Positions 1-64,000 of a stretch of 64,000 bases of DNA are shown here, in pieces. Position numbers and translations under genes: made by a program. The stretch comes from an uncultured Roseicyclus sp. Its GTDB lineage: Bacteria > Pseudomonadota > Alphaproteobacteria > Rhodobacterales > Rhodobacteraceae. Location of the stretch: NCBI GenBank assembly GCA_947489665.1, contig CANLEH010000001.1, positions 1,646,501 through 1,710,500 of the forward strand, in the 5' to 3' direction. Each line of letters opens with the position of its first letter. Within the stretch, counting starts at the first letter, position 1. Under the pieces are notes generated by a model. The model had not been told where the DNA came from and searched no databases. It worked only from the letters and a program-made list of their open reading frames with translations.

Positions 1-2
1 GG

Positions 3-146
3 GTGGAAGAAGGCGAGTACGGCTATTGCGAAGTGACAGGCGAGCCGATTTCGCTGAAGCGTCTGGACGCGCGCCCGATTGCCACGATGAGCCTTGAAGC
101 CCAGGAACGGCATGAGCGCCGCGAAAAGGTCCACCGCGACGACTGA
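3..146 (+). CDS. dksA: DksA/TraR-family zinc-finger transcription factor, C-terminal part (truncated by window start)
   Basis: Frame 3 reads VEEGEYGYCEVTGEPISLKRLDARPIATMSLEAQERHERREKVHRDD*, the typical DksA C-terminus. Confidence 0.85.
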   Translation: MEEGEYGYCEVTGEPISLKRLDARPIATMSLEAQERHERREKVHRDD

Positions 147-212
147 CCGCTTGGCGGATTGCAAACGGAAGGGGCATCCAGCGGGTGCCCTTTTTCATTT
201 GGAGGCAGATGC

Positions 213-1364
213 GTGTTGATCGGCAAACCCGTTACGGTGTTGGGCGGCGGTGTCGGCGGCCTGGCGGTGGCTTTGGCCTGTGCCCAACGGGGGGCCGCGG
301 TCACGGTTCTGGAACAGGCCGGCGAGATTGCGGAGGTTGGGGCCGGCTTGCAGGTGTCGCCAAATGGCTGGGTTGTGCTCCGGGCCCTTGGGATCGCTGA
401 CACTATCGCGGCGCGCTCCATCCGTTCGACAACCGTGCGCCTGCGCGATTTCCGGCGCGGGGCAGAGGTTTTTGCGATGCCGCTCGGCAGCCCGTTCCAT
501 CTGGTGCACCGAGCGGATCTTATCGATGCACTGCACGGGGCTTGCCGGGATGCAGGTGTTGAGATCCGGTTGAACACCCGCGTCGCGGGGGTTGAGATTG
601 ATGGGTCGGTCAACACGCTCAAACTGGCGGACGGGACGGAGGAAGTGCATGGCCTGACCTTGGCCGCTGACGGGCTGCACTCTGCCGCCCGGCACGTCTT
701 CAATCCGCGCTCGAAGCCCTTCTTCACGGGCCAGGTTGCATGGCGCGCGACCCTTCCGGGCCGTGATCTGCCGCCTGAGGCTCATGTCTTTATGGGACCG
801 GGGCGCCATTTGGTCCGCTACCCCCTGCGTGGCGGAGACCTCACCAATATCGTGGCCGTCGAAGAACGTGATCAATGGGCGGTCGAAGATTGGGCCCATG
901 AGGATGACCCGAAGAACTTGCGTGCGGCGTTCACCGACTTTTACCCTGAAATCAAAGATTTGCTGGCGGATGTTCAAGCGCCAAACCTATGGGGCCTGTT
1001 TCGGCACCCAGTGGCCAAGGTCTGGCATTCGGACAACCTGGCCCTGTTAGGCGATGCGGCCCATCCGACGCTGCCGTTCCTTGCACAGGGGGCCAATCTT
1101 GCGTTGGAAGATGCCTATGTGCTGGCGCGCTGCCTGGCGGATGACGCGGAGACGAGCGAGGCGCTTGCCGTCTATGCGGCGCTGCGCAAACCCCGCGCCC
1201 TGCAAGTGATCGAAGCGGCCAATGACAACGCCACGAACTACCACCTACGGCCTGGCCCAATGCGATTTGCCGCGCATACCGCCCTGCGCCTGGCGTCACG
1301 CTACGCGCCCCATGTGGTGGCCAATCGCTACCGCTGGATCCACGCCCACGACGTCACGCGATAG
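213..1364 (+). CDS. FAD-dependent monooxygenase (salicylate hydroxylase-like)
   Basis: GTG start gives MLIGKPVTVLGGGVGGLAVALACAQRG (GxGxxG) and NLALLGDAAHPTLPFLAQGANLALED (GD motif). Confidence 0.85.
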   Translation: MLIGKPVTVLGGGVGGLAVALACAQRGAAVTVLEQAGEIAEVGAGLQVSPNGWVVLRALGIADTIAARSIRSTTVRLRDFRRGAEVFAMPLGSPFHLVHRADLIDALHGACRDAGVEIRLNTRVAGVEIDGSVNTLKLADGTEEVHGLTLAADGLHSAARHVFNPRSKPFFTGQVAWRATLPGRDLPPEAHVFMGPGRHLVRYPLRGGDLTNIVAVEERDQWAVEDWAHEDDPKNLRAAFTDFYPEIKDLLADVQAPNLWGLFRHPVAKVWHSDNLALLGDAAHPTLPFLAQGANLALEDAYVLARCLADDAETSEALAVYAALRKPRALQVIEAANDNATNYHLRPGPMRFAAHTALRLASRYAPHVVANRYRWIHAHDVTR

Positions 1365-1382
1365 GCGGACGCGGCGCAGTCC

Positions 1383-2123
1383 CTAGTCGAGAGAATAGTC
1401 GGGGAGGGTATCAAACGCCTCTCGCAGTTTTTCGCCCCAACCCGATGAAATCTCGGCGAAAAAGGCGTCGTCCGCTTCAATGCGGCGGATTGGGCCGTGC
1501 CGGAAGCTTTCCGCCTCATACAGATGCAGGTCAAACGGCATCCCGACGCTCAAATTCGCCTTGATGGTGGAATCGAAGCTGAGGAGAAGCAGTTTCACGG
1601 CTTCCTCGAACCGCATCTCCGGATCGTAGGCGCGCACGAGGATGGGTTTGCCGTATTTCGTCTCACCAATCTGGAAGAATGGCGTGTCATCGCAGGCCTC
1701 AACAAAATTGCCTTCGGGATAGATCAGGAACAGACGCGGCTCACCGCCTTTGACCTGACCACCGAGGATCAGCGTGGCACCGAAGGGGCTGTCGGCTTGA
1801 GGGCCCTCAAGCCCGGATTGCTGCGAAATCACCTCGCGGAGCGTTTCCCCCACCAGCTTGGCGATTTGGAACATCGACGGGGCTTCGATGATCGAAAGCG
1901 TTCCGCGTTCGTCCGCCGGAAGGGCGCGTTCGTTCAAGAGGCTCACGACCGCTTGCGTGGTGGCCAGATTGCCCGCCGTCATCAGGGTGATAGAGCGTTC
2001 GCCCGCAACCTCCCACTGGAACATCTTCTTGAAAACGCTGATATTATCGACACCGGCATTGGTACGGGTGTCCGACATGAACACCAGCCCCCGGTTCAGT
2101 TTCAGCCCCACGCAATAGGTCAC
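1383..2123 (-). CDS. Proteasome-type protease, Anbu / bacterial proteasome homologue (COG3484-like)
   Basis: GTG start at 2123 gives (M)TYCVGLKLNRGLVFMSDTRTNAGVDNIS with Thr immediately after the initiator; clustered with transglutaminase, alpha-E and ATP-grasp genes. Confidence 0.85.
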   Translation of the reverse strand: MTYCVGLKLNRGLVFMSDTRTNAGVDNISVFKKMFQWEVAGERSITLMTAGNLATTQAVVSLLNERALPADERGTLSIIEAPSMFQIAKLVGETLREVISQQSGLEGPQADSPFGATLILGGQVKGGEPRLFLIYPEGNFVEACDDTPFFQIGETKYGKPILVRAYDPEMRFEEAVKLLLLSFDSTIKANLSVGMPFDLHLYEAESFRHGPIRRIEADDAFFAEISSGWGEKLREAFDTLPDYSLD

Positions 2124-2180
2124 GGCCCGATCCCCCAGATCCCGATACGGTGTCTTTAGCACCGCTTGCTTAAGGTTGGT

Positions 2181-2993
2181 TTACTGCTGCGCCACCTGAA
2201 TGTCGACGGCCATGGCTTCGCCTTCCGCACCGTAATGGAGGCCCGAGATCGGTGCCGCTTCCGCATAGTCGAGGCCCGTTGCGACGCGCACATAGCGCGG
2301 ATCGGGTGAGATCCCGTTCGACACATCGAAGCCAACCCATCCAAGGCCTGCAACATGGGCCTCGGCCCAGGCATGGCTCGCGTCTTGGTGGACGCGGTCG
2401 TCCATCATCAGATAGCCCGAAACGTAGCGCGCCGGGTGTCCCATCGCGCGGGCTGCGGCAAGGAAGATGTGGGTGTGATCCTGGCAGACACCTGCGCCTA
2501 TGGTGATTGCCTCTTCGGCATCAGTGCCGGATTGCGTGCGGCCAATCTCGTACGGGACCGCCGACAAAATGCGGGTCGACAGGGTGTGCAGCCGCGTCAC
2601 GTCGTCGTCGCTTTCCTGTTGCAACCCCTTGAGAAGGCCGCGCACACCTGCGCCCGTGCGCGTCAAAGCTGTTGAGCGCTGGTAGTACCAAAGCGGGGCA
2701 AAGCCCGCATGTTTTCCGATCACACCGGCATTATCCGCGGTCTCGACCGTGCCTTGGCACGTGATTGTGACATCCATCGCGTCGGCGGCAAGGGACACGA
2801 GTGTCACGGTATTGCGGTGCTGATCTGTAAATTGTGTCTCGATCTTGCCGCCCTGCACATCCATCTGCCATGAGCCCACGCTTTGGCCGTTATGGTTCTT
2901 TGGCGTCAGCCGCAATTGCTGCAGCCCGTACGTCGCAGGGGCTGCAAAGCGGTAGGTTGTGGTATGCTGGATGGAGAGTTTCATGGCGCTCAC
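2181..2993 (-). CDS. Transglutaminase-like family protein
   Basis: MKLSIQHTTTYRFAAPATYGLQQLRLTP; GAGVCQDHTHIFLAAARAMGHPARYVSGYL; DASHAWAEAHVAGLGWVGFD (Cys/His/Asp motifs). Confidence 0.9.
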   Translation of the reverse strand: MSAMKLSIQHTTTYRFAAPATYGLQQLRLTPKNHNGQSVGSWQMDVQGGKIETQFTDQHRNTVTLVSLAADAMDVTITCQGTVETADNAGVIGKHAGFAPLWYYQRSTALTRTGAGVRGLLKGLQQESDDDVTRLHTLSTRILSAVPYEIGRTQSGTDAEEAITIGAGVCQDHTHIFLAAARAMGHPARYVSGYLMMDDRVHQDASHAWAEAHVAGLGWVGFDVSNGISPDPRYVRVATGLDYAEAAPISGLHYGAEGEAMAVDIQVAQQ

Positions 2994-3931
2994 CCCAGGA
3001 ACCGATAATCTTGTTCGATCTGGCCGCCCAACCGGCCCAGATCACCAAGGAACTCAGTCAGAAATTCATGCAACCCTTCTTCGAACACGTCGTCGATGGT
3101 GCCGTGCTGCAAGCGGGCCTGCAGAACATTGATCTGATCGTGGCACGTGTGGCGCTGCCCGTAATTCTCTTCCAGATAGCTGAGGTTGGAGCCGATCTTG
3201 CGCACCGCAAACCGAAGGCTGCGCGGCATGCGACCGTCGAAGATCAGGAAATCGGCAATGCCCTTGGGGGTGATGTTGCCCTGGGTCAGCCAGCGGTAGG
3301 ACCGCGCACCGGCAACGGATCGCAGGATCGTTTCCCACTGAACATTGTCGAGGCTGGAGCCGATCTGCGTGACCGAGGGCAGCAGCACGTAGTATTTCAC
3401 GTCGAGGATACGAGCCGTGTTGTCTGCGCGTTCCAGGAACGTCCCAAGGCGGCAGAAATCGAAAATATCATTGCGCAACATGGTGCCGTGCATTGCGCCG
3501 CGGACAAGGGCGGAGTGCTGACGGATGCTCCCCAGAACCTCGGGCAAATGCTTTGGCGAGACGGGGCGCTGGAGCGTTTCTTTCAGGCCCATATAGGCGT
3601 CATTGATCGCTTCCCAGACTTCACGCGTCAGCGCGGTGCGGGTCAGGCGGGCGTTTTGGCGTGCATTTGCGATGGCAGACAGAACGGATGACGGATTCTC
3701 CTTGTCGCGAAGCAGGAAGTCTATCGCCTTGGCCTGGTCCACATCGCCGTGCCGGGCCGCGTAGAGCTGATCAACGGCGGCTGTTTGCAAGACCGAATGC
3801 CATTCATCATCTGATCCCCCGGGCCGGGTCAGCGCGATGCGAAAGCCGGTCTCGATCAGCCGCGTCGTATTCTCAGACCGTTCGAGGTAACGGAACAGCC
3901 AGAAAAGGCCACCTGCAGTTTTTCCGAGCAT
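2990..3931 (-). CDS. Alpha-E domain-containing protein (COG2307)
   Basis: MLGKTAGGLFWLFRYLERSENTTRLIE start; 4-nt overlap with transglutaminase gene. Confidence 0.9.
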   Translation of the reverse strand: MLGKTAGGLFWLFRYLERSENTTRLIETGFRIALTRPGGSDDEWHSVLQTAAVDQLYAARHGDVDQAKAIDFLLRDKENPSSVLSAIANARQNARLTRTALTREVWEAINDAYMGLKETLQRPVSPKHLPEVLGSIRQHSALVRGAMHGTMLRNDIFDFCRLGTFLERADNTARILDVKYYVLLPSVTQIGSSLDNVQWETILRSVAGARSYRWLTQGNITPKGIADFLIFDGRMPRSLRFAVRKIGSNLSYLEENYGQRHTCHDQINVLQARLQHGTIDDVFEEGLHEFLTEFLGDLGRLGGQIEQDYRFLG

Positions 3932-3935
3932 CGCG

Positions 3936-5375
3936 TTACTCCTCCAAAACCCAGGTGTCTTTGGTGCCGCCGCCCTGCGATGAGTTCACCACAAGGCTGC
4001 CCTCTTTCAGCGCCACGCGGGTCAACCCGCCGGGCGTGAGCGTGATCTTGTCGGGCGACATCAGCGCGAAGGGCCGCAGGTCGACATGACGCGGGGCAAG
4101 CCCTTTGGCGGTCAGGATCGGGCAGGTCGAGAGGGCGAGCGTGGGCTGCGCGATGTAGTTTGACGGTCTCGCCTCCAGCTTCTTGCGGAACTCCTCAATC
4201 TCTTTCTTCGATGCGGCGGGGCCGACCAGCATCCCGTATCCACCTGATCCGTGGACCTCTTTCACGACAAGCTCGGGCAGATGGTCTAGCACATATTTGA
4301 GGGTGTCCGGCTCGGAACAGCGATGGGTCGGCACGTTTTGCAAGATCGCCTTTTCGCCCGTGTAGAATTCAATGATATCCGGCATGTAGCTGTAGATCGC
4401 CTTGTCGTCGGAGATCCCCGTACCGGGTGCATTGGCAATCGTGATCCCGCCGGCGCGGTAGACATCCATGATGCCTGGCACCCCAAGCATCGAGTCCGGG
4501 TTGAAGTTCAGCGGGTCGAGGAAGTCGTCATCGACACGGCGATAGAGCACATCAATCGCCTTGTAGCCTTCGGTGGTACGCATGGCGATGCGGCCATCCT
4601 GGACGCGCAGGTCATGGCCCTCGACCAACTCGACTCCCATCTGATCTGCCAGAAAGGCATGTTCGAAATAGGCGGAGTTGTGGATGCCGGGGGTCAGCAC
4701 GGCGACCGTGCATTCACCATCGCAGGCAACAGGCGAACAGGCCGCAAGCGAACGGCGCAGACTTGTGGGGTAAGAGCCGACTGGCTGAACCTTGATGCGC
4801 GAAAACAGCTCTGGGAACATCTGCAGCATCGTTTCGCGGTTCTCCAGCATGTAGCTGACGCCGCTTGGGGTTCTGGCATTGTCTTCAAGGACAAAGAATT
4901 CATCCTCGCCAGTCCGAACGAGGTCGGTGCCCACGATATGTGTGTAGACGCCTCCGGGCGGTGAGACGCCGATCATCTGGGGCAGAAAAGCCTCATTCTT
5001 ATCAATCAACTCACGCGGTACGCGGCCTGCGCGCAGGATCTCCTGTCGGTGATAGATGTCGTAGAGAAACGCATTGATCGCGCGCACGCGCTGCTCGATG
5101 CCCTTGGTCAATTTCGCCCATTCGCGGGCCGAAATGATGCGCGGCACGATGTCGAACGGGATCAGGCGTTCATCGGCCTCGGCAGCACCATAAACGTTGA
5201 AGGTGATGCCCGTGCGGCGGAAGAAACTCTCTGCGTCGCTGTTTTTCTGGCGCAAATCCTTGAGGTCTTCGCCGTTGAACCAGGTGGCGTAAGCGCCGTA
5301 TGGCGCGCGTGGATCCGGTTGCCCGGCGGTCATTTCATCGAAAAATCGGCTGTCGTCGGTCATGTGTCCTCCCAC
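3936..5375 (-). CDS. Circularly permuted ATP-grasp protein (COG2308-like)
   Basis: DLVRTGEDEFFVLEDNARTPSGVSYMLENRETM; VVKEVHGSGGYGMLVGP; operon context. Confidence 0.9.
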   Translation of the reverse strand: MGGHMTDDSRFFDEMTAGQPDPRAPYGAYATWFNGEDLKDLRQKNSDAESFFRRTGITFNVYGAAEADERLIPFDIVPRIISAREWAKLTKGIEQRVRAINAFLYDIYHRQEILRAGRVPRELIDKNEAFLPQMIGVSPPGGVYTHIVGTDLVRTGEDEFFVLEDNARTPSGVSYMLENRETMLQMFPELFSRIKVQPVGSYPTSLRRSLAACSPVACDGECTVAVLTPGIHNSAYFEHAFLADQMGVELVEGHDLRVQDGRIAMRTTEGYKAIDVLYRRVDDDFLDPLNFNPDSMLGVPGIMDVYRAGGITIANAPGTGISDDKAIYSYMPDIIEFYTGEKAILQNVPTHRCSEPDTLKYVLDHLPELVVKEVHGSGGYGMLVGPAASKKEIEEFRKKLEARPSNYIAQPTLALSTCPILTAKGLAPRHVDLRPFALMSPDKITLTPGGLTRVALKEGSLVVNSSQGGGTKDTWVLEE

Positions 5376-5521
5376 CCCTAACGCTAACAGACGAGGTTCT
5401 GAGCGAAAGGGCCAGCGATTTCAGGTGGTTTCGCAGGGGGTTGGAGAAAGGTTGCCCAATTATTAGGCGAAGTGCCGGGCGCAGGTTTTCGCGAAAGCCG
5501 TCTGGACTACGCGGTGTTCAA

Positions 5522-5965
5522 CTACGCCGAAGTGTCCAGCCAAAGCGTGACGGGGCCGTCGTTGACAAGGCTGACCGCCATGTCCGCACCGAACTGCCCC
5601 GTTTCAACCGGGATGCCGTGGCTCTGTAGGGCGTTGGCAAAATGCAGATACAAGCGCTCACCCTCCGATGGCGGTGCCGCGGTTGAAAAGCCCGGCCGAT
5701 TGCCGCGAGACGTGTCGCCCGCCAAAGTGAACTGGCTGACCACCAGCGCTGCGCCGCCCACATCCATAAGCGAGCGGTTCATTTTACCAGCCTCATCCTT
5801 GAAGATGCGGAGCTTGGCGATCTTCGCGGCGAGTTTCTGGCCCTCGGCCTCCGTATCGCCCTGCATAGCGCAAACCAAAACGAGCAAGCCCGGGCCGCAT
5901 TGGCCGATCAGATCGCCGTCGACTTCAACCTTGGCCTCTGTGACGCGCTGGATCAGCGCCCTCAT
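5522..5965 (-). CDS. dtd: D-aminoacyl-tRNA deacylase
   Basis: [40 protein letters not shown]. Confidence 0.92.
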
Positions 5966-6888
5966 GCAATCTCGTCCAAGCGGGGTGGGTTTGCACCGGC
6001 ACGGCTGACCGTTATCGCGGCGGCTTTGACGCCAAGGGTCATCGCCTCGCGCAGCGTCTCTTCTGTCAAACCCTTGCGGATCATGCCCTTGTCGAGCGCG
6101 CCTGCCTGGGCCAGGCCCGCCAGCACGCCACCGTTGAAGGTATCACCGGCTCCGACCGTGTCGACGACCTCGACCATCTGAGCGTCGATATGGACTTCGC
6201 CGCCCTCAAAGTATGCTGTGACCCCATCGCCGCCCTGTGTGACCAGCACGAGAGCGGGGCCCTTCGCAAGCATCCGCTCTGCCAGAACCGGGATGCCATG
6301 GTCCCCAAGAAGCCAATGCAGGTCCTCGTCCGAGGCTTTCACGATGTCGCACGCGGCCAGCATCCGGTCCATGCGTGCACGAAAGCGGGCCTCGTCCTTG
6401 ATGAAACTGGGGCGGATGTTGGGATCCATCATCACGACATGGCCCTGGGTCGCCCGTTCGGCCATCTCTGCATAAGCCTCGGCGCATGGCTCAACCGCAA
6501 GGGAAATGCCGCCAAAGAAGCAGGCCTTTGCGGTCTCCGGGATCGCGGGCAGGTCCGCCGCCGTCAGCATGCGCCCGGCGGTGTTTTCATCGTAGAAGGC
6601 ATAGCTGGCCTGGCCATCCGTTAGCGTCACGAAGGCCAGCGTCGTGGGCCTGTCCGAGCGATGGGCGAGGGTGGACCCCACGCCATTGGCCATCATCACA
6701 CCCGCCAGCCGTTCACCGAACAGGTCGGTTGAAAGACCCGTGAAGAATTCCACGGGCTGGCCAAGACGGGCCAATGCCACGGCCGTGTTGAACACCGACC
6801 CACCGGGGTAGGGTGCGAAAGCGGCTTCGCCTGCCTCCGTTTTGCGGGGCAGCATGTCTATCAGGGCTTCACCGGCGCATAAGATCAT
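5962..6888 (-). CDS. PfkB-family carbohydrate kinase (fructokinase-like)
   Basis: [49 protein letters not shown]; 4-nt overlap with dtd. Confidence 0.9.
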
Positions 6889-6977
6889 CGTGGACCTCCC
6901 TCGTTCGCGCGCCTTGTTAGCGGTAACGCGGGTGCGAGGGAAGCCGGGAAACCGATGCGCCGTTGCGACGAAGGTCG

Positions 6978-8099
6978 CTACTGGTCCATCACCTCAAGCC
7001 CGTAGAAGACGGCCGCTGCAAGAATGATGGCGCCGATCACGGCCAGAGCGATCTTGCCTGCACTCCAAGGCCGTTCGCCTTGCACCTTGCCGGATTGGGC
7101 GTTGACCACGAAACGGTAGGACTTTCCGCGATACTTGTAGGCGGCGATCCAGACCGGCAGCAGGATATGCTTGAAGGTTGTCTTGTCGACATGGGTGTTC
7201 ATGGAGTCGATCCGCTGCGCGTCGCCGCCAATGTCGCGGCGGATGTCGCGCTGGATCTGCGCATCCATGATCTGGCGCGCCTCGACCATGCCCTCATCAA
7301 GCTCGACCGTGTAGCCTTCGGCTCGGAAGCCGGACAGGAATTCGGGGCGATATTCGGCCAGCCCGGATAGATCCCATGGTGCCAACGCATCGGTGTAGCG
7401 CTTGGGAAGGGATTTGGAGGCCAGCACAAGGATGTCGTCGAAAAACCGGCTGACGCGGCCTGAGGTGCGGGTCCAGCGGATGCGGCGTTCCTGACGCGGT
7501 TTGCCATCGGGTCCGTTGACGGTGACGTAATAGGCCGTGCCACGCTGGCCGCGGTAGCTTGTGTCCGTATCTGCGTCATAGGTCCAATAAGGGACGTATA
7601 TCCCGTTCAACTCACGCCCCTGACGGGCATATTCCTTAAGCCCGTTGGGCGCGAACCAGAGGCGGCCAAGCCAGTCTTCCATGGCTTTATGCGCCTCGCG
7701 TTCTTCCAACTGGAACGGCACGAGACCTTTGGGCTTAATATGGCGGTGGGTGCCGGTGTCGGTGACAACGGGGGTGGCGCAAAACGGGCAGTCCTGGCTG
7801 TGCACATCGGCATCAAATTGCACTTGTGCGCCGCAAGATGGGCATTGGGAAACGCGGGTTTCCTCAATCTCCACATTGTCCATCTGCCCGCGCAGGGCAG
7901 CTTCAAAATCGTTCTCGACCAAACCCTCGCCACCTTGGTCGGGCGGCACTTCAATCGCTTCTTCATTGCCGCAATGGTCACAGACCATTTTGCCCTCGGT
8001 CGGCGCATAGCGCATGTCCGACCCGCAGTTGGAGCAGGGAAAGCGGTGTTCATCTTCGGGGCGGGCGGTTTCAGGCTCTTGGTCAAACGTGTCGGTCAT
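6978..8099 (-). CDS. Zinc-ribbon containing membrane-associated protein (annotated in relatives as primosomal-protein-N'/replication-factor-Y-like)
   Basis: Start at M60 of the ORF: MTDTFDQEPETARPEDEHRFPCSNCGSDMRYAPTEGKMVCDHCG; second CxxC...CxxC; C-terminal TM IALAVIGAIILAAAVFYGL. Confidence 0.7.
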   Translation of the reverse strand: MTDTFDQEPETARPEDEHRFPCSNCGSDMRYAPTEGKMVCDHCGNEEAIEVPPDQGGEGLVENDFEAALRGQMDNVEIEETRVSQCPSCGAQVQFDADVHSQDCPFCATPVVTDTGTHRHIKPKGLVPFQLEEREAHKAMEDWLGRLWFAPNGLKEYARQGRELNGIYVPYWTYDADTDTSYRGQRGTAYYVTVNGPDGKPRQERRIRWTRTSGRVSRFFDDILVLASKSLPKRYTDALAPWDLSGLAEYRPEFLSGFRAEGYTVELDEGMVEARQIMDAQIQRDIRRDIGGDAQRIDSMNTHVDKTTFKHILLPVWIAAYKYRGKSYRFVVNAQSGKVQGERPWSAGKIALAVIGAIILAAAVFYGLEVMDQ

Positions 8100-8187
8100 T
8101 GAAGGGTCTTTGTCGCAATGAAGGGGTGCACTCACCATTTCGCGACTGGCGGCGTAACTCAAGCAAGGAAAACCGGATGTTGGCGGG

Positions 8188-8784
8188 TCACAGGTACCGA
8201 TGGAGCGCGCGGGGCGCCATGATGCGCAGGGCGTTGTCACGCAAACGGACATGCCGCCAAATGTGAAATGCGCCATGGGCCAAAACGATCAGGGCCAGCG
8301 CATAGAATTGGTAAACATGCAGCCAGGACACGATGGCATGGGCTTGCGGCAGGTTCAGTGGCGGCGCGATTGGCACAACCCCGCCCGCGTGGAGCAGAAC
8401 AGCCGATGTGAGCCCAAGGCCGAACCCACCAAGGGCGACCAGAAACAGCCCCCAGATCAACGTTTTGTGCAGAATTGGATGCAGCCGCCGGGCGAGGGGG
8501 GGCAGTTTTGGACCCGGTCGGGACGCTAGGCCTTTTTGCAGATGTGTACCTGTCCAGATCAGAGCCAACGTGACAAAGATCAGCCCGTTGATGGAATGGA
8601 GTTGAAACCAGCCCGGCCCCATGCGGCGCAGCGCATCGGGGTCTGCGAACATGAACCAGATGAAGAACGGAATGATCCCCCAGTGCAGCGCTTTCAATAC
8701 CGTCCGGCGATGCGGCAGGCGGATACGGGTCAAGATCAAGGCGACAGGCATGAAAGCTCCATTCATCGTGGGCAGTGTAGCCAC
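8188..8784 (-). CDS. Cytochrome b561-like / DUF4405-type membrane protein
   Basis: KALHWGIIPFFIWFMF, LHSINGLIFVTLALIW, SWLHVYQFYALALIVLAHGAFHIW (His in TM helices). Confidence 0.65.
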   Translation of the reverse strand: MATLPTMNGAFMPVALILTRIRLPHRRTVLKALHWGIIPFFIWFMFADPDALRRMGPGWFQLHSINGLIFVTLALIWTGTHLQKGLASRPGPKLPPLARRLHPILHKTLIWGLFLVALGGFGLGLTSAVLLHAGGVVPIAPPLNLPQAHAIVSWLHVYQFYALALIVLAHGAFHIWRHVRLRDNALRIMAPRALHRYL

Positions 8785-8886
8785 GGGTGGCGTCGAGCAA
8801 AAGTTTCATGCCTGCGATACGTTGCACCCACCTTCGCCTTGAGGGAGAAGGACGCAACGCCGCTTTTGACCCAAGGAGATACGGTC

Positions 8887-9306
8887 ATGATCACCCTCGA
8901 CCAGGCCCGCACCATCATTTCCACTGCCCGTGCAAAGGGCCGGGAAATGGAGCTAAAGCCGCTTTCAGTTGTCGTGCTGGATGCTGGTGGCCATGTTCTT
9001 GCGTTTGAGCGCGAGGATGGCGCGGCCCCGGGCCGTTTCGAGATTGCGCAAGGCAAGGCGTATGGCGCGGTGATGCTTGGCATGCCCGGCAGCGCGCAGA
9101 TGGCCCGCGCAGAGGCGCAGGCCTATTTCATGGCGGCGGTGAACGGGGTCTATGGCGGCAAAGTGGTGCCTGTACCCGGTGGCGTTCTTGTAATGCGCGA
9201 TGGCGTGGTCCTGGGCGCGGTGGGCGTGACCGGCGACACATCGGACAATGACGCCGAGGCCGCGGTGGCCGGGATCGAGGCCGCGGGCTTCGATGCGTTG
9301 GCCTGA
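8887..9306 (+). CDS. GlcG/HbpS family heme-binding-like protein
   Basis: MITLDQARTIISTARAKGREMELKPLSVVVLDAGGHVLAFEREDGA; internal start chosen within ORF 8536..9306. Confidence 0.85.
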   Translation: MITLDQARTIISTARAKGREMELKPLSVVVLDAGGHVLAFEREDGAAPGRFEIAQGKAYGAVMLGMPGSAQMARAEAQAYFMAAVNGVYGGKVVPVPGGVLVMRDGVVLGAVGVTGDTSDNDAEAAVAGIEAAGFDALA

Positions 9307-9318
9307 GCGCATGCCGGC

Positions 9319-10509
9319 TTACAGCTTGAGGATGACGGATGCAGGCGCACGAAGGCCGGGGCGACGCAAGTAGCGCGGCATCTCGGCGAGTTGCAGGTCG
9401 GGGCGGCGTGCAAACAGGCGATCCAGCGCAATGGAGGCCTCGATCCGGGCCAGTTGCATGCCAAGGCAAACATGCGGACCGAAGCCGAACCCAAGATGGG
9501 CATTGGGCTTGCGGTCGGGGATGAAGGATTCCGGTGTCTCGAACCGTTCCGGATCATGGTTTGCGGCAAGAAGCAGGGGCGCCACCATCTCTCCCTTCTT
9601 GATGGGCGCCCCCAGGATGTCGGTGTCCTGGGCTGCAAACATCATCTTCGTGGTCATCACAGGCGATATGTGACGCATGAATTCTTCGATCAGAAGGTGC
9701 CGCGTGTCCGGGTTCTCCGCGAAATGCGCGCGTAAGTCGGGATCAGTGGCAAGCCCTACAATGGCTGCGTTGATCAAGTGAACGGTGGTCTCATGGCCTG
9801 CAAGAAAGAGAAGAAGAACCATCGATAGAAGCTGATCTTCTGTCAGCTTCTGCCCATCCTCTTCCGCGTGAACCAGCGCAGAGATCAAGCCCGGGCCGGG
9901 TGTTTCACGGGCTTGCGCGAACAGATCCCTGAAGTCCGCCAAGACGCCGCGCAAGCGAAGAACAGCATAAATCGCGCGAAACGGGTTTGTGACCGCGCTG
10001 AGCGGCGCCATGCGGCGAGTCAGGGCATCGTGCCGGTCTTCGGGGATGCCAAGCAGGGTGCAAATCGCAAGGAAGGGCAGGGGGCGGGTATAGTGTTTAA
10101 CGATATCGACCCGTCCCGAGGGCACTGCGTCCAGCAGACCATCCGCCATTTTGGTCAGTTGCGGGCGAAGGTCTTCGATTGTTGCGCGGGCGAAGGCGAG
10201 TTCCACCAACCGGCGCATCTGCCGGTGGGCCGGGTCGTCCATCACGATCATCGTGTCCAGCAGTGGCTTGAAAAACCCGGGCATCCACCAGAAACGCTTG
10301 GCGAGCGGCTTGCCGGTGATTGGCCCGGGATCGCGGCGGAACAGATCGGGGTTTTTCAAAAGCGTGCGGGCAGCGGCATCGCTTGTGGTCATCCAGATTT
10401 GGCCGACAATCGGGAGTTTGACCCGCACCAAAGGCCCCTCGGCCCGCATTTGGGCAAGCGTTGGCGCCGGGTCAGCCAGAAAATCGGGATCGTTGAGGCG
10501 GTACACCAT
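9319..10509 (-). CDS. Cytochrome P450
   Basis: MVYRLNDPDFLADPAPTLAQMRAEGPL; FLAGHETTVHLI (I-helix); FGFGPHVCLGMQLARIE (heme Cys). Confidence 0.93.
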   Translation of the reverse strand: MVYRLNDPDFLADPAPTLAQMRAEGPLVRVKLPIVGQIWMTTSDAAARTLLKNPDLFRRDPGPITGKPLAKRFWWMPGFFKPLLDTMIVMDDPAHRQMRRLVELAFARATIEDLRPQLTKMADGLLDAVPSGRVDIVKHYTRPLPFLAICTLLGIPEDRHDALTRRMAPLSAVTNPFRAIYAVLRLRGVLADFRDLFAQARETPGPGLISALVHAEEDGQKLTEDQLLSMVLLLFLAGHETTVHLINAAIVGLATDPDLRAHFAENPDTRHLLIEEFMRHISPVMTTKMMFAAQDTDILGAPIKKGEMVAPLLLAANHDPERFETPESFIPDRKPNAHLGFGFGPHVCLGMQLARIEASIALDRLFARRPDLQLAEMPRYLRRPGLRAPASVILKL

Positions 10510-10626
10510 GGGAATGCCTATTTTCGCGTCATGTGCGCAAATGCGCCGCGACCTGCGCGCAGCCACGCCTTTTCCTCCGGGCGCTTGACGGTTAGGTAAT
10601 GTTTCAACTGCAATATTGGAAGAACC

Positions 10627-11406
10627 ATGCCCCGTCCTGTTATCGGCATCATTGGAAACCATTACCTCATCAATGATGAGTACCCGACCCACGCGGGCGG
10701 CACGATGAACTCCGAAGCCGTGGCAGAGGTTTCCGACGGCTTGCCGATGATCATCCCGTCGGATCCGCGTTTCGTCGATGTCGACCAGCTGCTTGAGGTG
10801 TGTGACGGTTTTCTTCTGACCGGCGGCAGGCCCAATGTGCACCCCGAGGAATATGGCGAGGACTATACCGACGCCCACGGCATGATGGACCGCAACCGCG
10901 ATGCGGTGGCTCTGGCCCTTGTGCGGGCCTGTGTGGATCGGGGCCAGCCCTTCTTGGGCGTGTGCCGCGGCTTTCAGGAGGTGAACGTGGCGATGGGCGG
11001 GTCGCTCTACCCCGAAATTCGGGATCTGCCCGGTCGTATGAACCATCGCATGCCACCAGATGGCACTATTGAAGAGAAGTTTGCCCTCCGCCACGAAGTG
11101 ACGTTTGGCGAGAATGGGCCGTTTCACCGGCTTATGGGCTCACAATCGGTGATGACGAACACCTTGCATGGGCAGGGCATCAAGGTGCCCGGTCCGCGTG
11201 TGGTTATCGACGGCCATGCCCCCGATGGCACGCCAGAAGCCATCTACATCGCCGACGCACCGGGCTTTACACTGGCCGTACAATGGCATCCCGAATATTG
11301 CGCCGCCGATGACCCGGTCTCGCGCCCATTGTTCGCAGCATTTGGCGAAGCCGCGCGGGAATGGGCGTCAGGCCGCAGGCCCGTGCCGGTCAGCGACGTG
11401 GCCTGA
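10627..11406 (+). CDS. Gamma-glutamyl-gamma-aminobutyrate hydrolase family protein (peptidase C26)
   Basis: LLTGGRPNVHPEEYGE; PFLGVCRGFQEVNVAMGGSLY; LAVQWHPEY. Confidence 0.9.
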   Translation: MPRPVIGIIGNHYLINDEYPTHAGGTMNSEAVAEVSDGLPMIIPSDPRFVDVDQLLEVCDGFLLTGGRPNVHPEEYGEDYTDAHGMMDRNRDAVALALVRACVDRGQPFLGVCRGFQEVNVAMGGSLYPEIRDLPGRMNHRMPPDGTIEEKFALRHEVTFGENGPFHRLMGSQSVMTNTLHGQGIKVPGPRVVIDGHAPDGTPEAIYIADAPGFTLAVQWHPEYCAADDPVSRPLFAAFGEAAREWASGRRPVPVSDVA

Positions 11407-11568
11407 GCGCCCCGGATAACCCTTGCTCCATGATGTTTGATTGAGGCAGGCTATTGCTTACGAAACGGCAATAGGCGCGGCTTGAGCGTCTTCCCTTTGC
11501 CGTGGCACCGCGCCCATGCCCGTTCAAACGGACCGGCGGCACGGATCGCGATAGAAAGGCCCACATAC

Positions 11569-12255
11569 ATGTTTTCAAGACTTTTCAGCAGCTCACTGGC
11601 CGTGTTGGCCTGTCTCAGCGCGCCCGCATTTGCCGATTGGGGCGCGAACCTGATCACGCTTGGGGCAGATGCGCCCGGGGCCACGGGGAGTGTTGAGTGC
11701 GCGCCAGGTGGCGTGACCGGCGCTGTTTGGGGCACGGGCACTTATACGTCCGACAGCTCTATCTGTACGGCAGCCGTTCACTTCGGTTGGATCACGCAGG
11801 CTGAGGGCGGAACGGTCAGCTTCCGTCAGGTCGGCGGGATGGATGCCTATCAAGGCTCGGACCAGAACGGCGTCACCTCATCGGACTATGGAAGCTGGGG
11901 GTCGAGTTTCCAGATCACGGGTGTCGTGCCTCTGGCAGGCGCACCCGCACATACCCCGATCGACTGGGGCACCAGCCTGGATGCAGCCGGGTTTGGCGAG
12001 GATAGCGGCAGCTTGCATACGTTCCAGTGCCCTCCGGGCGGCAATGCGAATTCCACGATCTGGGGCACAGATGTCTACACGTCGGACAGCCCCATCTGCG
12101 TTGCGGCTCTGCATCGCGGCTTGGTGGACCTCAACGCAGGTGGTGTTGTGACGGTTCTGGTTCTGGGCAATCAGCCCGCATACACCGGATCGGCCCGCAA
12201 CGGCGTCACGTCCACGGACTACCCCGCATGGGATCGCAGCTACGTCTTCCAGTGA
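11569..12255 (+). CDS. Secreted protein with two LCCL domains
   Basis: Signal peptide MFSRLFSSSLAVLACLSAPAFA; two copies of the LCCL core: WGTGTYTSDSSICTAAVHFGWI and WGTDVYTSDSPICVAALHRGLV. Confidence 0.85.
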   Translation: MFSRLFSSSLAVLACLSAPAFADWGANLITLGADAPGATGSVECAPGGVTGAVWGTGTYTSDSSICTAAVHFGWITQAEGGTVSFRQVGGMDAYQGSDQNGVTSSDYGSWGSSFQITGVVPLAGAPAHTPIDWGTSLDAAGFGEDSGSLHTFQCPPGGNANSTIWGTDVYTSDSPICVAALHRGLVDLNAGGVVTVLVLGNQPAYTGSARNGVTSTDYPAWDRSYVFQ

Positions 12256-12264
12256 AGCAAAATA

Positions 12265-12290
12265 GGCCCCGGCGCAGCGTTGCCGGGGCC
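12265..12290. terminator. Bidirectional hairpin terminator between convergent genes
   Basis: Perfect 9-bp stem GGCCCCGGC-N8-GCCGGGGCC between LCCL gene 1 (+) and a small gene (-). Confidence 0.6.
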
Positions 12291-12296
12291 CGTTGA

Positions 12297-12470
12297 CTAA
12301 GTCTGTTTCGCGCCGCGCATTTCCTTGATGTGCAGCCGGATTTTGTCCCACTTCCGGCTTTCGGCGGTGTTTTGCGCATCGCGGGCCTTTTGCGCAGCTT
12401 CGGCTTCGGCCTTGTCGCCATGGGCGGCGTACAGGGCATGGGCGTATTGAGTGATATCGCTTTGAAGCAT
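12297..12470 (-). CDS. Small conserved-looking protein of unknown function
   Basis: MLQSDITQYAHALYAAHGDKAEAEAAQKARDAQNTAESRKWDKIRLHIKEMRGAKQT. Confidence 0.6.
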   Translation of the reverse strand: MLQSDITQYAHALYAAHGDKAEAEAAQKARDAQNTAESRKWDKIRLHIKEMRGAKQT

Positions 12471-12699
12471 CTTCCAAATCCTCCAGGTCAGGGGTTCGGG
12501 AGCCTCAGTATAGCATTTTATCGCTGAAATTGCAGGTCCGGTGGGCTGCCAACACCCCAAGCCACGATATGGGGAAACTCCCCCAGTGTTTGGACCGGGG
12601 GCGCTTTGTAGGGTTTGGTCATACCGCAGATAGCGCGGTCTAGTTTGAACCCCTTCAGCCCGGCGCAATCCGGGACATTACATAACGAAAGACAAAGCC

Positions 12700-13407
12700 A
12701 TGTTTAAATCCGTCCTCATTACGGCTGCCACCCTCGCGAGCCTGACCCTTGGCGCAGGTGCTGCATTTGCCGATTCGCCGCCCGTTCCGCAAGCTGCGTG
12801 GTCAGCGTCCGCAGACAGCTTGGGTCTGAATTCCCATGGCGGGCGGATCACGCATCTTTGCACGCCCGGCGGGTCAGCCCATACGATCTGGGGTGCCGGC
12901 GACTACACCTCTGACAGCTCGATCTGCACGGCAGCCGTGCATGCAGGCCATATCACCTTCCTCAATGGTGGCCGCGTGGTTGTCGAGATCAACCAGGGCC
13001 GCGCGTCCTTTGATGGGGCGACCTGGAATGGCGTGACCTCGCACAGCTACGGCCAGTGGCCGCGCAGCTTCCGTATCGTCGGGTCGGAATTCGTGACGCC
13101 CGCACAAGTGATCGGTGCCAACACGAATGCAATTGATCTTGGCATCGCCGGGCAGGCGGGGTCGGTCCATTCCTTCATCTGTCCGCCCATCGGCAACAAC
13201 CCTTCGACGATTTGGGGCGATGGCGTCTACACCTCCGACAGTGCGATTTGTGTGGCAGCAGCCCATGCTGGCGTGATCCCTCGATCCTCGGGTGGTCGCG
13301 TCTCCATCGCGGTTAGCGGCGGGCGGTCCAGCTATGGCAGCACCCACCGCAATGGTATCCCGTCGCAGCCCTATGGCCAGTGGGGCGCATCTTACAGCTT
13401 CCGCTGA
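12700..13407 (+). CDS. Secreted protein with two LCCL domains (paralogue of 11569..12255)
   Basis: Signal peptide MFKSVLITAATLASLTLGAGAAFA; WGAGDYTSDSSICTAAVHAGHI and WGDGVYTSDSAICVAAAHAGVI. Confidence 0.87.
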   Translation: MFKSVLITAATLASLTLGAGAAFADSPPVPQAAWSASADSLGLNSHGGRITHLCTPGGSAHTIWGAGDYTSDSSICTAAVHAGHITFLNGGRVVVEINQGRASFDGATWNGVTSHSYGQWPRSFRIVGSEFVTPAQVIGANTNAIDLGIAGQAGSVHSFICPPIGNNPSTIWGDGVYTSDSAICVAAAHAGVIPRSSGGRVSIAVSGGRSSYGSTHRNGIPSQPYGQWGASYSFR

Positions 13408-13438
13408 AGCCTGGCGTTCGCTCATTTGACTGACAATC

Positions 13439-13467
13439 CGCCGCGCGAAAGCCCCCTTCGCGCGGCG
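13439..13467. terminator. Hairpin between convergent LCCL gene 2 and DNA ligase gene
   Basis: Perfect 11-bp stem CGCCGCGCGAA-AGCCCCC-TTCGCGCGGCG. Confidence 0.6.
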
Positions 13468-13480
13468 ATTTCGGTCGATG

Positions 13481-15079
13481 TCAGCCGTATTGCGCCAGCA
13501 TCTGGTTCAGGTCGTCGAGCGTGTTCGCTTCCTGCAGCGGTTTGTCCTTGCGCCACCGCGCCATGCGCGGAAAGCGCAACGCAACGCCGGACTTGTGGCG
13601 CGGGCTGGCCTGGATCCCTTCAAACGCGATCTCAAAGACGTGGTGCGGCGTGACTTGCCGCACCGGGCCAAACCGGTCGGTGGTGTTCTTGCGGACCCAC
13701 GCAGTGATCTCGCGGAATTCCGCATCCGTCAGTCCGGAATAGGCCTTGGTGAAGGGCACCAGATCGTTGCCGTTCCAAACTGCGAAGGTGAAATCGGTAT
13801 AGAGTGTCGCCCGCCTCCCGGAGCCTGCCTGTGCATAGATCATCACGGCGTCGATCGTGAGCGGATCAACCTTCCATTTCCACCAATCGCCCTTCTTCCG
13901 GCCCGCAAGATAAGGTGCGTTCAGGCGCTTCAGCATCAGCCCTTCGGCCCCAATTTCGCGACTGATCGCGCGTGCTTGGGCCAATCCGTCCCAATCGTCG
14001 GCCGCAACGCGCGGACTGATCCGAAGGGGAAGGACGGGCGGAAGGGCTGCGATGGCCTCCTCAAGGATCGAACGGCGGTCTGCCAGTGGCGTTTGGCGCA
14101 GATCAGCGCCCTGCCATTCCAGCAAATCGTAGGCCATTAGAATGCAGGGCGCCTCAGTCAGCAACTTCTTGGGCACGGTTTTGCGCCCGATGCGGGGCTG
14201 AAGTTTGTTGAAGCTGAGCGGGGCCTCGGCTGCACGATCATAGGCCAGAACCTCACCATCGATCACGGTGCCAGACGGTAGAAAGTCGATGAGTTGCGCG
14301 AATTCCGGGAACCGATCTGTCATCAGCTCTTCGCCCCGCGACCAGAGGTAGCGTTCGCCGCCGCGCAGGATCAACTGACCGCGGATGCCGTCCCATTTTC
14401 TTTCCGCAAGCCAATCACTTACGTCCCCAAGTTCATGTGATTCCTGTTCAAGCTGATAGGCAAGGTAAAACGGATAGGGTCGGCTGAGATCCGCTGTCGG
14501 ATCGGGGGCTTCGATCAGGCTTTCCCAGGACACGCTGTCAGGTGACCAATCCCCCATCAGGCGGTGGGTCAGCTCTGCCTCTTCAATGCCGGTTGCCTTG
14601 GCGAGCGCCCGCGTCATCAGCTTTTGGCTCACACCCATGCGCCAGCCGCCGGTTATGAGCTTGTTGAACACGAACCGCTCAATGGGCGGCAGGCCGTCCC
14701 ATGCCTCAAGGATCGTAGCCTTGCGCACGTCGTCCTCGGCATTGTCGAGCCCGCGCAGCGTGGCGATCCACGCGCTCAGGCTCTTTTCGACGCGCGATTG
14801 CGGCTCTGGCAGGACCAGGGCGATGGTTTCGCTCAGATCACCCACAACTGGGTAGCAGGCCTCAAACAGCCACAGCGGAATCCCGGCATGTTCCGCCGCC
14901 CATTCCCGCAGTTTCGTGGTGGTGATCGCGCGGCGGGGGCGGCGACCCGACAGGAGTGCTATGGTCCAGATCTTGTCGTCTTCAGGGGCGGACGCGAAGT
15001 AATCCGCAAGTGCTGCCGTTTTCACGCTGGTTTTGGTGGTTTGATCCAGCGCTGTGAAAAGGGCGGCGAAGTCCTTCAT
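13481..15079 (-). CDS. ATP-dependent DNA ligase (cisplatin damage response / LigC-type)
   Basis: MKDFAALFTALDQTTKTSVKTAALADYFASAPEDDKIWTIALLSGRRPRR; AERKWDGIRGQLI (nucleotidyl Lys motif); VIDGEVLAYD; KRLNAPYLAGRKKGDWWKWK. Confidence 0.92.
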   Translation of the reverse strand: MKDFAALFTALDQTTKTSVKTAALADYFASAPEDDKIWTIALLSGRRPRRAITTTKLREWAAEHAGIPLWLFEACYPVVGDLSETIALVLPEPQSRVEKSLSAWIATLRGLDNAEDDVRKATILEAWDGLPPIERFVFNKLITGGWRMGVSQKLMTRALAKATGIEEAELTHRLMGDWSPDSVSWESLIEAPDPTADLSRPYPFYLAYQLEQESHELGDVSDWLAERKWDGIRGQLILRGGERYLWSRGEELMTDRFPEFAQLIDFLPSGTVIDGEVLAYDRAAEAPLSFNKLQPRIGRKTVPKKLLTEAPCILMAYDLLEWQGADLRQTPLADRRSILEEAIAALPPVLPLRISPRVAADDWDGLAQARAISREIGAEGLMLKRLNAPYLAGRKKGDWWKWKVDPLTIDAVMIYAQAGSGRRATLYTDFTFAVWNGNDLVPFTKAYSGLTDAEFREITAWVRKNTTDRFGPVRQVTPHHVFEIAFEGIQASPRHKSGVALRFPRMARWRKDKPLQEANTLDDLNQMLAQYG

Positions 15080-15957
15080 GTGTTGGCTTTGATAAAGCTG
15101 GCCAATTCGGCGATGGCGCGGTCTGCGACCGGCATCAAACCCGCATGAAGATGCCAGACATGCATCAGGCCGGGCCATAGATCGAGCGTGGCCTCGTCTA
15201 TCGCCTCAGCAATCTGCGCGCTGTCTTGCGCCAAAGCCTCGCCCTCTGCGGCCTGGATCAGCGTGGGTGGCAAGCCGGTCAGATCGCCAAGAAGGGGCGA
15301 TATCTTCGGATTGGTCCGATCCAGTCCAGGCAGGTAGGCATCCTTGATCCGGGCGGGCCATTGCGGTGGGATAAGAAGTTCGTTGCTTGCGCCTTCGAAC
15401 CGTTCCTCAACCTCGCCCGACAGATCAGCCACCGGCCCGATGAGGCAGACGCATTTGGGCAAGGGAAGGCCGGTGTCGCGGGCATGTTGCAAGACCGACA
15501 GCGCAAGGCATCCGCCGGCGCTGTCGCCGCCTATGGCAACCGGTGGCGTGCCAGCTTCGACCAGGCGCTCATAGGCTGCGATCACGTCCTCCCGCGCGGC
15601 AGGAAAGGGATGTTCCGGCGCAAGGCGATAGCGCGGCCCATAGGCGCGCAGCCCGGTGGCCTGCGCAAGGGCTCCGATCAGGGGCGCATGCGTCCGGGGA
15701 GATCCCACGGTGAAGCCGCCGCCATGAATGTAAAGCAGGATGGGCGCGTCGCGGTCCACGCCGTCTGGGCGAAACCACAGCCCATCTGCCTTGTCGCGGA
15801 TCGGGATCATGCCGCTTGGCAATTTGCCCCCAAGGCGCGTGCTGATAGCGAACAGAACCCTGAGGATGCGCTGCGGCCCAACAAAGCGCAAAACCGCGCG
15901 CTCCAACGTGCGGGCCTGAAAGACAAAGAAACGATCAAGGGCGCCTAGGTTTTTCAT
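15076..15957 (-). CDS. Alpha/beta hydrolase (HSL-like esterase/lipase)
   Basis: LLYIHGGGFTVGSPRTHAPLIG; IGGDSAGGCLALSVL; overlaps both neighbours by 4 nt. Confidence 0.88.
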   Translation of the reverse strand: MKNLGALDRFFVFQARTLERAVLRFVGPQRILRVLFAISTRLGGKLPSGMIPIRDKADGLWFRPDGVDRDAPILLYIHGGGFTVGSPRTHAPLIGALAQATGLRAYGPRYRLAPEHPFPAAREDVIAAYERLVEAGTPPVAIGGDSAGGCLALSVLQHARDTGLPLPKCVCLIGPVADLSGEVEERFEGASNELLIPPQWPARIKDAYLPGLDRTNPKISPLLGDLTGLPPTLIQAAEGEALAQDSAQIAEAIDEATLDLWPGLMHVWHLHAGLMPVADRAIAELASFIKANT

Positions 15958-16961
15958 GCGGCAGTTTCCTCGGCTTCATCCAGGTCTTCGCCCCCGAATT
16001 CGGTCTGAACGATGCCCGCGTCATAGCCCTGTTCGCTGAGCCAATGGCTGAACTGTGCGGTGTATCCATGGGTGACAAAGACACGCTCGGCCCCGGTCTG
16101 CGCGATGGCCCAGTTCAAACCCTTCCAATCGGCGTGGTCGCTAACCACAAAGCCACGATCCGCCGCGCGCCTGCGACGGACGCCGCGCAGACGCATCCAA
16201 CCGGACGCAAACCCGGTCGAGACGGCCCCAAACCGCTTCATCCACGCCGATCCAAGGGCCGAAGGTGGGGCCAGAACAATCGCATTGGGATGGCTTTTCG
16301 CATCCACGCCATCCACCACAGGGACGGTGTCGGGCAGGGTAAGCCCTTGGTCGCGCAGGACTTTGTTGGTGGCCTCAACCGCGCCATGGGTCAGGATCGG
16401 ACCAATTGCGGGATCAAGCAGTCGCAAGATGCGTTGCGCTTTGCCAAGCGCATAGACGCCAAGGACGGCGCGTTTGCCCTCGGCCGCGCACGTCGCCCAC
16501 CACCCGTTCAGATCGCGCGCGAGGACCTCTTGCTCGGGCCAATCGTAGATCGGCAGCCCGAAGGTGCTTTCGGTAATGAAGGCGTGGCATTTGACCGGTT
16601 CAAATGGCTCTGAAAGGCCATCGTCGATCACCTTGTAATCGCCAGAGGCAACCCAGACCTCGCCGTCAACCTCCACCCTGATCTGGGCGGAGCCCGGAAC
16701 ATGTCCGGCGGGATGGAAGCTGATATCGGCGTCGCCAATCCGGTGTTTGAGACCATAGGGCGTGGTTTCCATGCGGATATCACCCAGGCGGTGGCGCATT
16801 ACGGGCGCTGCCGCTTCAGTTGCCAGATAGGCCCCCATGCCAGGTCGCGCATGGTCAGAATGACCATGGGTGATCAATGCGCGCGGAACCGGCCGCCAGG
16901 GGTCGATATAGGCATCAGCGGCCGGGCAGTAGATGCCCGCTTCGGTGAATTCCAAAACCAT
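15954..16961 (-). CDS. Ligase-associated DNA damage response exonuclease (MBL fold)
   Basis: ALITHGHSDHARPGMGAYLATEAAAPVMRHR; FHPAGHVPGSAQIRVEVDGEVWVASGDYK; FITESTFGLPIY. Confidence 0.9.
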   Translation of the reverse strand: MVLEFTEAGIYCPAADAYIDPWRPVPRALITHGHSDHARPGMGAYLATEAAAPVMRHRLGDIRMETTPYGLKHRIGDADISFHPAGHVPGSAQIRVEVDGEVWVASGDYKVIDDGLSEPFEPVKCHAFITESTFGLPIYDWPEQEVLARDLNGWWATCAAEGKRAVLGVYALGKAQRILRLLDPAIGPILTHGAVEATNKVLRDQGLTLPDTVPVVDGVDAKSHPNAIVLAPPSALGSAWMKRFGAVSTGFASGWMRLRGVRRRRAADRGFVVSDHADWKGLNWAIAQTGAERVFVTHGYTAQFSHWLSEQGYDAGIVQTEFGGEDLDEAEETAA

Positions 16962-17059
16962 GGGCAGGAAGATAGGGCCTTAACGGGTCCGGGGCGAGGG
17001 GTTGGTTGCGCAGCCCGCTCCGGGAACTGCCAAGACCATGCCTGGACGGTGGTAAAGGG

Positions 17060-18139
17060 TCACTCCCCGGGCGGCAAAAGGGATATCTCACTATCGGCCT
17101 CAAGCTCACGAATGGCCGCGATGACCTCGGCCATTGCCGCTTCACCCTCTTCGGGCTTTGGGGCGCTTCGCGCCTCGGCATCGTCGCGCATCTGTTCCGC
17201 CAAACGTTTCGACATGTTTTCCAGCAGGAATTCCACCGTCAGCGGGGCCGCGGATTTGCCAGCGGCCAACGCCGTTACGGCAGTCTCACCGTCCACCTTG
17301 CGCATGATAAGCGGCACATCGGCCGGTTCCACCCGTGTCGGGATGTGCGGGAAGGCAAAGATGGATTTGCGCACCTCGGCTGCAAAGGGCTCATCACGCG
17401 CTTGTAACCCCTCAAGCATCCGGTCGCGCGCCTCCTGCGGAGTCGCATTCAGGATCGCGCCTACCCGTTCTGCCGCCGCTTTCTCGAACGCATTGATGGG
17501 CGCAGAGTCCAGAACACCCGCCAAATGCACACCGATCCGGTCCACAAGGTCAGGCGTAATGGTTTCGGTCAGGGCCATGGAATGCGCCAGAATATCAGAC
17601 CGATCCGCGGGCAGTTCCCCAAGCAATTCGGCCGCCTTGGCGACACCGAGTTTGGAAAGAAGGACTGAGCACACTTCGGCGCTTTCGCTGGCAAGAAGCG
17701 GGCGCAGGCGTTCAACCGGTTGACGGGAAATTCGGCCCCACGGATCGCTGGTATCGCTACGCTCGGCTGCTGCGCGTAGCTTTCCCAAAGCACCGGGCGC
17801 CAGATACGGCTCGAGCAATTCAACCGTTTCCGATAGATCGCGCGGGAAGCTGAGGGCCAGATTGTCGATCTGCCCGGTAAATTCCTGCACAACCTTGGCA
17901 AGCGTTGCCTTGTCGATATTCCCCAGGGCCGCGATCGTGTGCGCCAAAGTGTTTTGATCTTCGGCAGGCAGCTTGCTGACGCCAAGCGACACGCCATGGC
18001 CCAAAAGTAGCCGGACAATGACGGCGGCTTTTTGCTTTTTGCTTAGTTGACGCGGAGTGACGTCGACCATGCGAAAGTCGCTGTCGATTTCACCTTCCAA
18101 GACAATCGAGGAATGGTCCGTGGCAAAGGTATCTTGCAT
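17060..18139 (-). CDS. Divergent FliG-like flagellar motor switch protein
   Basis: SKKQKAAVIVRLLLGHGVSLGVSKLPAEDQ; DEPFAAEVRKSIFAFPHIPTRVEPADVPLIMRKVDGETAVTALAAG...FLLENMSKRLAEQMRDDAEA matches FliG M/C domains. Confidence 0.75.
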   Translation of the reverse strand: MQDTFATDHSSIVLEGEIDSDFRMVDVTPRQLSKKQKAAVIVRLLLGHGVSLGVSKLPAEDQNTLAHTIAALGNIDKATLAKVVQEFTGQIDNLALSFPRDLSETVELLEPYLAPGALGKLRAAAERSDTSDPWGRISRQPVERLRPLLASESAEVCSVLLSKLGVAKAAELLGELPADRSDILAHSMALTETITPDLVDRIGVHLAGVLDSAPINAFEKAAAERVGAILNATPQEARDRMLEGLQARDEPFAAEVRKSIFAFPHIPTRVEPADVPLIMRKVDGETAVTALAAGKSAAPLTVEFLLENMSKRLAEQMRDDAEARSAPKPEEGEAAMAEVIAAIRELEADSEISLLPPGE

Positions 18140-18292
18140 ATCAGGCGCCCCGTTTCGAAACCCGGGGTCGTGCGTAGCACCTTCGCGTTAAAAGAACGTA
18201 AGAGATGGCGGAAAAGCAGACTAAACTTTTAAGAAAAAGGACCGGGGCAATCGGGTTGCCACCGGTCCACAAAATCGATGTTGGCGTCGCTG

Positions 18293-18460
18293 TTAGCTTG
18301 ACGCGACTGCGACGCAGGCCATGGCGGTTGCGTCCCACATTGTACCGTCTGCGCAGCTGATGGCGGCCTCTTGAGTGCCATAGTCCCAATTGCATTGGGC
18401 TTGTGCCATAACCGGCACGAGCATCAGCACCGATGCGGTCAGAATGGTCTTGAGTGTCAT
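18293..18460 (-). CDS. Small secreted Cys-containing protein, likely transcribed with purB
   Basis: MTLKTILTASVLMLVPVMAQAQCNWDYGTQEAAISCADGTMWDATAMACVAVASS. Confidence 0.65.
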   Translation of the reverse strand: MTLKTILTASVLMLVPVMAQAQCNWDYGTQEAAISCADGTMWDATAMACVAVASS

Positions 18461-18524
18461 TTCGCGCGCTCCCGTTTCAAATCGTTGCATCTGAAAAGTA
18501 GCACGGCTTGACGCCGGGTCAAAA

Positions 18525-19832
18525 TCACGCTTCTCCGAAGACCCGCTTGAAGATCGTGTCCACATGTTTGGTATGGTAGCCCATATCAAATTTTTCGCGG
18601 ATCGCATCTTCACCCAAAGCGGCAACAACCTCGGCGTCAGCCAGAAGAAGCTCTTGGAAATCAAGGCGTTCCTCCCAGACTTTCAGCGCGTTGCGTTGCA
18701 CCATGGCATAGGCGTCTTCGCGGCTGACGCCCGCTTGCGTCAGTGCCAGAAGCACACGCTGCGACATGACCAGCCCGGGAAACTTGTTCATGTTCTCAAG
18801 CATGTTTTCGGGGAAGATCAGCATCTTTTCGACCACACCGGCCAGCCGGTTCAGGGCAAAGTTGAGGGTGATCGTCGCATCTGGCCCGATCATGCGTTCG
18901 ACCGAGGAATGCGAGATATCGCGCTCATGCCACAGCGCCACATTTTCCATCGCAGGGACAACCGCCATGCGCACCAGGCGGGCAAGGCCGGTCAGGTTCT
19001 CGGTCAGCACCGGGTTCTTCTTGTGTGGCATGGCGGAGGAGCCTTTTTGCCCCATCGAGAAGAACTCCGCCCCCTCCAGCACCTCCGTGCGCTGCATATG
19101 GCGGATTTCGACGGCGATGTTCTCGATCGAGCTGGCAATCACACCAAGCGTCGCAAAGAAGGCCGCGTGGCGATCGCGCGGGATCACCTGCGTGGAGATC
19201 GGCTCAGGCTCTAGCCCCAATTGCGCGCAGACATGTTCTTCGACTCGCGGGTCGATGTTTGCGAACGTGCCGACTGCACCGGAAATGGCGCCCGTGGCAA
19301 TCTCGGCGCGCGCGGCCTGCATCCGGGTCTTGTTGCGGTCCATCTCGGCATAGAAGCGTGCAAAGGTCAGGCCCATGGTGGTCGGCTCGGCGTGGATGCC
19401 GTGGGACCGGCCGACGCGCAGCGTATCCTTGTGCTCGTAAGCGCGGGTTTTCAGCGCGGCCAGAACACGGTCCAAATCGGCCAGCAGGATGTCCGCCGCG
19501 CGCACCAGTTGCACGTTCAGACACGTATCCAGCACGTCCGATGAGGTCATTCCCTGATGTACAAAGCGCGCCTCTTCACTGCCCACATGTTCGGCCAGAT
19601 GGGTCAGGAAGGCGATCACGTCATGCTTGGTGACAGCCTCGATCTCATCAATCCTTGCGACGTCGAATTCGACATCGTTGGCTTTCCACACGGCCTCCGC
19701 ATTTTCGCGCGGGATCACGCCCAGATCGGCCATAGCGTCGCAGGCGTGCGCCTCAATCTCGTACCAGATGCGGAACTTTGTGGCAGGCTCCCAGATGGCG
19801 ACCATCTCGGGGCGGGAATAGCGGGGGATCAT
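18525..19832 (-). CDS. purB: Adenylosuccinate lyase
   Basis: MIPRYSRPEMVAIWEPATKFRIWYEIE; GRSHGIHAEPTTMG; signature GSSAMPHKKNPV. Confidence 0.95.
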   Translation of the reverse strand: MIPRYSRPEMVAIWEPATKFRIWYEIEAHACDAMADLGVIPRENAEAVWKANDVEFDVARIDEIEAVTKHDVIAFLTHLAEHVGSEEARFVHQGMTSSDVLDTCLNVQLVRAADILLADLDRVLAALKTRAYEHKDTLRVGRSHGIHAEPTTMGLTFARFYAEMDRNKTRMQAARAEIATGAISGAVGTFANIDPRVEEHVCAQLGLEPEPISTQVIPRDRHAAFFATLGVIASSIENIAVEIRHMQRTEVLEGAEFFSMGQKGSSAMPHKKNPVLTENLTGLARLVRMAVVPAMENVALWHERDISHSSVERMIGPDATITLNFALNRLAGVVEKMLIFPENMLENMNKFPGLVMSQRVLLALTQAGVSREDAYAMVQRNALKVWEERLDFQELLLADAEVVAALGEDAIREKFDMGYHTKHVDTIFKRVFGEA

Positions 19833-19896
19833 GGGCTTGCCTTTCGCTGCGGCTTGTCGCTGTCTGATAGGCGGATCAACCGGAGGGAACAAGCCG

Positions 19897-20244
19897 ATGC
19901 GGGCAATTGGGCGAGCCGTCACGCTGTCGCTGATCGTCGCGGGCGCGGCACAGGCGCAAGATTGGATTGTGATGAATGGCGCTGAGATCACAGAGGTCCT
20001 GACGGACCGCTCCGTCACCTACGATAACGGCGCTACTCAACGTTTCTTCGCGTCGGGCCGGACGCTTTACACCCATGGGGAGCCGTCCTGGGGCTCCTGG
20101 CGCGTCGAAGGCAATGAATACTGTTCGCTCTGGCCGCCGTCACCTGACTGGGATTGCTATGCGGTGCAAAGCGCCAACCCGGACGGGATCGTGTTCCTTG
20201 ATGATTTCGGTAACCGTTTTGAGGGCCGGATTCATCCGCAATGA
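19897..20244 (+). CDS. Secreted hypothetical protein
   Basis: Signal peptide MRAIGRAVTLSLIVAGAAQAQ. Confidence 0.6.
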   Translation: MRAIGRAVTLSLIVAGAAQAQDWIVMNGAEITEVLTDRSVTYDNGATQRFFASGRTLYTHGEPSWGSWRVEGNEYCSLWPPSPDWDCYAVQSANPDGIVFLDDFGNRFEGRIHPQ

Positions 20245-20648
20245 TTGCACTGACTGATCTTGAAGGGCGCTGGCAGCTTTCGCGCGTGATCGAGGATACC
20301 TATTCGGGCCTGACCGGGCATTTGGAGGGGCAGGCCATCTGGTCCGCCGATGACGACGGGCTGGTGCAGGACGAATCCGGGTTGCTGCACTACGGCGATG
20401 GGCCACCGATGCACGCCACACGCCGCTACCTTTGGCGTGCTGACGGGTCTGATATCGCCGTCTTTTTCGACGATGGTCGACCCTTTCACACCTTGCCTGA
20501 TGCGGGGCGGGAGGCCGTGCACCATTGTGACCCGGATCTCTACCGCGTGACCTACAAGTTCGATTTGCCGGACGGTTTCACGCAAACATGGCGCGTAACC
20601 GGACCCCGTAAGGACGCGGTGCTGACCAGCCGGTTCACCCGGCTTTGA
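20241..20648 (+). CDS. DUF6314-like protein
   Basis: MIALTDLEGRWQLSRVIEDTYSGLTGHLEGQA...YRVTYKFDLPDGFTQTWRVTGPRKDAVLTSRFTR; overlaps upstream gene. Confidence 0.75.
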   Translation: MIALTDLEGRWQLSRVIEDTYSGLTGHLEGQAIWSADDDGLVQDESGLLHYGDGPPMHATRRYLWRADGSDIAVFFDDGRPFHTLPDAGREAVHHCDPDLYRVTYKFDLPDGFTQTWRVTGPRKDAVLTSRFTRL

Positions 20649-20713
20649 GGGAATCCTTGCCTTGGCCGGTCCAAGCCGTGAAGCTTGCTCCATTGAGCTT
20701 AAGGAGTATTCCG

Positions 20714-22102
20714 ATGTCCTTTTTTCGTGCCTTGCCCGTCGCGATCTGCCTTGCCGCGCCAGCCGCCGCGCAAGAAGCCTTTATCTGGCACTACGACGCG
20801 CTTTATCCCATTGATCCGACCGCCACCGAATTGAACCTTGTGGCAACGCAGGATGGATTTGGCCCCGACACGCCGGACGGGCGCTTGCCCGGCGGGCTGA
20901 TCTGGGCCCGGTGCTTTCCCTATATCGACGGCGGGAACGTGAGCCTGCGGTTTGAGGCGTTCCCGGTCTCGGCTTTGGCGGAAGATGCCTACGCGTTCCA
21001 ATTGAACGACGGCGCGGGCACCGTGCTGACCCTGCACGGGCCGCTCATTTCGCGCGGATTAAATGAGCCTACAGGCGGGCTTGAGGTGGTCGTCGACCAT
21101 GACGGGCCCGAGATGGCGATGCTCTCCTCCACGCCCATTCTGACGTACGGGATCGTGGGCTTCACGGATTTTCAATACGCGTTCGATCTGTCGGGAAATC
21201 AGTCCTATGTTGCTGATTTTGCGCAGGATTGCGGTGATCTCACGGAGGTGCTGAACACTCCTCCGCCAGCTCCGGAAGCGCCGGTGGCGCAATCCCTCAC
21301 GCCGGAGCTTGGCGCGGACATATCCGGCCATGTCTGGACCCGGTTCACACAACTCGACCCCGACGACCCGTTCGGCATTTTTGTGAGCATGAGTTACGCC
21401 GTGCCGGACTCTGATGATGTGGTCATCCTCGGCGAGTGTGCAGTCGATGCAGCAGATCCATTTGTTTACCTTCAGGTGACGGCGGATGTTTCCGGGCTGC
21501 AGAATGGCGACCCGGCACAGCTTCGCGTCAGCATCCCCGACGGACGCAGCACAATCCTGGACGGGAACGTCATTGGCGTCGGTGCGGAGTTCGGCGTCGC
21601 CGGCATTGAAGTCACCGCCGAAGTATCGGACCCCGCTTGGCTAGTGATCGCAGGCGACAGGACCGTGCGCTTTGACCGGCCAGAGACGGGCATCGGCCTG
21701 ACGATCACTGGGAACGGCCCCAACACCATCGGTCCATTTCTTGCCGATTGCGCAGAGGTCGGACAGCTGGATGCAGCAAGGCCCGCCGCCCCGAGCGCGC
21801 CGATTGATCCGCAGCCGGGATACCTGGCCTGCGACAATTTCGGGCGCGTCTCGTCGCGCGATACTGGCGCGGCGCAAGTGGTGAATTTTATAAATTCATC
21901 CGACGGCATTCGCATCTTGAACTGGGTCGAGCCCAGTGGCGCGGTCACCGGTGTCACCGCCCTCAACCCCGGTCAGGCAGCAGCCTATACCACCGATCCC
22001 GGCCACATCTGGATGACCATGGATGAAGGGGGAACCTGTATGGAGATGATGCAAATCCCTGCCGGTGTGACGGATTACCGAATGACCGTCCTGGGGCAGT
22101 GA
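20714..22102 (+). CDS. Secreted hypothetical protein
   Basis: Long ORF with signal peptide MSFFRALPVAICLAAPAAAQ; no family recognised. Confidence 0.65.
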   Translation: MSFFRALPVAICLAAPAAAQEAFIWHYDALYPIDPTATELNLVATQDGFGPDTPDGRLPGGLIWARCFPYIDGGNVSLRFEAFPVSALAEDAYAFQLNDGAGTVLTLHGPLISRGLNEPTGGLEVVVDHDGPEMAMLSSTPILTYGIVGFTDFQYAFDLSGNQSYVADFAQDCGDLTEVLNTPPPAPEAPVAQSLTPELGADISGHVWTRFTQLDPDDPFGIFVSMSYAVPDSDDVVILGECAVDAADPFVYLQVTADVSGLQNGDPAQLRVSIPDGRSTILDGNVIGVGAEFGVAGIEVTAEVSDPAWLVIAGDRTVRFDRPETGIGLTITGNGPNTIGPFLADCAEVGQLDAARPAAPSAPIDPQPGYLACDNFGRVSSRDTGAAQVVNFINSSDGIRILNWVEPSGAVTGVTALNPGQAAAYTTDPGHIWMTMDEGGTCMEMMQIPAGVTDYRMTVLGQ

Positions 22103-22140
22103 ACGGTCCTTGATAAGGGACCTTAAGGGCTGCGGTTGGC

Positions 22141-22566
22141 CTAGTCGCCAGCCTCAGCCTCTGCCTTTGAGGCGGCGATCAGACGGTCGGCTTTTTTGCG
22201 CACTAGGACGCTGCGCAAGTCATGCATAGCCAACAACAATCGGTCCGTGACATCTTCCAGATCATCATCGCTCGCGCGGCTCTGTGCCCATTGCGTCGTC
22301 AGGTTCAGGTAGTCGACCGCACGGTGGATGTCGTCAATATCACGCTCATGCAGAACGGCCCGACGCTCTTCCATCCACTCCGCGATAACGCTGTTTTCCT
22401 CGTCGCTCAGAACATGGTCGCCATGGGGTTTGACATTGCCGTTGCGGATGTTCACGACCGCGATTTCGTCCATCTCGATCCGGCGCTGTCGGTTCTCGGT
22501 CGATACCCGAAAAACCGCCGCGCCGTTCTCACGGATGCGGAAGTAATAGTCGGGAAGTTCCGTCAT
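22141..22566 (-). CDS. Hypothetical protein
   Basis: MTELPDYYFRIRENGAAVFRVSTENRQRRIEMDEIAVVNIRNGNVKPHG. Confidence 0.65.
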   Translation of the reverse strand: MTELPDYYFRIRENGAAVFRVSTENRQRRIEMDEIAVVNIRNGNVKPHGDHVLSDEENSVIAEWMEERRAVLHERDIDDIHRAVDYLNLTTQWAQSRASDDDLEDVTDRLLLAMHDLRSVLVRKKADRLIAASKAEAEAGD

Positions 22567-22643
22567 AAGGTGGACCTGCTGCGCACTTTTGTTCTTGGAC
22601 AGGGACCATCCTGCCAAAGTGCGCAGCCGTCAACCCGTGCAGC

Positions 22644-23282
22644 TCAGGGTTTGCGGGCCACAACAAAATGCGATGGCATCTTGCGCGGGTAATCGCCCGT
22701 TTCCACAATTTCAAACCCCGCCTCAGTGATCATGCGCTCCAAAGTGCTGACCTTGAAGAACTGCACATCAGAGGGCGCCTTCCCAAACAGGCGCAACGCA
22801 CCCACCGCGGGCCCAAGGAACCAGCGCTTCCCCGCCATGCACGGCGTTTTTGAGATGAAGCGCCCACCGGATGGAAGCTGTGCGTAGACTTGGCGGATCG
22901 CCGCTTCGGGGTCAGCCAGGAGATGCAGCAGATTGAAAGCCAGGATTGCGTCGAACGGACCATCAAGGCCGGGATCACCGATCACACCCTGAACGGGTGC
23001 CACGTTCGAGATGCCAGCATCCCAGACCTTTTCCTTTCCGATCGCGATCATCTCAGCCGAGATGTCGGATGCGGTGATATGTGCCACCTCCGACGCGAGC
23101 AAAAGTGCGGTCGATGAGGTGCCGCACCCCATCTCCAACACACGGTCAGTGGCGTGCAAGTGCAGCCGGGTGCGCGCCAGGGAGGCCTCATACGCTTCCA
23201 TATCGCTGATCTTGCTTTGCGCGTACTTTCGGGCGGCGCCGTCCCAAAAGGCGGCATCGGTTGTTTGTGTCATGGCAGTCAT
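22644..23282 (-). CDS. Class I SAM-dependent methyltransferase
   Basis: DRVLEMGCGTSSTALLLASEVAHITASDISAEMI. Confidence 0.88.
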   Translation of the reverse strand: MTAMTQTTDAAFWDGAARKYAQSKISDMEAYEASLARTRLHLHATDRVLEMGCGTSSTALLLASEVAHITASDISAEMIAIGKEKVWDAGISNVAPVQGVIGDPGLDGPFDAILAFNLLHLLADPEAAIRQVYAQLPSGGRFISKTPCMAGKRWFLGPAVGALRLFGKAPSDVQFFKVSTLERMITEAGFEIVETGDYPRKMPSHFVVARKP

Positions 23283-23350
23283 TCCAGCCTCCTAAGCATG
23301 TGCCTTGGGTATACGGCACCGAGGTTTCAAACGAAATTGCATGAGATCTA

Positions 23351-24259
23351 ATGTGTGTTATGCATCTGTGTATGAATTGGGATGCGATCAGCTTTGATTG
23401 GAATCAGGCCCGGGCCTTCCTGGCCACGGCAGAGGAAGGCAGCCTGTCGGGTGCCGCGCGGGTCCTGCATACGACCCAGCCCACGGTCGGGCGGCAGGTC
23501 TCGGCGTTGGAGGCCGCTTTGGGCGTTGCCCTGTTTGAGCGCGTCGGCCGCGGTCTGGCACTGACACCATCCGGCGCGGAGGTGCTGGAGGAGGTGCGTG
23601 CGATGGGCGATACGGCGGCGCGCGTGTCGCTGGTGGCGGCCGGTCGCAATGACACCGTCGCGGGCAAGGTCGCGATCAGCGTGTCGGATATGATGGCGAT
23701 CCATGTCATGCCGGACATTCTGGGTGCTTTGGCCAAGGCAGAGCCGGAATTGGAAATCGAGTTGATCGTGACCAACGATATTTCGGACCTGTTGCGGCGC
23801 GAGGCCGATATTGCCGTGCGCCACATGGCGCCGACCGAGCCCGAATTGATTGGACGAGAGCTCACGGGCAGCAAGGCGCGGTTCTATGCCAGCGAAGGGT
23901 TCGTCCAACGTCACGGAAATCCCCGCACAATGGCGGACGCGCAGGACATGCCCTTCATCGGCTTTGGGCCGCCTGAAGATATGGCCCGTGAATTGGGGCT
24001 GCGCGGGATCAACCTGCCCGCCGGGTCAGGGCGGCTTTACTCCAAGACCATATTCGCCGCTTGGCAAATGGTCTGCGCCGGTTTGGGAATTGGGATCATG
24101 GCCGATGACATCGCTGCCCGAAGCTCAGGCATCGTGCCGGTCCTTGCGGAGGAGGAGGTGATGCCCGTCGATTTGTGGATCGTCACCCACCGCGAATTGC
24201 GCCATTCCCGCCGTATTCGCCTGGTTTGGGAGACCTTGCTGGAGCGGCTCGGCGGCTAG
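23351..24259 (+). CDS. LysR-family transcriptional regulator (start uncertain)
   Basis: WNQARAFLATAEEGSLSGAARVLHTTQPTVGRQVSALEAALGVALFER. Confidence 0.92.
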   Translation: MCVMHLCMNWDAISFDWNQARAFLATAEEGSLSGAARVLHTTQPTVGRQVSALEAALGVALFERVGRGLALTPSGAEVLEEVRAMGDTAARVSLVAAGRNDTVAGKVAISVSDMMAIHVMPDILGALAKAEPELEIELIVTNDISDLLRREADIAVRHMAPTEPELIGRELTGSKARFYASEGFVQRHGNPRTMADAQDMPFIGFGPPEDMARELGLRGINLPAGSGRLYSKTIFAAWQMVCAGLGIGIMADDIAARSSGIVPVLAEEEVMPVDLWIVTHRELRHSRRIRLVWETLLERLGG

Positions 24260-25014
24260 TCTCGCATCGGCGCAAGGCCGCGCACGATCCAGCGTTGCGC
24301 CACGATGAAAACCACCAGCGGCGGAAGCATGGCGACCGCCGCGAGCGCCAGTGAGGGTGGGGAGCCGATCCGCAGGAGCGCCAGCCCGCTGACCACAGTG
24401 GCCCGATCCGGCAGGGAAGGGGACGCCACCAGTGGCCAAAGGTACTGGTTCCAACCCAGCACGAAAAAGAACGCCAGAAGCGCTGCAATCGCCGGCAGGC
24501 AAAGAGGCAGATAGATGTCCCGCATCGCCCGCAGCGGGCCAGCGCCATCGAGGCGGGCGGCCTCAAGAATTTCGGGCGGCATCTGTTTGATCTGCGCGCG
24601 CAAGATCAGGGTGCCGAGGCCGGTGGCCGTCACGGGCAGGATCAGGCCGGTATAGCTGTTCAGCAGCCCCAGCGCGTCGGTGACGAGGATCGTGGGCAAG
24701 AGGCGGCTTTCGATGGGCAGGAACAGCGGCAAAAGCAGCAGCGCCATAAGGCCCGATGCATAAGGGATACGAAAAAGCGACAGCGCGTAGGCGGCGAGGA
24801 ACGAGACCGTTGTTTTGACCAGCGCGACGCCCGTGGCGATGGCCAGGGACGTGCCGAGCATCTGGGCGAGCGACGGGCGATGGGGTTGGTCGGCGAGAAG
24901 GGGCGTGATGGCGTTGGTGGAAAAACCCGCGCTCAGGACAAGCGCCAGCGGTGCCAGCATCACGACGCAGCCGAGGATCAAGATCAGATGGTCAGTGAGG
25001 CGCGCGCGGGGCAT
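24256..25014 (-). CDS. ABC transporter permease, UgpE/MalG-like (orphan)
   Basis: EILEAARLDGAGPLRAMRDIYLPLCLPAIAALLAF (EAA loop); multi-TM. Confidence 0.88.
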   Translation of the reverse strand: MPRARLTDHLILILGCVVMLAPLALVLSAGFSTNAITPLLADQPHRPSLAQMLGTSLAIATGVALVKTTVSFLAAYALSLFRIPYASGLMALLLLPLFLPIESRLLPTILVTDALGLLNSYTGLILPVTATGLGTLILRAQIKQMPPEILEAARLDGAGPLRAMRDIYLPLCLPAIAALLAFFFVLGWNQYLWPLVASPSLPDRATVVSGLALLRIGSPPSLALAAVAMLPPLVVFIVAQRWIVRGLAPMRD

Positions 25015-25060
25015 GGGATCGGCCTATAGGGAGGCGGGGCGGGGAACAAGGTTCTCAAGG

Positions 25061-25078
25061 TTGATCACGCGTGATCAA
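25061..25078. promoter_or_regulatory. Perfect 18-bp palindrome, candidate operator
   Basis: TTGATCACGCGTGATCAA, 47 bp upstream of the permease start; central CG as in LacI-family operators. Confidence 0.5.
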
Positions 25079-25241
25079 GTGGGCTTCTTGAGCGGAAAAT
25101 AAGCAAAATCAATAGCTTGAGATTTCTGATATTTCTATGTTTCTAGAAATGTCCGCAACATGGTTAACGGGGCTTTTTCGTCAGGCGATTGATGTTTTTC
25201 GTCGCCATGGCGGCCCCGCGCGGATGATCCGCCGTCTTCTG

Positions 25242-25796
25242 TCAGGGGCGCTCACCCGGCCCGAGGATCCGATCCATCAGTCCCGTCAAGGCGCCGCCAG
25301 TCCCATCGTGCCCACGCGCTTGCAGATCGTCGAGGCCGAGAAACGCACCGTAAAACAGCACGGAGAGGGCGCGGGGTTGTCCGCATGCCTCCAGAAGGTC
25401 GGCGGTGTAGTCGATGCGCTTGCCGTCGATGTCAGTCACAGCCTTCGCAACATGCGCATCATGCAGCGACCAGGCGCGGATTGCGGGCTCGATCAGCAAT
25501 CCGCCGAACCGGTCAGGCGCGCCATCATTGGCGATTTCCGCGAGGGCGCGGAGTTTGCCCTCTGCCGTTGGGATATCTGCCAACTCCTCGACGATGCCGG
25601 TGAACGCCTTGTCCTGCCAAAGCGACAACATCGCGGCGTGGTAAGCGGGGACGTCCTTGAAGTGGTGGTAAAAGCTGCCTTTCGTCGTCTTCAGGCGGCG
25701 CGCCAAGGCCTCGGCCTTCAGCGCCTGAGGCCCGGTTTCGGCGAGCGCGCGGAAGCCTGTGGCGACCCAATCCTCTTTGGTGAGACGATTTGACAT
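25242..25796 (-). CDS. TetR-family transcriptional regulator
   Basis: MSNRLTKEDWVATGFRALAETGPQALKAEALARRLKTTKGSFYHHFKDVPAY. Confidence 0.92.
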   Translation of the reverse strand: MSNRLTKEDWVATGFRALAETGPQALKAEALARRLKTTKGSFYHHFKDVPAYHAAMLSLWQDKAFTGIVEELADIPTAEGKLRALAEIANDGAPDRFGGLLIEPAIRAWSLHDAHVAKAVTDIDGKRIDYTADLLEACGQPRALSVLFYGAFLGLDDLQARGHDGTGGALTGLMDRILGPGERP

Positions 25797-25803
25797 GCCC
25801 TTA

Positions 25804-25858
25804 CCATACGGCTGCGTATTGTTTTGCGCAATGAGATGCTCCATACGGTAGCGTATGG
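25804..25858. promoter_or_regulatory. Two tandem palindromic operators in divergent TetR/membrane-protein promoter
   Basis: CCATACG-GCTG-CGTATTG (25804-25821) and CCATACG-GTAG-CGTATGG (25841-25858). Confidence 0.75.
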
Positions 25859-25878
25859 AATCAATCGGAGGATGTCTC

Positions 25879-26307
25879 ATGGATCAGAAACGCATGAACC
25901 CTGGCTACGCGATTGCGGGCGGATTGTTCGTGGCAACGGCGGCGATCCACGCCTTTGTGGGCGGGCCGGAAGTGAATGCGCCGGTGCAGGGCAGTGGGCT
26001 GGACCCACTGGTCCGCGCGGTGTCGGCGGTGGTGTGGCACGCGCTTACGGCGTTGTTCGTGGTGTTCGGCGGCGCGCTGTTTTGGGCGGCCTGGCACGGC
26101 GCGCGTGCGCTGGTGTTCACGGTGTTGGCGGTGAATGTGGCGTTTATCGGGTTGTTTTTGGCGATTGGGATCGCCGCTTTGGGAACGGTTTGGCCGATGC
26201 CGCAATGGGTGCTGTTTGGGGTGATCTCGGGCGTGATGATCTTGGGCTTGCGGGCGGAGCGGGCGCAGGCTTGGGACGCGGGCCAGCCGGTGCGCGGTAG
26301 GTGTTGA
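25879..26307 (+). CDS. Four-TM membrane protein, probably controlled by the adjacent TetR
   Basis: MDQKRMNPGYAIAGGLFVATAAIHAFVGGPEV...; hydrophobic helices; divergent to TetR. Confidence 0.75.
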   Translation: MDQKRMNPGYAIAGGLFVATAAIHAFVGGPEVNAPVQGSGLDPLVRAVSAVVWHALTALFVVFGGALFWAAWHGARALVFTVLAVNVAFIGLFLAIGIAALGTVWPMPQWVLFGVISGVMILGLRAERAQAWDAGQPVRGRC

Positions 26308-26355
26308 ACACCCACCCCGGATTGCGCAGGGTGTTCGCCAACAGGAGGGCGGCGT

Positions 26356-26817
26356 ATGAAGACACTACGGAAGCTAATGGCGAGTGCGTTCCTTGCTCTG
26401 TCCTGCGCTTTTCCCGCTGTGCCACAGGACCTGACGGGAGCGATCTGGTCGGTCTGCGGCTATGATGGGCAATACACCTGGCACGACACGCGGTTGGTCT
26501 TTGAAACGCAGGCCCCCGGGTCGCCCGGTTGGGCGGTGTCGGGCTATTTTGACTGGCAAAGTTCTGGCGGCCATTCGGGGCGGGAGCGGTTCAACGGCAC
26601 ACTCGCGCCCAACGGTGCGCTGACGCTTTTGGGTCATTCGCTGGAGGGTGGTGCAAGCATTGTGACCTCGCGCTATCTTGCAAATGTCTCAGACGATGGG
26701 ACGACGATTGTCGAAGGCGTCTGGCTTGACGGTGTGCCGGGCATCTGGGCGGCTGTGCGTGATGGCGGGGCTGGAACGGCGGAGGGGCTGTGCGATGCGG
26801 CGGCGCAGCTTTCGTGA
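26356..26817 (+). CDS. Secreted hypothetical protein
   Basis: Signal peptide MKTLRKLMASAFLALSCAFPAVPQ. Confidence 0.6.
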   Translation: MKTLRKLMASAFLALSCAFPAVPQDLTGAIWSVCGYDGQYTWHDTRLVFETQAPGSPGWAVSGYFDWQSSGGHSGRERFNGTLAPNGALTLLGHSLEGGASIVTSRYLANVSDDGTTIVEGVWLDGVPGIWAAVRDGGAGTAEGLCDAAAQLS

Positions 26818-27269
26818 GCGCTACCAAGCTGTCTGAAACATTAGGCAGTGTTGCGGCTTGTATTGCCGTAGGTGCCTGTTCGCCCGCGCAAATGCGCATG
26901 GCCCCACAGAACGACGAAGCTCTGCTCGGTTTCCGTCACGAGATTCGGGTTGTCGCTGGAACAACGTGCAGTTTCTTGGAAGACGGGACGCCTTTGGTGT
27001 TCGGCGGGCCGGTGTGCAATACGCTCGATCGAAGCACTTACGCTTTGGCCTACTATGGTGTCGTGCCCGATCTTGAGCAGCCAGATGAGGTGCGGGCACT
27101 TATTGAGGTTGCGCGAGATGTTTGTGAGGCGAGTGGCTTCGATCTGGCTCACGAAGGTTTAACCGCCATTGCCATCGCGAATGATGCAACATTGATGGTC
27201 GAGTTTTGTGTGCCTAGCGATGTGACCCTGCCCCATTTTTCACAGGCTGGAGATCGGGTGCCGCGTTAG
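26814..27269 (+). CDS. Putative lipoprotein, hypothetical
   Basis: GTG start overlapping upstream stop (GTGA); lipobox-like IAVGAC. Confidence 0.5.
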   Translation: MSATKLSETLGSVAACIAVGACSPAQMRMAPQNDEALLGFRHEIRVVAGTTCSFLEDGTPLVFGGPVCNTLDRSTYALAYYGVVPDLEQPDEVRALIEVARDVCEASGFDLAHEGLTAIAIANDATLMVEFCVPSDVTLPHFSQAGDRVPR

Positions 27270-27290
27270 CAGCACCCGCCTTGAGAAAGC

Positions 27291-28532
<1,242 letters not shown>

Positions 28533-28598
28533 CTATATGAACATGGGCACTGATACGGGCGTGCCTGCACGCATTCAAGCTATCTAAAGGACATTGTC

Positions 28599-28997
28599 AT
28601 GGGCGATCTGTCGCTATCCCCCGATTGGTTTGACGCCGAAACCACCACGTTCGGCGACCGCGTCACCGGTGCGCGCGAAGCGGCGGGGCTGGGGCAGGCG
28701 GAACTGGCCAAACGCCTTGGTGTGAAGGTCAAGACCGTGCGCGGCTGGGAGAATGACCAGAACGAGCCACGGGCCAACAAGCTGTCTATGCTTGCGGGTA
28801 TTCTGGGCGTGTCGATGATGTGGCTGTTGAGCGGGCAGGGGGAGGGGTTGGATAGCCCCGAAGAGATGGAGCCGGTGGACGAAGATATGGAGCGGCTGTT
28901 GCTGGACATTCGCCAGATGCGGCAGGAACAGACGCAACTGGCCGAACGGATGGGACGGTTGGAGAAGCGCCTGCGGACGGCGCTGGCGGGCGCATGA
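28599..28997 (+). CDS. XRE-family helix-turn-helix regulator
   Basis: REAAGLGQAELAKRLGVKVKTVRGWENDQNEPRANKLSMLAGILGVS. Confidence 0.9.
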   Translation: MGDLSLSPDWFDAETTTFGDRVTGAREAAGLGQAELAKRLGVKVKTVRGWENDQNEPRANKLSMLAGILGVSMMWLLSGQGEGLDSPEEMEPVDEDMERLLLDIRQMRQEQTQLAERMGRLEKRLRTALAGA

Positions 28998-29269
28998 GCG
29001 AGACACCGGAGATCCGACTGAAGCGGCTGCGCATGCGGGCCTGGCATCGGGGTATCAAGGAGATGGACCTGATCCTGGGCGGATGGGCGGATCGTTTTCT
29101 GGCAGACGCGGATGCTAAGACCGTAGATGCGTTCGAGGTTGTCCTCGCTGAGGCGGACCATGACCTTTATCAGTGGGTCTCGGGGCAGGTTGATCCGCCT
29201 GCGGCCCTGGCGCCTATGATCGCGCGTCTGGCACGCGACATGCGGCCAACTCTGGGCCAAGGCGCCTGA
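28994..29269 (+). CDS. sdhE: Succinate dehydrogenase assembly factor 2 family (SdhE/DUF339)
   Basis: RLKRLRMRAWHRGIKEMDLILGGWADRFL...; 4-nt overlap with upstream gene. Confidence 0.85.
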   Translation: MSETPEIRLKRLRMRAWHRGIKEMDLILGGWADRFLADADAKTVDAFEVVLAEADHDLYQWVSGQVDPPAALAPMIARLARDMRPTLGQGA

Positions 29270-29354
29270 TTTCAAAAGATTTTTCCCGCTTAACGGAATT
29301 TTTTCGTTTTTCACCGAATCTTGGGCGAAAGCAGTGATTGCGGAGCCTAAAATC

Positions 29355-29852
29355 ATGAGTATGCACGCGCCCCTCGCGACGCCCGCCCAGACCGGTATTC
29401 TGGGGGCGTATCTGGAATCCCTCTCGATGGTGGAGCGCCTGCATCGGCTGCTTCTCGACGTCATCAAGGATGAATTCGAACGCCTCGGGATCCTCGACAT
29501 CAACGCCGTCCAAGCGTTGCTTTTGTTCAATATCGGTGAAAACGAAGTTACGGCTGGCGAGTTGAAGTCGCGTGGCTATTACCAGGGCTCAAATGTCAGC
29601 TACAACCTCAAGAAGCTGGTCGACATGGGCTATATGCACCATCAGCGATGCGAGATTGATCGCCGTTCGGTTCGGGTGCGGCTGACCGAAAAGGGACGGA
29701 ATGTGCGAGACACGGTGGACCTTCTGTTCGCCCGCCATTCCGAAAGCCTGGAGAAGCATGGCGTGATCGATGCAGACGGGTTTGACCGCCTGAACCATTC
29801 GCTGAAGCGTATGGAGCGGTTCTGGACCGATCAGATTCGCTACATCTACTGA
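29355..29852 (+). CDS. ldtR: MarR-family regulator LdtR-like
   Basis: LDINAVQALLLFNIGENEVTAGELKSRGYYQGSNVSYNLKKLVDMGYMHHQRCEIDRRSVRVRLTEKG. Confidence 0.85.
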   Translation: MSMHAPLATPAQTGILGAYLESLSMVERLHRLLLDVIKDEFERLGILDINAVQALLLFNIGENEVTAGELKSRGYYQGSNVSYNLKKLVDMGYMHHQRCEIDRRSVRVRLTEKGRNVRDTVDLLFARHSESLEKHGVIDADGFDRLNHSLKRMERFWTDQIRYIY

Positions 29853-30326
29853 ACGCTTTGTCGGGCCAGAATGCGCCTGCGATTTCAGGTCGGGGCCATG
29901 GCGAACTCTGCCCATTGCTTGGCTAAGGCGATTTGAGAGCGTGTTCTTTTGGATGAGAGCGCATTTGGTGGAAGAGAGCGGGTGGTCGAAGGTGCGCCGG
30001 TTCCCTTCCAGGCTGATCAGGGTTGGCGACGCAAAGCTGATCTGTTGGTCCTGGTCTCCAAGCCTTATTGGTGGATGTCTTCGCGGATTGGCTGACCAAG
30101 TCAGCTGCGCAAATGGTGGTGCGGATTGTGAAGCGCGCTGACCGGTTTGGCTTGGGCGCGGGTTAATAGCTGTGTCGTCACGCAGAGTGCTTAAGTTGCA
30201 GGCTAAAAGTCGCCTCAAAGAAGGTGTTGGCGCGTGTCGTCTCAGCCAAAGGCCGGGTGAGGGCAGTACGGCGTCCAAATCAAGATGAGTAGTGAGCCCA
30301 CCAATTCGTTTGCGTCTTGGGACGGC

Positions 30327-30926
30327 TCAGTTTGTCTCGATCTCGGAAAGATCAGGCAATTCGGGAAGGGTATAGCCCAACTCAGCCAATGCGGGGCGCA
30401 CCTGATTTTCAAGTGATCTGCGCACAATCGGCCCACGGAAGTGCAAAACCACGATCCCATCGGCATTGATGAAGAATGTCTCTGGCATCGCGATCACGCC
30501 CCAATCCCGGCCATTGACGGCTGTCGGGTCAGCGCCGATCAAAGCATAGGGGTTTCCGAGTTCGTCCAGAAAGCTGAGTGCCTGAACCTCTCGATCGCGA
30601 TAATTGACGCCGTAAAGCGGCACGCCGGCCTCGGCCAAGTCCGTCAGGGTCGGATGCTCGGCCCGGCATGGCGGGCACCACGAGGCGAAGAAATTCAGAA
30701 TGACCAACTCTTCCCCTTCCAACGCCTCCCGCGTCAGAAGTGGGGTGTCGCCAAGGGCCACAAGGTCCAGCGGTGGGGCCGCATTGCCCTGTTGTGCAGA
30801 GGGAAGGGCGGTTGTGTCGACACCCGCGCTCAGATCATCGCTGTTATTTGCCAATTGCCATCCGGCAACGCCGAAAAAGGCAGTTGTCAGCGCCAGAGGC
30901 AGAACCATGAGCCAATTGATCTTCAT
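30327..30926 (-). CDS. ccmG: Thiol:disulfide interchange protein, DsbE/CcmG
   Basis: VILNFFASWCPPCRAEHP; next to ccmC/ccmB/ccmA. Confidence 0.92.
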   Translation of the reverse strand: MKINWLMVLPLALTTAFFGVAGWQLANNSDDLSAGVDTTALPSAQQGNAAPPLDLVALGDTPLLTREALEGEELVILNFFASWCPPCRAEHPTLTDLAEAGVPLYGVNYRDREVQALSFLDELGNPYALIGADPTAVNGRDWGVIAMPETFFINADGIVVLHFRGPIVRRSLENQVRPALAELGYTLPELPDLSEIETN

Positions 30927-31084
30927 CTGACGCGGGCCTCTCTCCGGCGCTCCATCTCAGCCAGTCGCCGCGCGACGGATCGTGCGCGCAAAACCGAGGC
31001 GATGATCAGGGCAGCCAGCACGATGATGGCCCCGGCATAGGCGGACAGCACCTCAACCGCGTATTGGCCCAGATCGAGGCTCAT
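30923..31084 (-). CDS. ccmD: Heme exporter protein CcmD (not in the supplied ORF track)
   Basis: Read by hand: MSLDLGQYAVEVLSAYAGAIIVLAALIIASVLRARSVARRLAEMERRREARVR*; overlaps ccmC and ccmG by 4 nt. Confidence 0.9.
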   Translation of the reverse strand: MSLDLGQYAVEVLSAYAGAIIVLAALIIASVLRARSVARRLAEMERRREARVR

Positions 31085-31839
31085 GCGATTTGCTCCTGCG
31101 CGATCAGGGCCTTGAGGCGGCGCGCGCGGATTTCCGTGCGTGTGCGGTAGAGCACCAGCGCCAGGAATAGGAATACGAAGCCCGCAAGCGATGTCAGCAT
31201 CGGATAAAGAAAGACGCTGGAGACGCCTTCATTCTCCTCCACCCCCACACCGACCGTGCTGACGGTCGTGCCCTGGTGCAGCCCCTGGTTCCAGAACACG
31301 AGCGCGTACCGCGACAGGATCGCGAAAATCGATCCAACAAGGCAGAGGACCGAGGTCAGATCCGCGGCCTGGTCCGGATTTTCGATCGCCTCCCAAAGCG
31401 CCATGTAGCCCAGATAGAAGAGAAACAGGATCAGGAAGGAGGTCAGTCGCGGGTCCCATTCCCACCACGTTCCCCACATCGGCTGCCCCCAAACGGCCCC
31501 GGTGAAGAGCGCGATGAGCGTGAAGACCATACCGACTGGTGCTGCGGCTTTGGCGGCCAAAGCGCTGACATGGTGGCGTCGGATCAGCCAGATCAGCGAG
31601 CAGACCAGCATCATGAACCACGCATTGATGGCCATGATCGCGGTCGGCACATGGATATAGATGATCTTGACGGTCGCGCCCTGGCGGAAGTCGTTTGGGG
31701 TAAAGAAGAACCCCCAGACCAGCCCGCCGATCAGACAGATTGCAGCCAGACCCACCACCCAAGGCAAGAGTGCGGCGGAAGTGGCCATAAACCGGCGCGG
31801 GTTTGCATATTCCCAGATCGAGGACATGGGCGCGAACAT
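31081..31839 (-). CDS. ccmC: Heme ABC transporter permease CcmC
   Basis: IYIHVPTAIMAINAWFMM; GAVWGQPMWGTWWEWDPRLTSFLILFLFYLGYMAL (WWD motif). Confidence 0.95.
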   Translation of the reverse strand: MFAPMSSIWEYANPRRFMATSAALLPWVVGLAAICLIGGLVWGFFFTPNDFRQGATVKIIYIHVPTAIMAINAWFMMLVCSLIWLIRRHHVSALAAKAAAPVGMVFTLIALFTGAVWGQPMWGTWWEWDPRLTSFLILFLFYLGYMALWEAIENPDQAADLTSVLCLVGSIFAILSRYALVFWNQGLHQGTTVSTVGVGVEENEGVSSVFLYPMLTSLAGFVFLFLALVLYRTRTEIRARRLKALIAQEQIA

Positions 31840-31905
31840 AGGCGCGGCGATTCCGGGTCACAATGGGGCGTTGCGGCGCAAGGGCCGGACAAATGAGCGC
31901 GGTCT

Positions 31906-32562
31906 TCAGCGCAAATTGACGCGAAGGGCCGCGGCGGCGGCAAACGGCAAAAGTGCCATACAGCCCAAGGTGATGCCCAATGTCAGCACCAAGGGCGTGG
32001 TCGCATCCAGCCCTTGCGCCCCGCGCGTTGCGGCCAATGCCCCGAACAGAAGCGTCGGTACGTAGAGCGGCAGGACCAGCAGGGACAAAAGCAGACCGCC
32101 GCGCTTTATGCCGACGGTGAGCGCGGCCCCGAACGTGCCGATGGCCGACAGTGCGGGCGTGCCTGCAAGCAAGGACAGCACCAGCGGGATATAGGCCGGG
32201 CCGGGAAGGTTCAGGATCAGGCCAAGGACGGGGGCGGCAATCACAAGCGGCAATCCGGTGGTCAGCCAATGGGCCAGCGCCTTGAGTGCGGCAAGCGCCT
32301 CCAGCGGCAGGGGCGAGGTGGCCAGCAGGTCAAGCGAGCCGTCCTCCCAATCCAGCTGAAAGATACGGTCGAGCGACAAAAGGCAGGCGAGCAGCGCCCC
32401 CAACCACAAAAGGCCCGCCGCTATGTCTGCCAGGCGACCGGTTTCGGGGCCGATACCGAAGGGCACAAGCGCTGTGAAGATCAGGAAGAAGGCCAGTGAC
32501 AGCCCAAACCCACCGCCCGCCCGCACGGCCAGCGCCAGATCCCGCCGCAGAAGACCGATCAT
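31906..32562 (-). CDS. ccmB: Heme exporter protein CcmB
   Basis: [62 protein letters not shown]. Confidence 0.93.
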
Positions 32563-33191
32563 GGGCGCGCCTCGAACAAATCGTCACCGAACGGGTCTGT
32601 CGCGGACACGCCCTTGGCGACGAAGGGTGAAATGTCGAGCGTTCGTGCGGTAGGCAGACCGAGGTCGATATGCGTGGCGATGATCGCGCATCCGCCGCCT
32701 GCCAGGTGCGCCTCGACGGCGGATGCGAAGCGGGCCGTGTTTTCGGTGTCCAGGGAAACGGTGGGCTCATCCAGGCACCATATGGGCCGATCCGTGACCA
32801 GCAGTCGAGCGAGGGACAATCGACGTTTTTGGCCGGCCGACAACTCGCCCGCGCGGCGGTCGGCAAGCGCAGTCAGGTCAAATGCGGTTATGGCGCGGCT
32901 GAGGTCATGGGTGCCGAAGACACCCGCCCAGAATGTGAGGTTCTCGGTCACGGTGAGCTGGCTTTTGAGGCCATCGGCATGGCCGGCATAGGCGATGCTG
33001 TCGTCCTCAGTTGCGATGGTCCCCGCCAAGGGCGGCGTCAGCCCGGCAAGCGTGCGCAACAATGTGGTTTTTCCGGCACCGTTGGGGCCGCGCAGGATCA
33101 GTGCCTCGCCCGGGTTCACGGAAAACGACACATTCGCAAGGACTTGCGCAGGCCCGCGGGCGCAGGCGAGATCGGTGACGGTAAGCGCCAT
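32559..33191 (-). CDS. ccmA: Heme ABC exporter ATP-binding protein CcmA
   Basis: [34 protein letters not shown]; start M of [13 protein letters not shown]. Confidence 0.93.
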
Positions 33192-33520
33192 GGCCCAAGC
33201 GGTAGCGGGTTTGGCGGGGCTGGGGAAGGGGCGCGGTGGCGCAACGCCCACCCACCCGCCCCGTTGCACCACCGCGCCCATCGCAATGGAATGCCCATGG
33301 TCCGCCCGAACAAACCGGGCAGACCTGCTGCGATGCGGGCCGTCAGGCACAAGGACAGGCGAGGCGAGCCCCCATTTTCCCGAGGGGCTTGGCAAACGGT
33401 ATGCAATGGCATACAGAGCGCGCGAGACGATTTGTTCCATTGCAGGGCCGCCCAATGGATGGCACCCCGCGCAGGACCAAACCCATTCCGCAGCTAGACC
33501 CGGATAGAGGAGCGCATTTT

Positions 33521-36220
<2,700 letters not shown>

Positions 36221-36252
36221 GCGCGCGACCGGCTGGGGAAAAAACCGCGAGG

Positions 36253-36277
36253 CGGGGGCCAATTCGGCCCCCGTTTT
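36253..36277 (+). terminator. Rho-independent terminator downstream of acnA
   Basis: CGGGGGCC-AATTC-GGCCCCCG followed by TTTT. Confidence 0.75.
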
Positions 36278-36280
36278 CGT

Positions 36281-36943
36281 TCAGGTAAGCGTTGCGGGGT
36301 CGTATTGGGTGCGCACCCACTCCTCCATCCCGATGCCTGTCGTGTCATGGGCGCTCGCATAGGCATCCAGAAGCCGGTTCACGATCCGCGCCTTGCCCCA
36401 CGGATTGTGAATGTAGCGCAGGCCAAGCTGCTTGCGGGCCTCCGCCAGGGGCACACCCTTGAAGGCGTGCAGGTAGATCACGGAGGCCAGCCCCGTCCGG
36501 TCGGACCCGGATTTACAATGGATCACCAGCGGCTTGGGCATATCGCGCATATAGTCGAACACTTGCAGCAGTTGCGCAGGCGCTGGCAGGGCGAGGGCGC
36601 GCAGGGGCACCGCTTCGAACGGCAGGCCAAGACGCGCGCATTCGGCAGCCTCCATTTTGCTGATGGCGCCGTTGCGCCCGCGCAACGACAGGATCGAGGC
36701 CGCACCCATGGCCTGCAACTGTGCAAGGCGGGCCGGGCTGGGGTGATTGTGGCGCCAGACCTCATCATCAAGCTTGTGGAAATTCGTCCAGATCGTGCGG
36801 AGGAATCCGTGATCTTTCAGCCAATAGAGCCGGCGCACCTCGGCGGGTGAGAAGTGTGGCTCAGACGGCGGAGTGGGGGCAGCAGGCTCCATGACAGGCG
36901 CGGTATCACGGGCGGCGGGCCATCGTCCAGCAGGCTTGCGCAT
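36281..36943 (-). CDS. Dual-specificity/tyrosine phosphatase-like protein
   Basis: PLVIHCKSGSDRTGLASVIYL (HCxxGxxR). Confidence 0.85.
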   Translation of the reverse strand: MRKPAGRWPAARDTAPVMEPAAPTPPSEPHFSPAEVRRLYWLKDHGFLRTIWTNFHKLDDEVWRHNHPSPARLAQLQAMGAASILSLRGRNGAISKMEAAECARLGLPFEAVPLRALALPAPAQLLQVFDYMRDMPKPLVIHCKSGSDRTGLASVIYLHAFKGVPLAEARKQLGLRYIHNPWGKARIVNRLLDAYASAHDTTGIGMEEWVRTQYDPATLT

Positions 36944-36970
36944 CGCCGCGCGTCCGGGCCAGATGCGGGC

Positions 36971-37420
36971 ATGAAAGGTTTTCCCGATCTCCCGCCCCTG
37001 TGGCTTGTGCTGTTCATGGGTCTGGCCTGGCTTCTGGCGCGGTTTGTGCCCTTGGTCGGGACCGTTGATCCTTTGATTCAGCGGTTTGGGATGCTTCTGG
37101 CGGGTCTCGGCCTGTTGTTCATTTTCTGGGCCGCGCTTTGGTTCTGGAAGAAAAAGACCACGATCGAGCCGCACCACACGCCCGGGACGTTGATTGTGGA
37201 AGGTCCGTACCGGCTCAGCCGAAACCCTATCTACCTCGGCATGATCCTGATCCTGTCGGGTCAGGTTCTTTGGCTGGGGGCGCTGAGCCCGGCCTTTCTG
37301 ATCCCGCTGTTTCTAACCGTGCTTACGGTGCGTTTCGCGGTGCCCGAAGAGCGCGCGCTTGAAGAGGCATTCGGGGCGGAGGGGCGCGTCTACCTGAAGG
37401 CGACGCGGCGTTGGCTGTGA
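36971..37420 (+). CDS. Isoprenylcysteine carboxyl methyltransferase family / phospholipid methyltransferase-like
   Basis: TLIVEGPYRLSRNPIYLGMILILSGQ; EERALEEAFGAEGRVYLKATRRWL. Confidence 0.85.
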   Translation: MKGFPDLPPLWLVLFMGLAWLLARFVPLVGTVDPLIQRFGMLLAGLGLLFIFWAALWFWKKKTTIEPHHTPGTLIVEGPYRLSRNPIYLGMILILSGQVLWLGALSPAFLIPLFLTVLTVRFAVPEERALEEAFGAEGRVYLKATRRWL

Positions 37421-37517
37421 AAAGATCTGTCACACAGTCTCGCGAACGCTTGATTGGCCAAATGCAGGGCGATGGCCTAGGTGTAGCGATGAAATGCGAA
37501 GAAACGACAGGCAAACC

Positions 37518-38219
37518 ATGCGACATCTCTCCTTGATTGCGGCTTTGGCCGGGGGCTTTGCTGCCTCTGCGGCGCTCGCGGACGGGCCCGTGGTGGTGGA
37601 ATTGTTTACATCGCAAGGCTGCTCATCCTGCCCGCCGGCGGATGCGTTTTTGGCCGAGCTTGCGAACCGCGATGACATCATCGCGTTGGCGCTGCATGTG
37701 GATTACTGGGATTATATCGGGTGGGCCGATACCTTTGCCAATCCGGCTTTCACAGCCCGCCAGCACGCCTATGCGCATACGGCAGGCTCCACCGTGGTCT
37801 ACACACCGCAAATGGTGATTGGCGGGGTTGATCACGTGGTGGGCACCCAGCCCATGGACGTTGTGGATCGCATCACCGCCCATCGTGAAGCCGCGAACCC
37901 GGTCACGGTTGAGGCTGTTCCCGCGCAAGGCGGCTGGCAGGTGCGCGCAAGCTGGACCGGAGCGTCGACCGACATGCCTGCGATGGTTGTACAGGTCGTC
38001 ACCTACCTGCCGATGCAGGAGGTCGAGATCACGCGCGGCGAAAATGCCGGCCTGTCGACGGCTTACCACAATATCGTTCAATCTTGGCAGGCCGTGGCCG
38101 AATGGTCCGGGGCGGATGCGTTTGAGGCGCAAGTGACGGCGGCGGGCGACATGCCCCATGTCGTGATCGTTCAGGCCAGCGGCCATGGTGCCATTCTGGG
38201 GGCTGCGCGCCTCGATTGA
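37518..38219 (+). CDS. DUF1223 thioredoxin-like secreted protein
   Basis: VVVELFTSQGCSSCPPADAFLAELANRDDIIALALHVDYWDYIGWADTFA. Confidence 0.9.
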   Translation: MRHLSLIAALAGGFAASAALADGPVVVELFTSQGCSSCPPADAFLAELANRDDIIALALHVDYWDYIGWADTFANPAFTARQHAYAHTAGSTVVYTPQMVIGGVDHVVGTQPMDVVDRITAHREAANPVTVEAVPAQGGWQVRASWTGASTDMPAMVVQVVTYLPMQEVEITRGENAGLSTAYHNIVQSWQAVAEWSGADAFEAQVTAAGDMPHVVIVQASGHGAILGAARLD

Positions 38220-38239
38220 TGCAATATCGGTAGGCTTGG

Positions 38240-38337
38240 AGCACTTTCCGTTTAATTTGAATCGCAACCCGCTGCCTCGCGCCGATGCCGCGAACGCGGA
38301 ACGCGATAAGACTACCTGAGATAAAACGCAAAGTGCT
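38240..38337. repeat. Small MITE/REP-like element bounded by imperfect inverted repeats
   Basis: AGCACTTTCCGTTT (38240-38253) and AAACGCAAAGTGCT (38324-38337), 13/14 inverted match. Confidence 0.5.
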
Positions 38338-39213
38338 TTAGTCGTAGGTTGCCGACTTTCGCGCGGCCTTTTCCTGGCGGGCGGGTTTCCAGCGATCATG
38401 CAGCCAAAACCATTGCTCTGGCATGGCGCGCACCCGCGCCGCCAAACTGTCGTTGAGCGCCTGCGTCATGGTTTTGGGGTCCGAATGCGGGATTGGCGCC
38501 TCAAGCTCGATATCGAAATCAAGGCCATTCTCGGCCCTTGTCGAGTAAATCGGCACCAGAAGCGCGTTGTATTTGAGGGCCATTTCAGCCGCCGCCGGTG
38601 AGGTCGGCGCAGGATGGCCCAGAAAATCGTGGATCGGCCCGCCAAAGAAATATTGGTCGATCAGGATCGCGCCCTGTCCGCCGCCGCGCAGGTGTTTCAC
38701 AAACCCTGCCAATCCGCGCCTGTCCCGGGTAAAGGCGCCGCCGCCAACATTCTCAATAGTCGCGATGTAATGGTCGTTGAGATAGGCGTTGTTCAGCGGC
38801 CGGTAGAGCCCGCCCATCTGATAGCCGCGTGCATTAAGCGCCGCGCGCCCGGCCTGGTAATTGCCGTAATGGCCCGAGATGAACAGGATCGGCCGCCCCT
38901 CGGCCCGCGCGGCCTCTGCCGCGTCCCAACCGGGGCCGTGCGGCTCCCAATTCAAGGCGCGCTCCATCTGGTCGGCTGTCGCGTAATTCTCCATCACGAC
39001 GCGGCCAACATTGTCTGTCACGGCGCGCGTGATGCGGCGGCGCTCAGGCTCCTGCATGTCGGGAAACACCATCGCGAGGTTGCGTCCGGCCAATGCACTG
39101 CGTCCCGACAAGGGGCCAACTATCCGCGAAAAGAGCGATCCCATGGCCCGTACGCGTACCCGATGCGGCAAGCGCAGCGCACACCAGATCACGCCACGCC
39201 AAAGCCGATCCAC
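38338..39213 (-). CDS. Lysophospholipid/lipid A acyltransferase (LpxL/HtrB family)
   Basis: FISGHYGNYQAGRAALNARGYQMGGLYRPLNN; ILIDQYFFGGPIHDFLGHPAPTS. Confidence 0.88.
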   Translation of the reverse strand: MDRLWRGVIWCALRLPHRVRVRAMGSLFSRIVGPLSGRSALAGRNLAMVFPDMQEPERRRITRAVTDNVGRVVMENYATADQMERALNWEPHGPGWDAAEAARAEGRPILFISGHYGNYQAGRAALNARGYQMGGLYRPLNNAYLNDHYIATIENVGGGAFTRDRRGLAGFVKHLRGGGQGAILIDQYFFGGPIHDFLGHPAPTSPAAAEMALKYNALLVPIYSTRAENGLDFDIELEAPIPHSDPKTMTQALNDSLAARVRAMPEQWFWLHDRWKPARQEKAARKSATYD

Positions 39214-39368
39214 AAGCCAGTTGCCGAGCGAGCGCCCGGTATCGGAAGTGGCATCTGCGCGTGCTTGCGAAATGATCGTGGTCCCGTTTTCAGGTGGCGT
39301 TGCGGGACGATGTCGAACGGTGCGGCCACCCCGTCATCGCCCCGAGCCGAGCCCGGCTGCCCTGTCGT

Positions 39369-39803
39369 TCAGGCGGTATTCTGCGCGGCGGCCGCTTCCA
39401 AGGCGGGGCGCAATTGTTCAAACGGATAGCCGTGCGAGGTTGCGATCTCGATGATCTGGTCGACCGGCACATGGCCCGCTGCGCCAAAGGCCCACACAAC
39501 CGTTGATCGGTTGCCCGAGGCGCAATAGGCCACGACCGGCCCTTCTGATCCGGCAATCGCATCGGCCTGTTCATCGACATTGTCCTGGGTCAGCGTGTGG
39601 CCCTGAAACGGATTGAAGACATAGGCGATACCATGGGCTTCGGCCTCGGCCTGGATGGCGGCGGCCTGAAGGGGCGGCGGATTTTCCATATCAGGGCGAT
39701 TGCAGATCAGGGTTTTCACGCCTTGCGCCGCAAGAGTTGCGACATCTGAAGGCTCGATCTGAGGGGTCACGCTATATCCGTCGACGATCTGGCGCAGGTC
39801 CAT
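39369..39803 (-). CDS. TIGR01244-type sulfur transferase/phosphatase (DUF442-like)
   Basis: MDLRQIVDGYSVTPQIEPSDVATLAAQGVKTLICNRPDMENP; GPVVAYCASGNRSTVVWA. Confidence 0.88.
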   Translation of the reverse strand: MDLRQIVDGYSVTPQIEPSDVATLAAQGVKTLICNRPDMENPPPLQAAAIQAEAEAHGIAYVFNPFQGHTLTQDNVDEQADAIAGSEGPVVAYCASGNRSTVVWAFGAAGHVPVDQIIEIATSHGYPFEQLRPALEAAAAQNTA

Positions 39804-39878
39804 GGGGCAGGCTCCGGCTGTGGCAATGCGAGGTTGCGCGGAACCTGCCCCAATTGGGCGGGAAGGAAAAGGGGCCTG

Positions 39879-40850
39879 TCAGCAGCCGGGCAGCAGATCG
39901 TGTCCAAGCTGGTGGGCGAGACCCAGAATGTCGAACGGCAACCAGTTCTCGATGATCAGGCCGTCTTCGTCGAAATGGTAGAAGTCCATCACATCCATAT
40001 GCACCGATTTGCCGGTCGCTGGGATGCCCAGATAGGGCGCGGAATGGGTGGCGTAGAGACGCCCGCCGGTCACGGCCAGCGGCCCGTCCCCGATGCGCAC
40101 GAAATGCCCCTTGGAATGGCGGTCGGGGAAGGCGGCCCGGAACGGTGCCTGATGATGAAGCCGAAACCCCTCCACCCCGCGGCACATGCCAATGCCGGCG
40201 CTGGCGTAGTACATGAAATCAGGGTGCCAATGGTGCATCGGCACGTTCGAGACATCGGCGCCAATCCCCAACGCCTGATGCATGTCGAGCACGCGCGCCA
40301 TGGACGCCGCGCCCGCCTTTGGCATCGCCGCCCCCATCCGCACGCCAGCCCCATAGCGCGGGCCGGGCCACATGCCCCGGGCACCGGTCTGGGGCAGGTC
40401 GGGAAAGCACCCTGCCTGATCCATCAGGTCCAGAAAATCCGGCAAGATCCAGCTGCGCGCGATCTGCCCCTGCGCGTTGAGGTGGTGCACCTCGCAGATC
40501 CGCAGATGAACGACGCCACCGGTCGCTGGGATACCCAGCAGCGGGCGCGTGAAGGTGCCTTGCCAATGGCCAAGTGAGGCCACCTGTGGGGAGACCCTTG
40601 GCGCGTCCATCCGATCATCGGGATGGTTGTCACCGCCGATAAAGAACTCTGGCCGCCAGGTCGCATCTGGCAGGGCGCGGCGTAGGTCGTCGTAGAAGCT
40701 GGTGATCTGGTCTACGCCATTCAGCGTGCCATAGGGATGCGCGATGTCTGCAATCGCGTCTTCCGCAAAGACGTCAGCCACAGCGGCTCCGTTGCTTAAC
40801 GCCTCCAAGTGCAACCAGACCGTCGCTTTCTCAGCCGCCAGTTCCGCCAT
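39879..40850 (-). CDS. Nuclear transport factor 2 / SnoaL-like protein with two NTF2 domains
   Basis: Two NTF2-like halves, GVVHLRICEVHHLNAQGQIARSWILPDFLDL and KSVHMDVMDFYHFDEDGLIIENWLPFDILGL. Confidence 0.78.
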   Translation of the reverse strand: MAELAAEKATVWLHLEALSNGAAVADVFAEDAIADIAHPYGTLNGVDQITSFYDDLRRALPDATWRPEFFIGGDNHPDDRMDAPRVSPQVASLGHWQGTFTRPLLGIPATGGVVHLRICEVHHLNAQGQIARSWILPDFLDLMDQAGCFPDLPQTGARGMWPGPRYGAGVRMGAAMPKAGAASMARVLDMHQALGIGADVSNVPMHHWHPDFMYYASAGIGMCRGVEGFRLHHQAPFRAAFPDRHSKGHFVRIGDGPLAVTGGRLYATHSAPYLGIPATGKSVHMDVMDFYHFDEDGLIIENWLPFDILGLAHQLGHDLLPGC

Positions 40851-40952
40851 TCTCGTCTGCCTTTTTTGCAATCCTATGCAAAAGCCTTGCGCCATGTGAC
40901 GGCGGCTGTCTAGATGGCCGAAATGGATTAGCGGGTAAGGGGGGCACGTCCC

Positions 40953-41999
40953 ATGGCACAAATCCGGTTGAACCACGTCAGCAAACGCTGGGGAAGCTTT
41001 GTTGGGGTCGATGATTTTCACCTCGACATTGCGGATCAGGAGTTCCTGGTGCTTCTCGGACCATCGGGCTGCGGCAAAACCACGACGATGCGGATGATCG
41101 CGGGGTTGGAGGATCCGACCGACGGCGAGATCTGGATCGGCGACCGCGAAGTGACCACGCTCGACCCTAAGGATCGCGACGTGGCGATGGTGTTCCAGAG
41201 CTATGGCCTCTACCCGAACATGTCGGTGTGGGAGAATATCCGCTTCCCTCTGAAGGTGCGCAAAGTGCCGGAAAGCGAACATGAAGAGCGCGTGGCCAAG
41301 GCAGCCGCGATGGTGGAGCTTGAGCAATTCCTGGATCGCAAGCCCGCGGCCCTGTCGGGCGGCCAGCGGCAGCGCGTTGCGCTGGCCCGCGCCATTGTGC
41401 GCGAGCCGCAGGTGTTCCTGATGGATGAGCCGCTGTCGAACCTGGACGCAAAGCTGCGGGTCAGCACCCGCGCGCAGATCAAGAACCTCAGCCATGAGCT
41501 GAAGGTCACGACGATCTACGTGACCCATGACCAGATCGAGGCGATGACGCTGGCCGACCGCGTGGTGGTGATGAAGGCCGGAATTGTGCAGCAGGTTGGC
41601 ACGCCCACGGACATCTACGACAAGCCCGCCAATACCTTTGTGGCGGGTTTCATCGGCTCACCCGCGATGAACCTGATGGACGGCGAGATCACAGACGGCA
41701 CGTTCAAGGGCGAGAATGTCGAGGTGCCGGGTGTTTCTGGAGCGGGCAAGGTGACGCTTGGCTTCCGGGCCGAGGATGCCCATGTGACCGAAGCCGGGCA
41801 GGGCGCGATCAACGCCAATGTCTACTCGATGGAGCTTTTGGGCGATGCGACCATGGTCACGGTCCGCGCAGGGGGCGCAATGGTGGCTGTGAAAGCGGCC
41901 AAAGATTACCGCGCCCAGATTGGGGAGCCTGTTGGCATCGCCTTGCCCGACGGGATCACCCATTTGTTCGACGCCAGCACCGGACAGCGCATCGACTGA
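40953..41999 (+). CDS. ABC transporter ATP-binding protein, UgpC/MalK family
   Basis: LLGPSGCGKTTTMRMIAGLEDPTDG; LSGGQRQRVALARAIVREPQVFLMDEPLSNLDAKLR; C-terminal MOBE/TOBE region. Confidence 0.93.
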   Translation: MAQIRLNHVSKRWGSFVGVDDFHLDIADQEFLVLLGPSGCGKTTTMRMIAGLEDPTDGEIWIGDREVTTLDPKDRDVAMVFQSYGLYPNMSVWENIRFPLKVRKVPESEHEERVAKAAAMVELEQFLDRKPAALSGGQRQRVALARAIVREPQVFLMDEPLSNLDAKLRVSTRAQIKNLSHELKVTTIYVTHDQIEAMTLADRVVVMKAGIVQQVGTPTDIYDKPANTFVAGFIGSPAMNLMDGEITDGTFKGENVEVPGVSGAGKVTLGFRAEDAHVTEAGQGAINANVYSMELLGDATMVTVRAGGAMVAVKAAKDYRAQIGEPVGIALPDGITHLFDASTGQRID

Positions 42000-42079
42000 C
42001 ACAGCCTTGTGTTTTTTGGGGACGTGCCACTTCCGAGCGGCGCGTCCTTTTCTTGAGCAACGAAGAAAGGAGAGCCGGG

Positions 42080-42604
42080 ATGAAGGGAAGCCGCCCCGAG
42101 CAAGCCGCGCTGACGCGCGAGACGGACCTGTCGAAAACGGACGCAACACGGGCCGTGATCGAAGGCATGGTGGACGGGCTGAACGACCACCGGATCGCGG
42201 ATATCGGCGAGTTCTTCGCCGAAGGGTTCCGGTGGATGGGCAATCGCGGTTGCGGGACCAAGACCGGGCTGCGGGAGTTTCAAGACAACTGGCAAGAACC
42301 GTTCCAGGCCGCGTTCTCCGACAAGGTTTGCGTGGATGAGGCACGGCTTTACATGGGCGAATGGGCAGCGGCCTTCGGTCGGCAAGAGGCTGTGCATTCG
42401 GGCGAATTCATGGGCGTGGCCGCCACGGGCAAGCGCGTGACCATCCGGTACATGGATTTCTGGAAGGTCGTGGACGGCGAGATCGTGGACAATTACGTGA
42501 TGGTCGATTTCCCCGATGTGTTGGCGCAACTGGGCGTGGATGTGTTTGGCGGCGAGGGTTGGGAAGCCTTTGATGAAGGCCACAAAACGCCGCCCACGCC
42601 GTGA
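42080..42604 (+). CDS. Ester cyclase / SnoaL-like (NTF2-fold) protein
   Basis: VIEGMVDGLNDHRIADIGEFFAEGFRWMGNRG; GKRVTIRYMDFWKVVDGEIVDNYVMVDFPDVLAQLGVD. Confidence 0.82.
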   Translation: MKGSRPEQAALTRETDLSKTDATRAVIEGMVDGLNDHRIADIGEFFAEGFRWMGNRGCGTKTGLREFQDNWQEPFQAAFSDKVCVDEARLYMGEWAAAFGRQEAVHSGEFMGVAATGKRVTIRYMDFWKVVDGEIVDNYVMVDFPDVLAQLGVDVFGGEGWEAFDEGHKTPPTP

Positions 42605-42678
42605 CCTGACCTGAAGGAGCGGCTGCGCCGCAAGTCTCTCGCCTCGCCGTCGCGTGTGCCACGCATTGGGCTCAGTTT

Positions 42679-42740
42679 GGGGGGGCGCTGCCCCCCGGCT
42701 ACGCCTCCCCCCGAGGTATTTGGGACCAGTGGAAGCAGGG
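42679..42740. repeat. GC-rich hairpin plus CCCCCCGAGGTATTTGGGACCAG tail, resembles a repetitive extragenic element of Rhodobacteraceae
   Basis: GGGGGG-CGCTG-CCCCCC hairpin followed by CTCCCCCCGAGGTATTTGGGACCAGTGGAAG; recognised from memory as a recurrent intergenic motif in this family. Confidence 0.5.
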
Positions 42741-42742
42741 GC

Positions 42743-44542
42743 TTATTGTCCGAGGGCGATGCCTTCGCGGCGCGGGTCGGCGGCGCCGATCAGCCCGTCA
42801 GGGGTGATTGCGATGGCATGGAGGCCGGAATTCAGGCCGCGGATATTGACCTCATAGCCCATGGCCGTGAGCGGTTCGGCCAGCGCCTCGGCGGACGTGC
42901 CTTCCTCCAGATCGTAGGTTCCGAAGCGGTTGACGGCATGGGGCAGCGAGAGCGCGTCTTGCAGATCCAGGCCCCAATCGTAATGGGCGATGATGGCCGT
43001 GGCGACGTATCCGATGATGCGGCTGCCGCCGGGCGAGCCGATCGCAAGGATCGGTTCTCCATCCTGCATCACGATGGTGGGCGACATGGAGGAGCGCGGG
43101 CGTTTGCCCGGCTCCAGCCGGTTGGCGATGGGCACGCCGTCCCGGTGGGTGCGGAAGCTGAAATCGGTGAGTTCGTTGTTCAAAAGGAAGCCGCCCGGGG
43201 CCATGAGGCGGGAGCCGAAGCCGTTTTCGATGGTGGTCGTCATGCTGAGGACATTGCCGTAGCTGTCGACGATGGAGATGTGCGAAGTGCTTGGAAACTC
43301 GAGGCTTTCATCGTCTGCCCAAAGCTGCGCGTGGTCCCAAGTAGGATTGCCGGGGGCGACCTCGGGCAGGGCCGTGCCGGGATCCAAGCGGTCGCCTTCG
43401 ATGAGTTGCGCGCGTTCCTCAAGATAGGCGGGATCGACCAGCCCCTCGGTCGGCATGGGGACGAAATCGCTGTCGGCCATGTAGCGGCCACGGTCTGCGA
43501 ACGCGAGGCGGGAGGCATCGCCGATCAGGCGCCAATCATCGGGATTTCCGGGGCCTTCCAAGGCGAAATTGTCCACCATTCCAAGGATTTGCCCGACCGT
43601 GAGAGCGCCAGAAGAGGGCGGACCCATGCCGCAGACATCCATACCGCGATAGGCGGCGCAGACGGCGGGGCGTTCGATGACGCGGTAGGCGGCGAGGTCA
43701 CGGAGCGACAGGACGCCCGGATTGCCTTCCGCCGAACGCACGGTGTCGATGATGCCTTCGGCGATGGGGCCTTCGTAGATCGCATCGGCGCCGTGGATCT
43801 GCATGGCGCGCAGGGTGTCGGCATAGGCAGGGTTCTGGAGCAGGGTGCCCTCGGCCAGGGGCGCGCCATCGGGCAGGAAATACGCGGCGGTGGCCGGGAA
43901 GGTGGCGAGGCGTTCGGCGTCGTTGGCGATGGCATCGGCCATGCGGGCGGAGACGCTAAAGCCCTCATCCGCAAGGGAAATCGCCGGGTCGAGCAAGCTT
44001 TGCCAATTCGCGCGGCCCCAGCGGCGATGGGAATCCTCCATCAGCGCCGGCGTGCCGGGGGTGCCGACGGAAAGGCCGCCGATCACGGCGTCGAAGAAGC
44101 CGAGCGGCTCACCTGTTTCGTCCTGAAACAGGGTTGGCGTGGCGGCGAGGGGGGCGGTTTCGCGGCCGTCGAGCGTGGTTAATTCACCTCTAAGTGCATC
44201 GTAATACACAAGAAACGCGCCGCCGCCGAGGCCGGAGCTTTGCGGCTCCACCAGCCCCAGCACGGCTTGCACGGCGACCATGGCATCGGCAGCGGTGCCG
44301 CCAGCCTCCAGAACGTCTGCGCCGGCTTCAACCGCAAGCGGGTTGGCGGCGGCGACCATCCAATCCTGGGCCGTGACCGGATCGCCGGCATCGCGTGCCG
44401 CAAGCGCGGCCATCGCGCGCTCGGAAAAGCCCGAAGCACCTGTTTCCGTTGCATTTTCTGGCGCGACCGCATCCGCGGCTTCTTGCGCGAGGAGGGGGGC
44501 AGCCAGCATCAAAGTGACGAATAGCGGGAGGGCAGAACGCAT
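42743..44542 (-). CDS. ggt: Gamma-glutamyltransferase
   Basis: TSHISIVDSYGNVLSMTTTIENGFGSRLMAPGGFLLNNELTDFSF; GSPGGSRIIGYV; signal peptide MRSALPLFVTLMLAAPLLAQ. Confidence 0.93.
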   Translation of the reverse strand: MRSALPLFVTLMLAAPLLAQEAADAVAPENATETGASGFSERAMAALAARDAGDPVTAQDWMVAAANPLAVEAGADVLEAGGTAADAMVAVQAVLGLVEPQSSGLGGGAFLVYYDALRGELTTLDGRETAPLAATPTLFQDETGEPLGFFDAVIGGLSVGTPGTPALMEDSHRRWGRANWQSLLDPAISLADEGFSVSARMADAIANDAERLATFPATAAYFLPDGAPLAEGTLLQNPAYADTLRAMQIHGADAIYEGPIAEGIIDTVRSAEGNPGVLSLRDLAAYRVIERPAVCAAYRGMDVCGMGPPSSGALTVGQILGMVDNFALEGPGNPDDWRLIGDASRLAFADRGRYMADSDFVPMPTEGLVDPAYLEERAQLIEGDRLDPGTALPEVAPGNPTWDHAQLWADDESLEFPSTSHISIVDSYGNVLSMTTTIENGFGSRLMAPGGFLLNNELTDFSFRTHRDGVPIANRLEPGKRPRSSMSPTIVMQDGEPILAIGSPGGSRIIGYVATAIIAHYDWGLDLQDALSLPHAVNRFGTYDLEEGTSAEALAEPLTAMGYEVNIRGLNSGLHAIAITPDGLIGAADPRREGIALGQ

Positions 44543-44637
44543 GGGGCATCTCCGGGGCAGGGGTGTCTGCCTTTCAGGATGCGCTGTGCTGACGCAAAGT
44601 AAAGCGGGGCGTTCGGGATGGGCCAAAAGCTGCCGGT

Positions 44638-44853
44638 TCAGCCGAGGAAGACGCCCAAAACCACGCACATCAGGCCGAGGACCGACAGCAAAAGCGCGCC
44701 CATGTTGATGGCGACGATCTTTTGCAGCTGCTGGCGCATTTCAGCGTCTTCCAGCCCGGTCTTCTTGATGGAAAAAGCTGAATATATACAATAGCCTAAC
44801 AGGCCGATGCCGACCACCGCCATGGCTGTTCCCAGCAAGACCAACCAACCCAT
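44638..44853 (-). CDS. Small two-TM membrane protein
   Basis: MGWLVLLGTAMAVVGIGLLGYCIYSAFSIKK...INMGALLLSVLGLMCVVLGVFLG. Confidence 0.7.
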   Translation of the reverse strand: MGWLVLLGTAMAVVGIGLLGYCIYSAFSIKKTGLEDAEMRQQLQKIVAINMGALLLSVLGLMCVVLGVFLG

Positions 44854-44980
44854 TTCGTGCGCTCCCTGACGTGTTGCGGGGACCTTAGCGTGCCCATCTG
44901 GCACCGCAAGTCTTGCAGCCCGCGTGGCGCCCCGTTATCCGGTGGCTTCCAGCCGTAACTCACCTGAAAGGCCGCCTTCC

Positions 44981-45253
44981 ATGGATGACATGTCCGACGC
45001 CTCTGCCCGCCCTGACAGCTACCGCGTGACCGCCGATGAGTTGCGTCAGTTTATCGAGCGTTATGAACGGCTTGAGGCTGAGAAGAAGGATATCGCCGAT
45101 CAGCAGAAAGAGGTGATGGCCGAGGCGAAATCGCGCGGGTACGACACCAAGGTTCTGCGCAAGGTCGTGGCCCTGCGCAAGCGCGAGCCCGACGATATCG
45201 CCGAGGAAGAGGCGGTTCTCGAGATGTACAAGGAAGCATTGGGCATGCGGTGA
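44981..45253 (+). CDS. gapR: GapR-family nucleoid protein (DUF2312)
   Basis: VTADELRQFIERYERLEAEKKDIADQQKEVMAEAKSRGYDTKVLRKVVALRK. Confidence 0.93.
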   Translation: MDDMSDASARPDSYRVTADELRQFIERYERLEAEKKDIADQQKEVMAEAKSRGYDTKVLRKVVALRKREPDDIAEEEAVLEMYKEALGMR

Positions 45254-45292
45254 AACTGCGTCCATCTGGTCGCAGTTCCGTTCATCTGGTCA

Positions 45293-45310
45293 CATTTTTC
45301 GCGAAAAATG
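45293..45310. repeat. Perfect 18-bp palindrome in convergent intergenic region
   Basis: CATTTTTCGCGAAAAATG, flanked by related direct repeats CGTCCATCTGGTC / CGTTCATCTGGTC / CGTCCATTTGATC. Confidence 0.7.
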
Positions 45311-45384
45311 CGTCCATTTGATCAGAGTTTTCCTGAACGCGCTGAAATCTACACCCGACTTTGATCGGAGGCGCGTTCGACCGC

Positions 45385-46260
45385 CTACGGCGTCAGCAGC
45401 GTCACCCCGGGAATACGCGCGATCACGTCCAGATCGGCGTCGTAACTTTCCGACATTTCGTTGATCAAAGCCTCGTTCCAGCCGGGCAGGTTCAGGGTTT
45501 CCTGAATCTCGTTATCCAGCGCGTAGCGTTCAAGGAAGGCAGCCAGCACCCGGCGGCGCTGGGTCTCGGTCTCGGGCGGGTTGTCGCCGAGCCAGGTCTG
45601 CATCCGGGAAAAGCCGTCTTCCTCCATGATGCTCTGGACCAGATCGTCGACGCCATCGAGGTCGGATTGCGGGGCGACGCCCGCCATCTCACGCATGATC
45701 TGACCCCATAGCAGGGGCGTATCCTCATTGCACCAGACGGTGATCCGCGCATCGGGATGCGCCACGGACAGGCGGCGCAGCATTTCGGACCAAGCGACGG
45801 CATGGGGCTGCATGTTCTCGGTAAACTCCGCAAAATCCGAGAAGCGAGAGGCCTTGAACAGGGCCGGGATCAGGGTGCCGGGATCACGCATGCCGATGAA
45901 GAATTCAGCAGGCGATGTCGGGAACAGGGCGCGCAATTGGGTCGTGGCCCGTTCGATCATGGGCCAGATCTGCGGGCCTTGGACAACAAGGCGGTTGATG
46001 CAGACAAAGCGGGGATCCGACAGGATCAGCCGATCAATGGCGGCATCGTCGAGAATGGCGTCGAGCAGCGCGTCCTGCACTTCATCGCCCGCTGCCCGCC
46101 CTTTGAGCGCACGTGCGGTGTCGCGAACCACGGCGCGGTAGCGGCCCGGCGGCGGCACTGCGATACCGGCCTGCGCCAGCCGCAGCCGGTTCTTGAGCAG
46201 CGAAAGGATCAGCTGATCGCCATCGGTGCAGGGGGCGCCGAGGTGAAAGACAACCTGCAT
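45385..46260 (-). CDS. Hypothetical protein, weak sulfotransferase-like N-terminus
   Basis: MQVVFHLGAPCTDGDQLILSLLKNRLRLAQAGIAV...; no firm family. Confidence 0.6.
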   Translation of the reverse strand: MQVVFHLGAPCTDGDQLILSLLKNRLRLAQAGIAVPPPGRYRAVVRDTARALKGRAAGDEVQDALLDAILDDAAIDRLILSDPRFVCINRLVVQGPQIWPMIERATTQLRALFPTSPAEFFIGMRDPGTLIPALFKASRFSDFAEFTENMQPHAVAWSEMLRRLSVAHPDARITVWCNEDTPLLWGQIMREMAGVAPQSDLDGVDDLVQSIMEEDGFSRMQTWLGDNPPETETQRRRVLAAFLERYALDNEIQETLNLPGWNEALINEMSESYDADLDVIARIPGVTLLTP

Positions 46261-46424
46261 GGTGGATGTGTCGCCTGCTTTTGTGGATGGGCCTGCTTTA
46301 CGGGTTGTATACCGGCCCGACCGATCCGGTGCAAATCGTTGCGCGCCAAGACGCCGGATTGCGTATTGCCCGAGCGATGCAAACTTGCTATCGCCCCACC
46401 GTGATAGGCCAACGGCCTGTTAGT

Positions 46425-46500
46425 GCCCCTATAGCTCAGCTGGTAGAGCAACTGATTTGTAATCAGTAGGTCCGCGGTTCGAGTCCGTGTGGGGGCACCA
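46425..46500 (+). tRNA. tRNA-Thr (anticodon TGT), encoded CCA
   Basis: GCCCCTATAGCTCAGCTGGTAGAGCAACTGATTTGTAATCAGTAGGTCCGCGGTTCGAGTCCGTGTGGGGGCACCA; anticodon stem ACTGA/TCAGT, loop TTTGTAA. Confidence 0.95.
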
Positions 46501-46551
46501 TTTAAGCTTCATAAGCATTTGGTTTTTTTGATATAAATTTGATGTTGCATT

Positions 46552-46575
46552 TTTTTGGTCACCTTTTTGGTCACC
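46552..46575. repeat. Tandem 12-bp direct repeat just downstream of tRNA-Thr
   Basis: TTTTTGGTCACC x2, exact; a further GGTCACC at 46680-46686. Confidence 0.8.
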
Positions 46576-46818
46576 GTTGAGGTTCCTGACCCAGAAATTC
46601 GCCCCGCATTTCTAGCGAATAAAGAGTTACACCTCGGGGGTAGGGCGGTCTGAACTTTGTGGTCTGATCTAGTAGTACCGGTCACCTCCTTTGCTGCAAA
46701 TTTCCCGAAAAATTGAAGAAGCCGTTCTAAGAGCGTTAACCGCTTTGATAACCCATCAATTTCAATGAATTGACATGAATACAGTGAGCGGGTCTCTTCA
46801 AAGGGACTGGGGGGGCTT

Positions 46819-49800
46819 ATGCAGCAGAACTATGGACCGACTATTGTCAGGGCGCTCGAGCAGGCAAGAAGCAAACTGCTGGATACTGGGACAAGGAACC
46901 GAATGGTTCATGTACGGCGCGAGAACACGCGCGCGAACTGCCTGAATATTATTAACGAACGCTCGGAAGACGTATTCTCCATCCTGAACGGCGGAACGCG
47001 GAAGATGCGGTTCAAGGGGATGGGGAAGGATAGAACGGCGGTTGAGGACGGTGAACTCTTGTTGGCCGTGCCGGACGAAACCCTTGAAGAAGGGTCAGAC
47101 AGGTACACGGACCAAATCCTTGAGACGCCTTTAGGACCGGAGGGTTTGGCACGCCGCCTTTTGCGCCTTTCGATTGCTGCCAAGACGGCGGAAGAGGAGC
47201 AGGGACTTAACATTCTTTACCTGGCGATGGGCTTTCTAAGGTGGAAGGAAAGCGAAGCGTCGGACATCGTGCGAGAAGCACCCCTTTTGCTGGTCCCGGT
47301 CGACCTTGTGCGGAACGAGCGAACCTCAGCCTTCGATATTCGGATGCGGGACGACGATTTGTCGGCCAACTTGCCGTTGCGGGAACGATTGATGCAGGAT
47401 GAAGGGATTTCTCTTCCAGAGCTGCCAGATGGGGATGACCTTTCGCCCGAGGCATATTTCGATCAGGTTGCAGAGGCGATTGCGTCGAAACCATCGTGGG
47501 ACATTGACCGCAATGGGATGCAGTTGGGCTTTTTCTCATTCGCCAAACTGTTGATGCATCGGGATCTCAATCCCGAGGAATGGTCGGGCGCAGCGTTCGA
47601 AGACAATGCCTTGCTCACGGGGTTGCTTGAGGCTGGCTTTGAAGCGGAGGACCCGTTGTTCGGGGCGCAGGACCGGTTGGATCAACATCTTGATCCGGCG
47701 GAGATCATCCAGGTAGTTGATGCCGACGCCTCGCAAACAAAGGTGATCGAAGAGGTGCGGCGCGGGGCAAGCATGGTCGTGCAGGGGCCGCCGGGAACCG
47801 GAAAGTCACAGACAATCGCGAACATGATTGCGGGAGCGGTTCACGACGGAAAGACGGTCTTGTTCGTGGCAGAGAAAATGGCGGCGTTGTCAGTTGTCCA
47901 CGACCGTTTGGTCAAGGTCGGGCTGCGGGATGTGTGCCTGGAGTTGCATTCGAGAACGGCCAACAAGAAGGCTTTGGCCCGCGAACTTGGCCGCACCTTG
48001 ATGGCATCAGCCACAAAACGCGATGGGCCAAACGAAACGTCTCGTTTGCGGCAGGACCGCGATGAGTTGAACCGGATCGTCGACATGTTGCACCGCCCTA
48101 GCGGGCAAAGCGGCGACTCGGCCTTTCAGACCATGTCCGATATCGTGGGCTTCATTGGTGCAGAGATTGCGCCGCCCCGGATCGATGCCACAGGGCTGGA
48201 GCGCATGGGCGCGGAGGAGCGGTCTGAGTGTGTCGCGGCCATCGAGCGGTTTCTTGATGCCTGTAACGCGGTGCCAGCCCCGGATCGACACCCGTTTCGC
48301 GCTACAACAAAGCTGGATTTGCAGCCGACAGACCTGACGCGGTTGCAACTCGACATCGGCGATGCACTGGATGCTATTTTGGAATGGCATGCGGAGGCCG
48401 AACGCTGCAGTGGTTCGCTGTCGCGTCCCGCCGCGCTGACGTTGGAGGCGGGGAAATCGATGGCGCAGGGCCTACGGGTTCTGACCGAAGCGCCGCCGGA
48501 TGCAGCAGATTCCGTGCGTGCTTTGTTCGCGGCGTCCAAAAATCCGCGCTTGGCCGAAGGGTTGGATCGAGGGGCTGCGTGGAGGCAGGCGCGCACGCGG
48601 GCTGAGGGCGACTTCGCACCGTCAGCCTTTGACACGCCGACCGGGCAGATGCGATCGGCGTTGGTGCAAGGGCAGGGCTCAATCTGGTCACGCATGTTCG
48701 GGCCGTATCGGAAAGCTTCCAAGGCGCTGGCGGGCCTTTTGGTTCGACCATTGCCCAAAGCGCCGGGCGACCGGTTGGCGTTGATCGACGCGTTGGAGGA
48801 TGTGCAGGCGAAACGTCGGGCGCTGGCCGATGATGAGGGCTGGTTGCAGAGAAATCTGGTCGAGGTCTGGCGCGGCGAAAGCACGGATTTCGAAGGGTTG
48901 CAGGGGCAATGCGACTGGCTGCGCCGCTTGTTGGATCACCTGCCGTTTGAGACGGCGGAGCAGGTAATTGCCGTGTCGGGCTTGGGCGCTGTCGCGCGCG
49001 AGAATGCCGACCGGCTTGACCAAACGGCAGATAGGGTCGACGCGAAGGTCCGGATTGTAATGGATCGGTTGGGATTGGATCTCGCTGAAGATGGGTCGGT
49101 CGCCGACATTACGGGCGTTCCGATTACCAATCTGCAGGACAGGCTGACCGGGATGCAGCGCAATCCGGGCGGATATGCCGATTGGGCCGGTTTTGTGCGC
49201 GCCAGTGCTGAGGCCGCCGGCAAAGGCGGCGGTGCGATCGTGGAGGCTGTGCGCACTGGCAAACTGCCATCGGAACGCGCGGTTGCGGAGTTCCTTTACG
49301 CCTGTGCGGAGGCGCGGTGGGCCGATATCCGCGCCGCGCAACCCGACCTCAACGGGCTCTCCAACAAGGACCGCAGTGCGTTGGTTGCCTCCTTTCAGGC
49401 GCGAGACCGAGCGCGGCTTCAAGAGGGCCGCGACGCCGTTCTGACACGGCACATGGACCAGATGCCCAAAGGGGCCACCGGCGAAATGGGCATTTTGCGC
49501 GGCGAGATGGGCAAGAAGACCCGCCACAGGCCCATTCGCTGGTTGATGACACATGCCGGGTCAATGCTTCAGCGGATCAAGCCGGTGATGTTGATGAGCC
49601 CCCTTTCGGTCGCGCAGTTCCTGCCGCCGGGCAAGGTTTCCTTCGATCTGCTGATTATTGATGAAGCCTCGCAGGTGCGGCCAGAGGATGCATTGGGTGT
49701 GGTGGCCCGTGCCCGGCAAATCGTGGTTGTCGGTGATACTCAGCAATTGCCACCAACAAATTTCTTCAGCCGATTGGTCGAAGATGTGGAAGACGACGAA

Positions 49801-51531
49801 GACGACATCGCCACGGCGGCCTCGGCAGCTGAGATGGAAAGCGTTTTGAAGCTCTGTGAGGCGCGGGGCCTGAAGCCGCGGATGCTGGAATGGCACTACC
49901 GGTCCAGGGACCCCTCGCTGATCCGAGTGTCCAATGCAGAGTTTTATGAGGATCGGTTGGTCTTGCCGCCGTCCCCCCTGGAGAAAGATGAAAACTACGG
50001 CTTGAAGTTCCGAAAAGTGCCAGGCGTCTATGCGTCGGCCAGCAGTGGCCTTGGCCGGGCTGGCACGAACCGGATCGAGGCTGAGGAGATAGCGGCCGCC
50101 GTGGCGCAACATGCACGCGACTGGCCGAAACTGTCGTTGGGGGTGGTCGCGTTTTCCAAGGCGCAAGCCACGATGATTACAGAAGTGCTTGAGCTCGCGC
50201 GCCGCGACGATGCGGTTCTAGACGGCTTCTTGCGCGCCGGAAAAACTGAGGATCTGTTCGTCAAGAACATCGAAAACGTCCAGGGTGACGAGCGCGATGT
50301 TATCTTTGTTTCCGTGGGGTACGGGCCAGCGGAGCCGGGTGGACGTTTACGCAGTATGAGCTTCGGCCCGATCAACAGCGATGGCGGAGAACGGCGTTTG
50401 AACGTGCTGTTTTCCCGATCCCGGTTGCGTTGTGAGATCTTTGCGTCATTCGATCCGGGCGATATCGATCTTGGGCGAACGCAGAAGGAAGGGCCGCGCG
50501 TGCTGAAACGGTTCCTCGATTATGCCCGGTCGGGCATCATGGAGGATAGCGCGCCGACCGGTGAGGGGGCCGATAGCCCCTTCGAAGAGGATGTAGCGCG
50601 TGAAATCCGCAAGTTCGGATATCTGGCGGATCATCAGGTAGGCTCAGCCGGTTTCCGTATTGACCTTGGTGTGCGGCACCCTGAGCGTCCAGGGCAGTAC
50701 TTTTTGGCCGTGGAATGCGACGGAGCAACCTATCATTCGGCCCTCTGGGCGCGGGAAAGGGACCGTTTGCGCCAAGAGGTACTGGAACATCTGGGATGGA
50801 GATTCCACAGGATTTGGAGCACCGATTGGTTCCATCGGCGCGAACAGGAAATCGCAAAGCTGGCGCGCGTATTAGAAATGGCACGCACGGTCGTGGGCGA
50901 CGGGATTAAGGTCGAAGGTGCCAACGAATACGCCCCGGTGGACGAAGAAGCCCTGCCTTCTGGCGACCCTAACGAGATTAATATCGCGGATGTCCGTATC
51001 TCGGTGCCGACTTATGAGCGCGCCAATGTCCGGGTGAATACATCGGTCGAGCCGCATCTGGTACCACTTCCCCGGATGGCGGAGATTGTGGCGCGGGTGA
51101 TCGAAGAAGAAGGACCAATTCATCTGGACGAGGTTGCGCGACGTGTCGCGACCGCTTTTGGCAGGGCAAAGGCCGGAAAGCGCATCGTCGAGGCGACGCG
51201 TCTGGCCGTTCGTCATGCGAATCCGCTGGGACCTGAGTTGCACAGGGACGGGGAATTCGTAATGACCCGTGCACAATATGAGGTGACGCCGGTTCGGGAT
51301 CGATCCGATGAAAGCGACGGGGTCGTGAAGGCCGAGTATCTGCCGCCCTCAGAGATCGTGGCCGCAGCAACCTTGGTGCGACAGGAAAGTGGCGCTATGG
51401 ACCGCGATGAGTTGATCAGGACGGTCCGGCAAGTCCTTGGCTTCAAGCGGGCGGGCGCAAAGATGTACACGCGCATCGACGAGGCCCTATCGGAGGCCGG
51501 GTTTGAAATGATAGCCTTAGAAGGCAGTTAA
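46819..51531 (+). CDS. DUF4011 - SF1 (DNA2/NAM7-like) helicase - Vsr/MTES_1575-like endonuclease - DUF3320 protein; Hhe-like anti-phage protein candidate
   Basis: N-term KLLDTGTRNRMVHV; Walker A QGPPGTGKSQTIANMI; DEAS box LLIIDEASQVRPEDALG; GDTQQLPP; ENVQGDERDVIFVSVGYG; nuclease FEEDVAREIRKFGYLADHQVGSAGFRIDLGVRHPERPGQYFLAVECDG; C-term DUF3320-like. Confidence 0.85.
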   Translation: MQQNYGPTIVRALEQARSKLLDTGTRNRMVHVRRENTRANCLNIINERSEDVFSILNGGTRKMRFKGMGKDRTAVEDGELLLAVPDETLEEGSDRYTDQILETPLGPEGLARRLLRLSIAAKTAEEEQGLNILYLAMGFLRWKESEASDIVREAPLLLVPVDLVRNERTSAFDIRMRDDDLSANLPLRERLMQDEGISLPELPDGDDLSPEAYFDQVAEAIASKPSWDIDRNGMQLGFFSFAKLLMHRDLNPEEWSGAAFEDNALLTGLLEAGFEAEDPLFGAQDRLDQHLDPAEIIQVVDADASQTKVIEEVRRGASMVVQGPPGTGKSQTIANMIAGAVHDGKTVLFVAEKMAALSVVHDRLVKVGLRDVCLELHSRTANKKALARELGRTLMASATKRDGPNETSRLRQDRDELNRIVDMLHRPSGQSGDSAFQTMSDIVGFIGAEIAPPRIDATGLERMGAEERSECVAAIERFLDACNAVPAPDRHPFRATTKLDLQPTDLTRLQLDIGDALDAILEWHAEAERCSGSLSRPAALTLEAGKSMAQGLRVLTEAPPDAADSVRALFAASKNPRLAEGLDRGAAWRQARTRAEGDFAPSAFDTPTGQMRSALVQGQGSIWSRMFGPYRKASKALAGLLVRPLPKAPGDRLALIDALEDVQAKRRALADDEGWLQRNLVEVWRGESTDFEGLQGQCDWLRRLLDHLPFETAEQVIAVSGLGAVARENADRLDQTADRVDAKVRIVMDRLGLDLAEDGSVADITGVPITNLQDRLTGMQRNPGGYADWAGFVRASAEAAGKGGGAIVEAVRTGKLPSERAVAEFLYACAEARWADIRAAQPDLNGLSNKDRSALVASFQARDRARLQEGRDAVLTRHMDQMPKGATGEMGILRGEMGKKTRHRPIRWLMTHAGSMLQRIKPVMLMSPLSVAQFLPPGKVSFDLLIIDEASQVRPEDALGVVARARQIVVVGDTQQLPPTNFFSRLVEDVEDDEDDIATAASAAEMESVLKLCEARGLKPRMLEWHYRSRDPSLIRVSNAEFYEDRLVLPPSPLEKDENYGLKFRKVPGVYASASSGLGRAGTNRIEAEEIAAAVAQHARDWPKLSLGVVAFSKAQATMITEVLELARRDDAVLDGFLRAGKTEDLFVKNIENVQGDERDVIFVSVGYGPAEPGGRLRSMSFGPINSDGGERRLNVLFSRSRLRCEIFASFDPGDIDLGRTQKEGPRVLKRFLDYARSGIMEDSAPTGEGADSPFEEDVAREIRKFGYLADHQVGSAGFRIDLGVRHPERPGQYFLAVECDGATYHSALWARERDRLRQEVLEHLGWRFHRIWSTDWFHRREQEIAKLARVLEMARTVVGDGIKVEGANEYAPVDEEALPSGDPNEINIADVRISVPTYERANVRVNTSVEPHLVPLPRMAEIVARVIEEEGPIHLDEVARRVATAFGRAKAGKRIVEATRLAVRHANPLGPELHRDGEFVMTRAQYEVTPVRDRSDESDGVVKAEYLPPSEIVAAATLVRQESGAMDRDELIRTVRQVLGFKRAGAKMYTRIDEALSEAGFEMIALEGS

Positions 51532-51567
51532 CCATGATGTGCATTGGTTCGAGCATCGCGAAGAAGG

Positions 51568-52929
51568 CTATGTGTCAAATTCTTCAGCATCCAGGGCAAT
51601 CGCGCTGGTAGATACATCTTGGCCCGTCGAGCGATCGCTTTTGAGGTGAGGTGCCTTGCGAACCCATGCGCTCAAATGTGCGCCTACTTCACCATAAAAG
51701 AGCGGCACAATGCGTTCGAGCTCAGTCACGAAATTTGTTTGCTGCATGAACTTAGCCCCAAGCTTTTCCGAAACAAAAATGTGGAAGCTGTGTGGGGAAA
51801 GATGTTCTTTTCCCTTTGCTGCAAGGTCGGGTTCGTTCCTCAAGTCTGAAACAGAATATTGTGTCGGCTCACTTGTTCCCGGCCAAAGTAACCGCAAAAA
51901 CAGACTTTCAGAATCAGTGTTCTTGAGTTGGCGCAACACCCAGTTCAGCCGAGCCTTCGTGGATTTCTTGTCCTCTGGTGCTCGCAATGACATTCCAACG
52001 TCGATAGATCTACGCATCAAGTCCACGCAAACCTCAATTGGGGCGGCAGCGTCCGGGATTTGCAGGTCGCACAGCAGCTTTGAAGTACCTTTCAGTAGTG
52101 CAAATTCATCGCGTTGACGTTGTCCGGGGTTCCCCCTGTGACTTCGGGGTAGTTTCTCGGTGACAGTCATTCCGGTCATGCGGCTCAGGATTAGTGATAA
52201 GTCGCGGGTTTCCTGATGCCACGCTTCCAAGACCTTAGCGGCCACAGGAGACTTTGCCGGTATTGCACCTCCGCTAGAGACAAGCTTGTTCAATTCGGAC
52301 CACTCTTTCGGCATCCGATCAAAGCCCTTTACCCCAGCGCTTTCGTGGCTAAGGAAACGTCTTAACTCGTTCAATAGCAGCAACTGATCCACGTCTGCGA
52401 TGCTTTCAGTGGAAAGCAACAAATCCGCTACAGTGAGAATGTGCATCCAAGACCAGTGGTACACTGGTACTTTGGACCGGCCTTTACGGATTGCCGCCAA
52501 CGGGTGGCTTTGAGGAGATGTAGCAAATTGGTTGGAAATCGTGATGACACAATCAATACCGTTGTCTTTGGCAAGGTTTCGGTACCGTTCAATTTGGTCC
52601 GGCTCTAAGTCACTGTTCCCGACTTTCGCTTCAACTATTGCTCGCCATTGACGGTTCCCGACTGAAAGAACGATCAGTCCATCTGGTCTTTCCTTGATTT
52701 CCGTTGGCTGTTTCTCAAATACGATTTCGGTGAAGGTTTGGATCTTGGCGCGTCTTCCTACTTTTTGACCGACTGATGCCAACAGTTGCGCCCCGAATTC
52801 ATCGATCTTGCTCATGCAAGCCAATACGATCGAAGTTGTTCGTCCCTCCTTCGAAGTGGTCGACAACACTGGAAATAGGCGCGCGATTTCTCCTTGAGTA
52901 AGGTAGTCTGGCAATTGGTCGTTTCTCAT
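51568..52929 (-). CDS. PD-(D/E)XK nuclease-like protein of unknown function
   Basis: RPDGLIVLSVGNRQWRAIVEAKVGNSDLEPDQIERYRNLAKDNGIDCVITISNQFA (PDG...ExK); visibly lower GC than surroundings. Confidence 0.65.
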   Translation of the reverse strand: MRNDQLPDYLTQGEIARLFPVLSTTSKEGRTTSIVLACMSKIDEFGAQLLASVGQKVGRRAKIQTFTEIVFEKQPTEIKERPDGLIVLSVGNRQWRAIVEAKVGNSDLEPDQIERYRNLAKDNGIDCVITISNQFATSPQSHPLAAIRKGRSKVPVYHWSWMHILTVADLLLSTESIADVDQLLLLNELRRFLSHESAGVKGFDRMPKEWSELNKLVSSGGAIPAKSPVAAKVLEAWHQETRDLSLILSRMTGMTVTEKLPRSHRGNPGQRQRDEFALLKGTSKLLCDLQIPDAAAPIEVCVDLMRRSIDVGMSLRAPEDKKSTKARLNWVLRQLKNTDSESLFLRLLWPGTSEPTQYSVSDLRNEPDLAAKGKEHLSPHSFHIFVSEKLGAKFMQQTNFVTELERIVPLFYGEVGAHLSAWVRKAPHLKSDRSTGQDVSTSAIALDAEEFDT

Positions 52930-53323
52930 TCGGCATTCCTCTCCCACAATTTTACTTCCGCGTTATTGGAATAATGGACTGCCGCGTCAGTCGAACTGTC
53001 AAGGAATTAAAGCTGGGCGATGTGTCGATCTTGGTTCACCCCAGCAACCACAACAAATGCCACCGGCAAGAAAACACTACTTTGGGTGTGGCGCACGAGA
53101 CACGGCGTTGATCGGCGGATTCTTGCGCTCCCTAGCCGGTGGCGCGCCACGACCTAATCTCCAGCCAACACCGCATAACGAAACGAAAATCCGAATCGAC
53201 GAGCATGCGATTTCGGAGATGTGTCTGGGGGGACGCATATTGGGAAAACAGCGGTCTGCGCCGCTTCTGGCGCCGTTTTGCGACTGTCATACATGCGCAC
53301 TGTCCCCCGCGTGGACACTTGCA

Positions 53324-56300
53324 ATGGCATGTGTCGCGGGCCTTGCTGCGGTGAGCCAGGGCGGGCCAGTGCACGCGCAATCCTGCGCCGGTGACGGACG
53401 ATTGGTCAGCGGTGTTTGCGTTCCTGCAATCACAGCGCCAAGTCCTCGCGTTGCGGATGCGCCCACGGGATTTGTGATCGCGGTCGATGGAGCTGTCCTG
53501 GATGGCGACGACGCGGTTCGCGATATCGTACGCCGCACCGATGTGCGCTTGGCCGACGCGGATATCGAAGTGGTATTTGACGGCCTAGGGGCTGTCCCGC
53601 GGCTTGATCTAGAAATTGTTGGGGAACCTCGCGCTCACGCACCGGGCGATACAGCGACCCTGCAATCGGCGACCAACTATCCCGCCTACATCGCCAGGTC
53701 TGAGGTCCGGCTTTTGGATCTTGGTGCCGTCGGCGGGCCACGTACCGTTCAAGTGATCCCTATCCAGACCAATGGTACCGCGCAGATCACCGTTCCGGAT
53801 GGGGAGCGGTTGGCCGTGATCCACCGCGTTTATGATGCGGAAGGCCGGTACGACGAGACCTACCCCGTTCCGCTGAGTGAGGCTGACCGGAGGCCGTTGG
53901 GCGATGATGTGGAAGATGGCTCGGACCTAACGGCGCGGTCGCGCATTCCGGTCCATGGTGGAGCAGTGACAGTACGCGGATCATCGATCGTTCCGGGCGC
54001 GCGAGTTTCGGCGTTGGGCGAGGTTGTGCGACCGGATCCGTCTGGTGGTTTCGTGCTGCAACGCATTCTGCCACCTGGTGAATATGGCGTAGACGTTAAC
54101 GTGGTTGGCCCCGGACAATCCGTCGACCTGGTGCGCGATATCGACATCCCGCGCGCGGAATGGTTCACAACGGGGCTGGCAGATTTCTACCTGGGCTGGC
54201 GTGAGGTCGAGGGCGAAGGGGGTGAGACGTGGAACAGCGCGCGGCTGGCCTTCTACATCGATGGACGCACGGCAAGCGGCTATGAGATCACCGCGCAGGC
54301 GGATACCGGCGAGGGCGAGATCGAGGATATCTTCCGCCGTCTCGAAGAACGTGACCCGCGGTCCACGGTGCAACGGATCGACCCGGATGACCTCTATCCG
54401 ACCTATGGCGACGACTCGACGATTGTGGACAACACGCCGACCTCGGGGCGGCTTTACCTGCGGATCGAGCGGGACGGAAACCACTTCCTGTGGGGGGATT
54501 TCGAGGCCGATCTGGGGGACGGCACGCTGGTACGCAATGACCGGTCGCTTTACGGTGCGCAGGCCTATTGGGCGACGGCGGACACCACGGCGCGCGGCGA
54601 AGCGCGGCTAGCGGGAACGGCCTATGCAGCAAGCCCGGATATGCTGGCGCAGAGGGACGTGTTCCTTGGCACCGGTGGCTCGGTCTACGTGTTGCAAAGG
54701 CAGGACATTGGAATTGCGACCGAGGTTCTGAGCATCGAGGTCCGTGATCCGGTGACGGGGCGAGTGATCGACATCGTGCGGCTTGCACCGGGGGTCGACT
54801 ATTCGATCAACTATCTGCAGGGCATCGTGACGCTGTCTGAGCCTTTGGCGAGCCGCGTCGGCGATGCCGGCATCGTCACATCACCCGGCGATACGCCAGA
54901 ATTGCGACTGGTTGCCCAATACGAATACACGCCGACGCTGGCGGATGTGGATGGATACTCGGTCGGTGGACGGGTCGAGGGGTGGATCACGGACGATGTG
55001 CGTATCGGCGTATCGGGCATGGTTGAGCAGACCGGCACGGCGGATCAGACAGTGATCGGCGCGGACGTGGAATGGCGCATTGGTGAGAATAGCCATGTGC
55101 GTTTGGAATATGCGGAAAGCGACGGGCCGGGATTTGGCTCTACATTCTCCGCCGATGGCGGCCTGGTGTTTGATACGGTCGGGCCCAATGGCGGATCGGG
55201 GCAGGCGGTGCGGGCCGATGTGCGGCTGGACTTCGCAGATATCGGCCTGGCGGGTGAGGGTGCCCTGGGCGGCTATTTCGAAGAGCGCGGCGAAGGGTTT
55301 TCCAGCCTCGACTATTCGATCACGGCAGCCACGGGGGATGAGACCCTTTGGGGTGTATTCATCGACGCGGAGCCGCGCGAAGGCCTTCGTTACTCCCTGA
55401 GCTACGACGATTATTCCAACGGCGTGGGCGAACACGACCGCCGCGCGGAAGGTGAAGTCGAGTTTGCCCTGAACGCGCGTTATACGCTCGGCTTCGGGCT
55501 TGAGCATCTGAATCGCGACCGGGCCGCATCGGTGGGTGAGCAGGGGCGGCGCACCGATATCGGCTCGCGGCTGACCTACTCTTATGCGGAAAACGGCGAC
55601 GTCTGGGTCTTCGGGCAGGCGACCATCGACAATCAGGGCCTTGAGAACAATGACCGCATCGGCATCGGCGCGTCCTACGCGTTCGACAATGGCTGGCAGG
55701 TTGAAGGCGAGATTTCCGGCGGCGCCATGGGGCCAGGTGGGCTCTTGCGGTTCAGCTATGATGACGGAGCGGGATCAACATCGTACTTCGGGTATGAGTT
55801 GGATCCGGGCCGCACGATTTCAGGTGTGACGCTTGATGGCCGCGACAATGGCCGGTTCATTGCGGGTATGCGACGTCAGGTGAACGACCAGCTGACCTAT
55901 TTCGGTGAGAACACCTACGACATGTTCGGGCGCCATAACGCGCTGACGACGGCCTATGGCCTGACCTACCAACAGACAGAGTTCCTGAGCTACACGGCGG
56001 CGGTCGAATTCGGGTCTGTCGATGATCGGTTCGACAATGATTTCGACCGCACGGCGATCAGCCTTGGCGTGCGGTACGAGGACGAGATGCTGACGGCAGG
56101 CGCGCGGCTGGAATACCGGACGGAGACGGGCGAACGCTCGGGCCTGCCGCTGGACAGCGATACCATCGCGCTGACGCTGGATGGGCGGTACCTGATCAGT
56201 GAACACGAACGTGTGGTTTTCACGTTCGAGGGGATTGATACCGATACCGACGAAAGCTCCATCCTCGATGGCACGTTTGTGGATGCCAGTGTCGGATATG

Positions 56301-56785
56301 CGTTCCGACCCACAAATACCGACCGCCTGAACATGCTGGTGCGGTATCGCTATCTGTTTGATGATGTCGGCCAACGCCTTGATGATACCGACGAATTGGG
56401 CCCGCGCCAACGCAGCCACGTATTCAGTGCGGATGCGAGTTACCTTTGGGATGAGCAATGGCGCATCGGGGCTCGGATCGGATTCCGCCTGACCGAGGCG
56501 GCTGCCACTGAGGCCGATCCGTTCACCCAGAACGATGCCGTACTTTCCGTGGTGAATGCCCGGTACCACATGCTTCACAATTGGGACGCGCTGCTGGAAT
56601 GGCGGGCGCTGCATACGGTTCAGGCGGGTGGGACGGACATCGGCCTATTAGGTGCGGTATCGCGCCAGATTAGCGACGGCATCAGCTTGGGTGTGGGCTA
56701 TAATTTCGGCACCTTCTCGGACGATCTGACGGATCTGACGCGAGACGATCAGGGCCTGTTCATCAATCTGACAGCGAGTTTTTGA
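53324..56785 (+). CDS. Predicted outer-membrane beta-barrel protein (start uncertain within ORF 53057..56785)
   Basis: Signal-like MACVAGLAAVSQGGPVHAQ; alternating-hydrophobic barrel strands (e.g. GENSHVRLEYAESDGPGFG, RYTLGFGLEHLNRDRA); C-terminal ...LFINLTASF*. Confidence 0.7.
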   Translation: MACVAGLAAVSQGGPVHAQSCAGDGRLVSGVCVPAITAPSPRVADAPTGFVIAVDGAVLDGDDAVRDIVRRTDVRLADADIEVVFDGLGAVPRLDLEIVGEPRAHAPGDTATLQSATNYPAYIARSEVRLLDLGAVGGPRTVQVIPIQTNGTAQITVPDGERLAVIHRVYDAEGRYDETYPVPLSEADRRPLGDDVEDGSDLTARSRIPVHGGAVTVRGSSIVPGARVSALGEVVRPDPSGGFVLQRILPPGEYGVDVNVVGPGQSVDLVRDIDIPRAEWFTTGLADFYLGWREVEGEGGETWNSARLAFYIDGRTASGYEITAQADTGEGEIEDIFRRLEERDPRSTVQRIDPDDLYPTYGDDSTIVDNTPTSGRLYLRIERDGNHFLWGDFEADLGDGTLVRNDRSLYGAQAYWATADTTARGEARLAGTAYAASPDMLAQRDVFLGTGGSVYVLQRQDIGIATEVLSIEVRDPVTGRVIDIVRLAPGVDYSINYLQGIVTLSEPLASRVGDAGIVTSPGDTPELRLVAQYEYTPTLADVDGYSVGGRVEGWITDDVRIGVSGMVEQTGTADQTVIGADVEWRIGENSHVRLEYAESDGPGFGSTFSADGGLVFDTVGPNGGSGQAVRADVRLDFADIGLAGEGALGGYFEERGEGFSSLDYSITAATGDETLWGVFIDAEPREGLRYSLSYDDYSNGVGEHDRRAEGEVEFALNARYTLGFGLEHLNRDRAASVGEQGRRTDIGSRLTYSYAENGDVWVFGQATIDNQGLENNDRIGIGASYAFDNGWQVEGEISGGAMGPGGLLRFSYDDGAGSTSYFGYELDPGRTISGVTLDGRDNGRFIAGMRRQVNDQLTYFGENTYDMFGRHNALTTAYGLTYQQTEFLSYTAAVEFGSVDDRFDNDFDRTAISLGVRYEDEMLTAGARLEYRTETGERSGLPLDSDTIALTLDGRYLISEHERVVFTFEGIDTDTDESSILDGTFVDASVGYAFRPTNTDRLNMLVRYRYLFDDVGQRLDDTDELGPRQRSHVFSADASYLWDEQWRIGARIGFRLTEAAATEADPFTQNDAVLSVVNARYHMLHNWDALLEWRALHTVQAGGTDIGLLGAVSRQISDGISLGVGYNFGTFSDDLTDLTRDDQGLFINLTASF

Positions 56786-56825
56786 TGGTTTGCCACACGG
56801 ACCGCGTTTCGCGGGCAACGAAAGA

Positions 56826-59800
56826 ATGAAACGCATGGGCTTTAAGGCGAATATCACTGCATACGCGATCGCTGCGGCAACGATATTGGGCGGGCTGGCG
56901 TTCGGCACAGACGACGCTGCGGCGCAATCATCCTTGCCGACCTTCGGCTGCACTGGCGATATTTATCAGGTGCAATCTGGGCAGTTGCGTATCTTCGATC
57001 CTGTGACCTCGACCTACACAAACATCGGGACAAACCAGGGCAGCTACAACGCGACCGGATTCAACATCTTGGACGGCTACGCCTACGCGTCCCAAGGCTC
57101 TCGCATCATCAGAATTGGGTCGGACGGGAACACAGAGACGGTCTTCAACATTGGCTTTGGGACCTATTCCGGAGATGTCGATCGATCCAACAACTTCTAT
57201 CTGCGTCGCAACAACAATCGTTATGACCGGGTTGATCTAGCGACTGGCGCTGTTACGCAGATTAACTTTTCCGGCCCGGGCGGTGGACCTGCTGACGTGG
57301 CGTTCATCCCTGGTGGTGGCGATCGCCTGATCGGGTTCAGCAGTGGTCAGATGTTCGTCTATAATCTGACGAGCCGTCAAAAGACGCGCGTCAACGTCTC
57401 GGGTGGTATGCCCGGCGGCGGTTATGGCGCGACCTGGACGGACTCTGCTGGTCGCCTCTTTACGTTCAACAACAACACGGGGCTTCTTTACGAAATCTTC
57501 GACTACAACACCAACGCCCCACGAGCCGTGCAGGTCGGCGTCGGCGATCCCTCGGGCAACAACGATGGCTTCTCTTGCTCGCTTGCGCCGTTTCCAAATC
57601 TCGCCCCTCTGGCGCAGGATGATGATTTTTCCACACCCGTGAATGTCGCGATCACCGGTGACGTGACTGTGGACAACGGCAATGGTGTGGACAGTGACCC
57701 GGACGGTGGCACGCTGGTCGTAAGCGGCCCTGACACGGGGCCATCGGACGGGACGCTGGTGCTGAATTCGGATGGCACCTTCTCATACACCCCGGATGTG
57801 TATTTCCTTGGGACAGACACGTTCACCTACACCGTGACGGACCCGGCAGGCCTGACCGCGACGGCGACCGTGAACATAGATGTCACGGGCGACATCGGAT
57901 TTGAGGTCGACAAGCGTCGGGTCTCAGGCGTGGCCGTGGCCACGGAAGAGGGTCAGGTGGTCAACTTCCTGATCGAGGTCGAGAATACGGGTGACATCCC
58001 GCTGACGGGCATCAACGTCGTCGATACCTTGCCCAATGGCACGACCGGCACGTTGACCGGCCCGGTTGAGGGTGGCGGCACTGATGGGCGCGATCAGACG
58101 GGACGCATCGATGTTGGCGAGACCTGGACCTACACGATCTCCTACACGATTGAGCAAGGCGATATTGATGGGGGTGGCCCGCTGGTGAACACGGTCGCCG
58201 TCACGACGGCTGAGACCGGGACGGATGTCGAAAGCGACACAGCCTCGATCCCGGTGGATCAGGATGACAGTTTCACCTTCGCAAAGACTGCCGATGTGAC
58301 CAGCTTTGCGGCCCTGAATGATCCGGTGGTGTTCACGTTCACGGTCGAAAACACAGGCAATGTGACGCTGACAGATGTGGTGGTGACCGATCCGTTCTTT
58401 GACCCCAACTACAGCTGCACGATCCCCACGCTTGCGCCGGGTATCACGGACAACACGACCTGCACCTTTACCTACAACGTGACGCAGGCCGATATCGACC
58501 GCGGCGAGATCGAAAACACCGCCGCCGCTAATGCCAATGGCGCCGGGGGGGCTGCCCTGCCGGAGCAGACGAGTACGGTTACACTGACCGGTCCGGCGGA
58601 AGTTGCCGCGGTGCGCATCGTGAAGACGGATGAGGGTGCCGATCTGGCCTTCGGCGCGGTCAACGATGTTGAGACCTTTACGTTCCAGGTCTTCAACGAC
58701 GGCGATGTGACCCTTACCAATCTCGTCGTCAGTGACCCGACGCTGGGGTTCTCCTGCACCGTGGCGGACCTGGCACCGGGGGCCAATGCGTCCGTCTGTG
58801 CAAACGGCGATCCGCTGAGTGCGGATCTGACGATCACGCAAGCCCTCGTCGATGCAGCAACTTTTACCAACACGGTTTCGGTGGTGGGAACCACGACGCA
58901 GGGCACCGACGTTGCCGACGACGATACACTTGTCCTGAGTGGCCCCGCACAGGACCTGCAGCTGGTCATGGTAAAGACGGTCACGGGCGGTGATAACTTC
59001 GCGGCGGTGGGTGACGTGATCACCTACAGCTACGACGTGACAAACGACGGCAATATCACAATCACCAGCCCGATCACGGTCGCCGACAACCGTACCAGCG
59101 TGTCCTGCCCGGTTCTCCCTGCAGGTGGCCTTGCACCGAACGCGTCGATCACCTGCACGGCAAGTTATCCTGTCACGCAGCTTGATCTGAACGCTGGCAG
59201 TGTCGTGAACCTCGCCACCGCAAGTGTGACGCAGACCCTCGCCAATGGGTCGACCGTGACCGAGACGTCGCCGCAGGTTTCAGCAACGGCCAACGCCAAT
59301 CGCGCGCCGGCGATCACCATCGCTAAAGAACTGACCTCCATCACCGACGAGGATGGCTCAGCCCAAACCACGCTGACCTATGACGAGGTGGACGATGTCC
59401 TGAATTACACCTTCACGGTTACCAATTCGGGCAATGTCACGCTTGTCGATCAGATTGTCGTCACCGATGCTGATATCGGCGCGACTGTTAATTGTGGCCC
59501 CGCGGCGCCGAACCTTGCCCCTGGTGCCAGTGTCACCTGCACGGCCAGCTACCCGGTCACGCAGCCCGATCTCAATGCGGGCAGCTTCGTGAACACCGCC
59601 AATGCCGCGACAAGCTTCAACGGCAGCCCGGTCACAACCCCGACGCCCGCAAGCGAGACCGCGTTCGCGCAGCAGACACCGGCCTTGAGTCTGGCAAAGA
59701 CCGAAGATGCGCCTGCCGTAACCGTCCTGACCGTGGGCGGCACGATCGACTATACGTACGTGGCCACAAACACAGGCAATGTGACGCTAACCGACCCCAT

Positions 59801-62800
59801 CACGATCACCGATGACCGGTTTCCTAGCGGGGGCATCGCCTGCCCGACCTTTCCTGCAGGGGGCGTTGCGCCCGGCGGAACCTATACCTGTAACGCCACC
59901 TATACGATCACGGCAAATGACGTGTTTATCGGTACGGTCCTGAACAACGCGACGGCAACCTCCGGCACGACGACATCGCCACCGGCCAGCGTTACCGTGC
60001 CTTCGGGTGCATTGCCCGCGCTGGATGTGACGAAAGACATCATAGCGGTTACGGATCCGGCAGGCGGCACACCAAGTGGGCTGCAATTCAACGAGGTGGA
60101 CGACGTCCTCACCTTCGAGTTCGAAATCGAGAATACCGGGACGGTTTCCTTCGTGCGTCCCATCACCGTGACCGACCCGATGCTGACGCCGAACCCGATC
60201 ACTTGCTTCACGCCTACCGGAGCCGACCCAGATTTCCAGCCAGGTGAGACCGCGACCTGCACCGGGCAATACACGGTCGATCAACTGGATCTGAACGCTG
60301 GAGAGGTGATCAACACCGCCTTTGCCTCCGTTGAATACAATGCGCCGGGGCAGGGGCCGAGCATCTACAACTCACCCACTGCAACAGAAACGGTTCCAGC
60401 CGCCGCCAACCCGGAACTGACGGTGGCCAAAGATGTCACGACAGGTCCTGATCCAGCGGATGCCGGTGATATTCTGACCTACACGCTTACCGCGACCAAC
60501 TCGGGCAACCAGACGCTCAGCAATGTCAGCCTCAGCGATCCGCTGATCCCCAGCCTGACCTGCACCGTGGGCGGTGTTGCTGCGCCTGCCAACGTGACGC
60601 TGGATCCGGGTGAGGTTTTGACGTGCACCGGCGACTACTCCGTCACGCAGGAGAACGTGGATACGCAAACGCTGTCGAACACCGCCACGGCCTCGGGCCT
60701 TTCCCCGAATGGAAGCCCCGTGACCGGCTCGGGAATAGACATGCATCCGTTGGTCACGCCTGCGCCGAACATCGAGGTCATCAAAACCCTGACGGCTGGC
60801 ACGCCAAGCCCCGCCTACACTGTCGAAGGCGACACGGTGAGCTTCACGGTGGAGGTGCGCAACACCGGCAATGTAACCTTGACCACCATCGACGTGACCG
60901 ACAACCTCGTGACGGGCACCTGTACAATCGGCCCGCTTGCACCCGGCGATAGTGATGACAGCTGCCGGTTTGTCTACACCGTTCCGCAGACTGCGGTGGA
61001 TGACGGTGAGATCGACAATACCGCGACCGGGGTGGCCACGCCTATCATCGGCGGAGGAACTGTCACCGAAACAGGCAACCTGATCACGCCGGGCCCCACA
61101 CGGACGCCGGGGATCACGCTGATCAAGACCGCGGACCTGACCAGTTTCAATGCCGCCCTGCAGACGATCACCTATACCTTCACGATCGAAAATACGGGCA
61201 ATATCACGTTGACCGGCACACCATCGATCAACGATCCGGGTGCGACCGGTATCACCTGTAATCCGCTGCCTGCGGGTGGGTTGCTGCCGGGTGGAACTGT
61301 GACCTGTTCGGGCACGTACGAGACGGATCAGGGTGACGTGGATGCAGGCCAGGTGGTCAATACCGCCACGGCCTCCCTGCCGAACCCACTGGATCCCGGC
61401 ACGCCGCTGACTTCGACCGGATCGGTGACGGTACCCGCCGTGCAAACCCCGTCGATCACGCTGAGCAAGACCCCGGACGTTACGAATTTCACGGGGGCAA
61501 ACCAGACGATCACCTATACCTATGTCATCGAGAACACCGGAAATGTGACGCTGACTGCCGCCCCGGTGCTGACAGATGATCGCATCCCCGCCGCTGACCT
61601 GAGCTGTGATCCCGTGCCCGCAGGCGGGCTGCTGCCGCTGGGAACACTCAATTGCACCGGCACCTACGACACCATGCAGCTGGACGTAAATGCGGGGGGC
61701 GTGACCAACATCGCAGGTGTTGAGATCGACGATCCGACCAATCCGAGCACGCCGTTGATCGCAAGCGCTACCGCAACGGTCCCAGCCGCGCGCAACGCGG
61801 TGATCGAGGTGATCAAAACGCCTTCCGTCACCTCCGGCGCGGCGGTGGGCGACACGATCACCTACACCTATCAAGTTACGAACCGGGGCAACGTCACGCT
61901 GACCAATATCGTGCTCGATGACCAGCATGTCTCGGCCTCAGGCACTGCTCCGCTGGCGATCAGCGATGGCGGTGTAGTTCTGTCGCTTGAGCCGCTGGCA
62001 AGCGCCACGCTGACCGCGCAATACGTGGTGACACAGGCTGACGTGGATGCCGGTGCCGCGCTGACCAATACTGTAACCGTCAGCGCGACGCCGCCCAATG
62101 GCGTGACGCCGCCGAGCGACAGCGCCCCGGCCTCGGTAAGCCTTTCGCCTGCAGTGCCCGAATTGACCGTAATCAAGGATGTGCCGAACCCACCCGCCGC
62201 GCTTGTGGCCGGTGCGGATGTGACGTTCCGCATTCGGGTGCAGAACACCGGCAACGTCACGCTCGACAACGTGGTCCTGACGGATACGCTTGGGCGGCTT
62301 GACGGGTCCGTCATTTCGATGCCACCGCCGGTTGGACCGGTGCAGGATGTCGGAACCATTGGCGAGTTGGACGTGGGCGAGACCTGGGAATATTCGCTAA
62401 CCTACACGCTGACTCAGGAAGATGTGGATGCTGGCGGGATCTCGAACTCCGTGCTGGCGGAGGCGACGGACCCATCGGGCACTCCGGTCGACGACCTGTC
62501 CGACGGAAGCTCCCCCACCGGGGACGCGCCGACATTGGTGCAAATCCCCGCCGCCCCTTCGATTGAGGCAATCAAGACGATCACCACACCGGCCACGACC
62601 GTTGGCGCGCAGGTCGTATTCCAGATCGCAGTGGAGAATACCGGCAACGTGACGCTGACGAATGTGGGCATCGCCTCGGACACGGTGACACGGCTTGATG
62701 GCGCTGCCGTGACGGGCGCAATCAGCGGGCCGACATTCGCCAGCGCCAGCGCGGGCTCCCCTTCCGGGACACTGACGCCAGGCGAGCGGGCGTTTTACAC

Positions 62801-64000
62801 ACTCACCTATACGTTGACGCAGGAAGATATCGACGCGGGCGGCATTCAGAACACCGCCACTGCCACAGGCACGCCGCCAAGTGGGCCGCCCGTCACGGAT
62901 ATCTCGGACGATGATGGGATCGGCGACAGCAACCCAACGGTGCAGGAAATCTTGCCGACACTTGGCCTGACGCTCGACAAGCAATTGGCCAGTGGCGGGC
63001 CGACCTTCGACGACACCACCGATGTGCTGGTCTTCAACTTCGTCGTCACAAACACAAGCAACGTGACGCTGACTGAGCCCATCGTGATCGACGATCCGCT
63101 GATCATCGGGGCAGGCGGGTCAGTTGTTTGTCCGCCAGGCGATGTGGCCCCGAATGGAGTGGTGACGTGTACGGGAAGCTATACCGTTACCCAGCCCAAT
63201 CTGGATGCCGGGTTCGTCACCAACAGTGCGACGGCTTCATCTTCGTTCAACGGAACGCCAATCGTCAGCCCCGCCGATGATGTCACTGTTCCAGCCGCGC
63301 AGGATCCGGCCCTCACCCTGCTGAAAGAAGCGGCTCCGCTGAACCCGGCAGACTTCGTCGTCGGTGCGGTCGTAACCTACACCTACACGATCACCAATAC
63401 GGGGAACGTGACACTAACTGATCCAATCACGATTACCGATGATCGCATCACACCAACCGATATTACCTGCCCGACATTCCCGGCCGCGGGGCTCGGTCCG
63501 ACAGAGGTCTACGTCTGCACGGCCGATTACACAGTGACCGACGATGATGTGGACGTGGGATCGGTCGTCAACAATGCCACAGCAACGTCCGGCACGACGG
63601 TCTCTCCGCCAGACAGTGAAACAACACCCACGGGTGCAGTGCCCGCCCTTGAGGTCGCCAAAAGCCTGGTATCGGTAACCGATTCGGGCGGCACGGTGCG
63701 GCCCGGCGGCGAATTCCTCGCCGTGGGCGATATCCTGAACTACAGCTTTACGGTCACGAACACCGGAACCCGCGCCTTTGTGGGGGATATCGAGGTTGTC
63801 GATCCTCTCATTCCTGGAGGCTCCGTCACCTGCTGGACGCGCATTCCCGGCACCGATGAGGATTTCCGCAGCGGTGAGACGGCCACCTGTACGGGCGCCT
63901 ATCCTGTTACGCAGGTCGATCTTGATGCCGGTGAAGTGGTGAATACGGCGTTCGCGTCAACATCCTTCGGCTCGATCCCGACAACCTACAATTCGCCCAC
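56826..64000 (+). CDS. Giant DUF11-repeat surface protein (truncated by window end; absent from ORF track because no stop lies in the window)
   Basis: Read in frame from ATG 56826: signal peptide [34 protein letters not shown]; propeller-like N-domain (DUF6923-like); Ig/cadherin-like [38 protein letters not shown]; then >=17 NTGNVTLT repeats. Frame checked at ~60.3 kb and at the 3' end ([12 protein letters not shown]). Confidence 0.88.
   Translation, partial: [2391 protein letters not shown]
57900..64000 (+). repeat. Protein-coding tandem repeats, DUF11/DUF7507-type, roughly 110-135 aa each
   Basis: Recurring core [18 protein letters not shown]...TCTxxYxVTQxDLDAGxVxNTAxA. Confidence 0.88.

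Follow-up and report, generated by a model that had tools for sequence, protein, structure and literature searches.

The minus-strand gene at positions 51568..52929 of the window (the whole stretch of 64,000 nucleotides that was analysed) encodes a complete 453-aa protein, P0001, which belongs to a so far uncatalogued family of PD-(D/E)XK nucleases that stand alone. On balance, we lean towards the reading that its members are horizontally mobile DNA nucleases which depend on metal, work as single genes and protect against phages or other mobile DNA. The nuclease moves between bacteria and phages alone and repeatedly adjoins defence genes, and it is therefore probably a self-contained defence enzyme and not the partner of the helicase encoded next to it. 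None of the domain, defence and phage libraries consulted contains the family, yet it occurs in ~3-6% of the sampled genomes of the class and phylum. If P0001 defends alone, it would represent a compact single-gene anti-phage nuclease with an undescribed type of recognition domain.

The gene was delimited by its open reading frame and by full-length relatives. It runs from an ATG at 52929 to a stop at 51568 over 453 codons with no internal stop, and a probable ribosome-binding sequence, GGGAGAGG (52938..52945, minus strand), assigned from its position, lies 8 nt 5' of the ATG. No promoter or terminator above chance level was found around the gene. Judged from the alignments, the frame is not due to chance, because 53 distinct relatives align with it over almost its full length. 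Its GC content is 50.1% (GC3 52.6%), compared with 59.9% (GC3 68.4%) for the adjacent helicase gene and 61.0% for the window, and this difference suggests that the nuclease gene was acquired separately. The initial annotation had described a gene AT-richer than its neighbours and placed tail to tail with the helicase gene, and this description holds. The gene is intact, its GC content is 50% against 60-61% in its surroundings, and the stop codons of the two genes (that of the helicase at 51531) are separated by 36 bp.

The N-terminal part of P0001 is a predicted PD-(D/E)XK nuclease. An AlphaFold model of the protein built from 21 relatives (mean pLDDT 84, pTM 0.70), combined with Foldseek searches, places the nuclease core at residues ~62-165 (52435..52746, minus strand). 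P0001 has the acidic residue, the (D/E)xK motif and the core alpha/beta fold by which the PD-(D/E)XK superfamily is recognised. Residue conservation defines a putative active site of E68, D83, E100-x-K102 and Q112-x-x-x-Y116 (52582..52728, minus strand). No substitution of D83, W95, E100, K102, Q112 or Y116 occurs among the 53 distinct aligned sequences, and E68 is kept in 52 of them; the active site stays invariant in relatives down to 27% identity. A nuclease-like core had been proposed from three peptides, which correspond to residues 81-88, 95-105 and 112-136, and the modelled fold and fully conserved catalytic residues agree with that proposal. Loss of the catalytic D/E-x-K residues within the family, which had been named as grounds against a new defence system, was seen in none of the relatives.

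Foldseek matched the core with the restriction enzymes EcoT38I (probability 0.98-0.99), PaqCI, MspJI and BamHI, and in BFVD with phage PD-(D/E)XK nucleases (probability 1.00). Given that the best matches are Type II enzymes (EcoT38I, PaqCI, BamHI), P0001 might be a Type II restriction endonuclease of the orphan kind, cleaving unmodified DNA at one fixed sequence. We regard this as very improbable. The similarity to Type II enzymes is confined to the nuclease core, with TM-scores over the whole protein of at most 0.28. Moreover, no recurrent methyltransferase was found among the neighbours of 55 nuclease loci, and hosts lacking such a companion enzyme would be cut.

The C-terminal ~220 aa are predicted to form a separate, conserved and confidently modelled domain with no convincing match in the PDB. 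Residues 205-428 (51646..52317, minus strand), when modelled alone, gave a pLDDT of 93.5 and a pTM of 0.88, and the best PDB matches of this model were type III secretion chaperones at probabilities of at most 0.54. Searches of P0001 against Pfam, PADLOC, NCBIfam and PHROGs profiles gave no match, and no solved relative was found among PDB sequences. The earlier remark that the C-terminal region resembles nothing recognisable was thus confirmed against all of these collections and by structure search. A YbjN or secretion-chaperone fold was considered for this domain and not adopted: the topology looks alike and weak PDB matches point the same way, but the profile comparison was negative, and we assign no fold to the domain.

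The gene facing P0001 (46819..51531, plus strand) encodes a 1570-aa protein in which profile matches identify DUF4011, SF1 helicase, MTES_1575 REase and DUF3320 regions, an arrangement of the PDC-S37/ProA kind. Its best full-length match is the PADLOC model PDC-S37 (1757 bits, residues 7-1560), and it scores 1314 bits against NCBIfam ProA, below the model cut-off of 1500. The label 'Hhe-like' given to it initially is therefore imprecise: an Hhe match does exist, with its best single stretch at residues ~770-1361, but PDC-S37 and ProA match better and over the full length. A literature search for PDC-S37 found nothing. The helicase gene, which is intact in the sister species G006, is likely a defence gene by itself.

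The initial annotation also raised the possibility that nuclease and helicase work together as a two-component defence module. The genes are only 36 bp apart, tail to tail, the pair is found at the same place in G006, and two further genomes (G176 and G372) contain both families, though on different contigs. Nevertheless, we consider a partnership highly unlikely. Among 63 loci of at least 9 kb that carry a nuclease relative, a single one has a helicase of the PDC-S37/ProA kind, and this is the G006 copy of the window locus, so the co-occurrence with DUF4011 helicases expected of a module failed to appear. A generic helicase is encoded at two other loci of one genome (L035 and L075), with 23% identity to the window helicase. 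In G006 itself, the helicase is complete and 94% identical, whereas the nuclease gene is reduced to fragments with a stop (G006:C1:1528010-1528242); G006 can do without the nuclease while its helicase gene stays whole. The two genes also differ in base composition, and they lie on opposite strands and therefore form no operon.

In both G000 and G006, the two genes are flanked on one side by a tRNA-Thr (TGT) gene (46425..46500, plus strand, in the window), at the edge of a small accessory stretch, and on the other by a gene for an outer-membrane protein. In three other congeners the outer-membrane-protein gene is present and the nuclease and helicase genes are both absent. No attachment-site repeats were found around the tRNA-Thr gene. 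The helicase is probably a second, independent defence gene that shares an insertion spot with P0001. The flanking outer-membrane protein (window 53057-56785, plus strand) is predicted to have 1242 aa, and its family match is almost nil (weak OMP_b-brl).

In GTDB genomes, relatives of P0001 were found at 32 loci with 39-74% identity, and those within Rhodobacterales are 60-74% identical. Four of the 101 nearest genomes carry the family; at the level of the class it occurs in 22 of 385 genomes, and at that of the phylum in 12 of 399. Further relatives are encoded on 11 actinobacterial plasmids (27-29% identity) and on two IMG/VR contigs; a protein search of the phage-record collection gave none. 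Copies from Roseobacteraceae and Parvularculaceae are ~96% identical, those from Roseibium and the Ruegeria group are 89% identical, and strain KLH11 has two copies (L012 and L018). The gene is thus patchily distributed and horizontally moved.

An alternative explanation is that P0001 is a cellular nuclease of DNA repair or recombination with no role in defence. Its good sequence conservation, the stable single-gene sites in some genera and the QxxxY motif, which is also seen in repair nucleases, would fit such a role. However, the patchy presence, the decay in the sister species and the occurrence on phage contigs and plasmids and near defence genes make a repair function improbable. For the defence reading, in turn, the rather slow evolution within Rhodobacterales and the empty search of the phage-record collection are points on the opposite side.

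The neighbourhoods of the relatives are diverse. Many copies stand alone among housekeeping genes, for instance beside alaS in Thalassospira and beside a rimO-like gene, read from sequence, at two loci (L026 and L171), but a substantial minority are located by defence genes or in phage elements. In Tateyamaria (L025), the nuclease stop codon and the zorA start codon overlap (TAGTG), and zorB, zorC and zorD come next, giving a full Zorya I operon. Other relatives are found near a patatin-like CBASS effector (L008), an AriA-like ATPase (L037) and an AAA_13 ATPase (L012), while a TerD-fused homologue (L039) has a CBASS synthetase gene nearby, together with ThiF and JAB genes. At L167, a SIR2-like gene, assigned by sequence reading and not by profile, lies 69 bp downstream of the nuclease gene in the same orientation. 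Among phage settings, an IMG/VR contig (L088) has the nuclease gene directly 5' of HNH endonuclease, terminase and portal genes, two loci (L089 and L035) combine it with terminase or tail genes, and one (L007) with a head-morphogenesis gene.

Several proteins encoded at these loci deserve mention in their own right. The SIR2-like protein that follows the nuclease gene has 874 aa (L167:6877-9501, minus strand) and is probably of a defence type. Two proteins with neither Pfam nor PADLOC matches, one of 1017 aa by the AAA_13 ATPase (L012:11571-14621, minus strand) and one of 280 aa by the AriA-like ATPase (L037:10968-11807, minus strand), may be undescribed defence components. At six loci (L012, 9168-9836, minus strand; L013, L014, L016, L018 and L019), one of them in Roseibium, a gene read divergently from that of the nuclease encodes a 223-aa membrane protein with no Pfam match (66-81% identity), which may be an accessory of this nuclease sub-group.

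Close neighbours were compared with random genes by PADLOC, in both cases a small sample with 25 families listed and their members partly named. Among the matches listed, 150 close neighbours gave Zorya, CBASS, DRT-, PD-T7-4-, PDC-S06- and AriA/Ptu-type models; 146 random ORFs of related genomes gave, among the matches listed, UvrD helicase models of the GajB type and a single RTasHel, and these control matches may be housekeeping helicases. The comparison is an indication that the nuclease family is associated with defence genes. A random scatter of homologues with no such enrichment had been named as grounds against a defence role. The copies do not show so plain a scatter: a substantial minority adjoin defence genes or lie in phage elements, though many others stand alone among housekeeping genes, and the enrichment is an indication from a small comparison. 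No neighbour family across the 55 loci recurs as a functional partner of the nuclease. The sole widely recurrent neighbour cluster turned out to consist of unrelated ABC transporters.

A connection with Ter systems emerged from two sources. All ten annotated relatives on actinobacterial plasmids are named TerD family protein, and the three that were read contain a TerD domain followed by a P0001-like region. In addition, TerY-P triads adjoin the nuclease in two genera (L022 and L016). Such a triad comprises a VWA protein, a PP2C phosphatase and a kinase with a C-terminal zinc ribbon, both at these loci and as described earlier, and TerY-P has been linked to predicted DNA restriction systems (PMC11090510). 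The family could accordingly supply the nuclease effector of a Ter stress or defence pathway, in which TerD or TerY-P would sense a signal and the nuclease would cut, with stand-alone copies using Ter components encoded elsewhere. We judge this to be unlikely for the family as a whole, as neither P0001 nor any other protein of the window's genome has a TerD domain, no TerY-P genes stand with P0001, and the 12 of 372 class genomes with TerD include a single nuclease-positive one (G184). The Ter link is real for some relatives and is not general. A broader proposal, which we also find improbable, is that of a swappable DNA-cutting effector for different alarm systems, Ter being the original one; its C-terminal domain would respond to phosphorylation by TerY-P or to a metabolite bound by TerD, and Zorya, CBASS or SIR2 loci would have taken over stand-alone members. 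The TerD fusion and TerY-P adjacency would make testable the older idea that Ter systems process foreign DNA. Separately, the annotation 'TerD family protein' misses the C-terminal PD-(D/E)XK module of the proteins encoded at L038, L039 (7233-9272) and L040 on Streptomyces and Rhodococcus plasmids.

The preferred reading, a single-gene defence nuclease, draws on the nuclease fold with its invariant active site, the patchy distribution with horizontal movement, the Zorya, TerY-P, CBASS, AriA-like, SIR2-like and AAA_13 contexts together with the phage contigs, and the single-gene arrangement with no recurrent functional partner. The mobility, patchiness and contexts make the stand-alone nuclease system suggested by the initial annotation plausible as a predicted role, against which stand the many copies between housekeeping genes and the small size of the comparison, among the matches listed, behind the defence enrichment. 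The N-terminal domain is predicted to be a DNA nuclease that uses a divalent metal. Its QxxxY motif, which occurs in the RecB, lambda-exonuclease and Cas4 group, makes it plausible that DNA ends are where cutting takes place or starts. As a sensor or specificity module, the C-terminal domain probably recognises a feature of invading DNA or an infection signal and thereby licenses cutting, and with such gating no methyltransferase, ATPase or antitoxin would be needed. Since no constant methyltransferase, ATPase or antitoxin accompanies the family, a self-sufficient gated enzyme, either Type IV-like or infection-triggered, is favoured.

Compared with known systems, P0001 has in common with Hhe, ProA and PDC-S37 proteins only the neighbourhood, the adjacent gene being one of them; it contains no helicase, has no sequence relation to these proteins, and its family exists without such helicases. 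DUF4268 (PF14088) proteins have by eye a similar layout, with an N-terminal REase-like core carrying QxxxY and a C-terminal alpha/beta domain, but hmmscan gave no match and profile comparison indicated no homology (hhalign probability <1%), and membership was rejected. With EcoT38I, PaqCI and MspJI, P0001 shares the predicted core fold, the D...ExK residues and the layout of a nuclease plus a second domain; in contrast, there is no sequence homology, their recognition domains are unlike its C-terminal domain, and P0001 has no methyltransferase companion. In the Zorya type I locus of Tateyamaria, the overlapping nuclease and zorA genes look like one operon, although the nuclease is not a core component of Zorya and was found with it at this locus only. 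The TerD-fused plasmid proteins of Streptomyces and Rhodococcus (for example, WP_159929459.1) carry an N-terminal TerD domain that is absent from P0001, but they are true relatives that align with its residues 16-427 at 27-29% identity and have the same active site.
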